A stretch of DNA of 64,000 bases from Flavobacteriaceae bacterium. Its GTDB lineage: Bacteria; Bacteroidota; Bacteroidia; Flavobacteriales; Flavobacteriaceae. The position numbers and the translations under genes are program-made. The stretch's first letter is position 1. Each line of letters starts with the position of its first letter. The stretch is from contig JAQWSK010000002.1 of assembly GCA_029243245.1 (NCBI GenBank), positions 1 to 64,000 of the forward strand. The letters are read 5' to 3'. Of the stretch, positions 1 through 64,000 are shown one piece after another. The notes beneath the pieces were generated by a model that had not been told where the DNA came from, ran no database searches, and was given only the letters and a program-made list of their open reading frames with translations.

Positions 1-1374
1 AAAGTCTACATAGAAAGCTATGGTTGTCAAATGAATTTTTCTGATAGTGAAATTGTCGCTTCAATATTGCAAAAAGAAGGATATTCTACAACTAACGTCA
101 TTAATGATGCTGATCTTATACTTGTAAACACTTGCTCAATAAGGGAAAAAGCTGAATTGACAGTCAGAAAGAGGTTACATTCTTTTCAATCAATAAAAAA
201 AAATAATAAAAATTTGAAAGTAGGTGTATTAGGCTGTATGGCTGAAAGACTTAAATATAAATTTTTAGAAGAAGAAAAAATAGTAGACATGGTCGTAGGG
301 CCTGACGCATATAAAGATATTCCAAATTTGTTAGAAGAAGTGGATAATCAAAGAGAAGCTGTTAATGTAATTCTTTCGAAAGAAGAAACTTATGGAGATA
401 TTTCACCTGTTCGACTTAATTCAAACGGTGTTACGGCTTTTGTTTCAATAACAAGGGGTTGTGATAATATGTGTACCTTTTGTGTAGTTCCATTTACCCG
501 GGGACGAGAAAGAAGTAGAGATCCTAAAAGTATTCTTAAAGAAATTGATGATTTAACATTAAAAAACTTTAGAGAAGTAACACTTTTAGGTCAAAACGTT
601 GATAGTTATCTATGGTATGGTGGTGGTTTAAAGAAAGATTTTTTTAAGGCAAGTAAATTACAGCAGAAAACTTCAGTTGACTTTGCAAAACTTTTAGATT
701 TAGTGGCGCACGCCTATCCTAAAATAAGAATTCGATTTTCAACTTCAAATCCACAAGATATGTCAATTGATGTTTTACATGTAATGGCTAAACATCCTAA
801 TATATGCAAACATATTCACCTTCCAGTTCAATCAGGAAGTGATAATATTCTTAAAAAAATGAATCGTTTACATACAAGAAAAGAATATTTTAATTTAATA
901 GATACCATTCGTAAAATAATACCTGGTTGTGGTATTTCTCAAGACATGATTACTGGTTTTCCTTCTGAAACAGAAGAAGATCACAATGATACTCTTACTC
1001 TAATGGAGTATGTAAAATATGATTTTGGTTTTATGTTTGCATATTCAGAACGTCCAGGAACCTTAGCTGCTAGAAAAATTATAGATGACATTCCCGAGAA
1101 AATAAAAAAAAGGCGTCTTCAAGAAATCATATCTCTTCAACAAGCACATAGTAAATACAGAACAAGGCAATATATTAGTAAAACTGTTTGTGTTTTAATT
1201 GAAAAAGAGTCTAAAAAGAGTAATCTTCAATGGAGCGGAAGAACAACGCAAAACACTGTGGTAGTTTTTCCTAAAGAAAGATATAAAATTGGGGATTTTG
1301 TTGATGTTAAAGTTGAAAATGTAACTTCAGCTACTCTTAAAGGTCGTGCTGTTGATTATTCAAAAACAATATAA
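1..1374 (+). CDS. miaB: tRNA-2-methylthio-N6-dimethylallyladenosine synthase (5' truncated)
   Basis: Radical-SAM methylthiotransferase that adds the 2-methylthio group to i6A37 of tRNAs. The reading frame is open from base 1 (codons K-V-Y-I-E-S-Y-G-C), so the ATG at 31 is an internal Met and the true start lies outside the window; only a few residues should be missing. In visible numbering, the N-terminal UPF0004 domain has Cys9, Cys45 and Cys79 for the auxiliary Fe-S cluster. The radical-SAM CxxxCxxC lies at Cys154, Cys158 and Cys161, and a TRAM-like domain fills the C-terminus (KGRAVDY end). The set of six cysteines is complete. Four bases separate its stop from the start of the sigma-54 activator, so the two are probably co-transcribed. 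Identification is secure. Confidence 0.95.
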   Translation, partial: KVYIESYGCQMNFSDSEIVASILQKEGYSTTNVINDADLILVNTCSIREKAELTVRKRLHSFQSIKKNNKNLKVGVLGCMAERLKYKFLEEEKIVDMVVGPDAYKDIPNLLEEVDNQREAVNVILSKEETYGDISPVRLNSNGVTAFVSITRGCDNMCTFCVVPFTRGRERSRDPKSILKEIDDLTLKNFREVTLLGQNVDSYLWYGGGLKKDFFKASKLQQKTSVDFAKLLDLVAHAYPKIRIRFSTSNPQDMSIDVLHVMAKHPNICKHIHLPVQSGSDNILKKMNRLHTRKEYFNLIDTIRKIIPGCGISQDMITGFPSETEEDHNDTLTLMEYVKYDFGFMFAYSERPGTLAARKIIDDIPEKIKKRRLQEIISLQQAHSKYRTRQYISKTVCVLIEKESKKSNLQWSGRTTQNTVVVFPKERYKIGDFVDVKVENVTSATLKGRAVDYSKTI

Positions 1375-1378
1375 TATT

Positions 1379-2650
1379 ATGGAAAATTTACAATCAATTA
1401 AACAGAGATTTGGAATTATTGGTGATAACAGTGGGCTCAATAGAGCTTTAGAAAAAGCCCTTAGAGTTTCAGTTACCGATATTTCAGTTCTAGTAACAGG
1501 GGAAAGTGGAGTTGGGAAAGAAAGTATTCCAAAAATAATTCATCAAAATTCACCAAGAAAACATTTCAAATATATAGCCGTAAACTGTGGAGCAATTCCA
1601 GACGGAACAATTGATAGCGAGCTTTTTGGTCATGAAAAAGGAGCCTTTACAGGAGCTACATCAAGTCGAAGTGGCTATTTTGAAGTAACAGACGGGGGAA
1701 CAATTTTTTTAGATGAAGTAGGTGAATTACCTCTTCCAACTCAAGTTAGACTTTTAAGAGTTTTAGAAAATGGTGAATTTATTAAGGTTGGTTCTTCCAA
1801 GGTTCAAAAAACAAACGTTAGAATTGTAACTGCAACAAATTTAAAAATGGAAGAAGCCATCGCAAAAGAAAAGTTTAGAGAAGATTTATATTATCGATTA
1901 AGTACCGTTGAAATCAACCTACCTCCTCTTCGTGATAGAAAAGAAGATATTCCTTTATTGTTTAGAAAATTTGCCGCAGACTTTGCTCAAAAATATAAAA
2001 TGCCAACATTAAGACTTGATGATGATGCTCAAAAATTATTACAAAATTACTATTGGAGTGGAAATATTCGTCAACTCAGAAATATAGCTGAACAACTTTC
2101 AGTTTTAGAGAAAGATCGAACCCTTTCATCAAGCACTTTAAACAATTATTTACCAAAAAGCATCAATAATCTTCCGGCTCTAATTGAAAAGAAAAAATCA
2201 AATTCGGATTTTTCTTCAGAAAGAGAAATTTTATACAAAGTTTTATTTGACATGAAAGCAGACTTAACTGACTTAAAAACATTGACATTAGATTTGATGC
2301 GAAATGGGAATTCGTCTGAAACACAAGAAAAAAATCACAATTTAATCCAAAAAATTTATCATGATAATGAAGATAAATCTGATATAAAAACTATTGATGA
2401 TGATTCTTTAAATATTGAAAAATCTGCTGATATAGTTAAAAATCCTTCTAATGTATTAAAATATGATTATGCTGAAACTGTGGTTGAAGAGGAACCGCTA
2501 TCTTTACTTGAAAGAGAAATAGAAATGATTAAAAAAGCTTTAATCAGAAGTAAAGGAAAACGAAAGAAAGCCGCAAAAGAATTAGGTATTTCTGAAAGAA
2601 CTTTATATAGAAAGATAAAACAATACGATCTAAATGAATTGCAAGAATAA
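1379..2650 (+). CDS. sigma-54-interacting transcriptional activator (AAA+ and Fis-type HTH)
   Basis: Predicted enhancer-binding activator that remodels RNA polymerase carrying sigma-54. The ATG at 1379 is chosen because the longer frame from 1346 would start inside miaB. At 423 residues it shows Walker A GESGVGKE (41-48), the sigma-54 contact loop GAFTGA (88-93), Walker B with Asp112-Glu113, and a C-terminal Fis-type helix-turn-helix (KKAAKELGISERTLYRKI). There is no receiver, GAF or PAS domain in front of the AAA+ domain, so any input must come through a partner or the 100-residue charged linker between AAA+ and HTH. It sits between miaB and lptE and overlaps lptE by 17 bp. The regulated genes cannot be read from the sequence. 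Confidence 0.9.
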   Translation: MENLQSIKQRFGIIGDNSGLNRALEKALRVSVTDISVLVTGESGVGKESIPKIIHQNSPRKHFKYIAVNCGAIPDGTIDSELFGHEKGAFTGATSSRSGYFEVTDGGTIFLDEVGELPLPTQVRLLRVLENGEFIKVGSSKVQKTNVRIVTATNLKMEEAIAKEKFREDLYYRLSTVEINLPPLRDRKEDIPLLFRKFAADFAQKYKMPTLRLDDDAQKLLQNYYWSGNIRQLRNIAEQLSVLEKDRTLSSSTLNNYLPKSINNLPALIEKKKSNSDFSSEREILYKVLFDMKADLTDLKTLTLDLMRNGNSSETQEKNHNLIQKIYHDNEDKSDIKTIDDDSLNIEKSADIVKNPSNVLKYDYAETVVEEEPLSLLEREIEMIKKALIRSKGKRKKAAKELGISERTLYRKIKQYDLNELQE

Positions 2651-3161
2651 TTTATACTTCTTACTATCCTCATTGATAATTATTATCATACATGGATGTA
2701 AATTTTATTCATTTACAGGCGCCTCAATTCCTGCTGGCACAGAAACATTTCAAGTTAATTTTTTTGAAAATTTAGCCGGTAATCGACCAGGGTCTATTGT
2801 TGAACCAGGCTTAGATCAAGAATTTACAATTGCTCTTCAAGATCTATTCCTTAATCAAACAAATTTATCAATCGTCAACAAAGAAGGAGACCTAATATAT
2901 GAAGGAGAAATAGTTGAATTTAGTGTAACTCCAATGTCAGCAACATCTGAAATAAAAGCGGCCCAAAATAGACTAACAATGGAAGTTAATGTTAGATACT
3001 CAAATAAAAAGAATGAAGATGATTCCTTTGAAAGAAGATTTTCTCATTTTTATGACTTTCCTGCAGAAAAACAAGTTTATGATATAAGAGATGCTGCTAT
3101 TGAGGAAATTTTTGAAAGAATAACTCAAAATATTTTTAATGAAACATTAGCAAAATGGTAA
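2634..3161 (+). CDS. lptE: LptE-like LPS-assembly lipoprotein
   Basis: Predicted outer-membrane lipoprotein partner of LptD in LPS insertion. The 175-residue protein has a hydrophobic signal sequence ending in a lipobox-like IIHGC with Cys22. The remainder resembles the LptE family of Bacteroidota: a short beta-strand-rich domain opening with YSFTGASIPAG and an NRPGSIVEPGL segment. It overlaps the 3' end of the sigma-54 activator by 17 bp, suggesting translational coupling, and is followed 4 bp later by the next gene. Assignment rests on N-terminal pattern and on the neighbouring envelope genes; LptE is poorly conserved between phyla. Confidence 0.8.
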   Translation: MNCKNNLYFLLSSLIIIIIHGCKFYSFTGASIPAGTETFQVNFFENLAGNRPGSIVEPGLDQEFTIALQDLFLNQTNLSIVNKEGDLIYEGEIVEFSVTPMSATSEIKAAQNRLTMEVNVRYSNKKNEDDSFERRFSHFYDFPAEKQVYDIRDAAIEEIFERITQNIFNETLAKW

Positions 3162-3165
3162 CAAA

Positions 3166-3888
3166 ATGAATTTAAAGGATTTTACACTTTTACTTAAAGA
3201 ATTTAATCCAAATCTTTCTAAATCAAATGATGATCTAGAAAAGATAATCAAAATCTATCCTTATTTTCAAACAGCTTATTTTCTTCATGTTAAAACTCTT
3301 CAACATCAAGAAAAAATAAATTTTGATACTGTATTGGAAAAGGCCGCTATTCGAACTTTCGATAGAAGTCTATTAATGAATTGGGTAAATGACAAATATG
3401 AGGTTAGAACTCAAAAGTCAAAAAATCAAAAAAAGAAATTAGAAAAACCTAAAATAGTATCAAATGATCATAAAGAGTCTTTAACTAATACTTCGAAAAA
3501 TAAAAAACCTGAAATAATGGAGGTTGAATCAAAAAAATTAAGTTTTACAGAATGGATTTCTATTTCTCAAAACAAGTCGTTTAATAATATTGAATTTTCG
3601 AAAAATACTAATGATTGGAATATTATTGATTCATTCTTAAATAATGACCCTAAAATCTCTCAAATTGAAAAAAGTACTCCGAAGTCAATGATTGATTTAG
3701 CCTCAGAAAATATTTTTTCAGATGAAGAGCTAATGACAGAAACTCTGGCCAAAATTTTTATTAAACAAGAAAAATATGATAAAGCACTTCAGGCTTTCAA
3801 AATATTAAGTTTGAAATATCCAGAAAAAAATGCTTTATTTGCACTCCAAATAAGTCAAATTAAAAGTCTAATAAATAAAAATTCATAG
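3166..3888 (+). CDS. hypothetical protein with C-terminal TPR-like segment
   Basis: I do not recognise a named family. The 240-residue protein has no signal peptide or membrane segment, so it is probably cytoplasmic. An N-terminal helical part (LLKEFNPNLSKSNDDLEKII, then YPYFQTAYFLHVKTL) is followed by a Lys/Asn/Ser-rich linker (about 80-120) and a C-terminal helical pair around KIFIKQEKYDKALQAFKIL with a YPEK turn, typical of a tetratricopeptide repeat. It sits 4 bp after lptE and 3 bp before secG, inside an apparent operon. The position between envelope genes suggests an accessory role in secretion or assembly, but that is only inference. Confidence 0.65.
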   Translation: MNLKDFTLLLKEFNPNLSKSNDDLEKIIKIYPYFQTAYFLHVKTLQHQEKINFDTVLEKAAIRTFDRSLLMNWVNDKYEVRTQKSKNQKKKLEKPKIVSNDHKESLTNTSKNKKPEIMEVESKKLSFTEWISISQNKSFNNIEFSKNTNDWNIIDSFLNNDPKISQIEKSTPKSMIDLASENIFSDEELMTETLAKIFIKQEKYDKALQAFKILSLKYPEKNALFALQISQIKSLINKNS

Positions 3889-3891
3889 ATT

Positions 3892-4224
3892 ATGAGCACA
3901 TTTTATGTTTTTATTGCTTTAATTATATTTTTTTGTTTCTTATTAATATTAGTTATAATGGTTCAAAATCCTAAGGGAGGTGGATTATCTTCTTCATTTG
4001 GTGGAGGTGTTCAACAAATGGGTGGAGTTCAGAAAACAACTGATTTTTTAGATAGAAGCACATGGATTCTAGGCGCTGGACTCTTGATTTTGATTTTATT
4101 ATCTAATATGGCATTAGAAAAAGGTAATACAACTTCTGATTCAAAGTTAATTCAGGAGGAAAATATTGAAGAAATTATTCCTGAGGAAGTTCTTAACAAT
4201 TCAATTCCAGAAGTTAAAGACTAA
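3892..4224 (+). CDS. secG: preprotein translocase subunit SecG
   Basis: Small subunit of the SecYEG translocon in the inner membrane. It has 110 residues, two predicted membrane helices (about 3-22 and 56-74) and between them the family signature MVQNPKGGGLSSSFGG followed by a Gly/Gln-rich stretch and a DFLDRSTW motif. An acidic C-terminal tail (EENIEEIIPEE) extends beyond the second helix, common in Bacteroidota SecG. It is the last gene of the miaB-secG run; a 119-bp gap with its own candidate promoter separates it from groES. Confidence 0.93.
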   Translation: MSTFYVFIALIIFFCFLLILVIMVQNPKGGGLSSSFGGGVQQMGGVQKTTDFLDRSTWILGAGLLILILLSNMALEKGNTTSDSKLIQEENIEEIIPEEVLNNSIPEVKD

Positions 4225-4251
4225 ATCATATATATTATTAATGTTGGATCA

Positions 4252-4275
4252 TGACAATCTGACATTTTTTTGTCA
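4252..4275 (+). promoter_or_regulatory. TGACA direct and inverted repeats upstream of groES
   Basis: In the secG-groES gap TGACA occurs at 4252-4256 and again at 4260-4264. The second copy forms an exact inverted repeat with TGTCA at 4271-4275 across a T6 spacer. The element lies just before the candidate groES promoter. It is not a CIRCE element, so if it is an operator the regulator is unknown. Confidence 0.3.
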
Positions 4276-4277
4276 AT

Positions 4278-4308
4278 TTTGATACGATATCTTTTTGGCA
4301 TAGTTTAT
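4278..4308 (+). promoter_or_regulatory. candidate groES-groEL promoter
   Basis: TTTG at 4278-4281, 19 bp, then TAGTTTAT at 4301-4308. This approximates the Bacteroidota arrangement TTTG-N19-TAnnTTTG with two mismatches in the -7 box. It would give a leader of about 30 bases before the groES ATG. Confidence 0.35.
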
Positions 4309-4343
4309 GAAAAATTAAAATTATAAATCAATAAATTATTAAT

Positions 4344-4622
4344 ATGGGTAAAATTAATATTAAACCACTTGCAGATAGAGTGCTTATAGCACCTCTTGAC
4401 GCAGAAACAAAAACAGCGTCGGGTATTTATATTCCTGATAGTGCAAAAGAAAAACCACAAAAAGGAACCGTAATGGCTGTTGGCCCGGGTACTTCTGAAA
4501 ATCCAATAACTGTTAAAGTTGGTGATCAAGTACTATATGGCAAATACTCTGGAACCGAATTAAACCACGAAGGAACTGACTATCTTATGATGAAGGAAAG
4601 TGATCTCTTGGCAATTGTTTAA
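4344..4622 (+). CDS. groS: co-chaperonin GroES
   Basis: Ten-kDa co-chaperonin that forms the heptameric lid of the GroEL chamber in the cytoplasm. It has the normal 92 residues, with the N-terminal [15 protein letters not shown] strand, the mobile loop [19 protein letters not shown], the core GTVMAVGPG, and the C-terminal YGKYSGTEL and [10 protein letters not shown]. Groel follows 15 bp later, forming the standard bicistron. The leader carries TGACA repeats and a weak promoter match rather than CIRCE. Confidence 0.97.
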
Positions 4623-4634
4623 ACTTATAAATAA

Positions 4635-6287
<1,653 letters not shown>

Positions 6288-6308
6288 ATCTATTAAATTA
6301 ATTATTTC

Positions 6309-6343
6309 AACAAAGCCTCATTTTAATGGGGCTTTGTTTTTTT
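6309..6343 (+). terminator. intrinsic terminator after groEL
   Basis: Stem 6309-6321 pairs with 6326-6338 (13 bp with one G-T pair, core AACAAAGCC/GGCTTTGTT) around a TTTA loop, followed by T7 at 6337-6343. The hairpin covers the last codons and stop (6318-6320) of the convergent HMA gene. The T-tract favours plus-strand termination. Confidence 0.85.
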
Positions 6344-6677
6344 CATCTCTGATGTATAAACAACATATTGGCAAATGATTATATATCTCTAATGGTGCCT
6401 TTATCTCTGATGTGTCATGACCGCTCTGAGCAATTGAATTATGAATTTCTATAAGTTCTAACTTTTTTGAATTATATACTAAAGTGAGTTGATTCTCTGG
6501 AATATTCCATTTAGCATACTTAACTCCTTTGACTGATAGTGCAGCTTTTTCTATGCGCATTTTACACATTTCACAATTACCAGATACTTTAAAGCTAGTT
6601 TTTTCTTGTTTTGAATTATTCTGAGCACATAGAATAGGAGTAATTGTTAAAAATATGATGTAAATAAGTCTTTTCAT
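6318..6677 (-). CDS. exported heavy-metal-associated (HMA) domain protein
   Basis: Predicted periplasmic metal-binding protein. The 119 residues begin with a signal peptide (about 1-19, ending in CAQ), followed by an HMA fold with GNCEMCKMRIE carrying Cys35 and Cys38, the CxxC metal ligands. A second cysteine pair near the C-terminus (LPICCLYI) may add ligands. The fold otherwise matches the usual 65-70 residue HMA domain (VKGVKYAKWNIPENQLTLVY). It is the last gene of a four-gene minus-strand metal cassette, 12 bp downstream of the TonB receptor. Copper, mercury or another soft metal are all possible; the sequence does not decide. Confidence 0.85.
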   Translation of the reverse strand: MKRLIYIIFLTITPILCAQNNSKQEKTSFKVSGNCEMCKMRIEKAALSVKGVKYAKWNIPENQLTLVYNSKKLELIEIHNSIAQSGHDTSEIKAPLEIYNHLPICCLYIRDEKNKAPLK

Positions 6678-6689
6678 TTTTTATGGTTT

Positions 6690-8921
6690 TTAAATTTTAT
6701 AGCGAAATCCTCCGTAAATCATTCTTCCAAAAACAGGAGCCCAAATTTGAGAGGAATCAAAGTTAGTGTTAAATGGTTGATCACTTGATATTATAGGAAT
6801 TGACTGAGTGTAATTTCCAAAATTCTCTATTCCAATATAAATTTCTGAAGTTTCTGATAATAACCTAGTTAATTGGGTATTTATAATAGAATAAGAAGGG
6901 CTATTAGAACCATTCGGTGTTGTATAGTTTTCAACAAGTCTTTGGCTTCCCAAGTGGTGAATCGTAATATCATAAAGCCACTGTTGATTCTTTATATTTT
7001 TAATTGAATTCCAACTCAAATTAGCAAAAATTCTATTCTTAGGAACTAATTGCTTTTGTTTATTACCACTTTTATAATCTATAAAAACTATGTCATTTTT
7101 ATAGGCTGATTTAAATAATAACCGAGAAGTTAAATCTATGTCAAATGTTACCTGAAGACTTTTTGCAGAACTATTTCCATTTAAATTGTAAAATAACACC
7201 CTGCCTTGCGTTTCGACATCTACAACAACTTGATTGCTAAATTGAGTAGTGTAATAATCAAAAATAAGATTTGAGTTTTTATTAAATAATTTTAAACTTC
7301 TACTTAAGCTTATCCCATAATTCCATGCTCTTTCTGGAAGTAATCCATAAAATGGATTACTTCCTTTTTCTATATATATCCTTCTGTTTGATCCAAAAAG
7401 AGATTGATTTTCAGCAAATATATTCGCTGCTTTTCTTCCGCTACCTGAAGAAAGTCTAATAATTGTTTTTTCATCATAAGTATACCTGAGGTGAAGTCTA
7501 GGTGTAAGAAAAGTGCCAATATTATTGTTAAAATCAACCCTTAATCCTGCTGTCCAACTTAATTTTTCTAAATCATCATGACTCCATTCTAAAAAAACAC
7601 CCAAATTTTTATCTGTCCTTGAAAAATCTTGATTATCAATATTCTCAACATATCTGTCCAGTGAAAAGTTTAATCCAGACTTAAACTTGTTAGTTGTATT
7701 GTTAAAAATTGAATTATATAATAAATTACTGTAGAAACTTTCATGAAAAATATTAAAATTTCTCAAACCATAATATGCTTTTTGATCATGAGTACTGTAG
7801 GCAGTTTGCAACCCAAAGCTTTTATATGGGAGTTCTGGAAATACATAACCAAATTTTAGTGCCGTATCAAACCTTTGTGTATCAATTTCACTTCCCCAAA
7901 TCATAGTTGAGTTTTTATTCATGTCAGGATCAAAAGTAATTTCTCCAGTTTGTTTTTTGTCATTTAAAAAACGCCAATTATAAAAAATTACCAAGCCTTT
8001 AACTGGATCTGTATATTGAAAACGATTAAGAATATTGATTTGATTTGACAAAGGAGCGTCTAAAAACCCATCAACATTTTTATCAATTTTTTGATTTCTT
8101 TGATTTGAATGAATAAATAATCCCGTACTCCATTTTTTTGTAATTTTCTTATTAAGTTGAATGTTTAATTCTAATCTTCCGTTTTTTGAACCAAATAAGT
8201 TTAAAAAAAACGGTGTGTCTGTAAAAGGTTTTTTTAATTCCGTATTAATTTGTCCAGCAATACTCTCGAACCCATTAACCACACTACCTGTTCCCTTAGA
8301 TATTTGAATGCTTTCAACCCATGTGCCTGGTGTAAATGTTAACCCATATGCTTGCGAAGCTCCTCGAACCATTGGAATATTTTCTTCAGAAATAAGTATA
8401 TATGGGCTTTTTAGACCAAGCATATTGATTTGTTTAGTTCCAGTTAAAGCATCAGAAAAATTTACATCTATTGAAGGGTTAGTCTCAAAACTTTCAGACA
8501 GATTACAACATGCAGCTTTAAGAAGTTCATTAGCGTCTACAAGGATTGTATTTTGAGTTTTTGTAAAAGAAAGTTTTGCAGATTTTTTTCTTTCAACTAC
8601 AGAAACTTCATCAAGGTTATTACTAAGATCTTCTATTAAAAAGTGAACAAACTTTTTAATAGATACTATTTCTAAAGTATCCGTTTTGAATCCCAAAAAA
8701 CTAATTATAAGATTATTTGTTTTATTAGAAATTTTTAATTTAAAATCTCCTAATACATCTGTTATAGTTCCTTCAGATGTTCCTTGCCAATATACGCTTG
8801 CTCCATCTAGAGCTATAGTTTCCCTATTGTCTTTATAAACAATTTTACCTTTAATTATCTCCTGAGAGCTTAAAATGTTTATAAAACAAAGAAAGAAATA
8901 TATATAATATTTGATCTTCAT
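6690..8921 (-). CDS. TonB-dependent receptor, probable metal or metallophore transporter
   Basis: Outer-membrane active transporter of 743 residues. It has a signal peptide (1-19), a carboxypeptidase-regulatory-like beta domain (about 22-100, IKGKIVYKDNRETIALDGAS through FLGFKT), a plug domain from about 115 with an unusual Cys138-Cys139 pair (LLKAACCNLSESFETNPSID), and a 22-strand-type barrel ending FGRMIYGGFRYKI. The CC-containing plug start recurs in receptors found beside HMA proteins, as here. Upstream in the same operon lie the HYC_CC_PP protein and the HMA-MauE protein; an exported HMA protein follows. Together they suggest capture of a soft metal ion. The substrate is inferred from context, not seen. 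Confidence 0.88.
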   Translation of the reverse strand: MKIKYYIYFFLCFINILSSQEIIKGKIVYKDNRETIALDGASVYWQGTSEGTITDVLGDFKLKISNKTNNLIISFLGFKTDTLEIVSIKKFVHFLIEDLSNNLDEVSVVERKKSAKLSFTKTQNTILVDANELLKAACCNLSESFETNPSIDVNFSDALTGTKQINMLGLKSPYILISEENIPMVRGASQAYGLTFTPGTWVESIQISKGTGSVVNGFESIAGQINTELKKPFTDTPFFLNLFGSKNGRLELNIQLNKKITKKWSTGLFIHSNQRNQKIDKNVDGFLDAPLSNQINILNRFQYTDPVKGLVIFYNWRFLNDKKQTGEITFDPDMNKNSTMIWGSEIDTQRFDTALKFGYVFPELPYKSFGLQTAYSTHDQKAYYGLRNFNIFHESFYSNLLYNSIFNNTTNKFKSGLNFSLDRYVENIDNQDFSRTDKNLGVFLEWSHDDLEKLSWTAGLRVDFNNNIGTFLTPRLHLRYTYDEKTIIRLSSGSGRKAANIFAENQSLFGSNRRIYIEKGSNPFYGLLPERAWNYGISLSRSLKLFNKNSNLIFDYYTTQFSNQVVVDVETQGRVLFYNLNGNSSAKSLQVTFDIDLTSRLLFKSAYKNDIVFIDYKSGNKQKQLVPKNRIFANLSWNSIKNIKNQQWLYDITIHHLGSQRLVENYTTPNGSNSPSYSIINTQLTRLLSETSEIYIGIENFGNYTQSIPIISSDQPFNTNFDSSQIWAPVFGRMIYGGFRYKI

Positions 8922-8973
8922 GTGTTAAATTAATAAAATTCGTAGTTAGTGATGAGATTATATAATATCTAAA

Positions 8974-9375
8974 TCACCCATAAACTAATAACTGAAGAAA
9001 TAAGAGATAATTTTTATTTTTGGTTATAGGAGGTGGATCCCAATAAAACAGATCTTGATTAATTGAATCATAGAATTGAAAATAAATATTTTGAGATGCA
9101 ATAGAATTATTTAATTTTTGAATTTTAATTACTGGCTCATCTTGAAAGTCAATAGAATTAATATTTAACTGACTATCAGCACAACAGTTATCTGAATTAA
9201 AGTTGAAGGTTTGATTTGATATGTTGATTTGCACCTTATGCATTCCACAATCAGTTGATTGATGAAGAAATGAAATTGAAGAAAAATTTTCACCACAATA
9301 ATGAATGTTAAAATCAAATCCTAACTGATTAAAAACCAATAATAAAGAAACAATTGAATGTGAAAATAATTTCAT
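8974..9375 (-). CDS. HYC_CC_PP family protein
   Basis: Small exported protein named for its residue pattern, which is complete here: His25-Tyr26-Cys27, Cys43 (TDCGMHK), Cys64-Cys65 (DNCCADS) and Pro114-Pro116 near the C-terminus (YWDPPPI). It has 133 residues with a hydrophobic N-terminal signal (SIVSLLLVFNQLGF). No biochemical function is known to me. The conserved cysteines and its place between an HMA-MauE membrane protein and a TonB receptor suggest metal binding or thiol chemistry in the periplasm. It is 20 bp downstream of the HMA-MauE gene and 52 bp upstream of the receptor. Confidence 0.8.
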   Translation of the reverse strand: MKLFSHSIVSLLLVFNQLGFDFNIHYCGENFSSISFLHQSTDCGMHKVQINISNQTFNFNSDNCCADSQLNINSIDFQDEPVIKIQKLNNSIASQNIYFQFYDSINQDLFYWDPPPITKNKNYLLFLQLLVYG

Positions 9376-9395
9376 AATTACAAAGGTAATCTATT

Positions 9396-10082
9396 TTAAA
9401 TCATTAAGCTCAATGCCATTGAAATCATAACTATATTTTCAATTAATGTAGCCTTAGTCATTGGTAATTTCATTGATGTTCCTAAACAAGCACATTCAAT
9501 TTCTTTTTTATTAAAAAGTGATTTTATTATCCCAATAGTTGTATTGGTTAAAATACAGAAAGTAATAAAAGAAACTATTTGAACTTTCCACTCAAATAAG
9601 AAACAAACACCTAAAGATAATTCCACAAATGGATATAGCTTAGCATATGAAATTATTTTTTTAGCCAGTGGGTCATATTTTGAAAAACTTGTCGGAAAAG
9701 TAGTATAATCTAAAAATTTGAAAAAACTAAATATTATAAAAAATAAACCCATAAAATCAGTCATAGCTTTCTCAATATTAAAATCATTATGATTTAAATA
9801 ATAGGTTCCAAAAATCAAATAACCAAATATTAAAAACAATGGTTTTAATTGGCGAAGTTTACTTTCTTTTTTGATTTTTAGAGAATCACTGACTATGTAT
9901 TTAGATCCGAGTGTTTTTTGGATATATTGGGCGTTTATATAGCTTTTTGAATAAATGGTTGCATTATTATTTTCTAAACTTACAATAACCTTCTTTACAT
10001 CGGGTAATGATTCTATTTTCTTGCGAATATAGCTTTCACAATTCTCACATGTCATTCCAGAAATTGTTATAGTTTTTTTCAT
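9396..10082 (-). CDS. HMA-domain protein fused to a MauE/DoxX-like membrane domain
   Basis: The 228-residue protein joins an N-terminal HMA domain (ISGMTCENCE with Cys12 and Cys15; about 1-68) to a four-helix MauE/DoxX-like membrane domain (about 80-228). Between the last two helices is a CACLGTSMKLP motif with Cys197, Cys199 and Leu-Pro 206-207. MauE-type proteins are linked to redox or disulfide handling, and HMA domains to soft metal transfer. The gene is the first of the four-gene metal cassette and is divergent from the GAF gene. A role in moving or reducing a metal at the inner membrane fits, but is inferred. Confidence 0.85.
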   Translation of the reverse strand: MKKTITISGMTCENCESYIRKKIESLPDVKKVIVSLENNNATIYSKSYINAQYIQKTLGSKYIVSDSLKIKKESKLRQLKPLFLIFGYLIFGTYYLNHNDFNIEKAMTDFMGLFFIIFSFFKFLDYTTFPTSFSKYDPLAKKIISYAKLYPFVELSLGVCFLFEWKVQIVSFITFCILTNTTIGIIKSLFNKKEIECACLGTSMKLPMTKATLIENIVMISMALSLMI

Positions 10083-10151
10083 TACGTAAAATTACTTTAA
10101 TTATTAATTAAAAAATTAAAATCTTTATTAAAAAAGAGATAATAGCGATAA

Positions 10152-10159
10152 TATATTTG
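10152..10159 (+). promoter_or_regulatory. -7 box of the GAF-purH transcription unit
   Basis: TATATTTG is an exact match to TAnnTTTG. Transcription would start near 10165, giving a leader of about 13 bases to the TTG start codon at 10178. No clear -33 TTTG is visible. Confidence 0.5.
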
Positions 10160-10177
10160 ATATTTTAGCTAAAAAAA

Positions 10178-10645
10178 TTGACTGCTTCTCCTAACATAAT
10201 AAATAAAACTGAAAAGATTTTAAATAAAAAATCTCATGATCTTAAAGGTGCTTTAGATGAAATTTGCAAACTACTTAAAGCTGAAATTTCTTATTTTGAT
10301 TGGGTTGGGTTTTATTTTGCAAATCATATAAAAAAAGAACTTATTCTTAAATCTTATGCGGGTATAAAAACAGACCATGTAATTATCCCTTTCGGCAAAG
10401 GTGTCTGTGGCCAAGTTGCAGTTTTGAATAAAAATTTTATTGTACCAAATGTAGATCTTCAAGATAATTATATACCATGCAATATAAATGTTAAGTCTGA
10501 AGTCGTAATTCCAATATTTTTAAATGGAAATAATATTGGACAAATTGATGTAGATTCAAATTCCATTGATCCTTTTACAAAAAAAGATATAGGGTTATTA
10601 GAAGCAATATGTGAACAGGTCTCAATAAAAATAAATAATTTATGA
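10178..10645 (+). CDS. GAF-domain protein, probable free methionine-(R)-sulfoxide reductase
   Basis: Predicted cytoplasmic GAF enzyme that reduces free methionine-R-sulfoxide with thioredoxin. The 155 residues show DWVGFYF, FGKGVCGQVAV (Cys77), YIPCN (Cys101), KSEVVIPIF and GQIDVDS, the fRMsr pattern. The usual HIACD segment is YIPCN here, with the catalytic-type Cys retained. No ATG exists in frame before the fold: an in-frame TAG lies at 10166 and there is no internal Met, so a TTG start at 10178 is required and agrees with the promoter position. The stop overlaps the purH start by 4 bp (ATGA). Confidence 0.8.
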   Translation: MTASPNIINKTEKILNKKSHDLKGALDEICKLLKAEISYFDWVGFYFANHIKKELILKSYAGIKTDHVIIPFGKGVCGQVAVLNKNFIVPNVDLQDNYIPCNINVKSEVVIPIFLNGNNIGQIDVDSNSIDPFTKKDIGLLEAICEQVSIKINNL

Positions 10646-12165
10646 ATTCAATTAAAATTTCATCGGCTTTAATTTCAGTCTTTGACAAAAAAGGTTTAGA
10701 GCCTATTATAAGAAATCTTGTAAAAAATGGGGTTCAAATATACTCTACTGGAGGAACTGAAAAATATATTCGTTCACTTGGTCATTCAGTAATTGCTGTT
10801 GAAGACATAACGAGCTACCCGTCTATTTTGGGAGGCAGAGTCAAAACTTTACATCCGAAAATATTTGGTGGTATTTTAAAAAGGTCAGACAATAAATCCG
10901 ACTTAGATGAATTGAAAAAGTTTGATGTTCCTGAGATTGATTTAGTTATTGTAGACCTATATCCTTTTCAAAAAACTGTTAATTCAGGTGCAAGTCAAGA
11001 TGAAGTAATTGAAAAAATAGATGTTGGAGGAATAGCTTTAATTCGAGCAGCTGCAAAAAATTTTAAAAATGTATTTTGCGTGTCTAACAAGTCTGATTAT
11101 GGCAGTTTTCTAAAAATTTTAAATAAAAGCAATGGCTATACTTCTTTGGAAGAAAGAAAATATTTTGCTTCTAAAGCTTTTAATATGTCTTCAACTTATG
11201 ATACAAGTATATTCAAGTATTTCAATACCTATGAGAAATTTTTAAAAATAAGTGAAACCAATCCTAAAACACTTCGTTACGGTGAAAACCCTCACCAAGA
11301 GGGTAGTTTTTATGGTGACATGGATGAATTAATTGAACAAATCAATGGTAAAGAAATATCATATAATAATTTACTGGATATTGATTCGGGAATTCATCTC
11401 ATGAATGAATTTAAAGACAGTAATCCAACTTTTGCAATTCTGAAGCATAATAATGCTTGCGGACTAGCATCAAGAAAGAAATTATTAAGTGCTTATAAAT
11501 ACGCTCTAGCTGGAGATCCTGTTTCTGCTTTTGGAGGAGTTTTGATCAGTAATAAAGAAATAGATTTCTCAACTGCAAAGCCTATACATGATTTATTTTT
11601 TGAAGTTATTATAGCACCTAGATATAGTTCAAAAGCATTGACATTACTTAAGACTAAAAAAAATAGAATAATCATAATTCAAAAAAAACATAATTTACCT
11701 GAATCCAGTATTCGAAGTTGTTTAAATGGTTACTTAGTTCAAGAAAAAGATTTAAGAACTGATGATATAGAAACTCTAAAAAATGTAACAAATAATTCGC
11801 CAAGCAATGACAAAATAGCAGATCTTTTATTTGCATCGAAAATAAGTAAGCATACTAAGTCTAATACGATAGTTTTAGTTAAAAATCAACAACTACTTTC
11901 ATCAGGAACAGGACAAACATCAAGAGTAGATGCTCTTAGACATGCAATAGATAAGGCTAATACTTTTGGATTTGATTTATCAGGAGCAGTAATGGCAAGT
12001 GATGCTTTTTTTCCATTCCCAGATTGTGTTGAAATCGCTAACAATTCTGGAATCGATTCAGTGATTCAGCCAGGAGGATCTATAAAAGATGAATTATCTA
12101 TTAATTTTTGTAATGAAAACAATATGACAATGGTGTTTACAGGAGTACGACATTTTAAACATTAA
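10642..12165 (+). CDS. purH: bifunctional AICAR formyltransferase/IMP cyclohydrolase
   Basis: Catalyses the last two steps of IMP synthesis. The 507-residue protein contains the N-terminal IMP cyclohydrolase (STGGTEKYIRSLGH, GGRVKTLHPKIFGG, VDLYPF) and the C-terminal AICAR transformylase (RYGENPHQEGSFYG, ILKHNNACGLA, SGTGQTSRVDA, SDAFFPFPD, QPGGSIKD, TGVRHFKH end). All main motifs are present; the region at about 335-395 looks lower in conservation. It is translationally coupled to the GAF gene and lies 30 bp upstream of mreB, whose short gap contains only a weak -7-like TACCTTTA. Confidence 0.97.
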   Translation: MNSIKISSALISVFDKKGLEPIIRNLVKNGVQIYSTGGTEKYIRSLGHSVIAVEDITSYPSILGGRVKTLHPKIFGGILKRSDNKSDLDELKKFDVPEIDLVIVDLYPFQKTVNSGASQDEVIEKIDVGGIALIRAAAKNFKNVFCVSNKSDYGSFLKILNKSNGYTSLEERKYFASKAFNMSSTYDTSIFKYFNTYEKFLKISETNPKTLRYGENPHQEGSFYGDMDELIEQINGKEISYNNLLDIDSGIHLMNEFKDSNPTFAILKHNNACGLASRKKLLSAYKYALAGDPVSAFGGVLISNKEIDFSTAKPIHDLFFEVIIAPRYSSKALTLLKTKKNRIIIIQKKHNLPESSIRSCLNGYLVQEKDLRTDDIETLKNVTNNSPSNDKIADLLFASKISKHTKSNTIVLVKNQQLLSSGTGQTSRVDALRHAIDKANTFGFDLSGAVMASDAFFPFPDCVEIANNSGIDSVIQPGGSIKDELSINFCNENNMTMVFTGVRHFKH

Positions 12166-12195
12166 TTTATACCTTTAATGAATTAACTCTTTTAT

Positions 12196-13215
12196 ATGGG
12201 ATTTTTTACTGAAGAAATTGCAATCGATCTTGGTACAGCTAATACTCTTATTATTCATAATGACAAAGTTGTTGTTGATAGTCCCTCAATAGTAGCCATC
12301 GATAGAACAACAAATAAAATTATTGCCATTGGGAATGAAGCTAGCATGATGCAGGGAAAAACTCATGAAAATATTAGAACTATTAGGCCGCTTAAGGATG
12401 GTGTCATTGCAGATTTTAATGCATCTGAACAAATGATAAGCAAGCTTATTAAGAGTATTCCTAGTTTAAAAAAACGATTTTTTACGCCTTCTTTAAGAAT
12501 GGTTATTTGCATTCCTTCTGGAATAACAGAAGTTGAAATGAGAGCAGTAAAAGAATCAGCAGAAAGAGTTAATGGGAAAGAAGTTTACCTAATTCACGAA
12601 CCAATGGCTGCTGCAATAGGTATTGGAATTGATATTACTCGGCCTAAAGGAAACATGGTTGTTGATATTGGAGGGGGAACTACTGAAATTGCTGTGATTG
12701 CTTTATCAGGAATAGTCCGTGATAAATCTATTAAGGTTGCTGGAGATGTTTTTACTAGTGACATTGTATACTATATGAGAAGTAAACACAACCTTTACGT
12801 TGGTGAACGTACTGCCGAAAAAATAAAAATAATGATTGGGGCTGTTATTGAGGATCTCGAAAATCCTCCTGATGAAATGTCAGTTCAAGGAAGAGATCTT
12901 TTAACAGGTAAGCCTAAACAAGCAATGATATCTTATGCCGAAATAGCAAAAGCCCTAGACAAATCAATTTTAAGGATTGAAGATGCTATAATGGAGACGT
13001 TAGCTCAAACCCCTCCTGAATTAGCTGCAGACATATACAATACGGGTATTTATCTTGCTGGCGGAGGAGCTCTTCTTCGTGGCTTAGACAAAAGATTATC
13101 TCGAAAAACTGATTTGCCTGTTTATATCGCTGAAGACCCATTACAAGCTGTTGTTAGAGGTACTGGAATCACCTTAAGAAATATTGATCGCTTTAAAACA
13201 ATATTGATTAAATAA
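12196..13215 (+). CDS. mreB: rod-shape-determining protein MreB
   Basis: Actin-like ATPase that forms membrane-associated filaments and positions the elongation machinery. It has 339 residues with the phosphate-1 loop (IAIDLGTANTLI), phosphate-2 loop (MVVDIGGGTTEIAV), the EPMAAAIG segment and the adenosine motif (IYLAGGGALLRGLD). It leads the classic gene order mreB-mreC-mreD-pbp2-rodA, with 4 bp to mreC. Confidence 0.98.
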   Translation: MGFFTEEIAIDLGTANTLIIHNDKVVVDSPSIVAIDRTTNKIIAIGNEASMMQGKTHENIRTIRPLKDGVIADFNASEQMISKLIKSIPSLKKRFFTPSLRMVICIPSGITEVEMRAVKESAERVNGKEVYLIHEPMAAAIGIGIDITRPKGNMVVDIGGGTTEIAVIALSGIVRDKSIKVAGDVFTSDIVYYMRSKHNLYVGERTAEKIKIMIGAVIEDLENPPDEMSVQGRDLLTGKPKQAMISYAEIAKALDKSILRIEDAIMETLAQTPPELAADIYNTGIYLAGGGALLRGLDKRLSRKTDLPVYIAEDPLQAVVRGTGITLRNIDRFKTILIK

Positions 13216-13219
13216 ATTA

Positions 13220-14011
13220 ATGGAGCAAATTATTAATGCGTTTTTAAAGAACAAAAAATTTATTCTTTTTATAGTTCTATTATTTTTTTCATTAATTTTT
13301 ATTAGAAATAGGAGTTTATATCATCAATCTAAATTTGATAAGTTAGCAACTTCGATTACTGGTGAAATTTTTAATTCCAGAACTTCAATTAGTGAATATT
13401 TTAATTTAAAAAAAATAAATGACGAAGTCTTACTAGAAAACAAAAATCTTAAAGAGGCTCTAATAAATAAAAATAATTATGGCCTAAATGGTGAGTCAAG
13501 TGTAAAATTCGAAGCATTTCTAGCAAAAATTGTTAAAAACAGCATTAAGTCATCCAGAAACTATCTAATAATTAATAAAGGAAAAAAAGATAGCATAAAA
13601 GAAGAGATGGGAATTATATCATCAAAAGGTATTATAGGTATAGTTAATTCGGTTTCTGAAAATTATTCTAGTGTTATTTCTATTTTAAATATAGATTTAC
13701 AAATAAATGCAAAATTTAAAAAAAATAATGCCTTTGGATCATTAAATTGGGATGGTATTAATTCTAACAAAATGAACCTTAATGACATTTCAATAATTAA
13801 TGATGTAAATATTGGAGATACAATAGTTACAGGTGGAATGTCTACATATTTTCCAGAAGGTATTCCAATAGGAGTTGTTAGTGATTATAACATTTTTTTG
13901 GATAAAGGATATTATGAGGTTAAAATAGAATTGAATAACAAAGTAGGAAACGAAACAAACGTTTACGTTTTAAAAAATAAATCTCAAAAAGAAATTATAA
14001 ATCTGGAATAA
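13220..14011 (+). CDS. mreC: rod-shape-determining protein MreC
   Basis: Periplasmic scaffold of the elongasome anchored by one N-terminal helix (about 14-28, FILFIVLLFFSLIFI). A predicted coiled coil follows (about 55-85, LKKINDEVLLENKNLKEAL), then the double beta-barrel core (NKGKKDSIKEEMGIISSKGIIGIV; GDTIVTGGMSTYFPEGIPIGVV). Length 263 residues is normal. The stop shares one base with the mreD start. Confidence 0.93.
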   Translation: MEQIINAFLKNKKFILFIVLLFFSLIFIRNRSLYHQSKFDKLATSITGEIFNSRTSISEYFNLKKINDEVLLENKNLKEALINKNNYGLNGESSVKFEAFLAKIVKNSIKSSRNYLIINKGKKDSIKEEMGIISSKGIIGIVNSVSENYSSVISILNIDLQINAKFKKNNAFGSLNWDGINSNKMNLNDISIINDVNIGDTIVTGGMSTYFPEGIPIGVVSDYNIFLDKGYYEVKIELNNKVGNETNVYVLKNKSQKEIINLE

Positions 14012-14511
14012 TGTTGCATGAAAATATCAGATTAACAAAATTTTTTATTTTAGGAGTATCACTTCAAGTATTGGTTTTTGAATCGTGGAATTTTCTTGGA
14101 TACGTTGATCCATTATTTTACATTATATTTCTTCTTATATATAAATTTGACGGATCTCACATTCCATTTATTTTATTAAGTTTTTCTTTAGGACTAGTAT
14201 TAGATTTATTGACTCAAAATCCTGGATCCAATACAATATCTTGTCTAACAATTGGTTATATTCGACCTTTTTTGATTAACCTTTCATTTGGAGTGAATGC
14301 TAATGTACCCAATGGTATGATAAGTGGAACTAAAATCGAACAGAGAATATTATTTGTTGGTTTAATTATCCTAATTCATCATCTAATTTATTTCTCAATT
14401 TCATATTTTAGTTTTTTAGCATATTTAAATATTATAAAAAACACAATTTTAACAGGGATCCTTACATCTATTGTAGTTGCTCTTACATTTGGTTTTATGT
14501 CTAAAAAATGA
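14011..14511 (+). CDS. mreD: rod-shape-determining protein MreD
   Basis: Integral inner-membrane component of the rod complex, 166 residues with about five predicted helices (LGVSLQVLVFESWNF; FYIIFLLIYKF; FILLSFSLGLVLDLL; FVGLIILIHHLIYFSI; TILTGILTSIVVALT). MreD is poorly conserved; the call depends on length, topology and its place between mreC (1-bp overlap) and pbp2 (4-bp overlap). Confidence 0.88.
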   Translation: MLHENIRLTKFFILGVSLQVLVFESWNFLGYVDPLFYIIFLLIYKFDGSHIPFILLSFSLGLVLDLLTQNPGSNTISCLTIGYIRPFLINLSFGVNANVPNGMISGTKIEQRILFVGLIILIHHLIYFSISYFSFLAYLNIIKNTILTGILTSIVVALTFGFMSKK

Positions 14512-16370
14512 TACGAAATTACTTTTTACAAACTTTAACAATTATCGTAGCGTTTATTTTCACTATTAGACTACTTGATTTGCAACTCATTAGTTCTAAT
14601 TACAAGTCACTCTCCCAGAATAATGCTATAATTGAAAGTCCTGTTTTTCCTGATAGAGGTTTCATTTATGATAGAAATAATAAAATTTTAGTTGCCAACC
14701 AACCTGGATATGACCTAATGGTAATTCCTGAAAACACAATAGCATTTGACACACTAGAATTAAGTAAGCTATTAAACATAACATATAAGAATTTTGATTT
14801 GAAATTTCAAAAGGCGATGAAGTTTTCAAGTAAAATTCCGTCAATTATTTACGGTGAAATTTCAAAAGAAAGACATGCTATTATCCAGGAAAAATTATGG
14901 AAATACCAAGGATTTTATTTGCAAAAAAAATCAATCCGAAAATACTATTATGAAGTAGGGTCTAATATCCTTGGCTATGTTAATGAGGCAAATGAAAATG
15001 ACATGTTAAAAGATTCTTATTATCAATCTGGTGAACTTATAGGCAGGCAAGGAATAGAAAAATATTATGAAAATTATTTAAGAGGCGTAAAAGGAAAGGC
15101 TTTTTATCAAAAGGACAGGTTTAATAGAATTATTGGACCTTACGAAGATGGAAAAATCAATATTAAGCCAATTCCAGCTTCCAATGTTAATCTAACTATA
15201 GATATTGATTTACAAATATATGGAGAGTCTCTTTTAAAAAATAAAAGAGGTGGAATAGTTGCTATTGAACCTGAAACTGGTGAGATTTTAGCACTTATAT
15301 CTGCGCCTAGCTATGATCCAAATATGTTAGTAGGTAAAGAAAGATCTTCAAATTATATAAAACTTTCAAATGATACTATTTCAAAACCTTTATTTGATAG
15401 AAGCTTACAAGCACAATACTCTCCAGGCTCTCCATTCAAAGTTTTAAATGCTCTTATAGCTCTTCAAGAAGGAGTTATAAGTAAAAAGACTCGTTTCACC
15501 TGTAATAAGGGACATTTCTATGCTAGAGGTGCTTTTATGGAATGTCATTGTAGTATTGGAACAAATAACAATCTCATAAGTGCAATTTATCAATCGTGTA
15601 ATACATATTTTGCAAAGACTTATATGGATATAATTAACTCCAAAAACTCACCGAGTGATGGAGTAAATAATTGGAAAAATCATCTTGAAAGTTTTGGATT
15701 AGGTAAATATTTAGGCTATGATTTACCTATAGGTCAGCCAGGGTTTATCCCAAATTCAAATTACTATAATAAGTTTTATGATAAAGACGGTTGGAAAGCA
15801 TCAACAATAATTTCAAATTCAATAGGTCAGGGAGAAATTCTAACTACTCCTATTCAAATGGCTAATTTAACTGCAGCAATAGCTAATAGAGGCTTTTATA
15901 TTACTCCTCATTTTATGAAATCAATAAAGGGCAATAAAAAAATTAAGATATATGAAAAAAATAAAACATCAATAGATTCGATTTATTTTGAGCCTGTAAT
16001 TGATGCAATGGAAAAAGTTATTCAAAATGGAACAGCCAAGATTGCAAAAATTTCAGGAATTGAAGTTTGTGGAAAAACAGGTACAGTTGAAAACTTTATT
16101 AAATTGGAAGGGGAAAAAACACAATTGACAGATCATTCAATATTTATTGCTTTCGCACCTAAAAATAATCCTAAAATTGCATTGGCCGTTTTTATAGAAA
16201 ATGGTTATTGGGGATCAAGATGGGCTGCTCCTATAGCTAGTCTTATGATAGAAAAATATATAAATAAAAGTATTAATCGAAAATGGTTAGAAAAACTTAT
16301 GTTAAGTGGTAGTCTTAATGATGAGTATTTTAAACCCCTTTCTGGAAAACCTTTTAATATAAATGAATAA
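14508..16370 (+). CDS. mrdA: penicillin-binding protein 2 (elongation transpeptidase)
   Basis: Class B PBP that crosslinks peptidoglycan with RodA during lateral growth. The 620-residue protein has an N-terminal membrane anchor (6-21), a dimerisation/pedestal region (PDRGFIYDRN; GRQGIEKYYENYLRG) and the transpeptidase domain. Active-site motifs are S308-P-F-K311 (SxxK, in PGSPFK rather than the common PGSTFK), SNS of the SxN motif, and KTG in CGKTGTVEN. It overlaps mreD by 4 bp and rodA by 8 bp. Confidence 0.96.
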   Translation: MIRNYFLQTLTIIVAFIFTIRLLDLQLISSNYKSLSQNNAIIESPVFPDRGFIYDRNNKILVANQPGYDLMVIPENTIAFDTLELSKLLNITYKNFDLKFQKAMKFSSKIPSIIYGEISKERHAIIQEKLWKYQGFYLQKKSIRKYYYEVGSNILGYVNEANENDMLKDSYYQSGELIGRQGIEKYYENYLRGVKGKAFYQKDRFNRIIGPYEDGKINIKPIPASNVNLTIDIDLQIYGESLLKNKRGGIVAIEPETGEILALISAPSYDPNMLVGKERSSNYIKLSNDTISKPLFDRSLQAQYSPGSPFKVLNALIALQEGVISKKTRFTCNKGHFYARGAFMECHCSIGTNNNLISAIYQSCNTYFAKTYMDIINSKNSPSDGVNNWKNHLESFGLGKYLGYDLPIGQPGFIPNSNYYNKFYDKDGWKASTIISNSIGQGEILTTPIQMANLTAAIANRGFYITPHFMKSIKGNKKIKIYEKNKTSIDSIYFEPVIDAMEKVIQNGTAKIAKISGIEVCGKTGTVENFIKLEGEKTQLTDHSIFIAFAPKNNPKIALAVFIENGYWGSRWAAPIASLMIEKYINKSINRKWLEKLMLSGSLNDEYFKPLSGKPFNINE

Positions 16371-17622
16371 ACCTTTTATATATCGTCTTGACTGGGTAAT
16401 TATCTTTTGCTATTTTTTTCTTTTGTTTTTTGGAGTTATTAATGTTTATTCTTCCACTTATAGTAATGAAATAACAAATACTATAGGTTTTAATAATCAA
16501 ATAGTGAAACAAATTTTATTTCTTTTTATAAGCATTTCAATTGGAATTTTTATTTTAGGAATTCGAACTCAATTTTTTCAACAATTTTCATACATAATAT
16601 ATATAACAAGTATTATATCTTTAATTGGCCTTTTTATTTTTGGTCATCCCGTTAATGGTGCAACATCATGGTATGTAGTTGGTGGAACTAGCATTCAACC
16701 ATCTGAATTTGCTAAAATTGCTACTGGATTTATCATCTCTCGACATTTAAGTAATTTTCAAGCAGATATTAAAAACTGGAAAACATTAATCATAGGTATA
16801 TTGTTTATTTTACTTCCAGCATTTTTAATTATCATTCAGCCCGATCCAGGATCTGCGATAATATTTTGTTCCTTTTTCTTAGTTTTCTTTAGAGAAGGTT
16901 TGTCTTTTAGTTATTTGATATTTAGTGCTATAGCTGCAATTCTATTTGTTATAACTCTTCTATTTCCTTTAAATTATATAGTATATTTAATTATTTTAAT
17001 TAGCTTAATTCTTCTTTATTTTTTAAAAAAATCTAATCCCAAAATAAAAATATTTCCTTTTATCTCATTAGGGGTTGCTGCTATACTTTTTGTGCTTTCT
17101 GTTAATTTCATATTCAATTCAGTGTTTCAACAAAGACATCGTGATAGATTTAATGTAATGCTTGGAATAATTGAAGACACAAAAGGATTAGGGTACAACA
17201 TTAATCAGTCTAAAATTGCCATAGGCTCTGGAGGTTTAAGCGGAAAAGGTTTTTTACAAGGCACACAGACAAAAGGAAATTTTGTTCCTCAACAGCAGAC
17301 AGATTATATTTTTAGTACTGTTGGAGAAGAGTGGGGTTTTATAGGGAGCTTCAGCTTAATAGTTGTTTTTGTAATATTAATTGTTAGAATGCTAAATCAA
17401 GCAGGGAAACAAACAAACACATTTAGAAGAACATTTATTTATGGAATTTCTTCCTTGATTTTTTTTCACTTTACAATAAATATAGGAATGTCTTTAGGAC
17501 TATTCCCTACTGTAGGAATACCCCTGCCTTTTATTAGTTCTGGAGGATCAAGTCTATTAACATTTAGTTTATTAATTTTTATTTATTTAAACTTTGATGC
17601 AAATAGGCTAAATGATTGGTAA
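16363..17622 (+). CDS. rodA: peptidoglycan glycosyltransferase RodA
   Basis: SEDS-family glycan polymerase of the elongasome. It has 419 residues with about ten predicted membrane helices and family motifs: WYVVGGTSIQPSEFAKI, IIQPDPGSAI, FNVMLG, GSGGLSGKGFLQGTQTK, FVPQQQTDYIFSTVGEEWGF and GIPLPFISSGGSSL. It is the last gene of the rod operon and ends 14 bp from the stop of the convergent protease gene, with no clear terminator between them. Confidence 0.96.
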   Translation: MNKPFIYRLDWVIIFCYFFLLFFGVINVYSSTYSNEITNTIGFNNQIVKQILFLFISISIGIFILGIRTQFFQQFSYIIYITSIISLIGLFIFGHPVNGATSWYVVGGTSIQPSEFAKIATGFIISRHLSNFQADIKNWKTLIIGILFILLPAFLIIIQPDPGSAIIFCSFFLVFFREGLSFSYLIFSAIAAILFVITLLFPLNYIVYLIILISLILLYFLKKSNPKIKIFPFISLGVAAILFVLSVNFIFNSVFQQRHRDRFNVMLGIIEDTKGLGYNINQSKIAIGSGGLSGKGFLQGTQTKGNFVPQQQTDYIFSTVGEEWGFIGSFSLIVVFVILIVRMLNQAGKQTNTFRRTFIYGISSLIFFHFTINIGMSLGLFPTVGIPLPFISSGGSSLLTFSLLIFIYLNFDANRLNDW

Positions 17623-17636
17623 CAAACTAAAGAATC

Positions 17637-19787
17637 TTAATTACTAATCATTTTAAATTTATTTTTTTGTTTTTGATTCAAAGAAAGTGTTTCATTAAAG
17701 TTTTGATTCAAATCAGTTAAAATGTTTACTGCCTCTTCAATATACATGTCTTTTTTTAATCCTTTTACCCATCTATCTCGTCTATCTCTGAAGTCTTCTT
17801 CAGATCCAATTACATCAAATGGGTCAGGCAGCCATTTTATAAATAATCCAGAATTAAAATCTTTTAAAATTTCGAATCGTTTAGAATATGATTCATCTTT
17901 ATCTCTTTCGCTCATATAACTAAGATAGTCCAAATGATAATCAAAATCATTTTGTTTAAACTTAATCCATTCTCCCTGTTCCAAAATTAATTTAATCAAA
18001 GGGTTATTCTCAATTCGATCTTTGCTTTTTGATATAATATAATTATACTGAATATTTCTAGTCCATGATGAATAGTTTGCAGGGCTTATTCTATCCCATT
18101 CTAATGGGTTTGACTGATCTTTTTCACCAATTTCAATAGAATTATACCTGCTAGGAAAAACTACATCACTTTTAACTCCCTCTAACTGTGTGGATCCTCC
18201 GTTAATTCTATAAAACTTATCTGTTGTTATTTTTAAAGCACCTAAGTCTCCATATTGATTTACAGCAATTATTTTATTTAAATCAACTACATTTTGAACT
18301 GTTCCTTTGCCATAGGTTTGATTACTTCCTAATATAATTGCTCTTCGATAATCTTGCAGTGCTGCAGCTAAAATTTCAGATGCTGAAGCTGAAAATTCAT
18401 TAACTAAAACAACTAATGGACCATCCCATATTAGAGATGAATCGGTGTCTGAAAGAACTTCTTTTTTCCCTCCGGTACTCTTAACCTGTACTACCGGTCC
18501 CTGCTCAATAAAATATCCAGTCATATCAACCACTGTTTTTAAGGATCCGCCTCCATTATTTCTTAAATCAAGGACAACTCCGTCAATAGAATTATTTTTA
18601 AATTGTTCTAATGCTTTCTTTACATCACTTGCAGCATTTCTCTCACCATAATCTTTAAAATCAACATAAAATTTTGGCAATTCAATTAGTCCAAATTTCT
18701 TCTGATTTTTACTTATTATTGCACTTTTAGCATATGATTCTTCTAAAACAACTCTATCTCTTTCAATAATTACATCCTCAATCGTTCCATCAACTCTTTT
18801 AACAGTCAATATTACATTAGTTCCTTTTGGACCTTTAATTAACTTAATAGAGTCGTCCAGTCTCATCCCAGATATATCAACTGGGTCCTCATTAAACTGA
18901 GCTACCATGAGAATTTCGTCACCAACTTGTAGTAAGTCATTCTTCCATACAGGGCCCCCTGATATAACTTCTACTATCTTTACTTTTTCTTGTTTTTTAG
19001 TAAGTCTTGCACCAATACCTTCATACTTGCCAGACATATTTGTGTCAAATAACTCTTTTTCCCTGGGAGCAAGATAATGCGTGTGAGGATCAAATTCTGT
19101 AACAATAGAATTGATGAATATATTAAAATAATCTTTACGGTCTACTTCATCTACAATTTCAAAATAATCATCTATATTTTGAAGAGTTAAGAATCTAGCC
19201 TCTTTCTCAAGAGCTTCATCAGACTTAATTATATAAGATGAATCCTCAGATTTTTTTAATAACTCCTGTTCTTTTTTAGTAACAAAGCGATCAAGTGTTG
19301 AAAGCTTAAATCTTTTTCTCCAAATAGCTTTTAACTCTGATAAATTAACAGCATATGGCAAGTTTTTATAATTTAATGATGTAGTTGCCTTAACTGAAAA
19401 ATCAAAAGGTTTTTCCAATAAACTTGGATAGAAATTTTTTACTTGCTCTACACGAATAATAGCCTGATTATAAGTAAGATTAAAGAAATCAATGTTAGCA
19501 GATTTTAATTGATTATCAATTTCAGTTTCATGTCTTTTAAAGTTATCAATATCAGCTCTTAAAAAAAATCTATGCTGTCCATCTAACATTTCTAAATACG
19601 AATTAAAAACATTTTTTGAAAAATCATCATTCATTTCTTTAGGACTATAATGTCCTTTATCAATTACATAGGCAATTATTTCTAATAACAACTTGTCTTT
19701 ATCCGAATCATTAAAACTCGAAAACGAGGACCCAAATAAAAGGTTAATTGTAAAAATGAAAGAAAATACAAAATCAAAAATTCGCAT
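17637..19787 (-). CDS. prc: carboxy-terminal (tail-specific) processing protease, S41 family
   Basis: Periplasmic serine protease that trims proteins from their C-termini. The 716-residue protein has a signal peptide, an N-terminal helical region (DKDKLLLEIIAYVIDKGHYSP), a PDZ domain (EGIGARLTKKQEKVKIVEVI; GPVWKNDLLQVGDEIL) and the S41 catalytic core with EFSASASEILAAALQDYRRA (Ser) and GSNQTYGKGTVQ (Lys). A C-terminal extension as in Prc/Tsp follows. A TATTTTTA box at 19817-19824 on the minus strand (7 of 8 matches to the -7 consensus) may drive it. Confidence 0.94.
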   Translation of the reverse strand: MRIFDFVFSFIFTINLLFGSSFSSFNDSDKDKLLLEIIAYVIDKGHYSPKEMNDDFSKNVFNSYLEMLDGQHRFFLRADIDNFKRHETEIDNQLKSANIDFFNLTYNQAIIRVEQVKNFYPSLLEKPFDFSVKATTSLNYKNLPYAVNLSELKAIWRKRFKLSTLDRFVTKKEQELLKKSEDSSYIIKSDEALEKEARFLTLQNIDDYFEIVDEVDRKDYFNIFINSIVTEFDPHTHYLAPREKELFDTNMSGKYEGIGARLTKKQEKVKIVEVISGGPVWKNDLLQVGDEILMVAQFNEDPVDISGMRLDDSIKLIKGPKGTNVILTVKRVDGTIEDVIIERDRVVLEESYAKSAIISKNQKKFGLIELPKFYVDFKDYGERNAASDVKKALEQFKNNSIDGVVLDLRNNGGGSLKTVVDMTGYFIEQGPVVQVKSTGGKKEVLSDTDSSLIWDGPLVVLVNEFSASASEILAAALQDYRRAIILGSNQTYGKGTVQNVVDLNKIIAVNQYGDLGALKITTDKFYRINGGSTQLEGVKSDVVFPSRYNSIEIGEKDQSNPLEWDRISPANYSSWTRNIQYNYIISKSKDRIENNPLIKLILEQGEWIKFKQNDFDYHLDYLSYMSERDKDESYSKRFEILKDFNSGLFIKWLPDPFDVIGSEEDFRDRRDRWVKGLKKDMYIEEAVNILTDLNQNFNETLSLNQKQKNKFKMISN

Positions 19788-19884
19788 ATAGAAAATTAAA
19801 ATTATAGATTAGACTGTAAAAATAGCGAAAATGGTAATTCTTATGAAGTCTAATAACAAAACTTTTTGTTAAAGTATCGTATCG

Positions 19885-19913
19885 TTTGAGCCCTTAAAAA
19901 TTTACTAATTTTA
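19885..19913 (+). promoter_or_regulatory. candidate surE promoter
   Basis: TTTG at 19885-19888, 17 bp, then TAATTTTA at 19906-19913 (7 of 8 matches to TAnnTTTG). A poly-A stretch follows up to the surE ATG at 19930. Confidence 0.4.
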
Positions 19914-19929
19914 CAAAAAAAAAAAATAA

Positions 19930-20706
19930 ATGTCAAAAAGACCCTTAATACTAATAACAAATGACGATGGAATAACTGCTCCAGGTCTTCGATCATTAAT
20001 AGATGTGATGAATGAAATAGGTGAAGTTGTTGTTGTAGCCCCTGACAGTCCTCAATCTGCAATGGGACATGCTATTACTATAAACTCAACCCTTCATTGC
20101 TCTAAAATTAAATTAAATAAAGGTCCTCAAAAAGAATTTAGTTGCTCTGGCACACCTGCTGATTGTGTTAAACTTGCAGTAAATGAATTACTGAAGAGAA
20201 AACCAGACATTTGTGTTTCTGGTATTAATCATGGATCTAATTCATCAATTAATGTGATTTATTCAGGAACTATGAGTGCTGCTCTTGAGGCTGGAATAGA
20301 AGGCATACCTGCTATAGGTTTTTCCTTATTAGATTATCGTTGGGGTGCCAATTTTGAACCACTAAAGCCTGCTATAAAAACTATTACTGAAAATGCAATC
20401 AAAAATGGTATTCCTCAAAATGTAGTATTAAATGTAAACATGCCTCAAGTTGATTCGTCAGAAGAATTGAACGGTATAAAGATTTGTAGGCAAGCAAAAG
20501 CATATTGGATCGAAAAATTTGATAAGAGAACAAACCCTATGGGTAAAGAATATTATTGGCTTACGGGTGAGTTTATTAATAAAGATAAGGGAGAAGACAC
20601 AGATGAATGGGCTTTAAATAAAAATTTCATATCTATTGTACCTGTTCAATACGACTTAACTGCTCACCACGTGATTCAGGAATTAAACACATGGGATTTT
20701 GGATAA
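19930..20706 (+). CDS. surE: 5'/3'-nucleotidase SurE
   Basis: Metal-dependent nucleoside-monophosphate phosphatase. Of 258 residues, the N-terminal ITNDDGITAPGLRSL carries the paired Asp metal ligands; VVAPDSPQSAMGHAIT, SGTPADCVKLA, SGINHGSNSSINVIYSGTMS and EGIPAIGFSL complete the family signature. It starts a plus-strand run with a small membrane protein (overlap 8 bp) and lpxB. Confidence 0.96.
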   Translation: MSKRPLILITNDDGITAPGLRSLIDVMNEIGEVVVVAPDSPQSAMGHAITINSTLHCSKIKLNKGPQKEFSCSGTPADCVKLAVNELLKRKPDICVSGINHGSNSSINVIYSGTMSAALEAGIEGIPAIGFSLLDYRWGANFEPLKPAIKTITENAIKNGIPQNVVLNVNMPQVDSSEELNGIKICRQAKAYWIEKFDKRTNPMGKEYYWLTGEFINKDKGEDTDEWALNKNFISIVPVQYDLTAHHVIQELNTWDFG

Positions 20707-20980
20707 AAAAGAAGTTTTTATAGGTTTTTTAACAGGGTGTTTAGCTACAACTTCTTCTGTGATTTTTTTAACTTTAATTTTCTCCGATTTACCAGTTGAA
20801 GATAGCTGGAAGTTTCTACATAAGCAAGGTAAGCTTGGGGGGTTGATTAGTCTTGGAGCTACAATTAATCTTATTATTTTTATGTTAGCAATTAAAAAAA
20901 ATAAAAATTCATTTGCTGCTGGACTAGTAATTATATCATTAATTATTGTTCTACTTATCACTGGTATAAAAATGTTGTAA
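20699..20980 (+). CDS. small membrane protein of unknown function
   Basis: Not recognised beyond a small inner-membrane protein. It has 93 residues and three predicted helices (about 8-26, 47-64 and 70-91) with a short charged loop containing EDSWKFLHKQGKLGGLISLGA. The start is a TTG at 20699 that overlaps the surE stop by 8 bp; no in-frame ATG precedes the first helix. It lies 1 bp before lpxB. The surE-lpxB setting suggests an envelope role, but nothing in the sequence proves it. Confidence 0.7.
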   Translation: MDKKEVFIGFLTGCLATTSSVIFLTLIFSDLPVEDSWKFLHKQGKLGGLISLGATINLIIFMLAIKKNKNSFAAGLVIISLIIVLLITGIKML

Positions 20981-20981
20981 A

Positions 20982-22100
20982 ATGAAATATTATATTATTG
21001 CTGGAGAGGCATCTGGAGATCTACACGGAGCTTCATTAATTAAAGAACTCAAATCATCTGACAAAAATGCCAATATACGTTGTTGGGGTGGAGACTTAAT
21101 GAAAAATGCTGGAGGAGATCTAATAAAACATTATAAAGAATTATCTTTTATGGGGTTTTGGGAAGTTTTAAAAAACATCTCTATAGTTTTTAAAAATTTG
21201 AAATTCTGTAAAAATGATATTAATAATTTTAAACCAGACGTAATTGTTTATATCGATTATCCTGGATTTAATTTACGGATTGCCAAATGGGCTCGAAAAA
21301 AAGGCTATAAAAATCATTATTATATAAGTCCGCAGGTATGGGCTTGGAAAGAAAATAGAGTGAATTCAATCAAAAAAAACATTGATTCTTTATATGTTAT
21401 TTTACCTTTTGAAAAAGCTTTCTTTGAAGAAAAACACAACTACCAAGTTAATTACGTTGGCCATCCTTTAATGGAGCATATTACAAAAAGAACTTTAAAA
21501 AATGGGGTTGCTGATAAGATAGGGTTGTCTTCCAATAAACCTATAGTAACATTTTTACCTGGTAGTAGAAAACAAGAAATAAATAAAGTATTACCAGAAT
21601 TTATTAAAATTAAAAACCAATTTCCTGAATTTCAATTTATTATCGCTGGAGCTCCTGGAAGAGATATAAAAGATTATAATAAAATACTTAAGAATTCCTC
21701 AATACCTGTAGTTTTTAATGAAACATATAATCTTATTCAACTATCTAAAGCAGCTATAGTTACAAGCGGGACTGCTACTTTAGAAACTGCATTATTAGGT
21801 GTGCCTCAAATTGTTTGTTATAAAAGCAGTTTGATAAGTTATGTAATTGCTAAGGTAATTGTAAAACTTAAATACATTTCTTTAGTTAATATTATTATGA
21901 ATAAAGAGGTTGTTGAAGAACTTATTCAAAATAATTGCAACTCTAAAAAAATTGCTTCTACTCTCAAGAAAATTTTAACTGAAGCAATGTCAACTAAAAT
22001 TAAAAATGATTATAAAAAATTATATAAAATTTTAGATAAAGGAGGGGCAAGTAAAATAACTTCTGATTTAATATTAAATAGTTTGTCTAAACAAAAATGA
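20982..22100 (+). CDS. lpxB: lipid-A-disaccharide synthase
   Basis: GT19 glycosyltransferase that joins UDP-2,3-diacylglucosamine and lipid X to form the lipid A disaccharide. The 372 residues include AGEASGDLHGA, FMGFWEVL, YIDYPGFNLR, YYISPQVWAWKENR, YVGHPLMEH, FLPGSRKQEI and SGTATLETALLGVPQIV. It is the third gene after surE and ends 1 bp from the stop of the convergent thioredoxin-like gene. Confidence 0.97.
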   Translation: MKYYIIAGEASGDLHGASLIKELKSSDKNANIRCWGGDLMKNAGGDLIKHYKELSFMGFWEVLKNISIVFKNLKFCKNDINNFKPDVIVYIDYPGFNLRIAKWARKKGYKNHYYISPQVWAWKENRVNSIKKNIDSLYVILPFEKAFFEEKHNYQVNYVGHPLMEHITKRTLKNGVADKIGLSSNKPIVTFLPGSRKQEINKVLPEFIKIKNQFPEFQFIIAGAPGRDIKDYNKILKNSSIPVVFNETYNLIQLSKAAIVTSGTATLETALLGVPQIVCYKSSLISYVIAKVIVKLKYISLVNIIMNKEVVEELIQNNCNSKKIASTLKKILTEAMSTKIKNDYKKLYKILDKGGASKITSDLILNSLSKQK

Positions 22101-22101
22101 A

Positions 22102-22683
22102 TCAGCTTTTAATTCGAAACTTAAAGCGAAAGTATTTTTTATAATTTTCAAAATCTTGAGCTGTTGAAAAAACCTGATAATCTCCTTGTTTAATCATCTT
22201 TAGATATAATTCCATTTGTTGGACATTTAAATACCCTACTACAGGGGTTATTAAATCACCATTCTCACTTAAAAAAACAGTAGTGGGATATCCTTTAACT
22301 CCTAAGAATTGAGTAAATTGATGTGTGTTATTTCTTCTTCCTTTTCTACTTTCATCATAGTTAGGATTTTGAAAAATATTTCCAAAGAAACTAATGGTTT
22401 CATTTCCCTCAGCATTAAATTTAACAGCATAGTAGTATTGATTTACATAAGCAACCAGATCTGGATTAGTAAAAGTTTTCTTATCCATTAACTTACAAGG
22501 GCCACACCAAACCGTATAAACATCCATTAATATTTTTTTTGGCTCATTCTTTTGTGCAATCAAAGCCTCATCTAATTTCATCCAATTAATTTCTTGCCCA
22601 ATTACAATAGAATGGAAACAAAAAATAAAAATTAAGACTATTCTTTGTTTAAAATATTTTATAATAGGTTTATTTAACTCCAT
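22102..22683 (-). CDS. exported thioredoxin-fold protein
   Basis: Predicted periplasmic thiol-disulfide protein, 193 residues. A signal peptide (about 11-30, QRIVLIFIFCFHSIVIGQ) precedes a thioredoxin fold with the active-site WCGPCK in DVYTVWCGPCKLMDKKTF and the cis-Pro region GVKGYPTTVFL. An insertion rich in Asn/Arg (NPNYDESRKGRRNN) separates the two halves. It follows the peptide transporter with a 14-bp overlap, so it is probably translated from the same message. Its client proteins are unknown. Confidence 0.85.
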   Translation of the reverse strand: MELNKPIIKYFKQRIVLIFIFCFHSIVIGQEINWMKLDEALIAQKNEPKKILMDVYTVWCGPCKLMDKKTFTNPDLVAYVNQYYYAVKFNAEGNETISFFGNIFQNPNYDESRKGRRNNTHQFTQFLGVKGYPTTVFLSENGDLITPVVGYLNVQQMELYLKMIKQGDYQVFSTAQDFENYKKYFRFKFRIKS

Positions 22684-24229
22684 GCATCATTTTAACAATT
22701 TTCTTATTTGCTATAAGCATAATAATTCCTGCTACAGTAGGTATTATTGTGAAAATTAAGAAAAAGACACTCATTCCATAGTCTTCAACAATTGGGTCTA
22801 TAAAACTTCCCGTAAACCCAGCCGCAGTATTTGCTATAAAGTTAGCTACAAACCAAACTCCAAACATTAAACCAACAAGATTTTTTGGCGCTAACTTACT
22901 AACATATGATAGCCCTACAGGAGAAACACATAGCTCTCCCATAGTATGAAAAAAATAGGCAAAAATTAAAAAAATCATACTTACAGATGCTGTTTTTGCC
23001 CCCAAAGGAATGTTAATTGATCCATAGGCTAAAACGGCAAATCCAATTGCTAATAAAATAAGTCCAAACCCAAACTTAAAAGGTCCAGACATATTGTACT
23101 TACTTTGCCAAATTTTAGAAATCAATGGAGCAAATACTATAATATAAAATGAGTTTAAAATTCCAAACCATGAAGCAGGAACTTCAGTAGTTTGACTATT
23201 AAATTCTCTAGCTAACATCCAAATTATAATAATCCAAATAATTAAAAAACTTGAAATTAGAAAAACACTTGATAATTTATATGCAGAAAAAGTATTTAAG
23301 CTAAGCAAATAAATAAGATAGCTTAAAATTATTATTGGAACTACAGTAATTAATGAATTGAAAATTTTAAAAATTAAAGCGCCATTACCTTCTAAAAGCC
23401 TGTCTGTATAATCTGACGCAAAAATTGTCATTGATCCACCAGCTTGTTCAAAAGCCCACCAAAAAAAGATTACACAAAAGGAAAATATAATTATAACAAG
23501 AAGTCTATCAAATATAATTCTTGAAGAGGTATTATTTTTCGTTTTTGATGAGATGTCAATAGGTTTATCTACAGAGGTGTCCTTGTCAAAAACTCCTATT
23601 GAACCAAATATGTTTTGAGCATAGAAAAATTGCAACATACCCAGAAACATAAAAATTCCAGCTAATCCAAAACCATAGTGCCATCCAATATTTTCTCCAA
23701 TATATCCACAAAGCAAAATCCCTAAAAATGCTCCTGAATTAATCCCCATATAAAAAATTGTATATCCGGCATCTTTATCTTGTCCTTCAGTTTTATATAA
23801 TTGTCCTACAATTGAACTTATATTCGGTTTGAAAAATCCATTACCAATAATTAAAAATACTAACCCTGCATATAAAAAAAAATCATTAAATAACTCCAGT
23901 GCCATAGCTGCATGACCTAAAGTCATGATAAATGCTCCTATTATTACAGCTTTTCTATACCCCAAAAGTTTGTCAGCGATTAAACCTCCAAAAATAGGTG
24001 TTATATATACCAGTCCTGTATACACTCCATATAATGCAAGCGCTTCACTTCTTTCCCAACCCCATCCTCCATCAATAAAAGATGAAACTAAAAAAAGTAC
24101 TAAAATAGCACGCATTCCATAATAAGAAAATCGTTCCCACATCTCAGTAAAAAATAATACATATAACCCTGAAGGGTGTCCAAGAATTGTTTTTTGATTT
24201 AACTCACCGCCATTATATATAAAATTCAT
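22670..24229 (-). CDS. proton-dependent oligopeptide transporter (POT/PTR2 family)
   Basis: Inner-membrane symporter for di- and tripeptides. The 519 residues carry the family signature FTEMWERFSYYGMRAILVLF (ExxERFxYY) in helix 1, the loop GGLIADKLLGYRKAVIIG, NGFFKPNISS and FYMGINSGAFLG, with 12-14 predicted helices. It lies 1 bp after the dipeptidyl peptidase gene, which suggests that peptides released outside the cell are imported here. Confidence 0.94.
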   Translation of the reverse strand: MNFIYNGGELNQKTILGHPSGLYVLFFTEMWERFSYYGMRAILVLFLVSSFIDGGWGWERSEALALYGVYTGLVYITPIFGGLIADKLLGYRKAVIIGAFIMTLGHAAMALELFNDFFLYAGLVFLIIGNGFFKPNISSIVGQLYKTEGQDKDAGYTIFYMGINSGAFLGILLCGYIGENIGWHYGFGLAGIFMFLGMLQFFYAQNIFGSIGVFDKDTSVDKPIDISSKTKNNTSSRIIFDRLLVIIIFSFCVIFFWWAFEQAGGSMTIFASDYTDRLLEGNGALIFKIFNSLITVVPIIILSYLIYLLSLNTFSAYKLSSVFLISSFLIIWIIIIWMLAREFNSQTTEVPASWFGILNSFYIIVFAPLISKIWQSKYNMSGPFKFGFGLILLAIGFAVLAYGSINIPLGAKTASVSMIFLIFAYFFHTMGELCVSPVGLSYVSKLAPKNLVGLMFGVWFVANFIANTAAGFTGSFIDPIVEDYGMSVFFLIFTIIPTVAGIIMLIANKKIVKMMHGVK

Positions 24230-24230
24230 A

Positions 24231-26390
24231 TTATAAATTATCTAAAATAAAATTAGTCATTTTTAAGTAGAGATGATTTTGAGTATTTCCTCCATAAATC
24301 CCATGATTTTTATCAGGATAAATCATCCACTCAAATTGTTTGTTAGCTTCAATTAAAGCCTGAACCATTCTCATAGAGTTTTGAACATGAACATTGTCAT
24401 CTCCAGAACCATGAATTAGCAAATATTTTCCTTTTAATCTATCAGCATAGTTAATTGGTGAGTTTAAGTCATAGCCATCAGGATTTTCCTGAGGGGTTCT
24501 CATAAAACGTTCAGTATAAATTGTATCATAAAATCTCCAATTAGTAACAGGTGCAACAGCTATAGCCATTTCAAAGACATCATTACCTAACAATAATGAA
24601 TGTGTAGCCATATGTCCTCCATAACTCCATCCCCATATTCCCGTTCTGTTTTCATCTATATAAGAAAGTAATGATAGTTTTTTAGCAACAGATATTTGAT
24701 CTTGCGTTTCTAATTCTCCTAATTTCATATAAGTCATTTTTTTAAAATATTCTCCCTTAAAACCTGTCCCTCTTCCATCAACACAGGCAATAACATACCC
24801 TTTTTGAGTTAACATTTTATGCCACAAGTCTCTATTATCTCCCCACCTATTAGTTACTTGTTGTGATCCGGGTCCAGAATATTGAAAAAGTAACAAAGGG
24901 TATTTTTTAGATGGATCAAAATTTTCTGGTTTTATGAAATATGTATTAAGCTCATAACCATTAATCTTTAAGGTCGTAAACTCCTTATTTGGAAGATTAT
25001 ATTGCTGTAATTTATTTTTTAAATCACTATTATCGAGAATTACTCTTATTTTGGATCCTTTTTTAGTAGACCTTAGAGTATAAATAGGTGGAGTTTTATC
25101 ATCAGAGTAGGCATGAATAAACTTACTTCCATCTGCACTAAAAGCAGCTCCATTATACCCTGTCTCTTGCGTCAAAGCCCTTATTTTTTTGTTTAAACCA
25201 ACAGAATAGACCCCTCTTTCAATTGATGATGCTTTTGCAGCTCCAAAATAAATTTCTTTTGTTTTAGAATTGTATTTAAAAAGATTTGTAACCTCCCATT
25301 TTCCATCGGTAAGTTGATTGACAAGTTTTCCATTACTATCATAATGATAAATATGATTATATCCATTACGCTCGCTTGTCCATAAAAATCCTTTACCTTC
25401 AATAAAATTTAGATTACTATTTACATCAACATAAGTTTTAGATTTTTCTTCAATTAAAATTTTACTGGTGTTAGTTCTAAAGTTTATTGAATGAAGCTTT
25501 AAATGATTTTGTTTTCTATTAATAGTTTGAACACTTAAAACAAATGGATCATTTGTAAACTTAAATCTTGGAATATAATATGGGCTAAAGTTATCTTTAA
25601 ACAAGACTTTAAATTGATTATTATTGTTTAAATCAAAAAGATGAAGTGAAACTTTTGAATTTGATTCACCAGCTTTTGGATATCTAAATTTATATGGATA
25701 TTGATATAAATCATTGCCATATATGTCCATTGAAAACAAAGGAACCTTTGATTCATCAAAACGCAAAAAAACTATTTTTGAACTGTCTGAATTCCATTCA
25801 AAAGCTTTTACAAATCCAAATTCTTCTTCATAAACCCAATCTGTAATTCCATTTATAGTTTGACTATCGCCATCTTTGGTTATTTGAAAAATTGTATCAT
25901 CAATTAAGTTTTTAATATAAAGGTTTCTATTAAAAATAAAAGCTACCTTTTCACCATCAGGAGAAAAATGAGGTTCTTGAATTTTTTTATTGTAAATCAT
26001 TTTTAATGATTTATCAGTCGTATTATAAACCCAGAAAACTCCTCTTGTTGAACGTCTATATATTTTATCCTCTTGAGTTGTTATTATAATCTTTTTCTCA
26101 TCTTTAGAAAACTTATAATTTGTGAAAAAGGGAACCAAAACTTCTTTTTTTGAGCTTAGAATTATTTCTTGATTTTCAGAAGAATCATAAAACCTTGAAA
26201 TTATTTCTGACTCCTTGTTAATTAAATCAATATCAATAACGGTATATCTATTTCCATCCTTCATAGACCTTAAAGATTCCATGCGTTTTGGAGAAAATTT
26301 ATCTTCCCATATTTCACTTACAGTTAACTGATTCTGAGCTGACAAAAGTAAAGAGCAAAAAACAAATGCAATAATTAGTTCTTTTTTCAT
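24231..26390 (-). CDS. dipeptidyl peptidase IV-like S9 peptidase
   Basis: Exported serine peptidase that removes N-terminal dipeptides, usually after Pro or Ala. It has 719 residues: signal peptide (1-18, LLLSAQ), an N-terminal beta-propeller (DPPIV_N; DWVYEEEFG, FSPDGEKVAFIFNRNLY) and a C-terminal alpha/beta-hydrolase with the nucleophile GWSYGGHMA, Asp in GSGDDNVHVQNS and His in PDKNHGIYGG. The EE pair in VYEEEFG, which binds the free N-terminus in DPP-IV, is present. First gene of a three-gene peptide-use cluster. Confidence 0.94.
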   Translation of the reverse strand: MKKELIIAFVFCSLLLSAQNQLTVSEIWEDKFSPKRMESLRSMKDGNRYTVIDIDLINKESEIISRFYDSSENQEIILSSKKEVLVPFFTNYKFSKDEKKIIITTQEDKIYRRSTRGVFWVYNTTDKSLKMIYNKKIQEPHFSPDGEKVAFIFNRNLYIKNLIDDTIFQITKDGDSQTINGITDWVYEEEFGFVKAFEWNSDSSKIVFLRFDESKVPLFSMDIYGNDLYQYPYKFRYPKAGESNSKVSLHLFDLNNNNQFKVLFKDNFSPYYIPRFKFTNDPFVLSVQTINRKQNHLKLHSINFRTNTSKILIEEKSKTYVDVNSNLNFIEGKGFLWTSERNGYNHIYHYDSNGKLVNQLTDGKWEVTNLFKYNSKTKEIYFGAAKASSIERGVYSVGLNKKIRALTQETGYNGAAFSADGSKFIHAYSDDKTPPIYTLRSTKKGSKIRVILDNSDLKNKLQQYNLPNKEFTTLKINGYELNTYFIKPENFDPSKKYPLLLFQYSGPGSQQVTNRWGDNRDLWHKMLTQKGYVIACVDGRGTGFKGEYFKKMTYMKLGELETQDQISVAKKLSLLSYIDENRTGIWGWSYGGHMATHSLLLGNDVFEMAIAVAPVTNWRFYDTIYTERFMRTPQENPDGYDLNSPINYADRLKGKYLLIHGSGDDNVHVQNSMRMVQALIEANKQFEWMIYPDKNHGIYGGNTQNHLYLKMTNFILDNL

Positions 26391-26487
26391 TTAAGAAATA
26401 TAGAAGGTTTATTTATTTCAATGTCGAAAATAAGAAAATTAGAGAGTTTTTAAAAATCATTAGGAAAAGATTAGAAATGAAAATACA

Positions 26488-26495
26488 TATCTTTG
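26488..26495 (+). promoter_or_regulatory. -7 box of the HMG-CoA reductase gene
   Basis: TATCTTTG is an exact TAnnTTTG match. The implied start near 26501 leaves a leader of about 12 bases before the ATG at 26513. No strong -33 element is visible. Confidence 0.5.
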
Positions 26496-26512
26496 GATAT
26501 TAAACTCACAAA

Positions 26513-27817
26513 ATGATAAAAGGGGTCTCCGGATTTTCTAAATTAAGTAAAAGTGAAAAAATAGAATGGATAACTAAATCTTTTTTTAAAAACCCCGACA
26601 CGGCTAAATTAGAGCTCAATAAGTATTGGAATTCTGATCATGAAATTCAACAAAAACACGATGAATTTATCGAAAACACTCTAAGTAACTTTTATATGCC
26701 CCTAGGTGTTGCTCCGAACTTCCTTATTAATAATGAGATAATAACAATGCCAATGGTTATTGAAGAAAGTTCAGTTGTTGCTGCAGCTTCAAATTCTGCA
26801 AAATATTGGTTAAAGCGAGGAGGATTTCATGCTGAAGTCATTAATGTTGAAAAAGTTGGTCATATTCATTTTTTATATAAGGGTAAAAAGAAAAATTTAC
26901 ATCTATTTTTTGAAGAAAATAAAAATGTTCTTTTAAAATCGTGTGATGATATTTCTTCTAACATGAAAATGAGAGGAGGGGGTATTCTATCAATCACTTT
27001 AAATGATAAGACAGAACACTTAGAAAACTATTTTCAAATTGATGCAAGGTTTAACACTGCTGATTCAATGGGAGCAAACTTTATAAATTCCTGTCTAGAA
27101 AAAATGGCTAGTACTTTGAAAAGTATTTCTATAAAATCAGATTTATTAGATGAAAATGATTTAGATGTTGTAATGAGTATTTTATCTAACTATGTCCCCA
27201 ATTGCTTAGTTAAAAGTTGGGTTTGTTGTCCAGTTAAAGATCTTGATGAAAACAACGGCTTTTCTGCAGGTGAGTTTGCAAAAAAGTTTGTTAATGCAGT
27301 TAAAATTTCAGAAATAGATCTATCTAGAGCTGTTACTCACAACAAAGGAATTATGAACGGTATAGATTCTTTAGCTTTGGCTACTGGAAATGATTTTCGA
27401 GCCATTGAAGCAAGTGTCCATGCTTACGCCTCAAGAAGTGGAATCTATAGCGGATTATCTAAGGCAAGTATTAAAGATGATATTTTTACTTTAGAAATGA
27501 CTATTCCATTATCAATTGGAACCGTTGGTGGCTTAACTAATCTTCATCCACTAGTAAAATGGTCTTTGGAGCTTTTAAAAACTCCTAATTCAAAAGAATT
27601 GATGCAAATCATTGGAGTCGCAGGACTTGCTCAAAATTTTGCAGCCATTCGTTCTTTAATAACATCCGGTATTCAAAAAGGTCATATGAAAATGCATCTA
27701 TTGAATATTTTAAATCGAATGGAAGTTACAGATAATGAAAAAGTTAAAGCAATTGAATATTTTAAAACAAATACAGTAAGCTATAAAAGTGTCGAAGAGT
27801 TCTTAAAATCATTATAA
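26513..27817 (+). CDS. mvaA: hydroxymethylglutaryl-CoA reductase, class II type
   Basis: Converts HMG-CoA and mevalonate. At 434 residues it matches bacterial class II enzymes: PMVIEESSVVAAASNSAKYW near the N-terminus, DSMGANFINSCLE, NKGIMNGIDSLALATGNDFRA, VHAYASRSG, GTVGGLTNLHP and the C-terminal GLAQNFAAIRSLITSGIQKG followed by HMKMHL with the catalytic-type His. Given the adjacent GHMP kinase, a biosynthetic role in the mevalonate route to isoprenoids is likely, although class II enzymes were first described as degradative. The next gene starts directly after its stop codon. Confidence 0.95.
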   Translation: MIKGVSGFSKLSKSEKIEWITKSFFKNPDTAKLELNKYWNSDHEIQQKHDEFIENTLSNFYMPLGVAPNFLINNEIITMPMVIEESSVVAAASNSAKYWLKRGGFHAEVINVEKVGHIHFLYKGKKKNLHLFFEENKNVLLKSCDDISSNMKMRGGGILSITLNDKTEHLENYFQIDARFNTADSMGANFINSCLEKMASTLKSISIKSDLLDENDLDVVMSILSNYVPNCLVKSWVCCPVKDLDENNGFSAGEFAKKFVNAVKISEIDLSRAVTHNKGIMNGIDSLALATGNDFRAIEASVHAYASRSGIYSGLSKASIKDDIFTLEMTIPLSIGTVGGLTNLHPLVKWSLELLKTPNSKELMQIIGVAGLAQNFAAIRSLITSGIQKGHMKMHLLNILNRMEVTDNEKVKAIEYFKTNTVSYKSVEEFLKSL

Positions 27818-28714
27818 ATGAGAAGATTCTTCAGTAACGGTAAAGTTTTACTTAGTGGAGAATATGCTGTTCTTCATGGCGCAGAAGCAATTGGCCTTCC
27901 TATAAAAATGGGACAGGATTTATTAGTTAACAATCGAAATGACGATCTAATAGATTGGAGTAGTTACAATATTGATAAAAGAATCTGGTTTAAATGTATT
28001 TTTAAAAATGATTCTTTAAATATTATAAAAACTAATGACTCCAAAATTGCAAAAAAACTTCAAAAAATATTAAAAATTGCAAAAGAATTAAATCCAGAGT
28101 TTTTGATTTCAGGAAAGACAGTTAAAACCAATCTAAGTTTTGATTTTAGGTGGGGTCTTGGAAGTTCATCAACATTAATAAATAATATTGCACAATGGGC
28201 TAAAGTGAACCCCTATTATCTTTTAAGAAAAACTTTTGGAGGCAGTGGTTATGACATTGCATGTGCATCAAACAGCTCTCCTATTCTCTTTTCGTTGAAC
28301 TCTAAAAAACAGATAATTAAACAAGTAAAATTTAATCCAAAATTTAAAGAAAATTTGTTTTTTATTTATCAAAACAAAATGCAAAACAGCAAGAAATCAA
28401 TAAGTGCTTTCCAATATAAAAAATCTATCAAACCATCAACCATAAGTGAAATATCAAAAATTAGCAATGATTTATTAATTACTTCAAGCATAAAAGAATT
28501 TTCAGAATTAATTAATACTCACGAAAGAATTATTAGTGAACTATTACAAATCAGACCTTTAATAAAATATTTTTTGGATTACAAAGGATCAGTTAAGAGT
28601 CTTGGAGCGTGGGGTGGTGATTTTTTCTTAGCTATAGGGCCAAAAGACTCCTTGGATTATTTTAAAAAAAAGGGCTTAAATATTGGTTTTAGTTTTAATA
28701 ATTTTATTTTATAA
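27818..28714 (+). CDS. GYDIA-family GHMP kinase
   Basis: Small-molecule kinase of the GHMP superfamily found mainly in Bacteroidota and thought to serve the mevalonate pathway. The 298 residues show the N-terminal substrate strand NGKVLLSGEYAVLHGAEA, the GHMP ATP-binding motif in WGLGSSSTLIN, the name-giving GGSGYDIACA, and a C-terminal glycine-rich SLGAWGGDFFLA. It directly abuts HMG-CoA reductase. Whether it phosphorylates mevalonate or phosphomevalonate cannot be read here. Its stop is 1 bp from that of the convergent PpiD-like gene. Confidence 0.9.
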   Translation: MRRFFSNGKVLLSGEYAVLHGAEAIGLPIKMGQDLLVNNRNDDLIDWSSYNIDKRIWFKCIFKNDSLNIIKTNDSKIAKKLQKILKIAKELNPEFLISGKTVKTNLSFDFRWGLGSSSTLINNIAQWAKVNPYYLLRKTFGGSGYDIACASNSSPILFSLNSKKQIIKQVKFNPKFKENLFFIYQNKMQNSKKSISAFQYKKSIKPSTISEISKISNDLLITSSIKEFSELINTHERIISELLQIRPLIKYFLDYKGSVKSLGAWGGDFFLAIGPKDSLDYFKKKGLNIGFSFNNFIL

Positions 28715-28715
28715 C

Positions 28716-30836
28716 CTAATAGTATAGAGATCTATTATCTTCTATTGATGCAGAAGATTTTAACGCTTCATAAATTGCTGCATTTATTCTAGAATTTTCG
28801 GAAATTCGTAATGTATTTGAATATGCGGAATAATTTTCTAAATCAATTGCAAAATTTTTATTTATTAATCTTATTTTATATAAACCACCTAATCCATTAA
28901 TTAAATCAGATGTTTGATTAATATTTAAAGAGAAAGCTGCCCCAATCACATATGGTTCTTGACCAGCTCCAACTAATACTGCATTCAATTGCGTAAGTGC
29001 AGAAGCGGATTGGATTTCATTATCTGATTTTTCAGACAAGTCTTCAAGAGAAGTTAGTTCAAAGTATTTGTCATTTAATATTTTTGCTTTTTTCTCATTT
29101 TTTAATTTATCAAAAACACCAGACCTAACTTCATTAATTTGAGCAACATCATCATCTCTAGATTTTGTAATTTGAACCACAGCATACCCTCCAGTAGAAA
29201 TATTAAATTTTTTAATATCACCTACATCAGAATCTGAATTAAATGCCCATTGTACTATTTGTCTTTGCTGGGGTAACCCTGGAAGGTTGTCATCAAGAAT
29301 ATTTAAATACTCAACAGGTTTTACTTCATATTCTTGGGATTCAGCTATTTTTTCAAATTCATTTATTTCTGCCTTGATTGCCTCCATTTCAAAAATTGTT
29401 GCAGACTTAAAAATATCATTTGAAGTTGATTCAGAAGGAACAATTGGTTGAATAATATCAGCTGTCAATACAATGTCTTGTTTCTCTTTAATCTTAATGA
29501 CATGAAAACCAAATTCAGTCTCAACTAACCCAATCTTTCCTATTCTATTTTTATTTGCAAAATCATATAATTCCGGAGCCATATAGCCATCCTGAAAAAA
29601 TCCTAAATCTCCACCTAAAACATTTGAAGGTCCATCTGAATTATCTTTAACTAGCTCTTCAAATAGACTTGGATTTCTTCTAATTCTTCTAAATAAATTA
29701 TTAGCTTTTTTCTTTGCCTCATTTTTATTTCTAATCACAGAAGAATTTGCTCTTGTGGCTTCTTTATAAGCTACAAGGATATGACTTGCTCTAATAGATC
29801 CTCCTTTTTTTCTATCTATTATTCTTGTAATTTTTAAATTGTTTTCATCCTTATATGGTCCAAAAACCTCTCCCTCAGGAAGATTAAATAAAATTTCTGC
29901 ATATTCACTAGAAAGCTTCCCTTTAGGTTTATAAATAGAATCAAATCCTATTGAAGAGTATTCTGAAACAAAATCAGAAACTTCATGTACTTCTTTAAAA
30001 CCTATAATAGTATCACTAAGCTTAGAAACATCATTGTATTCAATTTTGTTATCAATAATTGATTCAAGAAAAGTTCGCTGATTTAATATATCTTCTTCAG
30101 TCGCTTCCTCATTAAATAAAACATATCTAATTGCTTTAGTTGGATCTCTCTTAAATTCATCTGGATTATCAGAAATATGTTGTTTAATTTCTCTATCAGA
30201 AATAGAAATAATACTGTCAGGTATTAAAGAGTATGGTAGTTGAACATATTCAATTGAAACCTGATCATTTTCCATATGGTAAGCAGCTTTTCCCTCGGAA
30301 TCAGTAAAAACAGCACTAGATCTAATTAAATCTAGATAAATTCTTTCCTTTGCTAACGCAATTAAATTAGCTTCTTGAGATTTCCAGTTTTCATAACCTT
30401 CCGGATTATTAGTTTTCATCGAAATTATGAAATTGGTAAATAATCCAAAATCAAAAAAACCTGATTGATTAAGAAATCGACTATCGTTCAAAAATGCATC
30501 ATTTGAGCTTATTATTTCTTCTAACTGCGCTTTACCCGCATCAATTCCAAGAATTTCATATTCTTGGTTTAAAATTGTATTTCGTATTGTTTGATCCCAT
30601 ACTGCAGAAACTGCCTGAAGTGTTGAATAATTATAATTTCGTTCAGTTTGTTCTACATTGAATCGAAAAAGTTCAATTTCAACCTCTTTATCATTAACCA
30701 CTGCAACAGGATCTGAAGGAGATGAATTTCCTAGATTGTTTGTAAAAACACCTGAGATTACAAAAGCAAAAAGAGCCATCCCTATTACTATAATTAAAAA
30801 AAATGATCTTTGCCTAATTTGTCCAAGTACAGCCAT
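28716..30836 (-). CDS. membrane-anchored peptidyl-prolyl isomerase (PpiD/SurA-like)
   Basis: Periplasmic folding factor for exported proteins. The 706 residues start with a cytoplasmic stub and one membrane anchor (about 12-32, FFLIIVIGMALFAFVISGVF), followed by a SurA_N-type chaperone region, a parvulin domain (RASHILVAYKEA; LGGDLGFFQDGYMAPELYDF; ETEFGFHVIKI) and a long C-terminal chaperone-like part. It is last of an envelope-biogenesis run, 100 bp after the CNNM gene; that gap holds a one-mismatch TAAATTCG -7-like box on the minus strand. Confidence 0.92.
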   Translation of the reverse strand: MAVLGQIRQRSFFLIIVIGMALFAFVISGVFTNNLGNSSPSDPVAVVNDKEVEIELFRFNVEQTERNYNYSTLQAVSAVWDQTIRNTILNQEYEILGIDAGKAQLEEIISSNDAFLNDSRFLNQSGFFDFGLFTNFIISMKTNNPEGYENWKSQEANLIALAKERIYLDLIRSSAVFTDSEGKAAYHMENDQVSIEYVQLPYSLIPDSIISISDREIKQHISDNPDEFKRDPTKAIRYVLFNEEATEEDILNQRTFLESIIDNKIEYNDVSKLSDTIIGFKEVHEVSDFVSEYSSIGFDSIYKPKGKLSSEYAEILFNLPEGEVFGPYKDENNLKITRIIDRKKGGSIRASHILVAYKEATRANSSVIRNKNEAKKKANNLFRRIRRNPSLFEELVKDNSDGPSNVLGGDLGFFQDGYMAPELYDFANKNRIGKIGLVETEFGFHVIKIKEKQDIVLTADIIQPIVPSESTSNDIFKSATIFEMEAIKAEINEFEKIAESQEYEVKPVEYLNILDDNLPGLPQQRQIVQWAFNSDSDVGDIKKFNISTGGYAVVQITKSRDDDVAQINEVRSGVFDKLKNEKKAKILNDKYFELTSLEDLSEKSDNEIQSASALTQLNAVLVGAGQEPYVIGAAFSLNINQTSDLINGLGGLYKIRLINKNFAIDLENYSAYSNTLRISENSRINAAIYEALKSSASIEDNRSLYY

Positions 30837-30936
30837 AATAATATTTTAATTTTTAGATCGATTGCGAATTTACGATATCCACAGGGTTTTTAAAAATTAA
30901 TATATTAATTATTAAAATAATGATACTAATGATTAA

Positions 30937-32211
30937 TTAGCTTTCTTCAATAAGTTCTAAAATAACCTTTTCAATTTTAGTTGAAGAAGCTTCTAATATT
31001 GTTATTCTAAATTTTTCTATTTCAATTATTTCCTGCTTACCAGGAATTTCAGCAGTATGAAAAACAATCCATCCTCCAAGAGTTTCGTACAATTCATTTT
31101 CAATAATATCCAATTGATAATTCTGATTGATATAATCAACTTCGAGTCTAGTGGAAAATTCAAATTTATTTTTAGAAATTACCTTCTCAATATGTTCAAT
31201 ATGATCATGTTCATCCTCAATCTCCCCAAATAATTCTTCCACAATATCCTCAACAGTAATCAATCCAGCTGTTCCCCCATATTCATCTAAAACTATAGCC
31301 ATACTACTTCTTTGCTTAGAAAGAAGTTCCAAAACTTTATTTATTGGCATCGGCTCAGGAACAAAGCAAACAGGCAATATAACATCTACAATTTTTTTTG
31401 GATGTTTAAACATTTCAAATGCGTGAATGTAACCAATAATATCATCTATAGAGCCTCTATAAACTGGTATTTTAGAAAAACCCGTTTTGATAAAAGTTTC
31501 TTTTAATTCGCTAGCTTTAGTAGTAATATCTATTGCAATTATTTCAGTTCTAGGCACCATTGTCTCTCTCGATCTTAAATCTGAAAAATCTAATGCATTT
31601 TGAAAAATTTGAATCTCTGGATCAATCTGATCCTTATTCTTAGCATTTTCCATTTGAACCTCAATGTAATCACCTAACTCTAGTTTAGAGAAAGAAAGTT
31701 GAACTTTGTCAGTTTTAGTTTTAAAAATATTTTTTAAAATCCAATCCGTTAAATTCATTATTGAAGAAGTTATCGGGCTAAATAAATAAAAAAAAAATGC
31801 TGCTGGTATTACAAATAATGTAATTAGTTTGTGTGCATATAATCTAAAAAATACTTTAGGTAAAAATTCCGCTGTAATTAATATTATTAAAGTAGAAATC
31901 GTTGTTTGATATAAAAGAATATCTAACTGAACATTGTTTAGATTGTTTATTTCTGGGAACAATATACTTATTATCCTCTCACCCATAAAAATTCCATAAA
32001 TAACTAATGAAATATTATTTCCTACTAACATAGTGGCAATAAATCTTGAGGGATTTTCTGTGCATTTTTTTAATAATATAGAACTAAATCCTGTTTGTTT
32101 CTTTTGAATTTCTAAAAACAATCTATTTGATGAAACAAAAGCAATTTCTAACCCAGAAAAAAAAGCTGAAAGCAACAAAGACAAAATAATTATAAAATCG
32201 GCTAATACCAT
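30937..32211 (-). CDS. CNNM/CorC-type hemolysin family protein
   Basis: Predicted membrane transporter or regulator related to CNNM Mg2+ exporters. It has 424 residues with an N-terminal DUF21/CNNM membrane domain (about 1-170, four helices with SAFFSGLEIAFVSSNRLFLE), a pair of CBS domains (about 200-330, TMVPRTEIIAIDI, VLDEYGGTAGLITVEDIVEELFGEI) and a C-terminal CorC_HlyC domain. It shares one base with the upstream small gene. A role in Mg2+ or other cation balance is inferred from the family. Confidence 0.9.
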   Translation of the reverse strand: MVLADFIIILSLLLSAFFSGLEIAFVSSNRLFLEIQKKQTGFSSILLKKCTENPSRFIATMLVGNNISLVIYGIFMGERIISILFPEINNLNNVQLDILLYQTTISTLIILITAEFLPKVFFRLYAHKLITLFVIPAAFFFYLFSPITSSIMNLTDWILKNIFKTKTDKVQLSFSKLELGDYIEVQMENAKNKDQIDPEIQIFQNALDFSDLRSRETMVPRTEIIAIDITTKASELKETFIKTGFSKIPVYRGSIDDIIGYIHAFEMFKHPKKIVDVILPVCFVPEPMPINKVLELLSKQRSSMAIVLDEYGGTAGLITVEDIVEELFGEIEDEHDHIEHIEKVISKNKFEFSTRLEVDYINQNYQLDIIENELYETLGGWIVFHTAEIPGKQEIIEIEKFRITILEASSTKIEKVILELIEES

Positions 32212-32408
32212 TAGCTGTTATCTGATTTACTGTTGTAATACTTTTTACGAAAATGCCTACGAAAAAGCGCCATAAAAATTGAAACAACTCCAAAAACTAA
32301 AAAAAGATATGATTTTTGCCTATTAAATGTCCAATTTTGGAACACTTGAAAAACAGATATAGCAGCTATAATCCAGTATAAAATTTCAGATATAATAAGT
32401 CTTTTCAT
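32211..32408 (-). CDS. small two-helix membrane protein, hypothetical
   Basis: Sixty-five residues with two predicted membrane helices (about 4-23 and 33-49) and a basic C-terminal tail (RRHFRKKYYNSKSD). No named family is recognised. The gene is 24 bp after lptC and overlaps the CNNM gene by one base, so it is probably a real member of the operon rather than a chance frame. Confidence 0.65.
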   Translation of the reverse strand: MKRLIISEILYWIIAAISVFQVFQNWTFNRQKSYLFLVFGVVSIFMALFRRHFRKKYYNSKSDNS

Positions 32409-32432
32409 TATCTGTTTACTATGAGTCTACCA

Positions 32433-32990
32433 TTAAATTGAATCATTAACAACTATTGTTCCTGTAAGTTTTCCAGTCTTAAATTTACTAAATTCCTTGT
32501 TTGTGTCCAATCTGATTGCTGAAATTTCATAATCAATATCTTTATATATAAATGGACGTTCTGTAAAAATCCAATCATTAGTCGAGTCCCAAAAAATTTG
32601 ATCTGAAGTTAGTTCTGCTCCATTACTTGATTTCATCAGAACATTACCTCGTAAATCAATTAATTTTGTTGATTCATAAAGAATAGCATAATCAGCTGTA
32701 ACTTCATTTTGATTGTCATTTTTATCAAAAAAGATTACTTTAACTCCCTCAGGAAATTCAGAATATCGAAAAGATAAGTTTGTATAGTCTATATGCTTAC
32801 TAGAAGTTAATATAGCTGAGACCCTCATTGAATCTGTATAGACCATTCTAATGTCAAAAGCTGTTCCAACTGGTTCGTCTTCATATGAGTTAATATCAAT
32901 TAGTGCTTGACTATTATCTAAACAGGAATAAAAAAGGGCTATTAATAAAACAATAACCCTTTTTCTATATTTCAAAAAGTTTTTAACCAT
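32433..32990 (-). CDS. lptC: LPS export ABC transporter periplasmic protein LptC
   Basis: Single-pass periplasmic component of the LPS transport bridge. The 185 residues have an N-terminal anchor or lipobox-like segment (IVLLIALFYSCLDN), then an OstA-like beta-jellyroll (NLSFRYSEFPEGVKVIFFDKN; AILYESTKLIDLRGNVLMKS; LTSDQIFWDSTNDWIFTERP). Its start overlaps the stop of the TPR gene by one base. LptC is divergent, but the LRGNV and TSDQIFWD motifs are characteristic of the Bacteroidota form. Confidence 0.87.
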   Translation of the reverse strand: MVKNFLKYRKRVIVLLIALFYSCLDNSQALIDINSYEDEPVGTAFDIRMVYTDSMRVSAILTSSKHIDYTNLSFRYSEFPEGVKVIFFDKNDNQNEVTADYAILYESTKLIDLRGNVLMKSSNGAELTSDQIFWDSTNDWIFTERPFIYKDIDYEISAIRLDTNKEFSKFKTGKLTGTIVVNDSI

Positions 32991-34369
32991 TATAATTTTG
33001 GGACTTTAATACTAGCCCCAACCCAACAACTAAAAGTAATTTTAACACCCTCATTTGCTTCTGAAAAAATATCAGTTTTGCTTGGTGCTCTTCCCATATA
33101 ACTGTCTGCAGTTCTGTTAGCTGATCTTCTAATTGAGGCGTCCACACGTCCAGCTTTTCTTGCTATATCAGCAGCTAACCAATACATAGCTCGCTTCTCA
33201 AACTGAGTGTCACCACAAGCATTTGCACTAGAAGCATATAGGCCTGCTATAAGTAAGTATGCTCTACCCATTGAAGGCTGATTCCTTAGGGCTTTTTGCG
33301 CATAATTTCTCGCAGATTGTTTACGTCCACTATTTTTAAATTTAACAGCAATTTTATATAAAATTTTTGCCTTTTTATATTTATCTGATTCTAAAATAAT
33401 TGATTCTTCATAATATTTTAATGCTTCAGAACTTTTGCCTCTCTTGTCATTTAATAATCCTAAATAATAAGCTGAATCTGCTCCAGGATCTAACCTGTGT
33501 AAAGTCTCAATAATAGTTACAAATAATGGATCATCTGAACAATCCTTACTAGACATTCTGCTAGCTGCACGGTTTAACCATATTGGGTCAGTTTTATTTT
33601 CTTCAAAATTTCTTTGATATAAAGGAATTAAGTTTTCACAAGTTGCTTCTATTGCAATTATTGCATCTAGGTTTTTTAACAAAATGGCTATCGCTCTAGA
33701 ATTTACTTCATATACTCTTTTATTTTTTACTTCTCTTTTTGTTAAAGGTTCGCCTTGCTCCTCCTTTATTAAAATTTTATCTAAATTTTTAGCTAGATTA
33801 GTAGACTCAATTTCAAATTTTTCCGATATCTCTTCATACTTATTAAATAAGTCTTCTGTAGAAACAGCAGAAGCCTTATATTGCTTATATAATGTGTCAA
33901 AATAATTATATAAACCTTTCGGGCTTGTAAAGCTATTAGGATCTTTTTTATAAGCTTCATCAAAAACACTATAAATTGTTGCATCATCTGCCATTTTATA
34001 ATCAATAAGAGCTTGAGCTTTTGTGCTTAGTATACTTCCAACTCTACTTATACCCTTTTTAGTTGGAAAATTAATTATCCAATTGTCGTACAAGGAAATA
34101 AGGTCTTGTTTGAAAGATTCTTGACTCTCCCCTGAAGCATTTTTAATTTTATGCTTTAAAATTCTTTCACCATAGGTAAATATTGCTAAATTTAATTTTG
34201 GACATTCATTTAAAACTAATAACCAAGTATCATATGCTGCATCATAATTTTTTATTTTTGCGGACTCCGCAAAAATAGATAGATTGTTTACACATTCTTC
34301 ATTTGATTGACCAATAACATATCCAAAGGTTAATGAATACATTATTAAAAAACATCTTAAATTTATCAT
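32990..34369 (-). CDS. exported TPR-repeat protein
   Basis: 459 residues with a signal peptide (about 1-20, ending in VIGQ) and helical repeats throughout; clear tetratricopeptide units lie at about 290-385 (DSAYYLGLLNDKRGKSSEAL; KAKILYKIAVKFKNSGRKQS; GRAYLLIAGLYASSANACGD). No enzyme motif is seen. It lies 12 bp after the outer-membrane protein gene and adjoins lptC, which points to a periplasmic assembly or scaffolding role. Function unknown. Confidence 0.75.
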   Translation of the reverse strand: MINLRCFLIMYSLTFGYVIGQSNEECVNNLSIFAESAKIKNYDAAYDTWLLVLNECPKLNLAIFTYGERILKHKIKNASGESQESFKQDLISLYDNWIINFPTKKGISRVGSILSTKAQALIDYKMADDATIYSVFDEAYKKDPNSFTSPKGLYNYFDTLYKQYKASAVSTEDLFNKYEEISEKFEIESTNLAKNLDKILIKEEQGEPLTKREVKNKRVYEVNSRAIAILLKNLDAIIAIEATCENLIPLYQRNFEENKTDPIWLNRAASRMSSKDCSDDPLFVTIIETLHRLDPGADSAYYLGLLNDKRGKSSEALKYYEESIILESDKYKKAKILYKIAVKFKNSGRKQSARNYAQKALRNQPSMGRAYLLIAGLYASSANACGDTQFEKRAMYWLAADIARKAGRVDASIRRSANRTADSYMGRAPSKTDIFSEANEGVKITFSCWVGASIKVPKL

Positions 34370-34381
34370 GTCTTTTTAAAA

Positions 34382-35635
34382 TTAATTATATTTTCTTTTT
34401 ATGAACCAAATATCATTGAGTGAAAAACCTAACCTAATTGCCCAATAATTTTCTTCAATCAAATTATTATTTTTTGTTCCAAGTTTTCCAAATTCAAATG
34501 TAACATTTGTATTTGAATAACTAGCCATTGGCAAACCTAATCCAAATGTTATGCCATTTTCTTTAATTAATTGATTATTTACTAAATAGCCTTTATCTTC
34601 AGATCTATACCCAAATCTATAAACCACCTTTTTCCAATATGAAGTAATAGAACTAAATTCGGGTATATAAAAACCTCCAACACCAACTCTTGAAGCGTCT
34701 TTATAGCTTATATTAGATTGATTAACAAATTCATTTATAAAACGGCTATTATTGATTTTATTGTACTGTGCTCCAAAAAACCATTTTTTATTTTTTCCAA
34801 TTCCAATTCCAAAAGAAGAAGATTTCGGAAGCCTATATTTAGTTTTGTCAAGTCCTGTTAAAGCTAAATTGGTCTCTTCTAAATCTCCCAACTGATCTGC
34901 ATTTAACAATGATCTCGTATAAATAATTTGGATGTTCTGAGAAATAAATTCTGCCTCAGGAGAAAAACTAATTAATCCATGAAGCTCTAATTCTTTAACT
35001 GGGATAGTAAGATTAATCGAGGCTTTGTAATTAATTCCTGAAAGACTCGAATTGCTCTCTAGATATATACCGTTTTCAATACCATCAATTACTTGAGTTT
35101 TTCTATAAGTTATATCTCCGAATCCATAATTGGTTGTAAAACCAATATTTAAACCCTCAAAGACCTTAAACCCAATACTTAAAAAGGCATTATTTATTCC
35201 ACCTTCTCCTGTAAATCGGTTGACTGTTTCCATTTGATTTATTTGAGTTTGATCTTCTAATAAATATCCAACTGAGCTAAAAGGTAATATTCCAAAACCA
35301 AAACCAAAGCGTTTTGTTGGAATTGACACACCAATATAGTCTATAGCTGCAGAAGTGACTTTTTGAGTTTCTAAATTGTTGGCTAGCTTATTGTTTCGAT
35401 AGTTAACTCCCACAGAATATGTAGTTAATTTAAGTGTTCCATAACTTGCAGGATTATTTATATTTGGATGAATAGAATCTATATAGACGTCAAGTCCACC
35501 CATAGCTCTATTTAAATGATTTCCTCTAAAGTTTGTTTCACCAAACCCAACAAAAGAATAGGGTGATCCTGTTCCAACTTGTGCAATAGATGAAAAACTT
35601 GTTAGAGTAAAAAAAATAAAAAATATTTTTTTCAA
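34382..35635 (-). CDS. outer-membrane beta-barrel protein, FadL/PorV-like
   Basis: Predicted 417-residue outer-membrane protein. A TTG codon at 35635-35633 is taken as the start because it gives a perfect signal peptide (KKIFFIFFTLTSFSSIAQ) and no ATG lies nearby in frame. The mature part begins GTGSPYSFVGFGE and shows alternating amphipathic strands (FGFGFGILPFSSVGYL, NIGFTTNYGFGDITYR, ends WFIKRKYN). Length and start resemble the FadL/PorV-type barrels of Bacteroidota. The substrate is unknown. It lies 2 bp after coaX and 12 bp before the TPR gene. Confidence 0.78.
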   Translation of the reverse strand: MKKIFFIFFTLTSFSSIAQVGTGSPYSFVGFGETNFRGNHLNRAMGGLDVYIDSIHPNINNPASYGTLKLTTYSVGVNYRNNKLANNLETQKVTSAAIDYIGVSIPTKRFGFGFGILPFSSVGYLLEDQTQINQMETVNRFTGEGGINNAFLSIGFKVFEGLNIGFTTNYGFGDITYRKTQVIDGIENGIYLESNSSLSGINYKASINLTIPVKELELHGLISFSPEAEFISQNIQIIYTRSLLNADQLGDLEETNLALTGLDKTKYRLPKSSSFGIGIGKNKKWFFGAQYNKINNSRFINEFVNQSNISYKDASRVGVGGFYIPEFSSITSYWKKVVYRFGYRSEDKGYLVNNQLIKENGITFGLGLPMASYSNTNVTFEFGKLGTKNNNLIEENYWAIRLGFSLNDIWFIKRKYN

Positions 35636-35637
35636 AA

Positions 35638-36363
35638 TTAATTTGTATTCAATTGTAAAACAGTGTATAAACCCTTAGCTATAAAATTATGATTGGCAAA
35701 TATGCTATTTTTTATTTGGTTTGCCAACTTATTAGCATCCCCTCCTGTTAAAATAACTGTTAAATCTTTATAATTTTTATTATAAGCACTTATTTGATTT
35801 TTAACCTCACCTATTATTCCAAAATATATTCCTGAATGAATACTTTTTTCAGTTGAATTACCAGTAATGTTTTTTGGAAGATTGAATTTTAATTGAGGTA
35901 ATTTTGAGGTATATGTATTAAGACTCATGTAACGTAAAGAAAAACCAGGACTAATTGAGCCTCCATAATATTCACGATTTTTATTAACAAAGTCATATGT
36001 AATACAGGTTCCCAAATCAATTACTAAACAATTCTTTTTTGGATATGCAATAATTGCAGATGCAATTAGACTAAGTCTATCAGAGCCAAGTGATTGAGAC
36101 GTTTCATAGTTTATTTTAAAAGGCAAATTTATATAACTGGAAACCCAGACTACTTTACATTTAGCTTTTAATTCAAAAACAGAATTATCAATTCCATAAA
36201 CATCCGAAACTATTATAGACTCACATTCTGGATTTTTTTTAATCCAAATTTCAAATTCTTCGACAGTATCTTTACTTTTCCATGTTCCTTGATCGATTAT
36301 TCTATCTGATTCAAAAACTGAATATTTTGAAAAGGTATTTCCTATATCTAAAATTAGATTCAT
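35638..36363 (-). CDS. coaX: type III pantothenate kinase
   Basis: Catalyses the first step of coenzyme A synthesis. The ATG at 36363 is chosen because it places the ASKHA phosphate loop NLILDIGNTFSKYSVF at the N-terminus; the longer frame would start inside the leader palindrome. In 241 residues, GSDRLSLIASAI and VIDLGTCITYDFV (phosphate-2), GGSISPGFSLRYMSLNTYTSKLP and LTGGDANKL are visible. It heads the minus-strand run coaX-OMP-TPR-lptC-small protein-CNNM-PpiD. Confidence 0.95.
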   Translation of the reverse strand: MNLILDIGNTFSKYSVFESDRIIDQGTWKSKDTVEEFEIWIKKNPECESIIVSDVYGIDNSVFELKAKCKVVWVSSYINLPFKINYETSQSLGSDRLSLIASAIIAYPKKNCLVIDLGTCITYDFVNKNREYYGGSISPGFSLRYMSLNTYTSKLPQLKFNLPKNITGNSTEKSIHSGIYFGIIGEVKNQISAYNKNYKDLTVILTGGDANKLANQIKNSIFANHNFIAKGLYTVLQLNTN

Positions 36364-36364
36364 A

Positions 36365-36381
36365 ATTGTATTTAATACAAT
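36365..36381. promoter_or_regulatory. 17-bp perfect palindrome in the coaX leader
   Basis: ATTGTATT (36365-36372), central T (36373), AATACAAT (36374-36381). The arms are exact, and the element lies between the coaX -7 box and its ATG, so it could be an operator or a small 5'-UTR hairpin. Confidence 0.35.
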
Positions 36382-36384
36382 AAT

Positions 36385-36392
36385 CAAAAATA
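36385..36392 (-). promoter_or_regulatory. -7 box of the coaX transcription unit
   Basis: TATTTTTG on the minus strand is an exact TAnnTTTG match. Start near 36379 gives a leader of about 16 bases. The -33 element is not evident. Confidence 0.45.
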
Positions 36393-36416
36393 CCAAAAGA
36401 TTTTTATTAGTAATGA

Positions 36417-36448
36417 TTTGCTCTAAACTAAAAACCCTTTTATATTTG
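36417..36448 (+). promoter_or_regulatory. promoter of tRNA-Phe
   Basis: TTTG at 36417-36420, 20-bp spacer, TATATTTG at 36441-36448. Both boxes match the Bacteroidota housekeeping consensus exactly. The predicted start is about 10 bases before the mature tRNA. Confidence 0.75.
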
Positions 36449-36464
36449 TCGCACTTTAAAATCC

Positions 36465-36537
36465 GGTACCTTAGCTCAGTTGGTAGAGCAAAGGACTGAA
36501 AATCCTTGTGTCCCTGGTTCGATTCCTGGAGGTACCA
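36465..36537 (+). tRNA. tRNA-Phe (anticodon GAA)
   Basis: Complete 73-base cloverleaf: acceptor GGTACCT pairs with AGGTACC, D-arm GCTC-AGTTGGTA-GAGC, anticodon stem AAGGA/TCCTT with loop CTGAAAA (anticodon GAA at 36498-36500), variable loop GTGTC, T-arm CCTGG-TTCGATT-CCTGG, discriminator A at 36537. CCA is not encoded (CGT follows), so it must be added after transcription. It lies alone between two minus-strand operons with its own promoter and terminator. Confidence 0.98.
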
Positions 36538-36546
36538 CGTTTTAAA

Positions 36547-36581
36547 AAAAAGCCTTGGTTATATTATAATCAAGGCTTTTT
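36547..36581. terminator. bidirectional intrinsic terminator after tRNA-Phe
   Basis: Stem 36548-36562 pairs with 36566-36580 (15 bp with one G-T pair) around an ATT loop, flanked by an A-run on the left and a T-run on the right, so it can work for the tRNA (plus) and the Lol-like operon (minus). Confidence 0.9.
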
Positions 36582-36615
36582 AAATATTTAATCCCAAGAT
36601 TATTTAATTCTACCT

Positions 36616-37809
36616 TTAAAAATTATATGTAAATCTAAGAAAAACTCCTATACCCATAGGATTAATATTACTATCTAATTCATTGTATATAAACTGTCCC
36701 AGCAACATGGAGTCTATGTTTTTTTTTAGCTCGTAAGCTATTGAAGGCATAATTAAAAGCATCTCTTCTCCTTTCATGTAAAAACTGGAGAAAGAGCCAT
36801 TTAAGACAGGAGTAAAATTCCCACTAATTTGAGAAAAGTATGTGAACTTAGAGGGCATCAAGTTTTTAGCTGATATGTCACCAAGAAAAGAACCAAATAT
36901 GTTTTCAGAGCTAGTATTTCTATCATTCCCACCACTATTATAAAGCACCGAACTATTAAAATAAATTCCTTTTTTTGTAGAGTAATCTAATGAAATGGAT
37001 GAGCTCAAAACATTGGAAGAATTAATAATATTTTTTTTAGGAATAAAATATGTGCTTTCAAATGTAAAACCTGTGTTTTTTATATTACCGGCCCATCCTA
37101 ATCCCAAAGCCAAGTCTGTATAATAGTTTCCCAAAAAAACCTGAATATCGTTACCGGTTAAATTAAATCTCCATAAACCTGCAAAAATTGATTTATCCAT
37201 ATCATCCCCTGGCTGAGCTGCAAACTCTATACTTGACATATCGCCAGTATAATATAGAAATCTAATAGCATCAACTCCAGAACGCTCCTGATAATCAAAA
37301 TCAATTAAACTGTAAGCATTAAATAAATCATTAGGATTCCATGCTAAATTAACGCCCCAGTTAATCCTTTGACGTCCTATTCTTAACTCCCATTTTTCTG
37401 ATGAGTATTTTAAATATGCCCTATCAAAAATTGAGTGAATCACAAGTGTTCTTCTATCAAAAGAAACAATAGACAAGTCTAAACTTCCAATGTCATTGTT
37501 TAACATTTTGCCTAAATCAGGATTTAAATTAGTTGCTTCACCAAAGAAAACTCTATTTCTCATCTCAACTACCCCAGTTAGTTTCGAGTTAAAATCTAAT
37601 TTAAACCTTAAACGATTATGTATTAAATTGTCAGCTATTATAGAATCTGAATTAATCACAGATGAAGAGTTCATAAACCTTAAATATCCTGAAAAAGTAA
37701 TATTATCTTTCAAGCTCTTTTTATCTTCTTTTTGAGCTTTGAGGCTTATAAAATTCGAAATCAAAAGTGCAAAAAAAAGTAAATATTTCAAACCAATATT
37801 ATTTGACAT
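36616..37809 (-). CDS. outer-membrane beta-barrel protein of the TetR/Lol-like operon (DUF1302-like)
   Basis: Predicted 397-residue barrel with a signal peptide (LLFFALLISNFISLKAQ). Mature strands include LRIGRQRINWGVNLAWNPND, LGLGWAGNIKNTGFTFESTY and a C-terminal aromatic strand GVFLRFTYNF. The GRQRINWG and NPNDLF pattern resembles DUF1302-type barrels, which elsewhere accompany LolA-like proteins and RND/MMPL exporters. Here the start overlaps the ABC ATPase stop by 11 bp, and it is the last gene of a six-gene operon ending in a shared terminator. It would supply the outer-membrane end of the proposed system; its ligand is unknown. Confidence 0.75.
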   Translation of the reverse strand: MSNNIGLKYLLFFALLISNFISLKAQKEDKKSLKDNITFSGYLRFMNSSSVINSDSIIADNLIHNRLRFKLDFNSKLTGVVEMRNRVFFGEATNLNPDLGKMLNNDIGSLDLSIVSFDRRTLVIHSIFDRAYLKYSSEKWELRIGRQRINWGVNLAWNPNDLFNAYSLIDFDYQERSGVDAIRFLYYTGDMSSIEFAAQPGDDMDKSIFAGLWRFNLTGNDIQVFLGNYYTDLALGLGWAGNIKNTGFTFESTYFIPKKNIINSSNVLSSSISLDYSTKKGIYFNSSVLYNSGGNDRNTSSENIFGSFLGDISAKNLMPSKFTYFSQISGNFTPVLNGSFSSFYMKGEEMLLIMPSIAYELKKNIDSMLLGQFIYNELDSNINPMGIGVFLRFTYNF

Positions 37810-38485
37810 TTATATCTGAAAGAATTTTTCCGTCTTCAAGGGTAATTATTCGATTAGCTCTATCAATAACTCTTTGATCATGAGTAGAGAAAATGAAGGT
37901 CATCTTTTCTTTTTTATTAAGTCTACTCATAATATCTAATAAGTTTGAAGTTGATGATGAATCTAAATTTGCTGTAGGTTCATCAGCCAAAACAAATTTT
38001 GGTTTTGAGGCAAGTGCCCTTGCTACAGCAACCCTTTGTTGTTGACCTCCTGATAATTGGTTTGGTCTCCTATTTAATTGATCATCTAAACCAACAGATT
38101 TTAACAACTCCACCGAACGTTTATCCCTTATAGATTTTGAGCTTCCCTGCATCAGCATTATAAATTCAACATTTTCTTTTGCAGTTAATACAGGAATTAA
38201 ATTGTATGATTGAAATACAAATCCAATATTTCTTAATCTAAAGTCTATAAGTTGATTCGAATTTAATTTAGTAATTTCATTATTGTCAATTAAAACTTTG
38301 CCAGAGCTCGGAGAATCTAAACCTCCAATAGTATTTAAAAAAGTTGTTTTTCCTGAACCAGAAGGGCCAACAATTGCAGTGAACTCTCCTTTTTTAAAAT
38401 TAATGCTGACATCATTCAATGCCTTGATATCTTGATCTGCTTGTTTATATAGTTTAGAAATATTTTTAGTTTCGATTACATTCAT
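37799..38485 (-). CDS. LolD/MacB-type ABC transporter ATPase
   Basis: Cytoplasmic ATPase of 228 residues in the MacB/LolD/FtsE class. Walker A GPSGSGKTTFL, Q-loop FVFQSYNLIP, signature LSGGQQQRVAVARALA, Walker B FVLADEPTANLD and H-loop STHDQR are all present. Two permease genes with the matching mechanotransmission-type fold lie immediately upstream (9 bp), so the three form one transporter. This class usually transfers lipoproteins or lipids to periplasmic carriers, or drives an extrusion rather than a channel transport cycle. Confidence 0.93.
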   Translation of the reverse strand: MNVIETKNISKLYKQADQDIKALNDVSINFKKGEFTAIVGPSGSGKTTFLNTIGGLDSPSSGKVLIDNNEITKLNSNQLIDFRLRNIGFVFQSYNLIPVLTAKENVEFIMLMQGSSKSIRDKRSVELLKSVGLDDQLNRRPNQLSGGQQQRVAVARALASKPKFVLADEPTANLDSSSTSNLLDIMSRLNKKEKMTFIFSTHDQRVIDRANRIITLEDGKILSDINVK

Positions 38486-38494
38486 AATAATTAA

Positions 38495-39715
38495 TTATAG
38501 TGATCTAATAGCCTCTGCCGGATCTAGTTTAAGTGCTCTCCTTGCAGGAAATAAAGAAGAAATAAGTGTTACAAATAATGTAAGAATAGTTATTCTAAAA
38601 TAATAATCAATTGGAAGATCCGTATATACCATTGATTTCATTCCAAAAGCTTCTAATCCTTTAGATACAATTGATAAATCAATACCAACTTGACCATAAT
38701 AGGAAATCATTAGGTATGATAATAAAATACCTAATGGTAAAGAAATACATGAGATGAAAATAGTTTCAAAAAGAATCATTAAAAAAACTTTAGTTTTGTT
38801 AAGACCAACTGACATCAACATTCCTAGCTCTCTTTTTCTCTCTAAAACTGCCATAAGCATAATATTGACAATTCCAAAAGATAGAGCTAATAGAATAATA
38901 CTCATAAAAATCAGAAAAAACCAAACCATTATTTCTTGAACTGATCCTAATTCAGGTGAAATGTCCTTCCATGTCTCTACTTTGTTTTTGGGGAAAAGAC
39001 CTGCAAGATTTTCTTTTAAAATATTTGAATCATCAATATTATTACATAATATAGCTATTTCGTGTGTTGCATATTTATTTTTAAAAAGATCAATTAAGTC
39101 TTCTTTTTTTACAAAAATATTTCCGCCATCAAAAATAGAATTAGCTGTGTTAAAAATTCCTTCAACCTTAAATTTGATTCTTTGGATATCACCATTATCA
39201 TCAACAAATGTAACTGAGAGTTTCTTTTTTATATCCAATTTTAAATTATCTGCAAGCTTCTGACCTATTATAACTGGTTTACTTTTTGTTTTTGAAAAAT
39301 AATTTCCTTTGACAATATTTTGACTAATCTCAGAAAAAGATGTTTCCTTCTCAGATTCAATTCCTATAATCTTAACACCTTCAGTGCCATGGGCAGTTGA
39401 TGCCATAACTGAAATAATAATTCTACTACTAAAGGCCTTAACCAAACTGTTGTTTTCTATCTCTTCTAAAACACAGGTTGGATCTTCAATAACACTATTT
39501 ATATCAAGATTATATTCAAAGGAAGGATTATGAATTTGTACATGATGTAAATAAGTGTCAATAGCGCTTTTAACTCTTTGCTCATTTATTCCTCGACTCA
39601 TTGCTACAGCAAATAATCCAGACCACAATCCCAGAACCATAGATGTTATAACAATTAAGCTTCTGAGTTTATTTCTCCAAACATTTCTCCAAGCAATTTT
39701 AATAATCGTTACCAT
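38495..39715 (-). CDS. LolC/E- or MacB-type ABC permease, copy 2
   Basis: 406-residue inner-membrane protein with the MacB/FtsX topology: N-terminal KIAWRNVWRNKLRSL and helix 1 (about 17-38), a periplasmic domain of about 220 residues, then three helices (about 265-290, 310-338, 370-392) with the FtsX motif LERKRELGMLMSVGLNKTKV and the C-terminal LFPARRALKLDPAEAIR. It is 1 bp from the first permease. The two are paralogous but distinct, suggesting a LolC-LolE-like heterodimer. Confidence 0.9.
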   Translation of the reverse strand: MVTIIKIAWRNVWRNKLRSLIVITSMVLGLWSGLFAVAMSRGINEQRVKSAIDTYLHHVQIHNPSFEYNLDINSVIEDPTCVLEEIENNSLVKAFSSRIIISVMASTAHGTEGVKIIGIESEKETSFSEISQNIVKGNYFSKTKSKPVIIGQKLADNLKLDIKKKLSVTFVDDNGDIQRIKFKVEGIFNTANSIFDGGNIFVKKEDLIDLFKNKYATHEIAILCNNIDDSNILKENLAGLFPKNKVETWKDISPELGSVQEIMVWFFLIFMSIILLALSFGIVNIMLMAVLERKRELGMLMSVGLNKTKVFLMILFETIFISCISLPLGILLSYLMISYYGQVGIDLSIVSKGLEAFGMKSMVYTDLPIDYYFRITILTLFVTLISSLFPARRALKLDPAEAIRSL

Positions 39716-39716
39716 A

Positions 39717-40934
39717 TTATCTTTTCATTGCTTTTATAGGTTGAAGTTGATAAATAATAAGAATAGGATAAACACATATTATTAAAGAAATACATAAAAT
39801 TATTAATGAATGAGTTAAAGGAATATCATAAGAGTTCATAAATGGTATAACAGGCTCAAAACCAGCAGTTTCCATCTGTGCTGACGCAGCACCAAATAAC
39901 CTCAATGGATTATAATAAAAATAATTTACAATTGGAAGTGACACAACAACTCCAGACATTATGCCTGTAAATGTTAATAAAATAGTCTCATAGATCAATG
40001 TAATCATTAGTTTAGATCTTCTCATTCCGATTGAAATTAAAACTCCAAATTCATACAACCTTTCTTGAGTCATCATTAAAACAGTCCCAAAAATTCCAAA
40101 AGTAACAATCATATATAATATCATTATTATTAAAATTCCTCCAGCATTATCAGCTTCAATGAGTTGATCTAACTCAGGGGTCATCTCTTTCCATGTCATA
40201 ATATCATAAGATTGATTATTTATCTTAGATTTTATTACCTGAGCAATTTTATTTTCATCAAAGTATTGTTCTTTATCAATTACTAAATTGGTTATTAAAT
40301 TTTCAGCCGACACAAAATCCTGAGCAACTGGAAGAGTCATAAAAACACTATAATTATTAAGGTTAGGATTTTTCATATCAACCACTCCTTGAAGAGGATA
40401 GGCTCCAACGGCCTGCATTCCATGGTATCCTTGACCTATAAAAATAAGTGTATCGCCTATTTTAAGATTATAGTATTTAGCAACTCCTTTCGCAACAATA
40501 ATAGATTTACTATCTTTTTTTAAAAGTCTACCTTCAATTAATCTTTTATTCCAATCTGTGAGTATTTCTTCATTCTCCGGGTCTATACCTGTGATATACA
40601 CAAATTTGGACAAATCATTATAAGAGGAAAGAGCTCCAGCTTGTATTCTTTTTAAAATAGTGGAAACTCCATCAATGTTTTGAATATCAGCTAGAACTGA
40701 TTGATTAACTTCAAATGCATTATCAATAGTTTTATCATCCCAATAACCCTTACTGTGTAATTGAACATATCCGCTGTAAGATCCTACAACATTATTTATC
40801 ATATTATCATACATTCCTAACTGTAAAGCCCTCAAAAATATTGCTAATAAAACAGCAATAAATATTGCGGCGATAGTAATTAAGCTTCTTCGCTTATTTC
40901 TCCAAACATTTCGCCAAGCAATTTTTAATAACAT
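39717..40934 (-). CDS. LolC/E- or MacB-type ABC permease, copy 1
   Basis: 405 residues, same plan as the downstream permease: LLKIAWRNVWRNKRRSLI with helix 1, a periplasmic domain (GSYSGYVQLHSKGYWDD through MTWKEMTPELDQL), and three C-terminal helices with QERLYEFGVLISIGMRRSKL. Its start is 3 bp after the LolA-like stop. The two permeases share the WRNVWRNK N-terminus and the W-K-[ED]-[MI]-[TS]-PEL motif before helix 2, so they probably arose by duplication. Confidence 0.9.
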   Translation of the reverse strand: MLLKIAWRNVWRNKRRSLITIAAIFIAVLLAIFLRALQLGMYDNMINNVVGSYSGYVQLHSKGYWDDKTIDNAFEVNQSVLADIQNIDGVSTILKRIQAGALSSYNDLSKFVYITGIDPENEEILTDWNKRLIEGRLLKKDSKSIIVAKGVAKYYNLKIGDTLIFIGQGYHGMQAVGAYPLQGVVDMKNPNLNNYSVFMTLPVAQDFVSAENLITNLVIDKEQYFDENKIAQVIKSKINNQSYDIMTWKEMTPELDQLIEADNAGGILIIMILYMIVTFGIFGTVLMMTQERLYEFGVLISIGMRRSKLMITLIYETILLTFTGIMSGVVVSLPIVNYFYYNPLRLFGAASAQMETAGFEPVIPFMNSYDIPLTHSLIILCISLIICVYPILIIYQLQPIKAMKR

Positions 40935-40937
40935 ATA

Positions 40938-41678
40938 CTATTTTAATCTTGAAACATATTGAGTGGAAAAATAATTTTCAGGAATTGAAACATCAAAATT
41001 CCAAACATCATATTCTATAACAGTTTTATTTCCTTTATCATCTAAAGGATAAAACTCTAGTTTTGAGGGTAATTTTTTTCCGTTATATTCATTTATTTTA
41101 GAACCTACCATTCTATTAACTATTTCCAGATCCTCATCATAGAATTCAGTTTTAAGTTGCATATAATTCTTTTTATCAATCCATACAATTAATTTACCCC
41201 AAACAACAGAAGACTCTTCATTTGGAATCAATTCTAACTTCCAGCATGTTAGATTTTCAATAATTTCTGTACCTATTATTTTATGAGTATAATCAACCAC
41301 CATTGAAGATTGTTTTATCAAATCATCATTTGTAAAATCAGTACCCATCCAATTTTGGGTCATCATTGATGGTGGAAGCTTAATTATTCTCTCGATAGTT
41401 GGTAAATAGTTCCATGCCTCCTTTTTTCTCTTTAAAAAAACAGAACCTTTTTCTTTTGCAGGGCTAGTTACAAGAGAAACTGAATAATCCGTTCCTTTTG
41501 ACCAATTCTTAAGATTCATTTTCTTTTCCCATTTGGGTCGAACAATTGTAATTGTTATTTCAGCATACGATGAATTTCCTCTTAACCTACTATCAGCAAT
41601 TTTTACAATTTCCATAGGAGTCTGCGCATAGAGATTACAGCAACTAAATAAAATAGTAATTAAATAAAATTTCTTCAT
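40938..41678 (-). CDS. LolA-like outer-membrane lipoprotein-sorting protein (COG2834-type)
   Basis: Predicted periplasmic carrier of 246 residues with a signal peptide (about 1-18, FYLITILFSCCNLYAQ). The mature part has the LolA/LppX-like half-barrel pattern: MEIVKIADSRLRGNSSYAEI, KEKGSVFLKRKKEAWNYLPT, MMTQNWMGTDFTNDDLI, CWKLELIPN and WIDKKNYMQLKTEFYDED. These match the COG2834 'outer membrane lipoprotein-sorting' group rather than housekeeping LolA. It overlaps the TetR stop by 4 bp (ATGA). In this operon it would accept a hydrophobic cargo from the ABC complex. Confidence 0.87.
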   Translation of the reverse strand: MKKFYLITILFSCCNLYAQTPMEIVKIADSRLRGNSSYAEITITIVRPKWEKKMNLKNWSKGTDYSVSLVTSPAKEKGSVFLKRKKEAWNYLPTIERIIKLPPSMMTQNWMGTDFTNDDLIKQSSMVVDYTHKIIGTEIIENLTCWKLELIPNEESSVVWGKLIVWIDKKNYMQLKTEFYDEDLEIVNRMVGSKINEYNGKKLPSKLEFYPLDDKGNKTVIEYDVWNFDVSIPENYFSTQYVSRLK

Positions 41679-42250
41679 GATTTAATAAATTGATTTTTAA
41701 GAATTTCCTTTACGCTTTCAGATGGAAACTTTGAATTGTATATTAAATTTAATTGAACACCATCTAAGACTGAAAAAAAATAGTACATCATCGCTTCTGG
41801 ATTTTCATGCTTTAAAGTCTGAAAATATTTAGTAATTGAATTCATGAACGGCAATGATTTTTCAATCACTTTTTCATTTAATATTTCCATTACCTCAGTT
41901 TGTGAACTTATAGAAAATAATAATTTCGCTCGATCAATATCTTCTATTACAAACTCAAAAGTTTTATCAATAAAAAACTCAACATGTTTTCCACTAGTTT
42001 CTTTAGTATTTAAAGGGTATTTTTCTATTATTTTGTTATATATATCGAAAACTATTTTCTTTAATAAATCCTCTTTGCTTGTAAAGTAATTATAAATAAG
42101 ACCTTTTGAAATCCCTGCCCTTTCTGCAATTCTATTTACTGAGGAAGCATGATATCCTTCTTCTGCAAAAACTCTTAATGCAGTATCTGTAATTAAAGCT
42201 CTTTTTTCTTGTCTAATTAATTTATATTGAGTTTTTGTCTTAGGACTCAT
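41675..42250 (-). CDS. TetR/AcrR-family regulator of the Lol-like operon
   Basis: Predicted repressor, 191 residues from the ATG at 42250. The longer frame starting with TTG at 42274 is rejected because that codon lies inside the -7 box and operator. The N-terminal DNA-binding domain shows ITDTALRVFAEEGYHASSV and IAERAGISKGLIYNYFTSKEDLL, the standard TetR helix-turn-helix; the rest is a variable ligand domain. It is the first gene of the operon, and a palindrome abuts its start codon, so autoregulation of the entire operon is likely. The inducer is unknown. Confidence 0.92.
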   Translation of the reverse strand: MSPKTKTQYKLIRQEKRALITDTALRVFAEEGYHASSVNRIAERAGISKGLIYNYFTSKEDLLKKIVFDIYNKIIEKYPLNTKETSGKHVEFFIDKTFEFVIEDIDRAKLLFSISSQTEVMEILNEKVIEKSLPFMNSITKYFQTLKHENPEAMMYYFFSVLDGVQLNLIYNSKFPSESVKEILKNQFIKS

Positions 42251-42251
42251 T

Positions 42252-42277
42252 TTTTTGACTGACCGTTTAGTCAAAAA
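42252..42277. promoter_or_regulatory. probable TetR operator overlapping the operon promoter
   Basis: TTTTTGACT (42252-42260), GACCGTTT (42261-42268), AGTCAAAAA (42269-42277). The outer 9-bp arms are exact inverted repeats and two of the four inner pairs also match, so 11 of 13 pairs are symmetric. The minus-strand box TATTTTTG at 42272-42279 matches TAnnTTTG exactly and overlaps the element. The whole site fills most of the 40-bp gap between rmuC and the TetR gene. Confidence 0.8.
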
Positions 42278-42290
42278 TACTAAAATTAAT

Positions 42291-43403
42291 TTAATTATCT
42301 GTTTGTGGCTTATCTAAAATATCCGTTTGAATATTTATTTCAGAGTTACCCGATGAGATTTTTAGAACATCTTTATCTATTTTTTTAAATTCCTTTGAGC
42401 TCTCATTATAATGATTAACAGCAGTCCCTAAAGTATTTCCAAGTTTATCATGATAAGTCGAATAGGCATTTAAGTGATTTGATAATTTTTCTACTCTTCT
42501 TAATACATCATTAATAGAATCTTCAATTTTCATATTATTTAATGCTTTATTAGTAACCTGTAACATTGGAAATAAACTCATTGGAGATACTATCATAACT
42601 TTCTTTTGAAAAGCATATGAAACCAAATCTTGTTGATTAATTTTTAAAGATCCAACCCTGCTATTTAATAAGTCTTGATACAATCCATCAGCGGGAATAA
42701 ACATATAAGCATAATCAACTGTACCTTCATTTGGCCTAATATACTTAGCTGTTTCATCAATTCTATTCTTTATGTCAGACTTAAATTTTTTCTCAAGATC
42801 ATCTAATTCGTCTTTGTTAGATGACTCAATCATTTTATTATAATTATCCAAAGAAAATTTAGCATCAATAGGTATTATATATTGATTTACTCTTACAATT
42901 GCATCAACAGTTTCTGAATTTTTAAAAGAGTATTGCATTTCAAAAAGTCCAGGTGGAAGGACGTTGGCTAAAAGGTTCTCTAATTGTAATTCTCCAAAAA
43001 TTCCTCTTTGCTTTTGATTTCCTAGAATTTTTTCCAAGGTCTTCATTTGATTTGCAAAGCTTAAGACTTGTTCATTTGTACCTTTTATTTTTTCTAATTC
43101 AGACGTAACTTCCTTTATTACCTTATTTGATTCTTTAAACTGATTAGACATTGTTGAAGCTGAAGATTTAGTAAAATCAGTCATTTGCTTATTGATCTCA
43201 TTTAACCTAGACTCAATATCAACCCTACTATCTTTAGAGTTCTTATCAATTTCTTTTCTGACTTCTTGAATCTGGTTAGTTAAAGACTCTGAAAATTTAA
43301 TTAAATCAGTTGTTTCAGATGAATTTTGATTGTTTTTTAAATTATAGACTAAATAGGCTAATCCCAGGACTAATAAAGCTAAAAAGACAACAATAATTTC
43401 CAT
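42291..43403 (-). CDS. rmuC: DNA recombination protein RmuC
   Basis: RmuC-family protein of 370 residues. It begins with a membrane helix (1-21, IVVFLALLVLGLAYLVYNL), followed by a long predicted coiled coil (about 45-115) and the RmuC nuclease-like domain (RGIFGELQLENLLANVLPPG, YIIPIDAKFSLDNYNKMI, DYAYMFIPADGLY, VSPMSLFPMLQVTNKAL). Known to limit DNA inversions, with poorly understood chemistry. It lies upstream of, and on the same strand as, the TetR operon but ends before the operator. Confidence 0.93.
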   Translation of the reverse strand: MEIIVVFLALLVLGLAYLVYNLKNNQNSSETTDLIKFSESLTNQIQEVRKEIDKNSKDSRVDIESRLNEINKQMTDFTKSSASTMSNQFKESNKVIKEVTSELEKIKGTNEQVLSFANQMKTLEKILGNQKQRGIFGELQLENLLANVLPPGLFEMQYSFKNSETVDAIVRVNQYIIPIDAKFSLDNYNKMIESSNKDELDDLEKKFKSDIKNRIDETAKYIRPNEGTVDYAYMFIPADGLYQDLLNSRVGSLKINQQDLVSYAFQKKVMIVSPMSLFPMLQVTNKALNNMKIEDSINDVLRRVEKLSNHLNAYSTYHDKLGNTLGTAVNHYNESSKEFKKIDKDVLKISSGNSEINIQTDILDKPQTDN

Positions 43404-43490
43404 AATTTTTTATATAAGCATCAAGTTAATTGATAGTTTATAAAACTAATAATAATTTAATACTTTCAAGGAGATATATTAACACATCTA

Positions 43491-44369
43491 CTAACACAAA
43501 ATATCAATTCCATTTGAAAGGATTGAAATATTTAACTCATTCTTGATTATAAATTCAAACTCTCCATCAATTTGAAGATTTGTATAAAAATTTTCTGAGG
43601 TAATTTGTAAGTCTTTTAAATTCATGTATTGAACATTCTTTTTGTTTTCTATTGAAAAACCTAATAAGACTAACGCAATCAAGTAATTGAGGTGCAAAAT
43701 ATTAGTTTTATTAATAATGATCATATTTAAAATACCATCGTCTGATTTAGCTTTAGGTGACAAACTAATTCCATAACCTTGTTTATTTGTGTTAGCAATC
43801 ATTAAAACATACGGTATGACTGAAATGTTTTCACCTTGAGATTTAATTGAAAAAACAGGTGGGTCATATGAGATAAAAGAATTAAAAAATGCACGAAAAT
43901 ATCCCAATAACCCATGAATTCCACTCTGATGGTAATGTCTTATAAATTCCACTTCAATTCCAAAACCTATATTACTAAAGAAGTATTTATTGTCTACTTT
44001 ACCTACATCTATTTTTTTATAAGAACCTTTAACAATTATTTCAAGTGCTTTTTTAAAATTATAAGGAATCTTAAAATGATTCGATATTCCATTTCCTGAT
44101 CCAATTGGTATAATTCCTAGTTTGATATTTTTTTTAATTACAATTTGACCGATCTGGTTAACTGTTCCGTCTCCTCCACATGCTATAATGACATCTACTT
44201 TTAAATCAATTGCACTATTAGCTAACTCTTTTAAATTTTTAATGTTTTTAGAAATTCGTATTTGATATTTATCGTTTCTTTTTGAAAAAAAAGAATGAAT
44301 TTCTGATTCTAAAGACTTTGCTTTACGAAAATGTACAGGGTTAATTATAAAAAAATAATTCTTATTCAT
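43491..44369 (-). CDS. diacylglycerol/lipid kinase family protein
   Basis: Predicted lipid kinase (DagK/YegS/BmrU-like). From the ATG at 44369 it has 292 residues: FFIINPVHFRKAK at the N-terminus, the catalytic-domain GGDGTVNQIGQI, GSGNGISNHFKIP, and the C-terminal beta-sandwich (DGILNMIIINKT; LQIDGEFEF). The start overlaps the LTA-synthase-like gene by 8 bp; the longer frame from 44399 would lie inside that gene. The coupling suggests it recycles diacylglycerol released when phosphoglycerol is transferred from phospholipid. Confidence 0.9.
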   Translation of the reverse strand: MNKNYFFIINPVHFRKAKSLESEIHSFFSKRNDKYQIRISKNIKNLKELANSAIDLKVDVIIACGGDGTVNQIGQIVIKKNIKLGIIPIGSGNGISNHFKIPYNFKKALEIIVKGSYKKIDVGKVDNKYFFSNIGFGIEVEFIRHYHQSGIHGLLGYFRAFFNSFISYDPPVFSIKSQGENISVIPYVLMIANTNKQGYGISLSPKAKSDDGILNMIIINKTNILHLNYLIALVLLGFSIENKKNVQYMNLKDLQITSENFYTNLQIDGEFEFIIKNELNISILSNGIDILC

Positions 44370-46299
44370 CACTTTCAATATAAGACATGTTTCCCTCAAT
44401 AATTCGATTCATATAATCTTGAAGAAAAACCTGAAATTTGTAGGCCAAATCATTCATCTTTTTATTTGATTTATCCATTAAATTGTTTTCAAGATCATAA
44501 TCATTTGAATCATAAAAACCATTAATCTTTTCGCCATTTGATACAACAATATATTCTTCATTCATCATAAAATAGCTGCCTCCCCCAAAATAATTAACAA
44601 CAAATGAATCTGTTTCAGCGTCAGAAACCAAGCTTTTACCCCAACTTCTAAAAGGCTTATCATATCCTATTAAATCAACTATAGTTGGAAAAATATCCAT
44701 ATGCTGACCTAAGCTTTGGGATACACCATTTAAATTTCCCTTTGACCAATAAATCATTAAAGGATTTGCAAAACGATTAATAATTTTTTCATAATAAGAG
44801 TAATATGTTTGGTTTCCATGATCTGCAGTAAAAACGAAAATAGTATTATCAAACCATGGTTCATTTCTTGCTTTATCAAAAAACCTTTTTAAAGCAAAGT
44901 CTGTATAACCAACGGTTTCATGCATTGGAACAAATCCTTTATTAAAAATTTCTTCATACTTTCTTGGGAGGATATAAGGATCATGAGAAGTTACAGTAAA
45001 TACGGTACTCAAAAATGGTTGCTTAGCTCTATCAAGGGTTTCTTTCGTATACTGAAGAAAAGGTTCATCCCATATCCCCCAATATCCATCAAAATCTTCA
45101 TTATTATTATACTCATCTTTTCCATAATAATTATCAAAACCTAATATTTTTGAAAAACCCAAAAAACCCATCGAACCATTACTAGCTCCATGAAAAAAAG
45201 ATGTACTATATCCCAAATTATTTGCTATTGAAACGACGGATTCAATAGGTTGATTTGAATAAGGGGATGAAGTATATGCTATTTCAAAAGATGGTATCCC
45301 AGCTAATATTGCAGGCATTCCATGGATAGATTTTCTGCTGTTTGCGTAAAAATTTGGAAAAATAAGACTATGAATAGCTAAAGAATCTAAAAAGGGAGTA
45401 TAGCCTTTATAATTTGGTATTTTATCTTTTGAGTTTAAACTTCCCCAATACTCTCTTCCCATACTTTCCAAAATAAAAATAATCACATTTGGTTTTAGAC
45501 TATCATTATCGTTTTTTGGATAAAACTTTATAGGATTAACAATTCTTTTTATTTCATTTTTAGTAAAAGCATTACTTAGCTTAAAATCTGTTTTACCGAA
45601 GGTTCGTATCACGGTAAAAGGAGTATTTAAAATGAAATCAGCATGCTGAGGATTATTTACATTTTCCATTGCATGAATAATAGTAATTGGGCGTGTACTT
45701 TTTTTAAAATCTCCGCGCGCACCACCTATACATAAAAAAATTACAATGAGAAAAGTTAAAGATGACTTAATCAAATTTAAAGTGCTATGTTTTTTTCTAA
45801 CTGGCTTGACGCTGAACAAGCTATATAGGTAATACCAAAGACCAACAATAAATAAATAGAGCAAAATTAGATGTATGTATTCTCTAAAAAAGTGAAAAAA
45901 CAAATTTGATTTATTACTCTCATTCTCAATAACTTCAAAAACTTGAGCATTGACTCGCATTAAATTAAATCTGTAATATGCAAAATCAATAAAATTTAAC
46001 CCAAGACCTATTAATCCTCCGAAAAAATAAAAAAACTTTAAAATTAAATTATACCATACACTAAAAGAAGGTCTTACTGGAAAAAAAGACATTATAATAA
46101 AGACACCTTGTAAGTAAATGATAGCTGCTAAATCAAATTTTAATCCATAAAAACTAAGCAATAAAATTTCTAATAGATTACCAATTTTAATTATGTCAGA
46201 ATTAAAATATAAAAATACCCAACGGCTGATCATAAAAAATATAAAAACAAGCCCTATTCTATACAAGAACACTTTTATTTCTTCAAACCAATTAGTCAT
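44362..46299 (-). CDS. LTA-synthase-family phosphoglycerol/phosphoethanolamine transferase
   Basis: Membrane-anchored alkaline-phosphatase-superfamily enzyme. The ATG at 46299 is chosen; the upstream TTG frame (46329) runs through the promoter box. In 645 residues there are five N-terminal helices (to about 190), then the sulfatase-type domain with FILESMGREYWGS (metal Glu), NSRKSIHGMPAILAGIPSF (nucleophile region; Ser or Thr), VTSHDPY and FTADHGNQTYYSYYEK. In Gram-negative bacteria such enzymes decorate glycans or lipids with phosphoglycerol or phosphoethanolamine. The acceptor here is unknown. Confidence 0.88.
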   Translation of the reverse strand: MTNWFEEIKVFLYRIGLVFIFFMISRWVFLYFNSDIIKIGNLLEILLLSFYGLKFDLAAIIYLQGVFIIMSFFPVRPSFSVWYNLILKFFYFFGGLIGLGLNFIDFAYYRFNLMRVNAQVFEVIENESNKSNLFFHFFREYIHLILLYLFIVGLWYYLYSLFSVKPVRKKHSTLNLIKSSLTFLIVIFLCIGGARGDFKKSTRPITIIHAMENVNNPQHADFILNTPFTVIRTFGKTDFKLSNAFTKNEIKRIVNPIKFYPKNDNDSLKPNVIIFILESMGREYWGSLNSKDKIPNYKGYTPFLDSLAIHSLIFPNFYANSRKSIHGMPAILAGIPSFEIAYTSSPYSNQPIESVVSIANNLGYSTSFFHGASNGSMGFLGFSKILGFDNYYGKDEYNNNEDFDGYWGIWDEPFLQYTKETLDRAKQPFLSTVFTVTSHDPYILPRKYEEIFNKGFVPMHETVGYTDFALKRFFDKARNEPWFDNTIFVFTADHGNQTYYSYYEKIINRFANPLMIYWSKGNLNGVSQSLGQHMDIFPTIVDLIGYDKPFRSWGKSLVSDAETDSFVVNYFGGGSYFMMNEEYIVVSNGEKINGFYDSNDYDLENNLMDKSNKKMNDLAYKFQVFLQDYMNRIIEGNMSYIESDE

Positions 46300-46318
46300 A
46301 CAAAGGGAAAGTAATATC

Positions 46319-46326
46319 CAAATATA
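46319..46326 (-). promoter_or_regulatory. -7 box of the LTA-synthase-like gene
   Basis: TATATTTG on the minus strand, an exact consensus match. Start near 46313 and a leader of about 14 bases to the ATG at 46299. Confidence 0.45.
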
Positions 46327-46408
46327 CAAAGGTTAAGAAAACGTTAATCGCTTAATGTTTAGATTTTTTTATAATATTATGAAAATGTTCTAGATTCAAA
46401 TTTTTTTA

Positions 46409-46436
46409 TTGATCTAAGTATTTAATTTTATATTTG
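46409..46436 (+). promoter_or_regulatory. promoter of the GH16 gene
   Basis: TTG at 46409-46411, 17 bp, TATATTTG at 46429-46436 (exact). The ATG at 46460 follows with a leader of about 18 bases. Confidence 0.6.
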
Positions 46437-46459
46437 AAGACCCAATATATTATTCTATT

Positions 46460-47275
46460 ATGAACAAACTAAATCTACTTTTAGTAGTATTAATGTTTTC
46501 TTGCAATACAAGAGAAAATAATCAACAAATAATTTCATCCACAGACGATTTGGACATTACTGATGAAAACCAAGTAATGCTTATTTGGTCTGATGAATTT
46601 GAAGTTGACGGCCCACCGTCTTCTGAAAAATGGTTTTTAGAAACTGTACCTCCCAACAATGGAAGTTGGTGGAATGAAGAGGATCAGTATTACACTAATA
46701 GAAGAGAAAACTCAATTGTTGAAGATGGTGTTTTAAAAATTATCGCTCTTAGAGAAGATTATGAAAATAAAAAATATACTTCTGCCAGAATGACTACACA
46801 AAATTTATTTGAATTTACATATGGAGAAGTCCATGTTAGAGCTAAACTCCCACAAGGACAAGGGACTTGGCCTGCAATCTGGATGTTAGGAAATACGATT
46901 GATACTTTAGGGTGGCCTGAGTGTGGTGAAATTGATATTATGGAGCATGGAAACAAGGACCCTGGGTTGGTTTCTTCAGCAGTTCATTTACCTAATGAAA
47001 ATGGAGATCATTATTATACTTCAGGAGAGCAAAAAATTGAAAACGAATCAAGCGAATTTCACGTATATAAATTAAAATGGTCCTCTTCTCAAATAGTTTT
47101 TTTTGTAGATGATGTTAAACATCATGCATTCTATCCTAATAGTGATATGCCATTTTGGAAACCTTTCTTTTTAATTCTCAACGTTGCAATGGGAGGTCAT
47201 TTTACAGACAATAATATAGATCCTGATTTTATTTCAGCCACAATGGAAATAGATTATATAAGAGTATACCAATAA
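46460..47275 (+). CDS. glycoside hydrolase family 16 lipoprotein, laminarinase-like
   Basis: Surface or periplasmic endo-beta-glucanase, 271 residues. The signal peptide ends in a lipobox at Cys15 (VLMFSC). The GH16 jellyroll shows LIWSDEFEVDGPP, WFLETVPPNNGSWWNEE, GEVHVRAKLPQGQGTWPAIW, the catalytic ExDxxE motif with Glu157, Asp159 and Glu162 (GEIDIMEHG), and LNVAMGGHFTDNNIDPDF. The pattern is typical of beta-1,3-glucanases that degrade laminarin, the storage glucan of diatoms. No SusC/SusD pair is next to it, so it is not in a standard polysaccharide locus here. Confidence 0.92.
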   Translation: MNKLNLLLVVLMFSCNTRENNQQIISSTDDLDITDENQVMLIWSDEFEVDGPPSSEKWFLETVPPNNGSWWNEEDQYYTNRRENSIVEDGVLKIIALREDYENKKYTSARMTTQNLFEFTYGEVHVRAKLPQGQGTWPAIWMLGNTIDTLGWPECGEIDIMEHGNKDPGLVSSAVHLPNENGDHYYTSGEQKIENESSEFHVYKLKWSSSQIVFFVDDVKHHAFYPNSDMPFWKPFFLILNVAMGGHFTDNNIDPDFISATMEIDYIRVYQ

Positions 47276-47291
47276 ATAAATTAAGTTATAA

Positions 47292-47323
47292 TAAAAAAAG
47301 CCTTCCATTTTAAAGGAAAGCTT
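47292..47323 (-). terminator. intrinsic terminator, minus strand
   Basis: On the minus strand AAGCTTTCC (47323-47315) pairs with GGAAGGCTT (47306-47298) with one A-C mismatch and an 8-base loop, followed by a T-tract. It would end the candidate RNA or the DUF6090 operon. It has no T-tract for plus-strand termination. Confidence 0.7.
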
Positions 47324-47414
47324 CTCATCAGTTGCTCTACCTATTAAAGGTGTTAGCAACACACAACATTTTTATATTTTTAAAATCACATTTATTATAA
47401 ATTTTGTGATACTG
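47292..47414 (-). ncRNA. candidate small RNA of unknown family
   Basis: On the minus strand an exact -7 box (47420-47427) is followed by about 123 bases with no gene: an A/T-rich hairpin (arms GTGAT/ATCAC, 47385-47410), a linker, a stable hairpin at 47331-47360 (GUUGCU...AGCAAC and ACCU/AGGU separated by an internal loop), the single-stranded segment UGAUGAG, and an intrinsic terminator at 47292-47323. The higher-GC hairpin stands out from the surrounding 15% GC spacer. I do not recognise a known RNA family; it could instead be a processed 3'-UTR of the DUF6090 message. Confidence 0.45.
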
Positions 47415-47419
47415 ATATG

Positions 47420-47427
47420 CAAATATA
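47420..47427 (-). promoter_or_regulatory. -7 box of the candidate small RNA
   Basis: TATATTTG on the minus strand, exact match, 39 bp past the stop of the DUF6090 gene. No good -33 TTTG is visible at the expected distance. Confidence 0.4.
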
Positions 47428-47465
47428 AACTTTTAAAATTATAAAGCTATTAATAACTATTTGCC

Positions 47466-48152
47466 TTAATAAATACTATCTAAAAAATTAAAAATATTTA
47501 CTGCCCTTCTTCGATGTTCAATAAACCATCCTAATTGAGCTTTATTCACAGTTTTAAGATACTGAAGGTTACTCAAAAAAGTTTTATTCGTTTTAATATC
47601 TAAATAATTCATCTCTACTTTTCCTTTTGGTTTAGTAAATTCAATATCATATACAGTCATTTTATCAAATACGTATGGATCAAAAATTATATTTATTTGA
47701 TCAAAAATTCTTCGAACTAAATACTCTTCTCGCTCTCGAATATAATCTATGAAAATAAAATTATCATTATAATCTAAAAGAGTGTCAATCACTTTTTGAT
47801 TTTTAATCAAAGTTAAACTTCCTGAATTTTTTAATTGATCAATTGATGCATTATTAGCAAAAAACCTTGGTGGTCTTGGAAGGTATCTTGCATAAAAGTA
47901 AAGATCATTTGAAAAATCATTAAATTTATTATTTTTAAAAATAAAATAAATTGAATCAATTTGAATTTCTCTTTGCTTTCTTCTTGAAATTAAAACATCT
48001 AGTTCTTTAATGTCATTATTCAAATCATTTTTAAATGAATTAACAAAATCAATTTCACGTTTTTTCTCAGATATATCCTCCCTAAAATTTTCTACAAAAA
48101 ACCCAAGTGAAATGGCTAGAAATAACATTAAAAATTCTCTCAATAATTTCAT
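47466..48152 (-). CDS. DUF6090-like single-pass membrane protein
   Basis: 228 residues. The N-terminus KLLREFLMLFLAISLGFFVENF is a single membrane helix followed by the conserved REDISEKKREIDF segment and a long, charged, helical periplasmic or cytoplasmic domain (NNDIKELDVLISRRKQREIQ; YARYLPRPPRFFANNASIDQ; FLSNLQYLKTVNKAQLGWFI). The start resembles proteins annotated DUF6090 in Flavobacteriia. No function is known. It is the last gene, 6 bp after the DsrE-like gene, of the cytochrome c operon. Confidence 0.75.
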   Translation of the reverse strand: MKLLREFLMLFLAISLGFFVENFREDISEKKREIDFVNSFKNDLNNDIKELDVLISRRKQREIQIDSIYFIFKNNKFNDFSNDLYFYARYLPRPPRFFANNASIDQLKNSGSLTLIKNQKVIDTLLDYNDNFIFIDYIREREEYLVRRIFDQINIIFDPYVFDKMTVYDIEFTKPKGKVEMNYLDIKTNKTFLSNLQYLKTVNKAQLGWFIEHRRRAVNIFNFLDSIY

Positions 48153-48158
48153 AAAAAA

Positions 48159-48575
48159 TTAATTTGAAGAATTCAAGCCTTCTTTAATATAACTCCAGCC
48201 TTTCGACTGTTTAATGGCTATTTCAAGAATTCCATCAGGAACAGTTTCAACACCTTCAACCAAGTCCTTCCTTTTTAAGCCTAACTTATTCATTGTAGCT
48301 TCACATAGGATAACCCTTGCATTATCCAAAGAGACAACCTCAGAAAGCTTTTCAGCTATTTCTTTATTCTCATAAGTTGCCATTTTACCTGACCCACTAT
48401 ACATAACCAATTCGAATTCTGAATCTGGATAGGCGTTTGCCATTAAAGACAAATGTTTAATTGCTGTTTTATGAGCCTTTGGACTTGAGCTAGTAATATC
48501 AAAGACAACTTTAATATTTTGATTTTGCGCTAAAGTATTAAGAAACACAAATAATGATAAAAATATATACTTCAT
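48159..48575 (-). CDS. exported DsrE-family protein
   Basis: 138 residues with a Sec signal peptide (about 1-16, IFLSLFVFLNTLAQ) and a COG1416/DsrE-like fold: IKVVFDITSSSPKAHKTAIK, FELVMYSGSG, ARVILCEATMNKLGL with Cys91, and the C-terminal VEGVETVPDGILEIAIKQSK with GWSYIKEG. DsrE-family proteins usually act in cytoplasmic sulfur transfer via the conserved Cys; an exported form is notable. The last 25 residues match the neighbouring Tat protein without gaps. It lies 6 bp after that gene. Confidence 0.87.
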   Translation of the reverse strand: MKYIFLSLFVFLNTLAQNQNIKVVFDITSSSPKAHKTAIKHLSLMANAYPDSEFELVMYSGSGKMATYENKEIAEKLSEVVSLDNARVILCEATMNKLGLKRKDLVEGVETVPDGILEIAIKQSKGWSYIKEGLNSSN

Positions 48576-48581
48576 GTCTTT

Positions 48582-49262
48582 TTAATTACCGGCAAATATA
48601 TAACCACATCCGTTTTCTTGAGCTCTACCTAGTGCCCATACCCCAGAGGGAACAAGTTGAATTTCAGGAAGTATTCCTTCAATCATGTCCTCATATACAT
48701 CTTTAGGGTCTAAGCTCATTTTATTTGCTACAACTCCACTATAAACCCCAATCGCTAAGTTGCATACACAAAACAGTGCTCCTCTTTCTTGCATACGTTT
48801 TATACCGTCTATTCCTAGAGGAGGAAAATCACCATCTTGAGGTTCATATACTGTGTTTCTTAATGAAGGTTTTCCTGTTGAATTATCATTAATTTCAAAA
48901 ATTTCTCCAAGCTTATATTTATTCCAAATTTCTGATTTTAAAGCATATGGTATGGCATTGTGACGAAGAACTGACATTGCTGTTATATCACTGTCAGGCG
49001 AACCTGTTTCATTATTGGATTTGTAAAAAGCCCAGTTCCAAATAATGGGTAATCCTGCATGCGGAGTACTTCCATCATAAGCTATTCTATGGCTTCCTTT
49101 AATTTTTTTAAACCACTCATCAGCATCTTTAGTTTCAAGATGTTTTAATTCTGGTAATGTTTCCATGTTTTCAAATTCTTTAACCATCATGGGGAATGCA
49201 GAAGCACTTACGCCAAGGGCTAGGGTTGCAAAAAATGATCTTCTAGATTTATCTGTTTTCAT
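48582..49262 (-). CDS. Tat-exported DsrE-like protein of unknown function
   Basis: 226 residues from the ATG at 49262; the longer frame from 49376 overlaps the cytochrome gene and would bury the signal. The N-terminus SRRSFFATLALGVSASAFP is a twin-arginine signal. The mature protein has GALFCVCNLAIG (Cys165, Cys167) and a C-terminal LVPSGVWALGRAQENGCGYI motif (VP at 203-205, Gln215, Gly218, Cys219, Tyr221) that aligns gaplessly with the downstream DsrE protein. The Tat route suggests export in a folded state, possibly with a cofactor. Its place 16 bp after a TsdA-like cytochrome suggests sulfur chemistry. Confidence 0.82.
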   Translation of the reverse strand: MKTDKSRRSFFATLALGVSASAFPMMVKEFENMETLPELKHLETKDADEWFKKIKGSHRIAYDGSTPHAGLPIIWNWAFYKSNNETGSPDSDITAMSVLRHNAIPYALKSEIWNKYKLGEIFEINDNSTGKPSLRNTVYEPQDGDFPPLGIDGIKRMQERGALFCVCNLAIGVYSGVVANKMSLDPKDVYEDMIEGILPEIQLVPSGVWALGRAQENGCGYIFAGN

Positions 49263-49278
49263 ATTATTTAATTTAGGG

Positions 49279-50301
49279 TTATTTACTTTTTTTAATGTTA
49301 TACTCTGTTTTATAAAAATCAAAAATTGGTTGAAAAGGACCAAGCTGATGCTGTGCTTGAGAAAACAAATCAACATAAGGAGGGTATGGAGTTGACATCG
49401 GCTTCTTCTTTAAATCAGGAAAGTCTTCCTGAAGATTGTTTTTTATAGGTCTTAATTGTTGATTTATATATCCTGCTACATCATAAGACTCATGATCTTT
49501 TAGCATAGGAGAATCAAATGTCGCCCCTTGAGGCATATTATATTTTATAAAAGTAGCGGCAGTCAAAACTCTTGTCATCCCCGCTCCATTATTATAAGAA
49601 TTTGGACCCCATAAAGGAGGATAAAGGTATGTGTATTCGTCTATTTTTTGCCCTTGACCATCTGTTCCGTGACATTCAACACATACTCTATTATACACAT
49701 CTTCACCTTTAACTAAATCAACTTTTCTATTAGGATATTTTATAGATTTCAATCCTTTTCCACTTATTACTTCGCTTTGTTTTACATAGCGGCCCAACCA
49801 ATTTATATATGATATAATAGCATTCATTTCATTACTATTATTTTTTAACCTACTTCCATTCATGCTTCTTTCAAAACAACCATTTATTCTATCTTCTAAA
49901 CTTCCTATAATATCTTCTCTTCCTCTATATTGAGGGAATCGTTTATCAACACCAATTAAAGGCATGGCAAAAGGCTGTATACCACCATTTAAATGACAGT
50001 TAGTACATGATAAAGAATTTCCAACAAAAGGTTTTTCAAGAGATTTCTTTCCTAATAATTGAGAGGTTTCAGTAAAAAGCTTATATCCGTATTTTATATC
50101 TTTACCTGTTTTTGTGTCAGGTAAAGTTTTTGTATCATAACTCATCGAATATATACCTAAATCAATCTTTTCTTCGTTGGGAGAATCTCCTCCTAAATAG
50201 AGCATTATAATCAAAAAGATAATCATTAAAAAGTATAAAAAATAATTATATATTCTTTTTAATCCCTTAAAAAAAATCTCGTCGGATGTGTTATTATCCA
50301 T
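49279..50301 (-). CDS. dihaem cytochrome c, thiosulfate dehydrogenase (TsdA)-like
   Basis: Membrane-anchored (helix about 18-37) periplasmic dihaem cytochrome of 340 residues. Haem 1 motif CTNCH (Cys99, Cys102, His103) is followed by GVDKRFPQYRGRED and DRINGCFERSMNG with Cys142; haem 2 motif CVECH is at Cys207, Cys210 and His211. The RINxCFxRSMNG segment is a hallmark of TsdA-type thiosulfate/tetrathionate enzymes, in which this Cys is, as I recall, an axial haem ligand. It heads an operon with two DsrE-like proteins. A -7-like TATATTTA (minus strand, 50324-50331; 7 of 8) lies 22 bp before the start. Confidence 0.85.
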   Translation of the reverse strand: MDNNTSDEIFFKGLKRIYNYFLYFLMIIFLIIMLYLGGDSPNEEKIDLGIYSMSYDTKTLPDTKTGKDIKYGYKLFTETSQLLGKKSLEKPFVGNSLSCTNCHLNGGIQPFAMPLIGVDKRFPQYRGREDIIGSLEDRINGCFERSMNGSRLKNNSNEMNAIISYINWLGRYVKQSEVISGKGLKSIKYPNRKVDLVKGEDVYNRVCVECHGTDGQGQKIDEYTYLYPPLWGPNSYNNGAGMTRVLTAATFIKYNMPQGATFDSPMLKDHESYDVAGYINQQLRPIKNNLQEDFPDLKKKPMSTPYPPYVDLFSQAQHQLGPFQPIFDFYKTEYNIKKSK

Positions 50302-50432
50302 GAAACTTGGATTATTCTATAGTTAAATATAGTTTAAATTAAGGAGTCTTTTTACAATGTTTTAATTATTGTTAAATAATTTGATGAAATGTTAATGTTA
50401 AACAAAACAATTAAAGTATTTTTTATTTAAAT

Positions 50433-50447
50433 TCACTTAAAAAGTGA
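50433..50447. repeat. short inverted repeat upstream of the D-aminoacylase-like gene
   Basis: TCACTT, AAA, AAGTGA: exact 6-bp arms in the gap between two divergent genes, followed by a 7-of-8 -7 box TATATTTA at 50463-50470. It may be an operator, or chance in A/T-rich DNA. Confidence 0.25.
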
Positions 50448-50488
50448 CTAAGATTATTTTAATATATTTATATAAAAACACTTAAGTT

Positions 50489-52105
50489 ATGACAAAAAAG
50501 TATTTTCTAATAACTTTCTTTTTTACAGTATTAATTGGTTGTAATCAAGAAGTCCCCTCATGTGATATATTAATTGAAAATGGAATGATATATAATGGGT
50601 CAGGTGAAAAACCATACAAAGGTTCAGTTGCAATAAATAATGAAAAAATATTATATGTAGGACCGAAAAAACAATTTATATCAAAAAAAACAATCAATGC
50701 AGAAGGAAAAGCTATTTCTCCAGGTTTTATAAATATGCTCAGCTGGGCTTATGGATCATTATTAAAAGATGGTAGATCCTTAAGCGATATTAAACAAGGA
50801 GTAACTTTAGAGGTTTTTGGAGAAGGCAACTCTCCGGGCCCAACTGGGATTAAGGATAGTTCTGATTATATTTCATTCGGAGATGCCATGTTGAAATTAG
50901 AATCTAAAGGTGTTTCAACCAATATTGCTTCCTTCTTAGGAGCTACAACTGTGAGAATTCAAGAAGTTGGATATGATAACAGAAAAGCATCATTAGAAGA
51001 AATCACTAATATGAAACAATTAGTCCAAAAAAGTATGGAAGAAGGTGCTATGGGAATTGGATCATCATTAATTTATGCCCCTGCAGACTATGCTAGTACA
51101 GGTGAATTGATTGCTTTAAGCAAAATTGCTGCTGAATATGGAGGAATGTATATTTCTCATATAAGAAATGAGGATAGTAAGGTTTTAGATGCAATAGATG
51201 AATTAATTACAATTTCAAAACAAGCGGATATTCCTGCTGAAATTTATCACTTAAAAGCTTCTCGAGAAGCTAATTGGAATCTTTTGGATAAGATGATTGA
51301 AAAGGTTGAAAAGGCTAGAGCTGAAGGTTTAAAAATTACAGCTGACATGTATACATATAACGCATCATCCACTGGTTTAACTGGTGTTATTCCTACTTGG
51401 GTTCAAGAAGGAGGGCATCGGGCATGGATCAATCGAATGCAAGAATCAGGTCCTCGAAAAAGAGTAATTGAAGATATTCGGAAGGAACTACTACAACAAG
51501 CCCCAGAAGGTATTCTAATGGTCGGTTTTAATAAAGAGGCTATGGCAGAAAAATATATGGGGATGACAATTGCTCAAGTAGCTAAAATCAGAAATCAAAC
51601 TCCAGAAGAAACCATAGTTGATTTAGTAATAGAGGATGATAGTAGAATTCAATGTATTTATTTTAGCATGAGTGAAGATAATATTCGAAAAAAAATAAAA
51701 CTACCTTGGGTTTCATTTTGTTCTGATGCTGGCTCTTTTTCGGACCCCTCTGAAAAATTCAGAACTCACCCAAGAGCTTTTGGAAGTTTTATTCGTGTTT
51801 TAGGAAAATATTCTCGTGATGAGGGACTAATAACTCTGGAGGAAGGAATTAGAAAACTAACGGGTTTCCCTGCTCAAAATTTAGGGTTAAAAGATAGAGG
51901 TTTTCTTAAAGAAAAGTTTTACGCTGATGTAATAGTTTTTGACCCAAAAGAAGTCAGAGATAATGCCACTTTTGATGATCCCATTCAATATGCAGAGGGA
52001 ATTGAACATGTTTTAGTAAATGGGAAACAGGTACTTGAAAATGGTGAGCATACAGGTGTTTTTTCTGGTAAATTTGTTAAAGGTCCAGGGTATAAAGACA
52101 ATTAA
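50489..52105 (+). CDS. D-aminoacylase-like amidohydrolase lipoprotein lacking the HxH motif
   Basis: 538 residues with a lipobox at Cys18 (VLIGC), then the amidohydrolase/N-acyl-D-amino-acid deacylase fold: DILIENGMIYNGSG, LEVFGEGNS (Glu112 where D-aminoacylases have Cys), YISHIRNEDS (His224), AEIYHLKAS (His254), CSDAGSF (Asp) and FDPKEVRDNATFDDPIQYAEG at the end. The N-terminal PGFxDxHxH metal site is replaced by PGFINMLSWAYG (about 79-89), so the HxH pair is absent while the later metal ligands remain. Probably a mononuclear deacylase subfamily; substrate unknown. The stop overlaps that of the convergent oxidoreductase gene by 4 bp. Confidence 0.85.
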   Translation: MTKKYFLITFFFTVLIGCNQEVPSCDILIENGMIYNGSGEKPYKGSVAINNEKILYVGPKKQFISKKTINAEGKAISPGFINMLSWAYGSLLKDGRSLSDIKQGVTLEVFGEGNSPGPTGIKDSSDYISFGDAMLKLESKGVSTNIASFLGATTVRIQEVGYDNRKASLEEITNMKQLVQKSMEEGAMGIGSSLIYAPADYASTGELIALSKIAAEYGGMYISHIRNEDSKVLDAIDELITISKQADIPAEIYHLKASREANWNLLDKMIEKVEKARAEGLKITADMYTYNASSTGLTGVIPTWVQEGGHRAWINRMQESGPRKRVIEDIRKELLQQAPEGILMVGFNKEAMAEKYMGMTIAQVAKIRNQTPEETIVDLVIEDDSRIQCIYFSMSEDNIRKKIKLPWVSFCSDAGSFSDPSEKFRTHPRAFGSFIRVLGKYSRDEGLITLEEGIRKLTGFPAQNLGLKDRGFLKEKFYADVIVFDPKEVRDNATFDDPIQYAEGIEHVLVNGKQVLENGEHTGVFSGKFVKGPGYKDN

Positions 52106-53427
52106 AAATTACGGTATGTACCATTAATGAATTTATTGGCTTCTTCCTCCAAGAATTTGGAAGAAATATTGTCCCAATGAAGAGTTTTTCCAGGAAAACG
52201 CCCAGCAATTACTCCTAATAAAATTGTTTCTGTTAATTTTGAAGCATAAGAAAAGGGTGCAGAACACCTAGCATTCCCAAGACATGAATCTACAAACTCA
52301 TGATAATGTTTTTTACTTTCTAACTCATAGTTTCTAACAGGGATACCTAAACCAAATTTTTCAATATCTATTTGATGATATTCTCCATCCATAATCAACT
52401 GAGGAAGTTTTTGAAAATGAGGCAAATAAAGCCTGCCTTTTTCTCCCATAAACATAGCTCCTTGATCATGTAGATTATCATTATTTGGTAGGATTAAATC
52501 ATCATGTACTGCAGGAGCTCCTACCCCATCATACCAAACCCATTTTAATTCACTGGTTGTATACTCTGTAGAAGAAAATATGTATGTTACCTTATTTTTT
52601 TCAGGAAAACCAAATCCATTAGGAAGTCTACACTCATTTTTAATAGTTTTTGGAACATCAAGAGCTAATGCATTATATGGAGTGTCAAAAATATGCACAC
52701 CCATATCACCTAGGGTTCCACAACCAAAATCAATTAATTTTCTCCAGTTTCCAGGGTGATAAACCCCTTCCTTGTATTTGTGATTCTTAGCTGTTCCTAG
52801 CCAAAGATTCCAGTCTAAATTAGAAGGGATAGGGTCAAAACTTTTTGGAGAAAGGCCATCGTATCCCCAATTTTTTGGTGACCATGCACGAACACAATTT
52901 ACTTTTCCTATGATACCAGACTGAATTAATAATGTAGCTAGCTTATAATCATAAAAGGAATGAACTTGAATACCCATTTGGGTAATTAATTTATTCTTTT
53001 TAGCCAATTTGGCCATCTTTCGTGCCTCTGAAATATGGTGAGTTAGTGGCTTTTGACAATATACCGCTTTACCTAAATCCATAGCCATAAGTGATGCAGG
53101 GGCATGAGTGTGATCTGGTGTAGAAACGACAACTGCATCAATTTGATCACCTATTTCATTTAACAATAAACGATAGTCAGAAAAAGTTCTTGCTTTAGGA
53201 TGAATTACTTTAGCAGCATTTAAAGCGTTTGAATCAACATCGCATAAAGCTACTATATCAACTGATTTATGAGAAGCAAATGCTTTTAAATCTTCTCCAC
53301 CCATTCCTCCAACACCAATATGGGCTGTTCTTAATTTTTTATTTTTTGATAAAGCCCATCCAAACGAAGGAATAAAAGCGGTAGAAGCTAATGTAGCAGC
53401 AGATTTTAAAAAGGTTCTCTTATTCAT
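52102..53427 (-). CDS. Gfo/Idh/MocA-family oxidoreductase, exported
   Basis: 441 residues. An N-terminal signal (KRTFLKSAATLASTAFIPSF) precedes the Rossmann domain (RTAHIGVGGMGGEDLKAF; VDIVALCDVD; AVVVSTPDHTHAPASLMAMD) and EKP-type motif (AVYCQKPLTHHISEARKMAK). The C-terminal domain has DFGCGTLGDMGVHIFDTPYN. The KR rather than RR pair makes Tat export possible but not certain. It overlaps the DUF1080 gene by 4 bp. The pairing of such oxidoreductases with DUF1080 proteins is seen in sugar oxidation/3-keto-sugar loci. Confidence 0.9.
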   Translation of the reverse strand: MNKRTFLKSAATLASTAFIPSFGWALSKNKKLRTAHIGVGGMGGEDLKAFASHKSVDIVALCDVDSNALNAAKVIHPKARTFSDYRLLLNEIGDQIDAVVVSTPDHTHAPASLMAMDLGKAVYCQKPLTHHISEARKMAKLAKKNKLITQMGIQVHSFYDYKLATLLIQSGIIGKVNCVRAWSPKNWGYDGLSPKSFDPIPSNLDWNLWLGTAKNHKYKEGVYHPGNWRKLIDFGCGTLGDMGVHIFDTPYNALALDVPKTIKNECRLPNGFGFPEKNKVTYIFSSTEYTTSELKWVWYDGVGAPAVHDDLILPNNDNLHDQGAMFMGEKGRLYLPHFQKLPQLIMDGEYHQIDIEKFGLGIPVRNYELESKKHYHEFVDSCLGNARCSAPFSYASKLTETILLGVIAGRFPGKTLHWDNISSKFLEEEANKFINGTYRNF

Positions 53428-54125
53428 AATTTTCTAATTTTTATTTCTCTAAAAGCCAAGGGGCTATCATGATCTTGAAGTCCAATAAAACCTTTTTTAA
53501 ATTTGCCATAATCAGGATATTCATTCCATTTACCAATTTCTTTTCTTTTTTTCCAATCTTCAGACCATGGAACAAAAGAAAGAACTAATTGACCATTTAA
53601 CCAATGCTCAACTTTTGATGGAGTGAAAATTATTTTAGAACTATTCCATTCCCCAGCATTTTTTATCAATTTTTCAGTTTCCTCTGCTTCATACATTCCG
53701 TAATCAGCAGCAGTTTTTTGCCAATTCTCAAGGGAGTTATTATTAATTTCACCCCACTTTAAGTCGTCTATTAGTTGATATTCTGGTGACACCTCATAAG
53801 GAGCAGTATAACCTTCTTTAATGTGGTATAGTATTCCACTATTTCCTCCTGCAGGTAATTTCCATTCTAAATACAATTCAAAGTTATCAAATTCCTCACT
53901 TACATAAATTATATCTCTTCCTCCTTTGTATTCGGCTTCTAGTCTTTTCTCCGTTTCAAATGTTAAAACTCCTTTTTTAACTATCCAGCCTGGAGGCATT
54001 ATTTCAGAATTATACCCTCTCCATCCATTAGTTGTTTTACCATCAAACAGATATAGCCAATCACTATTATCATTACATGAAATGATAATAGATATCAAAA
54101 CAAAAAAACTAAGACTCTTTTTCAT
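53424..54125 (-). CDS. DUF1080 (3-keto-disaccharide hydrolase-like) lipoprotein
   Basis: 233 residues from the ATG at 54125 (the longer frame overlaps nagB). The signal ends in a lipobox (LISIIISC, Cys17). The concanavalin-like DUF1080 domain shows WLYLFDGKTTNGWRGYN, GWIVKKGVLTFE, FENFELYLEWKLP-type strands (DNFELYLEWKLPAGGNSGI), YEVSPEYQLIDD and the C-terminal GFIGLQDHDSPLAFREIKIR. DUF1080 members include hydrolases of 3-keto-disaccharides, which fits the coupled Gfo/Idh/MocA oxidoreductase that could generate such keto sugars. Confidence 0.9.
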   Translation of the reverse strand: MKKSLSFFVLISIIISCNDNSDWLYLFDGKTTNGWRGYNSEIMPPGWIVKKGVLTFETEKRLEAEYKGGRDIIYVSEEFDNFELYLEWKLPAGGNSGILYHIKEGYTAPYEVSPEYQLIDDLKWGEINNNSLENWQKTAADYGMYEAEETEKLIKNAGEWNSSKIIFTPSKVEHWLNGQLVLSFVPWSEDWKKRKEIGKWNEYPDYGKFKKGFIGLQDHDSPLAFREIKIRKL

Positions 54126-54126
54126 A

Positions 54127-56031
54127 TCAAATAATATGTCTTTTAAATGCTTCCATAGCCTCATACTCTGCCATTCCTAATCGATTATACTCTTGGGCTG
54201 TATTTTTATTTCTTTGTTCAGCCCTTAACCAAAAATCTCTGTTATCTTGTCCTTGAAACATAACCTTATCTTTTTGTGATTGATGATATAATATAGCATT
54301 TCTTTTTTGAACTACCTGGCTTGGACTCATTGGAACAGCCATTTCAATCTCTTCTATGTCCCATTCTTGCCACGCACCCCTGTATAACCACAACCAGCAA
54401 GATTTCATAAATGATAGATTTTTAATTTGCTTAACAGCATCAAATAATATACTTAAGCATACCCTATGAGTCCCATGAGGATCAGCCAAATCACCAGCAG
54501 CAAATATTTGGTGAGGTTTAATAGATTTAATTAAATCAACTGTTATATCAACATCCTTTTTTGTTGCTTGATTTTTTTTAATTTTTCCAGATTCATAAAA
54601 AGGAAGATCCATAAAATGTAAATTAAGATCTGAAAACCCTAAATAACGAGCTGCAGCAAGACATTCACTTCTTCTTATAGCTCCCTTAAGTTTTAATGTT
54701 GATTTAGAATTAATTTTATTTTGGATTTTATCCACTATTTTATCAGTAACAATAATTTCTTCTGAAAAGGAATATTTTGCAATTTCAATAAACTTAAGAG
54801 CTTCTTCATTTGAGACACCAATGTTCCCAGAGGTTTGATATGCTATATGAACATCATGACCTTGATCAAATAGACGTTTAATAGTACCCCCCATTGAAAT
54901 AACATCATCGTCTGGGTGTGGACTAAAAACCAAAACACGCTTTTTAGCAGGATTAGCTCTTTCTGGGCGATCACTATCATCAGTATTCGGTTTTCCTCCT
55001 GGCCAACCTGTTATAGTTTTTTGAAGCTGATTAAACATCCATATGTTTAAATCATAAACAGATCCACTAGATATAACTAAACTTGACAAACCATTCTCAT
55101 TATAATCTCTTTGAGTAAGTTTTAAAATTGATTTATTTGTTTGTTTACTTAACCAGGTTATAGCCTTTTTTCTAAGTTCATCAGTCCAATTAAAATCTTT
55201 AACTAACCAAGGTGTTTTATGTTTTATTAATTGGGCACTTGATTCATTGTCTAAAATAAAAGTAGTATTATTATGTTTTTGGAGGAAACTAGCTGGGTAG
55301 TTAGAATCTATATTTCCTTCTATAGATTTGGATATCACACTTGATTTCTTATGACCCCAAGCCAATAAAACAATTCGTTTTGCATTTAGTATGGTTCTAA
55401 TACCCATAGTAATTGCCCTATTTGGCACTGACTCAACACCATTAAAATCTGAAGCAGCATCTTCTCTAGTTATAGGGTCAAGACTTACTATTCGAGTACA
55501 TGAATTTTGATTTGAGCCAGGCTCATTAAAACCAATATGCGCAGTTCTTCCTATTCCTAGTAATTGATAATCAATTCCGCCAAGAGAATTAATCTTTTCT
55601 TCATACTTCTCACAAAAGTTTGAAATATTGTGCTCTAACAATTTACCTTGTGGTATATTAATATTATTTTCAACAATATCTATATGAGAAAATAAATGTT
55701 GATACATAAAGCTATGATAACTCTGTTCATTGTTCTTTTCAATTGGGAAATATTCATCCAAATTAAAAGTGATCACTTTTTTAAAACTTAACCCTTCTTC
55801 TTTATGTAACCTCACTAATTCCCTGTATACTCCAATTGGTGATGAACCCGTAGCTAATCCTAAAATAAAATGATCTTTAGTACATTTTTTTATTAAATCG
55901 GATATTTCATGAGCTATAATTTTAGATCCTTGTTCTACAGAATCAAAACAAACATTATGTATTTTTTCAAACCTAGTAGTCTCATCACTTCCAGGAATTT
56001 TAAACTGAATAGAATTATTATCTTTTATCAT
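54127..56031 (-). CDS. nagB: glucosamine-6-phosphate deaminase fused to PIG-L-type deacetylase
   Basis: 634 residues in two domains. The N-terminal NagB domain (about 1-270) has FILGLATGSSPIGVYREL, VITFNLDEYFP and LLGIGRTAHIGFNEPGS (Ala in place of the usual Gly before HIGF). The C-terminal PIG-L domain (about 355-600) has VLVFSPHPDDDVISMGG and AAGDLADPHGTHR, the zinc-binding HPDDD and HxxH-type residues. The ATG at 56031 is preferred over a TTG three codons upstream. The fusion, common in Bacteroidota, could deacetylate an amino sugar and deaminate its phosphate. Just upstream of the DUF1080 and oxidoreductase genes, separated by 1 bp. Confidence 0.93.
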   Translation of the reverse strand: MIKDNNSIQFKIPGSDETTRFEKIHNVCFDSVEQGSKIIAHEISDLIKKCTKDHFILGLATGSSPIGVYRELVRLHKEEGLSFKKVITFNLDEYFPIEKNNEQSYHSFMYQHLFSHIDIVENNINIPQGKLLEHNISNFCEKYEEKINSLGGIDYQLLGIGRTAHIGFNEPGSNQNSCTRIVSLDPITREDAASDFNGVESVPNRAITMGIRTILNAKRIVLLAWGHKKSSVISKSIEGNIDSNYPASFLQKHNNTTFILDNESSAQLIKHKTPWLVKDFNWTDELRKKAITWLSKQTNKSILKLTQRDYNENGLSSLVISSGSVYDLNIWMFNQLQKTITGWPGGKPNTDDSDRPERANPAKKRVLVFSPHPDDDVISMGGTIKRLFDQGHDVHIAYQTSGNIGVSNEEALKFIEIAKYSFSEEIIVTDKIVDKIQNKINSKSTLKLKGAIRRSECLAAARYLGFSDLNLHFMDLPFYESGKIKKNQATKKDVDITVDLIKSIKPHQIFAAGDLADPHGTHRVCLSILFDAVKQIKNLSFMKSCWLWLYRGAWQEWDIEEIEMAVPMSPSQVVQKRNAILYHQSQKDKVMFQGQDNRDFWLRAEQRNKNTAQEYNRLGMAEYEAMEAFKRHII

Positions 56032-56189
56032 ATATGACAATCTATAAACTTTTTTAGTATAAAATTTGAATACTCATAAATTAAATCATAAAATTCTGTA
56101 TACATTTCAGAAATAAATATTTTTGGAAAGATAAATTAATTTACTTAAAATCAAGATATTTTAATTATACTGTTTTTATTGATTAGTAA

Positions 56190-56219
56190 AATTTGTTATA
56201 TTTTATTTACAAACAAATT
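56190..56219 (+). repeat. inverted repeat before the GGCT-fold gene
   Basis: AATTTGTT (56190-56197) and AACAAATT (56212-56219), exact 8-bp arms, 14-base loop, ending 2 bp before the ATG at 56222. A hairpin here could cover the ribosome-binding region, or be a regulator site. Confidence 0.35.
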
Positions 56220-56221
56220 AT

Positions 56222-56557
56222 ATGCCTAAATTATTTTCATATGGAACACTACAATTAACAATTGTGCAAGAAAAAACTTTTGGAAGAATTCTTGATGGAC
56301 AAAAAGAAGAATTAGTTGGCTATCGAATTGATAAACTAAAAATAACTGACCCAGTAGTTATTAAATCTAGCGGAAAACACATACACCCGATACTATTTTA
56401 TACTGGAAATAAAAATGATGTGGTAAAAGGTGTGATTTTTGAATTAACAAATGCGGAACTTTTACTAGCCGATTTATATGAAGTGAATGATTACAAAAGA
56501 ACTAAGGTTGTTTTTAAATCTGGGGTTTCGGGGTTTGCATATATTAAGAGGGTGTAG
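56222..56557 (+). CDS. gamma-glutamylcyclotransferase-fold (AIG2-like) protein
   Basis: 111 residues with the family's N-terminal KLFSYGTLQ, GYRI, HPILFYTGNKNDVVKGVIFE and ADLYEVNDYKRTKV, which carries the Glu that acts as general acid/base in the family (LYEVNDY). Known members cleave gamma-glutamyl amines or glutathione. The gene stands alone with its own 190-bp upstream region and converges on the 42-residue gene. Confidence 0.88.
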   Translation: MPKLFSYGTLQLTIVQEKTFGRILDGQKEELVGYRIDKLKITDPVVIKSSGKHIHPILFYTGNKNDVVKGVIFELTNAELLLADLYEVNDYKRTKVVFKSGVSGFAYIKRV

Positions 56558-56558
56558 A

Positions 56559-56687
56559 CTATTTACCTCTACCTGATTTCCTAACTGCAGTTGAACGTTT
56601 AGCTACATTCTTATTGTTAACGGCTTTTTTATTTGTCTGTTTTGGAGTGTTTTTTGCCAACCTATTTCCGAAAAATTTACTACTCAT
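56559..56687 (-). CDS. 42-residue basic microprotein
   Basis: Short frame: ATG at 56687-56685, stop at 56561-56559. The product begins MSSKFFGNRLAKN and ends STAVRKSGRGK; 13 of 42 residues are Lys or Arg. The FFGNRL start and RKxGRGK end recall small basic proteins seen in other Flavobacteriia, probably nucleic-acid or ribosome associated; no function is established. A -7-like TATCTTTA (minus, 56704-56711, 7 of 8) lies 17 bp before the start, consistent with the short leaders in this window. The coding frame abuts the stop of the GGCT-fold gene. Confidence 0.6.
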   Translation of the reverse strand: MSSKFFGNRLAKNTPKQTNKKAVNNKNVAKRSTAVRKSGRGK

Positions 56688-56768
56688 TATTACAATTTTT
56701 AATTAAAGATATGACATTTTAACTACGGTATATAAAAGCTACAAATTCTTCTAAAGAAAATAATTTAT

Positions 56769-56803
56769 TTTGATCAAAAAAATTTAGATTTATGTAATAT
56801 TTG
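56769..56803 (+). promoter_or_regulatory. candidate promoter of the DUF5916 gene
   Basis: TTTG at 56769-56772, 22 bp, then TAATATTTG at 56795-56803 (TA-N3-TTTG, one base longer than consensus). The ATG is at 56827. Confidence 0.35.
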
Positions 56804-56826
56804 TATCAAATCTGTTTAAGATAAAT

Positions 56827-59037
56827 ATGCGTAGTTTATTTTATAATTCTATTAGAAGAATCATTTGTTTTGTTTTTATATATAATACGCCATTAATTGC
56901 CCAAAATATAAAAATAACAAATCCTCCGAAGTTTAATGCTTCTTATCTTTCTAGTGACCCCAAACTGGATGGTAACATAATTACAGATCCAACATGGGCT
57001 GAAATAAAACCTATTACAAATTTGTCTCAAGCTAGACCTTTTTATGGATCTCCTGCCTCTGAAAAAACTGAAATTAGAATAGCTTTTACTAACAAAACAC
57101 TTTATGTCGGAGTTATATGCTTTGATAAAGAACCTGAAAAGATAGTGGTTTCAGATTCAAGGAGAGACTCCAATCTAAATGACGATGATAGTTTTCTTTT
57201 TATTTTAGACACATACAACGATCAGCAAAATGGCTTTTTATTTGGTACAAATTCAATTGGAGTAGAGTACGATGCTCAAATTGATAATGAAGGAGAAGGT
57301 AATATGCAACAAGGTGGAGTAATTGGTGGAACCAACTTAAACTGGGATGCTTCATGGGAAGTGAAAACCGAAACCGGAAAATATGGTTGGAGCGCTGAGT
57401 TTGCAATCCCATTGAGGACTTTGCGTTTTGGAAGTGGTAAAAACAAAACATGGGGAGTTAATTTTCAAAGAAATATTAGTAAAACAAGTGAAATAGCTTA
57501 TTGGGCTTCACTTCCTATAGCATTTGAAATTAAAAGACTATCCTTAGCTGGAAAAATGAATGGGATTAACTTAAAAAAACCTAAAAATCTAAAAATCTTC
57601 CCATACGCTTTAACACGAAGCATTAATGACAAGTCAAACAATTCAAAATCTAATAATCAAGAGTTTGGTATTGATCTAAAATACAGCCTTACGCCTGGTT
57701 TAACTCTTGACATGACATATAACACAGATTTTGCGCAAGTAGAAGTTGACGAACAACAGGTTAATCTGGATAGGTTTAATCTTTTTTTTCCTGAGAAAAG
57801 AGCTTTTTTCTTAGAAAATGCTGGACAATTTAGCGTAGGTAGTCCCGGTGAAGTAGATTTATTTTTTAGTAGACGTATCGGTTTAAGTGATAATGGCTCT
57901 GTTATACCAATAAAAGGTGGGTCAAGAATATCTGGTAAAATAGGACAAACTAATGTAGGTTTATTAAATATGTATACTGATGAGGTTAGGTCTGACGGAA
58001 TTCATGAAAATAATTTTTCAGTAGCTAGAGTAAATCACGATTTTACTAAAAGTAGATCTTCAATTGGAGGGATCTACATAAATAAAGCTCAGTTGGGCTC
58101 TGAGGTAAATAATTATAACAGAGTAATAGCTCTTGACGGAAAATGGGGAATAGGTAAAAAAGCTCAAATCACTGGTTTTCTTTCAAAAAGTTCAACTCCA
58201 AATATAACTAGCAAAGACCATGCATTAAACTTAAAAGCAGAGTATGCTTGGGATGGTTGGAGAATTCATGGTGCATATACAGAAGTAGGTGAGGGGTTCA
58301 ATCCTGAAGTAGGTTTTTTACTTAGAGAAGCATTTAAAAAACCTGAGTTTTTAATTTTTAAGCAATGGAGGCCAAAAAATACTAAAAAATTTCTTGAAGT
58401 TCGCCCTCATATTTCTGGTCACAGATACCTAAATTTTAATAATGATTTAATTTCTAGCTTTCTGCATATTGATAATCATTGGGTTTGGAAAAGTGGTTTT
58501 GAAATACACACTGCAATTAATTTCACAACCGAAGGAGTCCTTGAAGATTTTTTAATATCAGGAGTTACTGTAACAGAAGGTAAATACAATCATAAAGAAT
58601 TTGCTCTTATGGTTTTTACAAATAAAAACAATCAAATATATTATATGTCTAGGACTGTTGTTGGAGGCTACTATGGAGGTGATAGGTTTTCTTCTAATAA
58701 CACCATTAATATGCGTTTTGGAGATAGATTCAATTCTGCTTTAACAGTTAACTACAACAAACTTAATCTTGAAAACGGATCCATTAATGCTCTGATAACT
58801 GGAGGGAAATTTACATACTCTTTTACCCCAAGAATATACCTTCAAAGTCTTTTTCAACATAATAACATCAACAATATAACATCAATTAATGCAAGATTTG
58901 GATGGTTAAAAAATGCTAATACTGGCCTTTTTGTAGTTTTAAATCTAATTAAAGATGAAGATTTTATTGATAGAATCAATAATCAAATTGTAACTATTAA
59001 ATATAATTATCAATTTGATATTTTAAATAATAAATAA
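56827..59037 (+). CDS. DUF5916 protein with CBM9-like N-domain, outer-membrane
   Basis: 736 residues. A signal peptide (about 1-25, ICFVFIYNTPLIAQ) precedes a family-9 carbohydrate-binding/DOMON-like domain (about 30-230, DPKLDGNIITDPTWAEI; IRIAFTNKTLYVGVICFDKE; DDSFLFILDTYNDQQNGFLF; AEFAIPLRTLRF) and a C-terminal DUF5916 barrel-like domain (DMTYNTDFAQVEVDEQQVNL; FFPEKRAFFLENAGQF; end TIKYNYQFDI). Ligand unknown; similar proteins are often annotated as carbohydrate-binding outer-membrane proteins. Confidence 0.88.
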   Translation: MRSLFYNSIRRIICFVFIYNTPLIAQNIKITNPPKFNASYLSSDPKLDGNIITDPTWAEIKPITNLSQARPFYGSPASEKTEIRIAFTNKTLYVGVICFDKEPEKIVVSDSRRDSNLNDDDSFLFILDTYNDQQNGFLFGTNSIGVEYDAQIDNEGEGNMQQGGVIGGTNLNWDASWEVKTETGKYGWSAEFAIPLRTLRFGSGKNKTWGVNFQRNISKTSEIAYWASLPIAFEIKRLSLAGKMNGINLKKPKNLKIFPYALTRSINDKSNNSKSNNQEFGIDLKYSLTPGLTLDMTYNTDFAQVEVDEQQVNLDRFNLFFPEKRAFFLENAGQFSVGSPGEVDLFFSRRIGLSDNGSVIPIKGGSRISGKIGQTNVGLLNMYTDEVRSDGIHENNFSVARVNHDFTKSRSSIGGIYINKAQLGSEVNNYNRVIALDGKWGIGKKAQITGFLSKSSTPNITSKDHALNLKAEYAWDGWRIHGAYTEVGEGFNPEVGFLLREAFKKPEFLIFKQWRPKNTKKFLEVRPHISGHRYLNFNNDLISSFLHIDNHWVWKSGFEIHTAINFTTEGVLEDFLISGVTVTEGKYNHKEFALMVFTNKNNQIYYMSRTVVGGYYGGDRFSSNNTINMRFGDRFNSALTVNYNKLNLENGSINALITGGKFTYSFTPRIYLQSLFQHNNINNITSINARFGWLKNANTGLFVVLNLIKDEDFIDRINNQIVTIKYNYQFDILNNK

Positions 59038-59083
59038 AAAAGATTTTTTTTGTAATTTGATTGAGCATAAGTGAAATTTCCTC

Positions 59084-59971
59084 ATGGAATCAGAATATCT
59101 AAGCAAATTAATTCCTGTTATTTTTCTTTTGGTCCTAGGAGGATTAGAAGCTTTAGGAGGTTTATATATTGACAGCAAACGTAGTAAAAATGATTTTACA
59201 ATAGAATTGCTTTCCCTCACTATTTTACCAACTCTTATTCAACCAGGAATATTTATTTTTTGTTTTTGGTTATCAGATTTAACTGTTCCTTTTTTAGAAA
59301 ATTACTTTATTAATTTTTCTATATTTTGGCAAATAATAGCTTTTTTAATTTTCGATGATCTAACGCAATATTGGTGGCATAGGTTTTCACATCAAAATAA
59401 AACTATGTGGAAACTTCACAGGCCACACCATGTAGTTGAAGAAATGGGGGTGTTAGTCACATACAGAAATGCGATTTTGTATTATGCTCTTATGCCCGGC
59501 ATCTATCTCTCTGCAATCTTAGTTTACTTAGGAATGGGGTATGTATATTTATTTTATTTACCAGTAAAGCTTATTGTTATTTTATTAGCGCACAGCGAGA
59601 CTAAGTGGGATAAATTTTTATACCAAAATAAATGGATGCATCCTATAGCATGGGTTATTGAAAGAACTATTTCAACACCTGCTACTCATTTTGCTCATCA
59701 TGGATTAACAAAAGAAGATGGAATAAGTAATCCTAACGGAAACTATGGAAATCTACTTTTTTTGTGGGATATATTGTTTGGAACTGCAAAAATAACTAGA
59801 AAATATCCTGAAAAATTTGGAGCATGGAATTTAATGAAAGAACCGTGGTATGTTCAATTAATGTTTCCGTTTATTAAATCAAAAAATTCAAGAAGTGAAT
59901 TACATTCACTAACTACAAAAAATGATTATAATCCTTCAGTAGACTCTAAAATTTTTAAAAATCAGAAGTAA
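59084..59971 (+). CDS. sterol desaturase/fatty acid hydroxylase family protein
   Basis: Membrane-bound di-iron oxygenase family, 295 residues with four or more predicted helices. Histidine clusters are complete: WWHRFSHQ (His99, His103), HRPHHVVEE (His112, His115, His116) and THFAHHGL near the C-terminus. The substrate could be a sterol-like lipid, fatty acid, alkylglycerol or carotenoid; none can be assigned from sequence. It lies 46 bp after the DUF5916 gene, with no obvious promoter. Confidence 0.9.
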   Translation: MESEYLSKLIPVIFLLVLGGLEALGGLYIDSKRSKNDFTIELLSLTILPTLIQPGIFIFCFWLSDLTVPFLENYFINFSIFWQIIAFLIFDDLTQYWWHRFSHQNKTMWKLHRPHHVVEEMGVLVTYRNAILYYALMPGIYLSAILVYLGMGYVYLFYLPVKLIVILLAHSETKWDKFLYQNKWMHPIAWVIERTISTPATHFAHHGLTKEDGISNPNGNYGNLLFLWDILFGTAKITRKYPEKFGAWNLMKEPWYVQLMFPFIKSKNSRSELHSLTTKNDYNPSVDSKIFKNQK

Positions 59972-60016
59972 ATCTATTAATTCTTTTAACTTGTGCTTTT
60001 TTTAAAATCAATTTAA

Positions 60017-60475
60017 ATGTCTGTTAAAAAAATCAACTATTCCTTTGAAGATGTTCAAAATGCAATTTTAAAAATTGTCGGGCAAATGAGAAAAACAAAT
60101 TGGATGCCTGAAATTATTTTAAGTATAAATAGAGGGGGATGTTTGCCTGGAGTATATTTATCTCATTATATTGAAAAACCTCATAAAGTTATTGATGTGC
60201 AGTTAAGGGACAGTTCTGTTAGTCCAAATTTATCTGTTTTAAAAAATTCTATAATTAACAATAATCGAATTTTAATAATTGATGACATAAATGATTCGGG
60301 TTCTACTTTCGATTTAATCAAAAAAAATATAATTAAATCTGATTCGGAAGTACATTTTGCAGTACTAATCAATAACTCGAAAAGTAAAGTGAAAGTAGAT
60401 TATCATGGACAAATTATTGATAAATCTAAAAGTCCTGTGTGGTATGTTTTTCCATGGGAAAATTGGTGGACATAA
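60017..60475 (+). CDS. phosphoribosyltransferase-family protein
   Basis: 152 residues with a type I phosphoribosyltransferase fold: ILSINRGGCLPGVYLSHYIE (GG-type loop), the PRPP-binding ILIIDDINDSGSTFDLI (IDDxxDSGxT), and a C-terminal VWYVFPWENWW reminiscent of xanthine/hypoxanthine-type enzymes (VDYHG and the aromatic end). It is 12 bp upstream of the queuosine-precursor transporter gene, so a role in purine or 7-deazapurine salvage is likely. The base substrate is unknown. Confidence 0.85.
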   Translation: MSVKKINYSFEDVQNAILKIVGQMRKTNWMPEIILSINRGGCLPGVYLSHYIEKPHKVIDVQLRDSSVSPNLSVLKNSIINNNRILIIDDINDSGSTFDLIKKNIIKSDSEVHFAVLINNSKSKVKVDYHGQIIDKSKSPVWYVFPWENWWT

Positions 60476-60487
60476 ACATGTTAATTA

Positions 60488-61087
60488 ATGAATAAAAAAA
60501 ATACTTTCAATCTACTATTTGCCCTAATATTATTACACATTAGTATTACTACTTTGTCAAATGCTTTAGTTTCAATTCCTCTTACATTGTATAACTTTAA
60601 AATTACTTGGGCTGCTTTTAGTTTTCCAATAATAGTAGTTGCTACTGATTTAACTGTAAGACTTTTAGGAAAATCTATTGCTCGTAAAACAATTACATAT
60701 ACCTATCCTTTAGCTATTATTTCTTCTATTCTAATAGTTTATGCAGAAGGCAACCCACAATCAGTTGCATTTCGAATTGGTTTTGCTAGCTCCACAGCTT
60801 ATGCACTAGGTATGTTAATAGATATTTATATTTTTCAAATTATAAGAGAAAAATACTCTACTTGGTGGTTAGCTCCAGCTTTATCAACAATAGTATCTAA
60901 CGTTATTGATTCCTATACTTTCTTTTTTGCTGCTTTTTCTGGATCAGATGATCCATATATGGCTTTGAATTGGTTTGAAATTGCAGGAACTCAAACAATT
61001 TTAAAAATCATTATTGGTTTAATTTTCTTTCTTCCAGCATATGGATTACTACTTAATTTTCTTTTAAAAAAAATTACTAAGAAATAA
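60488..61087 (+). CDS. queuosine precursor transporter (YhhQ/VUT family)
   Basis: 199-residue inner-membrane protein with about six helices and family motifs: AAFSFPIIVVATDLTVRLLGK, AFRIGFASSTAYALGMLIDI and WWLAPALSTIVSNVIDSYTFF with FAAF, and a final FFLPAYGLLLNFL helix. The YhhQ family takes up 7-deazaguanine precursors of queuosine. The stop overlaps that of the convergent GH109-like gene by 11 bp. Confidence 0.9.
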   Translation: MNKKNTFNLLFALILLHISITTLSNALVSIPLTLYNFKITWAAFSFPIIVVATDLTVRLLGKSIARKTITYTYPLAIISSILIVYAEGNPQSVAFRIGFASSTAYALGMLIDIYIFQIIREKYSTWWLAPALSTIVSNVIDSYTFFFAAFSGSDDPYMALNWFEIAGTQTILKIIIGLIFFLPAYGLLLNFLLKKITKK

Positions 61088-62504
61088 TTTCAAGCGGTTT
61101 TGTGATTTTCCAATTTCCTCGAGTAAAATCAGGGAAATTCTGAGGTGATCCATTCTCAGCAATTGATTTAGCGGTAAGAGGTGTAACAGAGCTCCAGAAA
61201 CATCCTTCATAAACATTTTGGTCTAATGGAATTCCTTTTTGTAAGCATTCTGCTATTCTAGACAGCATAATACCATCTGATCCACCATGATCACTACCTT
61301 TGGCCTTTTTATTTAATCTTTTCCAAAAGGGATGATCATACTTTTCAATAGTTTCTTTTAAATCACTTCCCGAGACCCATGTGTGAGAAGAATCAGAAAC
61401 CCCTTTTAGACCTCCATCAATTGCTATTTTTATAGGATTATTACTTTTATACACAATGTTTTCAATATCATGCCCAGTTAATATCCCTTTTGTTCCTTGA
61501 ATTAAATTAATTCTAGAATATGGCCTTGGACTTGTCTCATCCCACTGAACTAGAATAGTTCTTCCAAGTTGAGTTTTTATTATTGAAGTGTTTAAATCTC
61601 CGTTTTCAAAATTTAGTTTATTCCATTTATGATCTTTAGGGTAATTCTTCCTGGCATATAATTCTCTTCCCATTGAAGGAGAAGAATATGATACAATACT
61701 TTTAAACGTATCTTCCGTTCTAGCTAAATTCATGTACTGAGCCACTGGACCTAGACCATGTGTAGGGTATAGATTTCCTCTACTTTTGGCATAATGATGG
61801 GTTCTCCATGATCCGGTTCCACGATCTTCTTCTTCCATTTGAGATCTCAAATCATGAATGTAAGCAGCTTCTCCATGTTGAATATCCCCAATTAAATTTT
61901 GTCGTATCATATTTAGAAACATCATTTCTGCTCTAAAATAATTTACGTTTTCAAGCATCATGCAATGCTTTTCATTTTTTTCAGAAGCGTCAATTATCTT
62001 CCACATATCTTCTATAGTGTTAGCAATTGGTACTTCAACAAAAACATGAGCTCCTTTCTCCATAGATTCAATAGACATAGGAGCATGATTATTCCAATTA
62101 GTTGATATAAAAACAATGTCAGGCTTTATTTCTTCTAACATCAATTTCCATTTATTTTCATCTCCCCAATACTTTGCAATTTTTTTTACTTTATTTACTC
62201 CACTATACTTTTCTAATTTTGAAATAGCTTTATTGACATTATCCTCATAAAGATCACTAACAGCGACAACTTCTACTCCTTTAAGACCTCCAAAATATTT
62301 TAAATGACCACTCCCTCTATATCCCACACCAATAAAAGCGGCTCTAATAACATCTATTTTAGGAGCTGAAAAGTCTCCCATATACTTTCCTTGAGATGGA
62401 GGAAGGTTGTTATCACAGGAACTATTTACCATGCTGCTAACGCCTAACGAAGCAGCGGAAAGGCCAGATGTTTTTATAAATTTTCGACGACTATAATTCT
62501 TCAT
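61077..62504 (-). CDS. GH109-like NAD-dependent glycosidase, Gfo/Idh/MocA fold, Tat lipoprotein
   Basis: 475 residues. The N-terminus NYSRRKFIKTSGLSAASLGV is a strong twin-arginine signal, followed by SMVNSSC (possible lipobox, Cys29). The Rossmann domain (IRAAFIGVGYRGSGHLKYF; EVVAVSDLYED; VFISTNWNNHAPMS; GAHVFVEVPIANT) and the C-terminal HHYAKSRGNLYPTHGLGPVA with QYMNLARTEDTF match GH109 enzymes, which cleave alpha-N-acetylgalactosaminides by an NAD-dependent mechanism. The substrate is not certain. Gfo/Idh/MocA oxidoreductase is the alternative. Confidence 0.88.
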   Translation of the reverse strand: MKNYSRRKFIKTSGLSAASLGVSSMVNSSCDNNLPPSQGKYMGDFSAPKIDVIRAAFIGVGYRGSGHLKYFGGLKGVEVVAVSDLYEDNVNKAISKLEKYSGVNKVKKIAKYWGDENKWKLMLEEIKPDIVFISTNWNNHAPMSIESMEKGAHVFVEVPIANTIEDMWKIIDASEKNEKHCMMLENVNYFRAEMMFLNMIRQNLIGDIQHGEAAYIHDLRSQMEEEDRGTGSWRTHHYAKSRGNLYPTHGLGPVAQYMNLARTEDTFKSIVSYSSPSMGRELYARKNYPKDHKWNKLNFENGDLNTSIIKTQLGRTILVQWDETSPRPYSRINLIQGTKGILTGHDIENIVYKSNNPIKIAIDGGLKGVSDSSHTWVSGSDLKETIEKYDHPFWKRLNKKAKGSDHGGSDGIMLSRIAECLQKGIPLDQNVYEGCFWSSVTPLTAKSIAENGSPQNFPDFTRGNWKITKPLEIIS

Positions 62505-62533
62505 GTTAAGATTTATCAGCTTATTTAGTTTTA

Positions 62534-62541
62534 CAAATTTA
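62534..62541 (-). promoter_or_regulatory. -7 box of the GH109-like gene
   Basis: TAAATTTG on the minus strand, an exact TAnnTTTG match. Start near 62528, a leader of about 24 bases to the ATG at 62504. Confidence 0.4.
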
Positions 62542-62606
62542 TACCCTTTATCAAATTATTAAATACTTGAAAAAAGTTTTCTAATCAAGATAATTAATAT
62601 ACAAAA

Positions 62607-64000
62607 CTAAGCATTATCAAAGCGATCTAAATTCATAACCTTAGTCCATGCAGAAACAAAATCATTTAGAAATAATTGATTGGAATCTTTACTTGCATAT
62701 ACTTCAGCAAGTGATCTTAATTCAGAATTTGAGCCAAAAATTAAATCTACTCTAGTCCCTGTCCATTTAAGTTGATTTGTTTTACGATTTCGCCCTTCAA
62801 ATATATTTTGTTTATCAGAGACAGCTTCCCAAGTTGTATTCATGTCCAATAAATTTATAAAAAAATCATTGCTAAGTGTTTCTTTATTTTCAGTAAAAAC
62901 TCCATGATCAGATTTATCTGAATTAATATCCAGCACTCTCAAACCACCAATAAGAACAGTCATTTCAGGAGCTGTAAGAGTCAAAAGCTGAGCTTTATCT
63001 ACAAGCATTTCCTCTTCAGAAATTGAAAATTTAGATTTCACATAATTTCTAAATCCATCTGCGTTTGGCTCTAAAACTAAAAATGACTCAATATCTGTCA
63101 TCTCCTGAATAGCATCCGCTCTTCCAGGTCTAAAAGGAACACTTATATCTTTTCCAGAATTTTTTATTGCTTTTTCAATTGCAGTAGATCCTGCTAAAAC
63201 AATTAAATCAGCTAATGATAAATTTTTATTTTCTTTTTGGAAAGAGTTAAATTTATTTTGTATTTGTTTAAGTGTTTTTAGTACTAGTGATAGCTCATCA
63301 GGTTTATTAACTTTCCATTTATTTTGAGGTTCTAAAGCTATTCTAGCTCCATTTGCCCCTCCCCGCTTATCTGAATCCCTATAGGTGGAAGCTGATGCCC
63401 AAGCAGTAGAAACAAGCTGGGAAATAGATAAACCTGAAGAAAGTATTTCGTTCTTTAGATATAGTAAATCATCATTATTTATAAGTTCATAGGTAGTCTT
63501 TGGAATTGGATCTTGCCAAATAAGCTCTTCATCAGGAACATATGGGCCTAAATATCTTTCACGAGGCCCCATATCACGATGAGTTAATTTAAACCATGCT
63601 CTAGCAAAAGCATCAGCAAACTTTTTAGGATTTTCATAAAAGAATTTAGAAATTGGCTCATAAATTGGATCTTCTCTTAAAGCAATGTCTGTAGTTAGCA
63701 TTATTGGTACATGAAATTTATCGGGGATGTGAGCATCAGGAACACTGTTATCACCCTGACCATTTTTTGGAATCCATTGATGTGCTCCAGCAGGACTCTT
63801 AGTTAATTCCCAATCGTACCCAAAAAGGTTTTCAAAATAATTATTACTCCATTTTGTTGGGGTATTTGTCCAAGCTCCTTCAAGGCCACTAGTTATGGTA
63901 TCAGATCCTTTTCCTGACTTATATGTGTTTTTCCATCCAAGACTCTGTTCTTCTATACCAGATGCTTCAGGTTCAGCTCCTACATATTTACCTGGGTTAG
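62607..64000 (-). CDS. katG: catalase-peroxidase KatG (5' part outside window)
   Basis: Haem enzyme that destroys hydrogen peroxide. The frame is open to the window end, so the Met at 63701 ([16 protein letters not shown]) is internal; 463 residues of about 740 are visible. The upstream visible part reads [52 protein letters not shown]; the C-terminal domain reads [63 protein letters not shown]. The haem-binding N-terminal domain is mostly beyond the window. Its stop is 103 bp upstream of the GH109-like start on the same strand. Confidence 0.96.

Follow-up and report, generated by a model that had tools for sequence, protein, structure and literature searches.

A TsdA-like cytochrome gene linked to genes for two exported DsrE-like proteins in Bacteroidota: a candidate periplasmic thiosulfate/tetrathionate unit

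Introduction

DsrE proteins are known as cytoplasmic sulfur carriers. What, then, are two DsrE-like proteins with export signals doing beside a membrane-anchored cytochrome related to thiosulfate dehydrogenases? We examined this question in the small marine Bacteroidota genome of a Flavobacteriaceae bacterium (GCA_029243245.1, about 90% complete), starting from positions 1 to 64,000 of contig JAQWSK010000002.1, a stretch of 64,000 nucleotides referred to here as the window. A preliminary description of this DNA had proposed that oxidation of thiosulfate or a related compound is coupled to Cys-based carriers in the periplasm.

We favour, at a probability of roughly 0.55, the reading that the trio is a periplasmic thiosulfate/tetrathionate unit in which TsdA works with Cys-based, exported DsrE-fold proteins. 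If this is true, heterotrophic Bacteroidota, among them some with small marine genomes that lack Sox genes, handle thiosulfate on Cys residues in the periplasm. Every component is a member or a remote relative of a family already described. Our literature search, conducted mostly outside subscription journals, found no published account of exported DsrE proteins together with TsdA.

Results

The three genes lie on the minus strand from 50301 down to 48159 in the order tsdA, Tat-protein gene, and Sec DsrE gene, with gaps of 16 bases (tsdA/Tat gene) and 6 bases (Tat/Sec gene), confirming the tight spacing noted earlier. A further gene on the same strand (47466 to 48152), missed in the preliminary description, begins 6 bases past the end of the Sec gene. 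It encodes a membrane-associated protein of 228 amino acids with an N-terminal membrane segment and a weak match to DUF6090 (E = 0.002). This gene adjoins the trio on the same strand in near relatives only, and in one locus (L053) it lies on the opposite strand. Because it is not kept with the trio outside near relatives, we rejected it as a fourth member of the unit; it is probably a passenger. Glycan and amino-sugar genes surround the unit (46460 to 47275 and 50489 to 56040). These neighbours include a GH16 enzyme, an amidohydrolase, and, recognized by eye, Gfo/Idh/MocA, DUF1080-like, and glucosamine-6-phosphate deaminase genes. Portions of this neighbourhood are retained next to tsdA in same-genus loci.

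The first gene (49279 to 50301, minus strand, stop included) encodes a TsdA-like dihaem cytochrome c of 340 amino acids that is kept in 18 aligned relatives. In phmmer searches it matches the Allochromatium TsdA structures 4wqc and 4wq7 with E values of 6e-48 to 4e-47 (best, 5.9e-48 to 4wqc_A), and it scores 36.5 bits against the Pfam family SoxA-TsdA_cyt-c (cut-off, 27), with Cytochrom_C also above its cut-off. The cytochrome had been described as membrane anchored and dihaem with a RINGCFERSMNG segment, and this description stands: TsdA homology is accompanied by one N-terminal transmembrane anchor (residues 21 to 37, 50191 to 50241, minus strand; mean Kyte-Doolittle value, 2.72) and two CxxCH motifs. 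In the haem 1 motif, C99-TN-CH (49993 to 50007, minus strand), Cys and His are identical in 51 Bacteroidota TsdA rows. Both Cys residues of the haem 2 motif, C207-VE-CH (49669 to 49683, minus strand), are likewise found in 51 of 51 rows, and its His in 50, the one other row having an unread base. Cys142 (49876 to 49878, minus strand; 51 of 51 rows) aligns in 4wqc with the Cys that serves TsdA as distal ligand of its active-site haem, haem 1; counted on the alignment, this is Cys96 in Allochromatium. Met256 (49534 to 49536, minus strand), the expected distal ligand of haem 2 from the TsdA alignment, is Met in every one of the 51 rows. It is preceded by Asn255 in 50 of 51 rows, where wild-type 4wq7 has Lys; an Asn before the haem 2 Met is the Campylobacter arrangement. 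R128 (51 of 51 rows) and R138 (50 of 51) align with the TsdA active site, whose Arg residues in Allochromatium are R82 and R92. With two CxxCH motifs, Cys142 as predicted haem 1 ligand with its CFERSxNG segment, and the active-site Arg all present, the cytochrome is, judged by homology, a TsdA with a complete set of predicted catalytic residues.

We know of no biochemistry for the TsdA branch that contains the window cytochrome, and glycan genes surround the unit in the window genus. Both points would suit a cytochrome of the TsdA/SoxA superfamily that acts on another substrate, its linkage to the other two genes resulting from an unrelated redox process. We regard this as highly improbable, given that the catalytic residues are kept and that both partner families point independently to thiosulfate/tetrathionate chemistry.

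The last gene of the trio (48159 to 48575, minus strand, stop included) encodes a DsrE-family protein of 138 amino acids, which scores 28.7 bits against Pfam DsrE (PF02635; gathering cut-off, 22.7) and matches MTH1491 (1l1s) at 5e-7 in phmmer. Its hydrophobic N terminus has the character of a Sec-type signal peptide (residues about 1 to 17, 48525 to 48575, minus strand), and its relatives also have hydrophobic N termini, mostly ending in A-Q. Cys91 (48303 to 48305, minus strand), the DsrE-type active-site Cys, is invariant in 19 homologues. PF02635 has a single match in the window genome, the Sec protein, and no other DsrE gene was found there; the exported proteins are thus no spare versions of a relay in the cytoplasm. 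In one relative, a tandem pair of Sec-type DsrE genes follows the Tat gene (L007:6697-7598), and the N terminus of the second is lipoprotein-like.

Between these two genes lies that of the Tat-signal protein (48582 to 49262, minus strand, stop included; 226 amino acids). We placed its start at a conserved ATG at 49262 (MKTDKSRRSFF); the longest-ORF start, at 49376, falls inside tsdA. With the starts used here, the residue numbers given earlier for Cys91, Cys165, and Cys167 are right. The twin arginine of the Tat signal, Arg7-Arg8 (49239 to 49244, minus strand), is invariant in 32 homologues, Tat-signal models match 16 of 26 relatives, and TatC is present in the window genome. Export signals had been claimed for both DsrE-like proteins, and the opposing view, that both are cytoplasmic proteins with mispredicted starts, is rejected because all 32 homologues keep the twin arginine and the relatives of the Sec protein are hydrophobic at the N terminus. 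A plasmid search with the Tat protein gave no match.

Two Cys residues are invariant in the same 32 homologues: Cys167 (48762 to 48764, minus strand), the proposed active-site residue and the second Cys of a CxC pair, and Cys219 (48606 to 48608, minus strand). Cys165, the first Cys of the pair (48768 to 48770, minus strand), is replaced by Gly in one relative (L043) and is therefore not essential. It was rejected as the key residue on this ground and because the thiosulfate dehydrogenase profile NF052225, described below, has no preference for Cys at this position. Cys219 is not common to that profile and is possibly a resolving or oligomer Cys.

The Tat protein has no Pfam match at an E value of 1 or below, does not reach the PF02635 gathering cut-off, and matches no PDB sequence. 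An AlphaFold model built from the 32-relative alignment has a mean pLDDT of 85.7, and the only PDB fold matches at an E value of 0.001 or below are 2pd2, 1l1s, and 8uja, all of which are DsrE folds (E ≤ 9.1e-4). Further, profile-profile comparison of the Tat and Sec families gives a probability of 81% and places Cys167 on Cys91. Together, the model and the profile comparison predict that the Tat protein has a DsrE fold with a Cys at the DsrE position. The earlier label "DsrE-type" applies to the Sec protein by its Pfam score; for the Tat protein it fails in Pfam and finds its support in the predicted fold and the profile-profile match.

Among NCBIfam models, NF052225, "thiosulfate dehydrogenase," is matched by 25 of 26 relatives of the Tat protein (best, 1.9e-7). 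The 26 relatives otherwise match Tat-signal models and a few weak ones hit by one or two members, and NF052225 is the sole named functional family matched by the Tat protein. The window protein scores 21.5 bits and the members listed 12 to 31 bits. These values fall far short of the curated equivalog cut-off (300 bits): the Tat protein is remotely related to this family and does not belong to it. When 60 genomes were searched, NF052225 matched only the Tat gene, in nine genomes, and no match exceeded the cut-off.

The homology lies in the C-terminal half and includes a common Cys. We scored single substitutions in one relative (L029; 30.6 bits unchanged) against NF052225. Replacing Cys167 costs 5.1 bits (C167S) or 5.0 bits (C167A), indicating that the profile favours Cys at this position; losses were also seen for W113A (7.2 bits), Y116A (5.7), P205A (4.5), F164A (4.1), and G161A (4.0). 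C165S costs 1.2 bits, C219S 0.3 bits, and H101A almost nothing. From its name, its size, and the Tat signal, NF052225 probably represents the haem-free, Tat-exported thiosulfate dehydrogenase of Acidithiobacillus, of the AFE_0042 type.

We surveyed linkage in 34 distinct Bacteroidota/Chlorobiota loci that carry the Tat gene. TsdA lies within 1.5 kb of the Tat gene in 26 of them and all three genes occur together in 20, whereas the Tat and Sec genes stand alone in three; one of the five other Tat loci is truncated on the upstream side of the Tat gene, where its contig stops. A survey of synteny in relatives had been proposed as a check on the preliminary description, and the trio is indeed linked across several Bacteroidota families. 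Gene order takes several forms: Flavobacteriaceae differ from a Chitinophaga/Algoriphagus group, and two arrangements are divergent. The Tat gene of one genome (L046:5630-7831) lies away from TsdA and points in the opposite direction to a neighbouring gene for a PQQ dehydrogenase that carries a fused cytochrome domain.

Co-occurrence extends beyond adjacency. One draw of 394 Bacteroidota genomes contained the Tat gene in 9 and TsdA in 45, and all nine Tat genomes have TsdA (hypergeometric p, 1.5e-9, a figure that genome relatedness makes optimistic). Chance linkage of the two was rejected on this result (9/9 versus 45/394). Similarly, genomes with a Tat gene and no adjacent TsdA carry TsdA elsewhere in five of five cases tested. 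Tat-linked copies are split between two deep branches of the TsdA tree, in which well-supported branches require two or more label changes; the association therefore extends over divergent lineages of TsdA. About one-third of Tat loci lack the Sec gene and most TsdA genomes lack the Tat gene, indicating that TsdA does not need them.

These data also bear on a different division of labour, in which the Tat protein would itself act, like AFE_0042, as a thiosulfate dehydrogenase without haem, TsdA mainly as its electron acceptor, and the Sec protein as an accessory carrier. Thiosulfate dehydrogenase is the only named family that the Tat protein matches, and TsdA accompanies the Tat gene in every genome tested (9/9, and 5/5 where unlinked). 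AFE_0042 failed to reduce ubiquinone or horse cytochrome c (PMC6335251), so a dedicated acceptor would be wanted. However, TsdA retains its full set of catalytic residues and occurs alone in most TsdA-bearing Bacteroidota and therefore does not look like a mere acceptor, and the homology to NF052225 is remote. We consider this arrangement unlikely.

We then compared the sulfur genes near TsdA in relatives with those of the window genome. Near Tat-linked TsdA copies we found TauE/SafE, rhodaneses, and OsmC. Bacteroidota TsdA genes without the Tat gene often adjoin a Sec-type DsrE gene or SoxB-like Tat-signal hydrolases, and also YeeE-type transporter pairs, TauE/SafE, OprD-like porins, and solute-binding proteins. 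The SoxB-like hydrolases next to TsdA score 244 to 276 bits against TIGR04486, below its cut-off of 550. Six stretches (L099, L100, L102, L103, L105, and L113) carry such hydrolases next to TsdA, mostly with YeeE-type pairs, and by eye we recognized no SoxYZ in these six. In two others (L104:2572-4725 and L106:2479-4632), a DsrE gene and then two genes for solute-binding proteins come after TsdA; this pair, identified by PF13531 in L104 and by position in L106, recalls the solute-binding gene beside AFE_0042.

The window genome is plainer. It gave no match to the SoxB family and no YeeE, absences that at about 90% completeness are likely rather than certain, and its two TauE genes both lie away from the unit. 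Outside the window, a TauE/SafE gene (G000:C4:74370-75053) shares the contig of the unit at a distance of about 25 kb. A full Sox or cytoplasmic Dsr pathway is unsupported in this genome, as there is no SoxB match and no second DsrE, and with SoxB and YeeE absent the downstream fate of the sulfur is not evident from it. Of the function proposed earlier, the thiosulfate role is supported by TsdA, by the NF052225 homology, and by the sulfur-gene neighbours in relatives; carriage on Cys is a plausible proposal.

Two further explanations depend on this context. TsdA enzymes can be bifunctional, and the DsrE-family protein DsrE3A reacts with tetrathionate but not with thiosulfate. The unit might accordingly run in reverse, with TsdA reducing tetrathionate and the DsrE proteins cleaving or binding it, as an alternative respiration or a detoxification. 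Relatives' neighbours (rhodanese, TauE, SoxB-like) indicate oxidation instead, and the genome looks aerobic on weak evidence (a single match to a haem-copper oxidase, which falls well short of the cbb3 cut-off); we find reversal distinctly unlikely. The YeeE-type pairs adjoining TsdA in other Bacteroidota raise the thought of assimilation or repair, the exported DsrE proteins catching sulfane sulfur or thiosulfate for uptake while TsdA adjusts speciation. The window genome lacks a YeeE match and no uptake gene adjoins the trio, and we judge this role very improbable.

Discussion

What we show here are the three genes with their export signals, their haem and Cys motifs, their homologies, a predicted fold, and their conserved linkage and co-occurrence. 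How a periplasmic thiosulfate/tetrathionate unit would work is inferred: its reaction, the way sulfur flows, which DsrE protein acts first, and the final product. The most likely mechanism is that TsdA makes or uses tetrathionate, with which the exported DsrE proteins form Cys-thiosulfonates. From its anchor in the inner membrane, TsdA would interconvert two thiosulfates and tetrathionate and pass electrons to the respiratory chain. Cys167 of the Tat protein (DsrE fold, thiosulfate dehydrogenase type) would take up a thiosulfate unit as Cys-S-S-SO3-, with tetrathionate as the source or by an oxidative step in which TsdA accepts the electrons. Cys91 of the Sec DsrE protein would then accept the thiosulfate group or sulfane sulfur from the Tat protein, or free the product. 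Such Cys-based carriage is plausible because cytoplasmic DsrE3A reacts with tetrathionate to form a Cys-S-thiosulfonate, which is then passed to TusA (PMC4175335). DsrE3A is unreactive with thiosulfate and with persulfide donors (PMC4175335), and a persulfide relay is one of several options for the unit. The failure of DsrE3A to react with thiosulfate weighs against the favoured mechanism, as do the remoteness of the NF052225 homology, the loci and TsdA genomes that lack the Sec or the Tat gene, and the missing SoxB and YeeE matches.

A broader and more tentative proposal, which we think rather unlikely to hold as a whole, is that TsdA and exported DsrE-fold Cys carriers, joined in relatives by a SoxB-like hydrolase, are a SoxYZ-free counterpart of the Sox system, and that the Acidithiobacillus thiosulfate dehydrogenase is of the same kind. 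TsdA, a relative of SoxA, would oxidatively load thiosulfate onto an exported DsrE-fold Cys, as SoxAX does onto SoxY. In the richer relatives, sulfate would then be removed by the Tat-exported SoxB-like hydrolase. The haem-free Acidithiobacillus enzyme would likewise be a DsrE-fold, Cys-based protein.

The point most likely to surprise specialists is the DsrE fold and catalytic Cys proposed for a haem-free thiosulfate dehydrogenase. A 2019 review lists the structure and mechanism of the haem-free Acidithiobacillus enzyme as unresolved (PMC6335251). Our findings on the Tat protein suggest both a fold and a catalytic Cys for that enzyme, making its mechanism directly testable by a single Cys mutation.

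Among known systems, Allochromatium TsdA (4wq7, 4v2k) shares with the window cytochrome both haem motifs, the haem 1 Cys, the haem 2 Met, and the RFPQY-R and CFERSxNG segments. The window TsdA differs in its membrane anchor, in a conserved C-terminal extension of about 50 residues beyond the matched region, in having Asn rather than Lys before the haem 2 Met, and in the exported DsrE genes alongside. The TsdA-SoxB pathway of Erythrobacter flavus 21-3 (PMC7608252) resembles the other Bacteroidota loci that combine TsdA with SoxB-like hydrolases; the window genome differs from it in lacking a SoxB match, and the portion of the pathway's published text available to us does not include DsrE proteins (PMC7608252). 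DsrEFH/TusBCD and the YTD cluster also employ DsrE-family sulfur carriers, and YeeE occurs near TsdA in some relatives. All of these are cytoplasmic, however, whereas both carriers of the window unit have export signals and so fall outside that cytoplasmic class. DsrE3A of Metallosphaera cuprina, a DsrE-family protein with a reactive Cys, offers in its thiosulfonate chemistry the analogue that we propose (PMC4175335); unlike the window proteins, it is cytoplasmic, works with TusA, adjoins Hdr genes, and has no haem partner (PMC4175335). The thiosulfate dehydrogenase of Acidithiobacillus ferrooxidans, AFE_0042, is a protein of about 25 kDa (PMC6335251), annotated as carrying a Tat signal; its gene neighbours are doxDA and a gene for a solute-binding protein of the periplasm (PMC2754497). 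The window Tat protein scores far below the NF052225 cut-off and is paired with TsdA, not doxDA, yet it resembles AFE_0042 in size, in its Tat signal, in its place in a thiosulfate gene cluster, and, through the presumed identity of NF052225, in the Cys at position 167.
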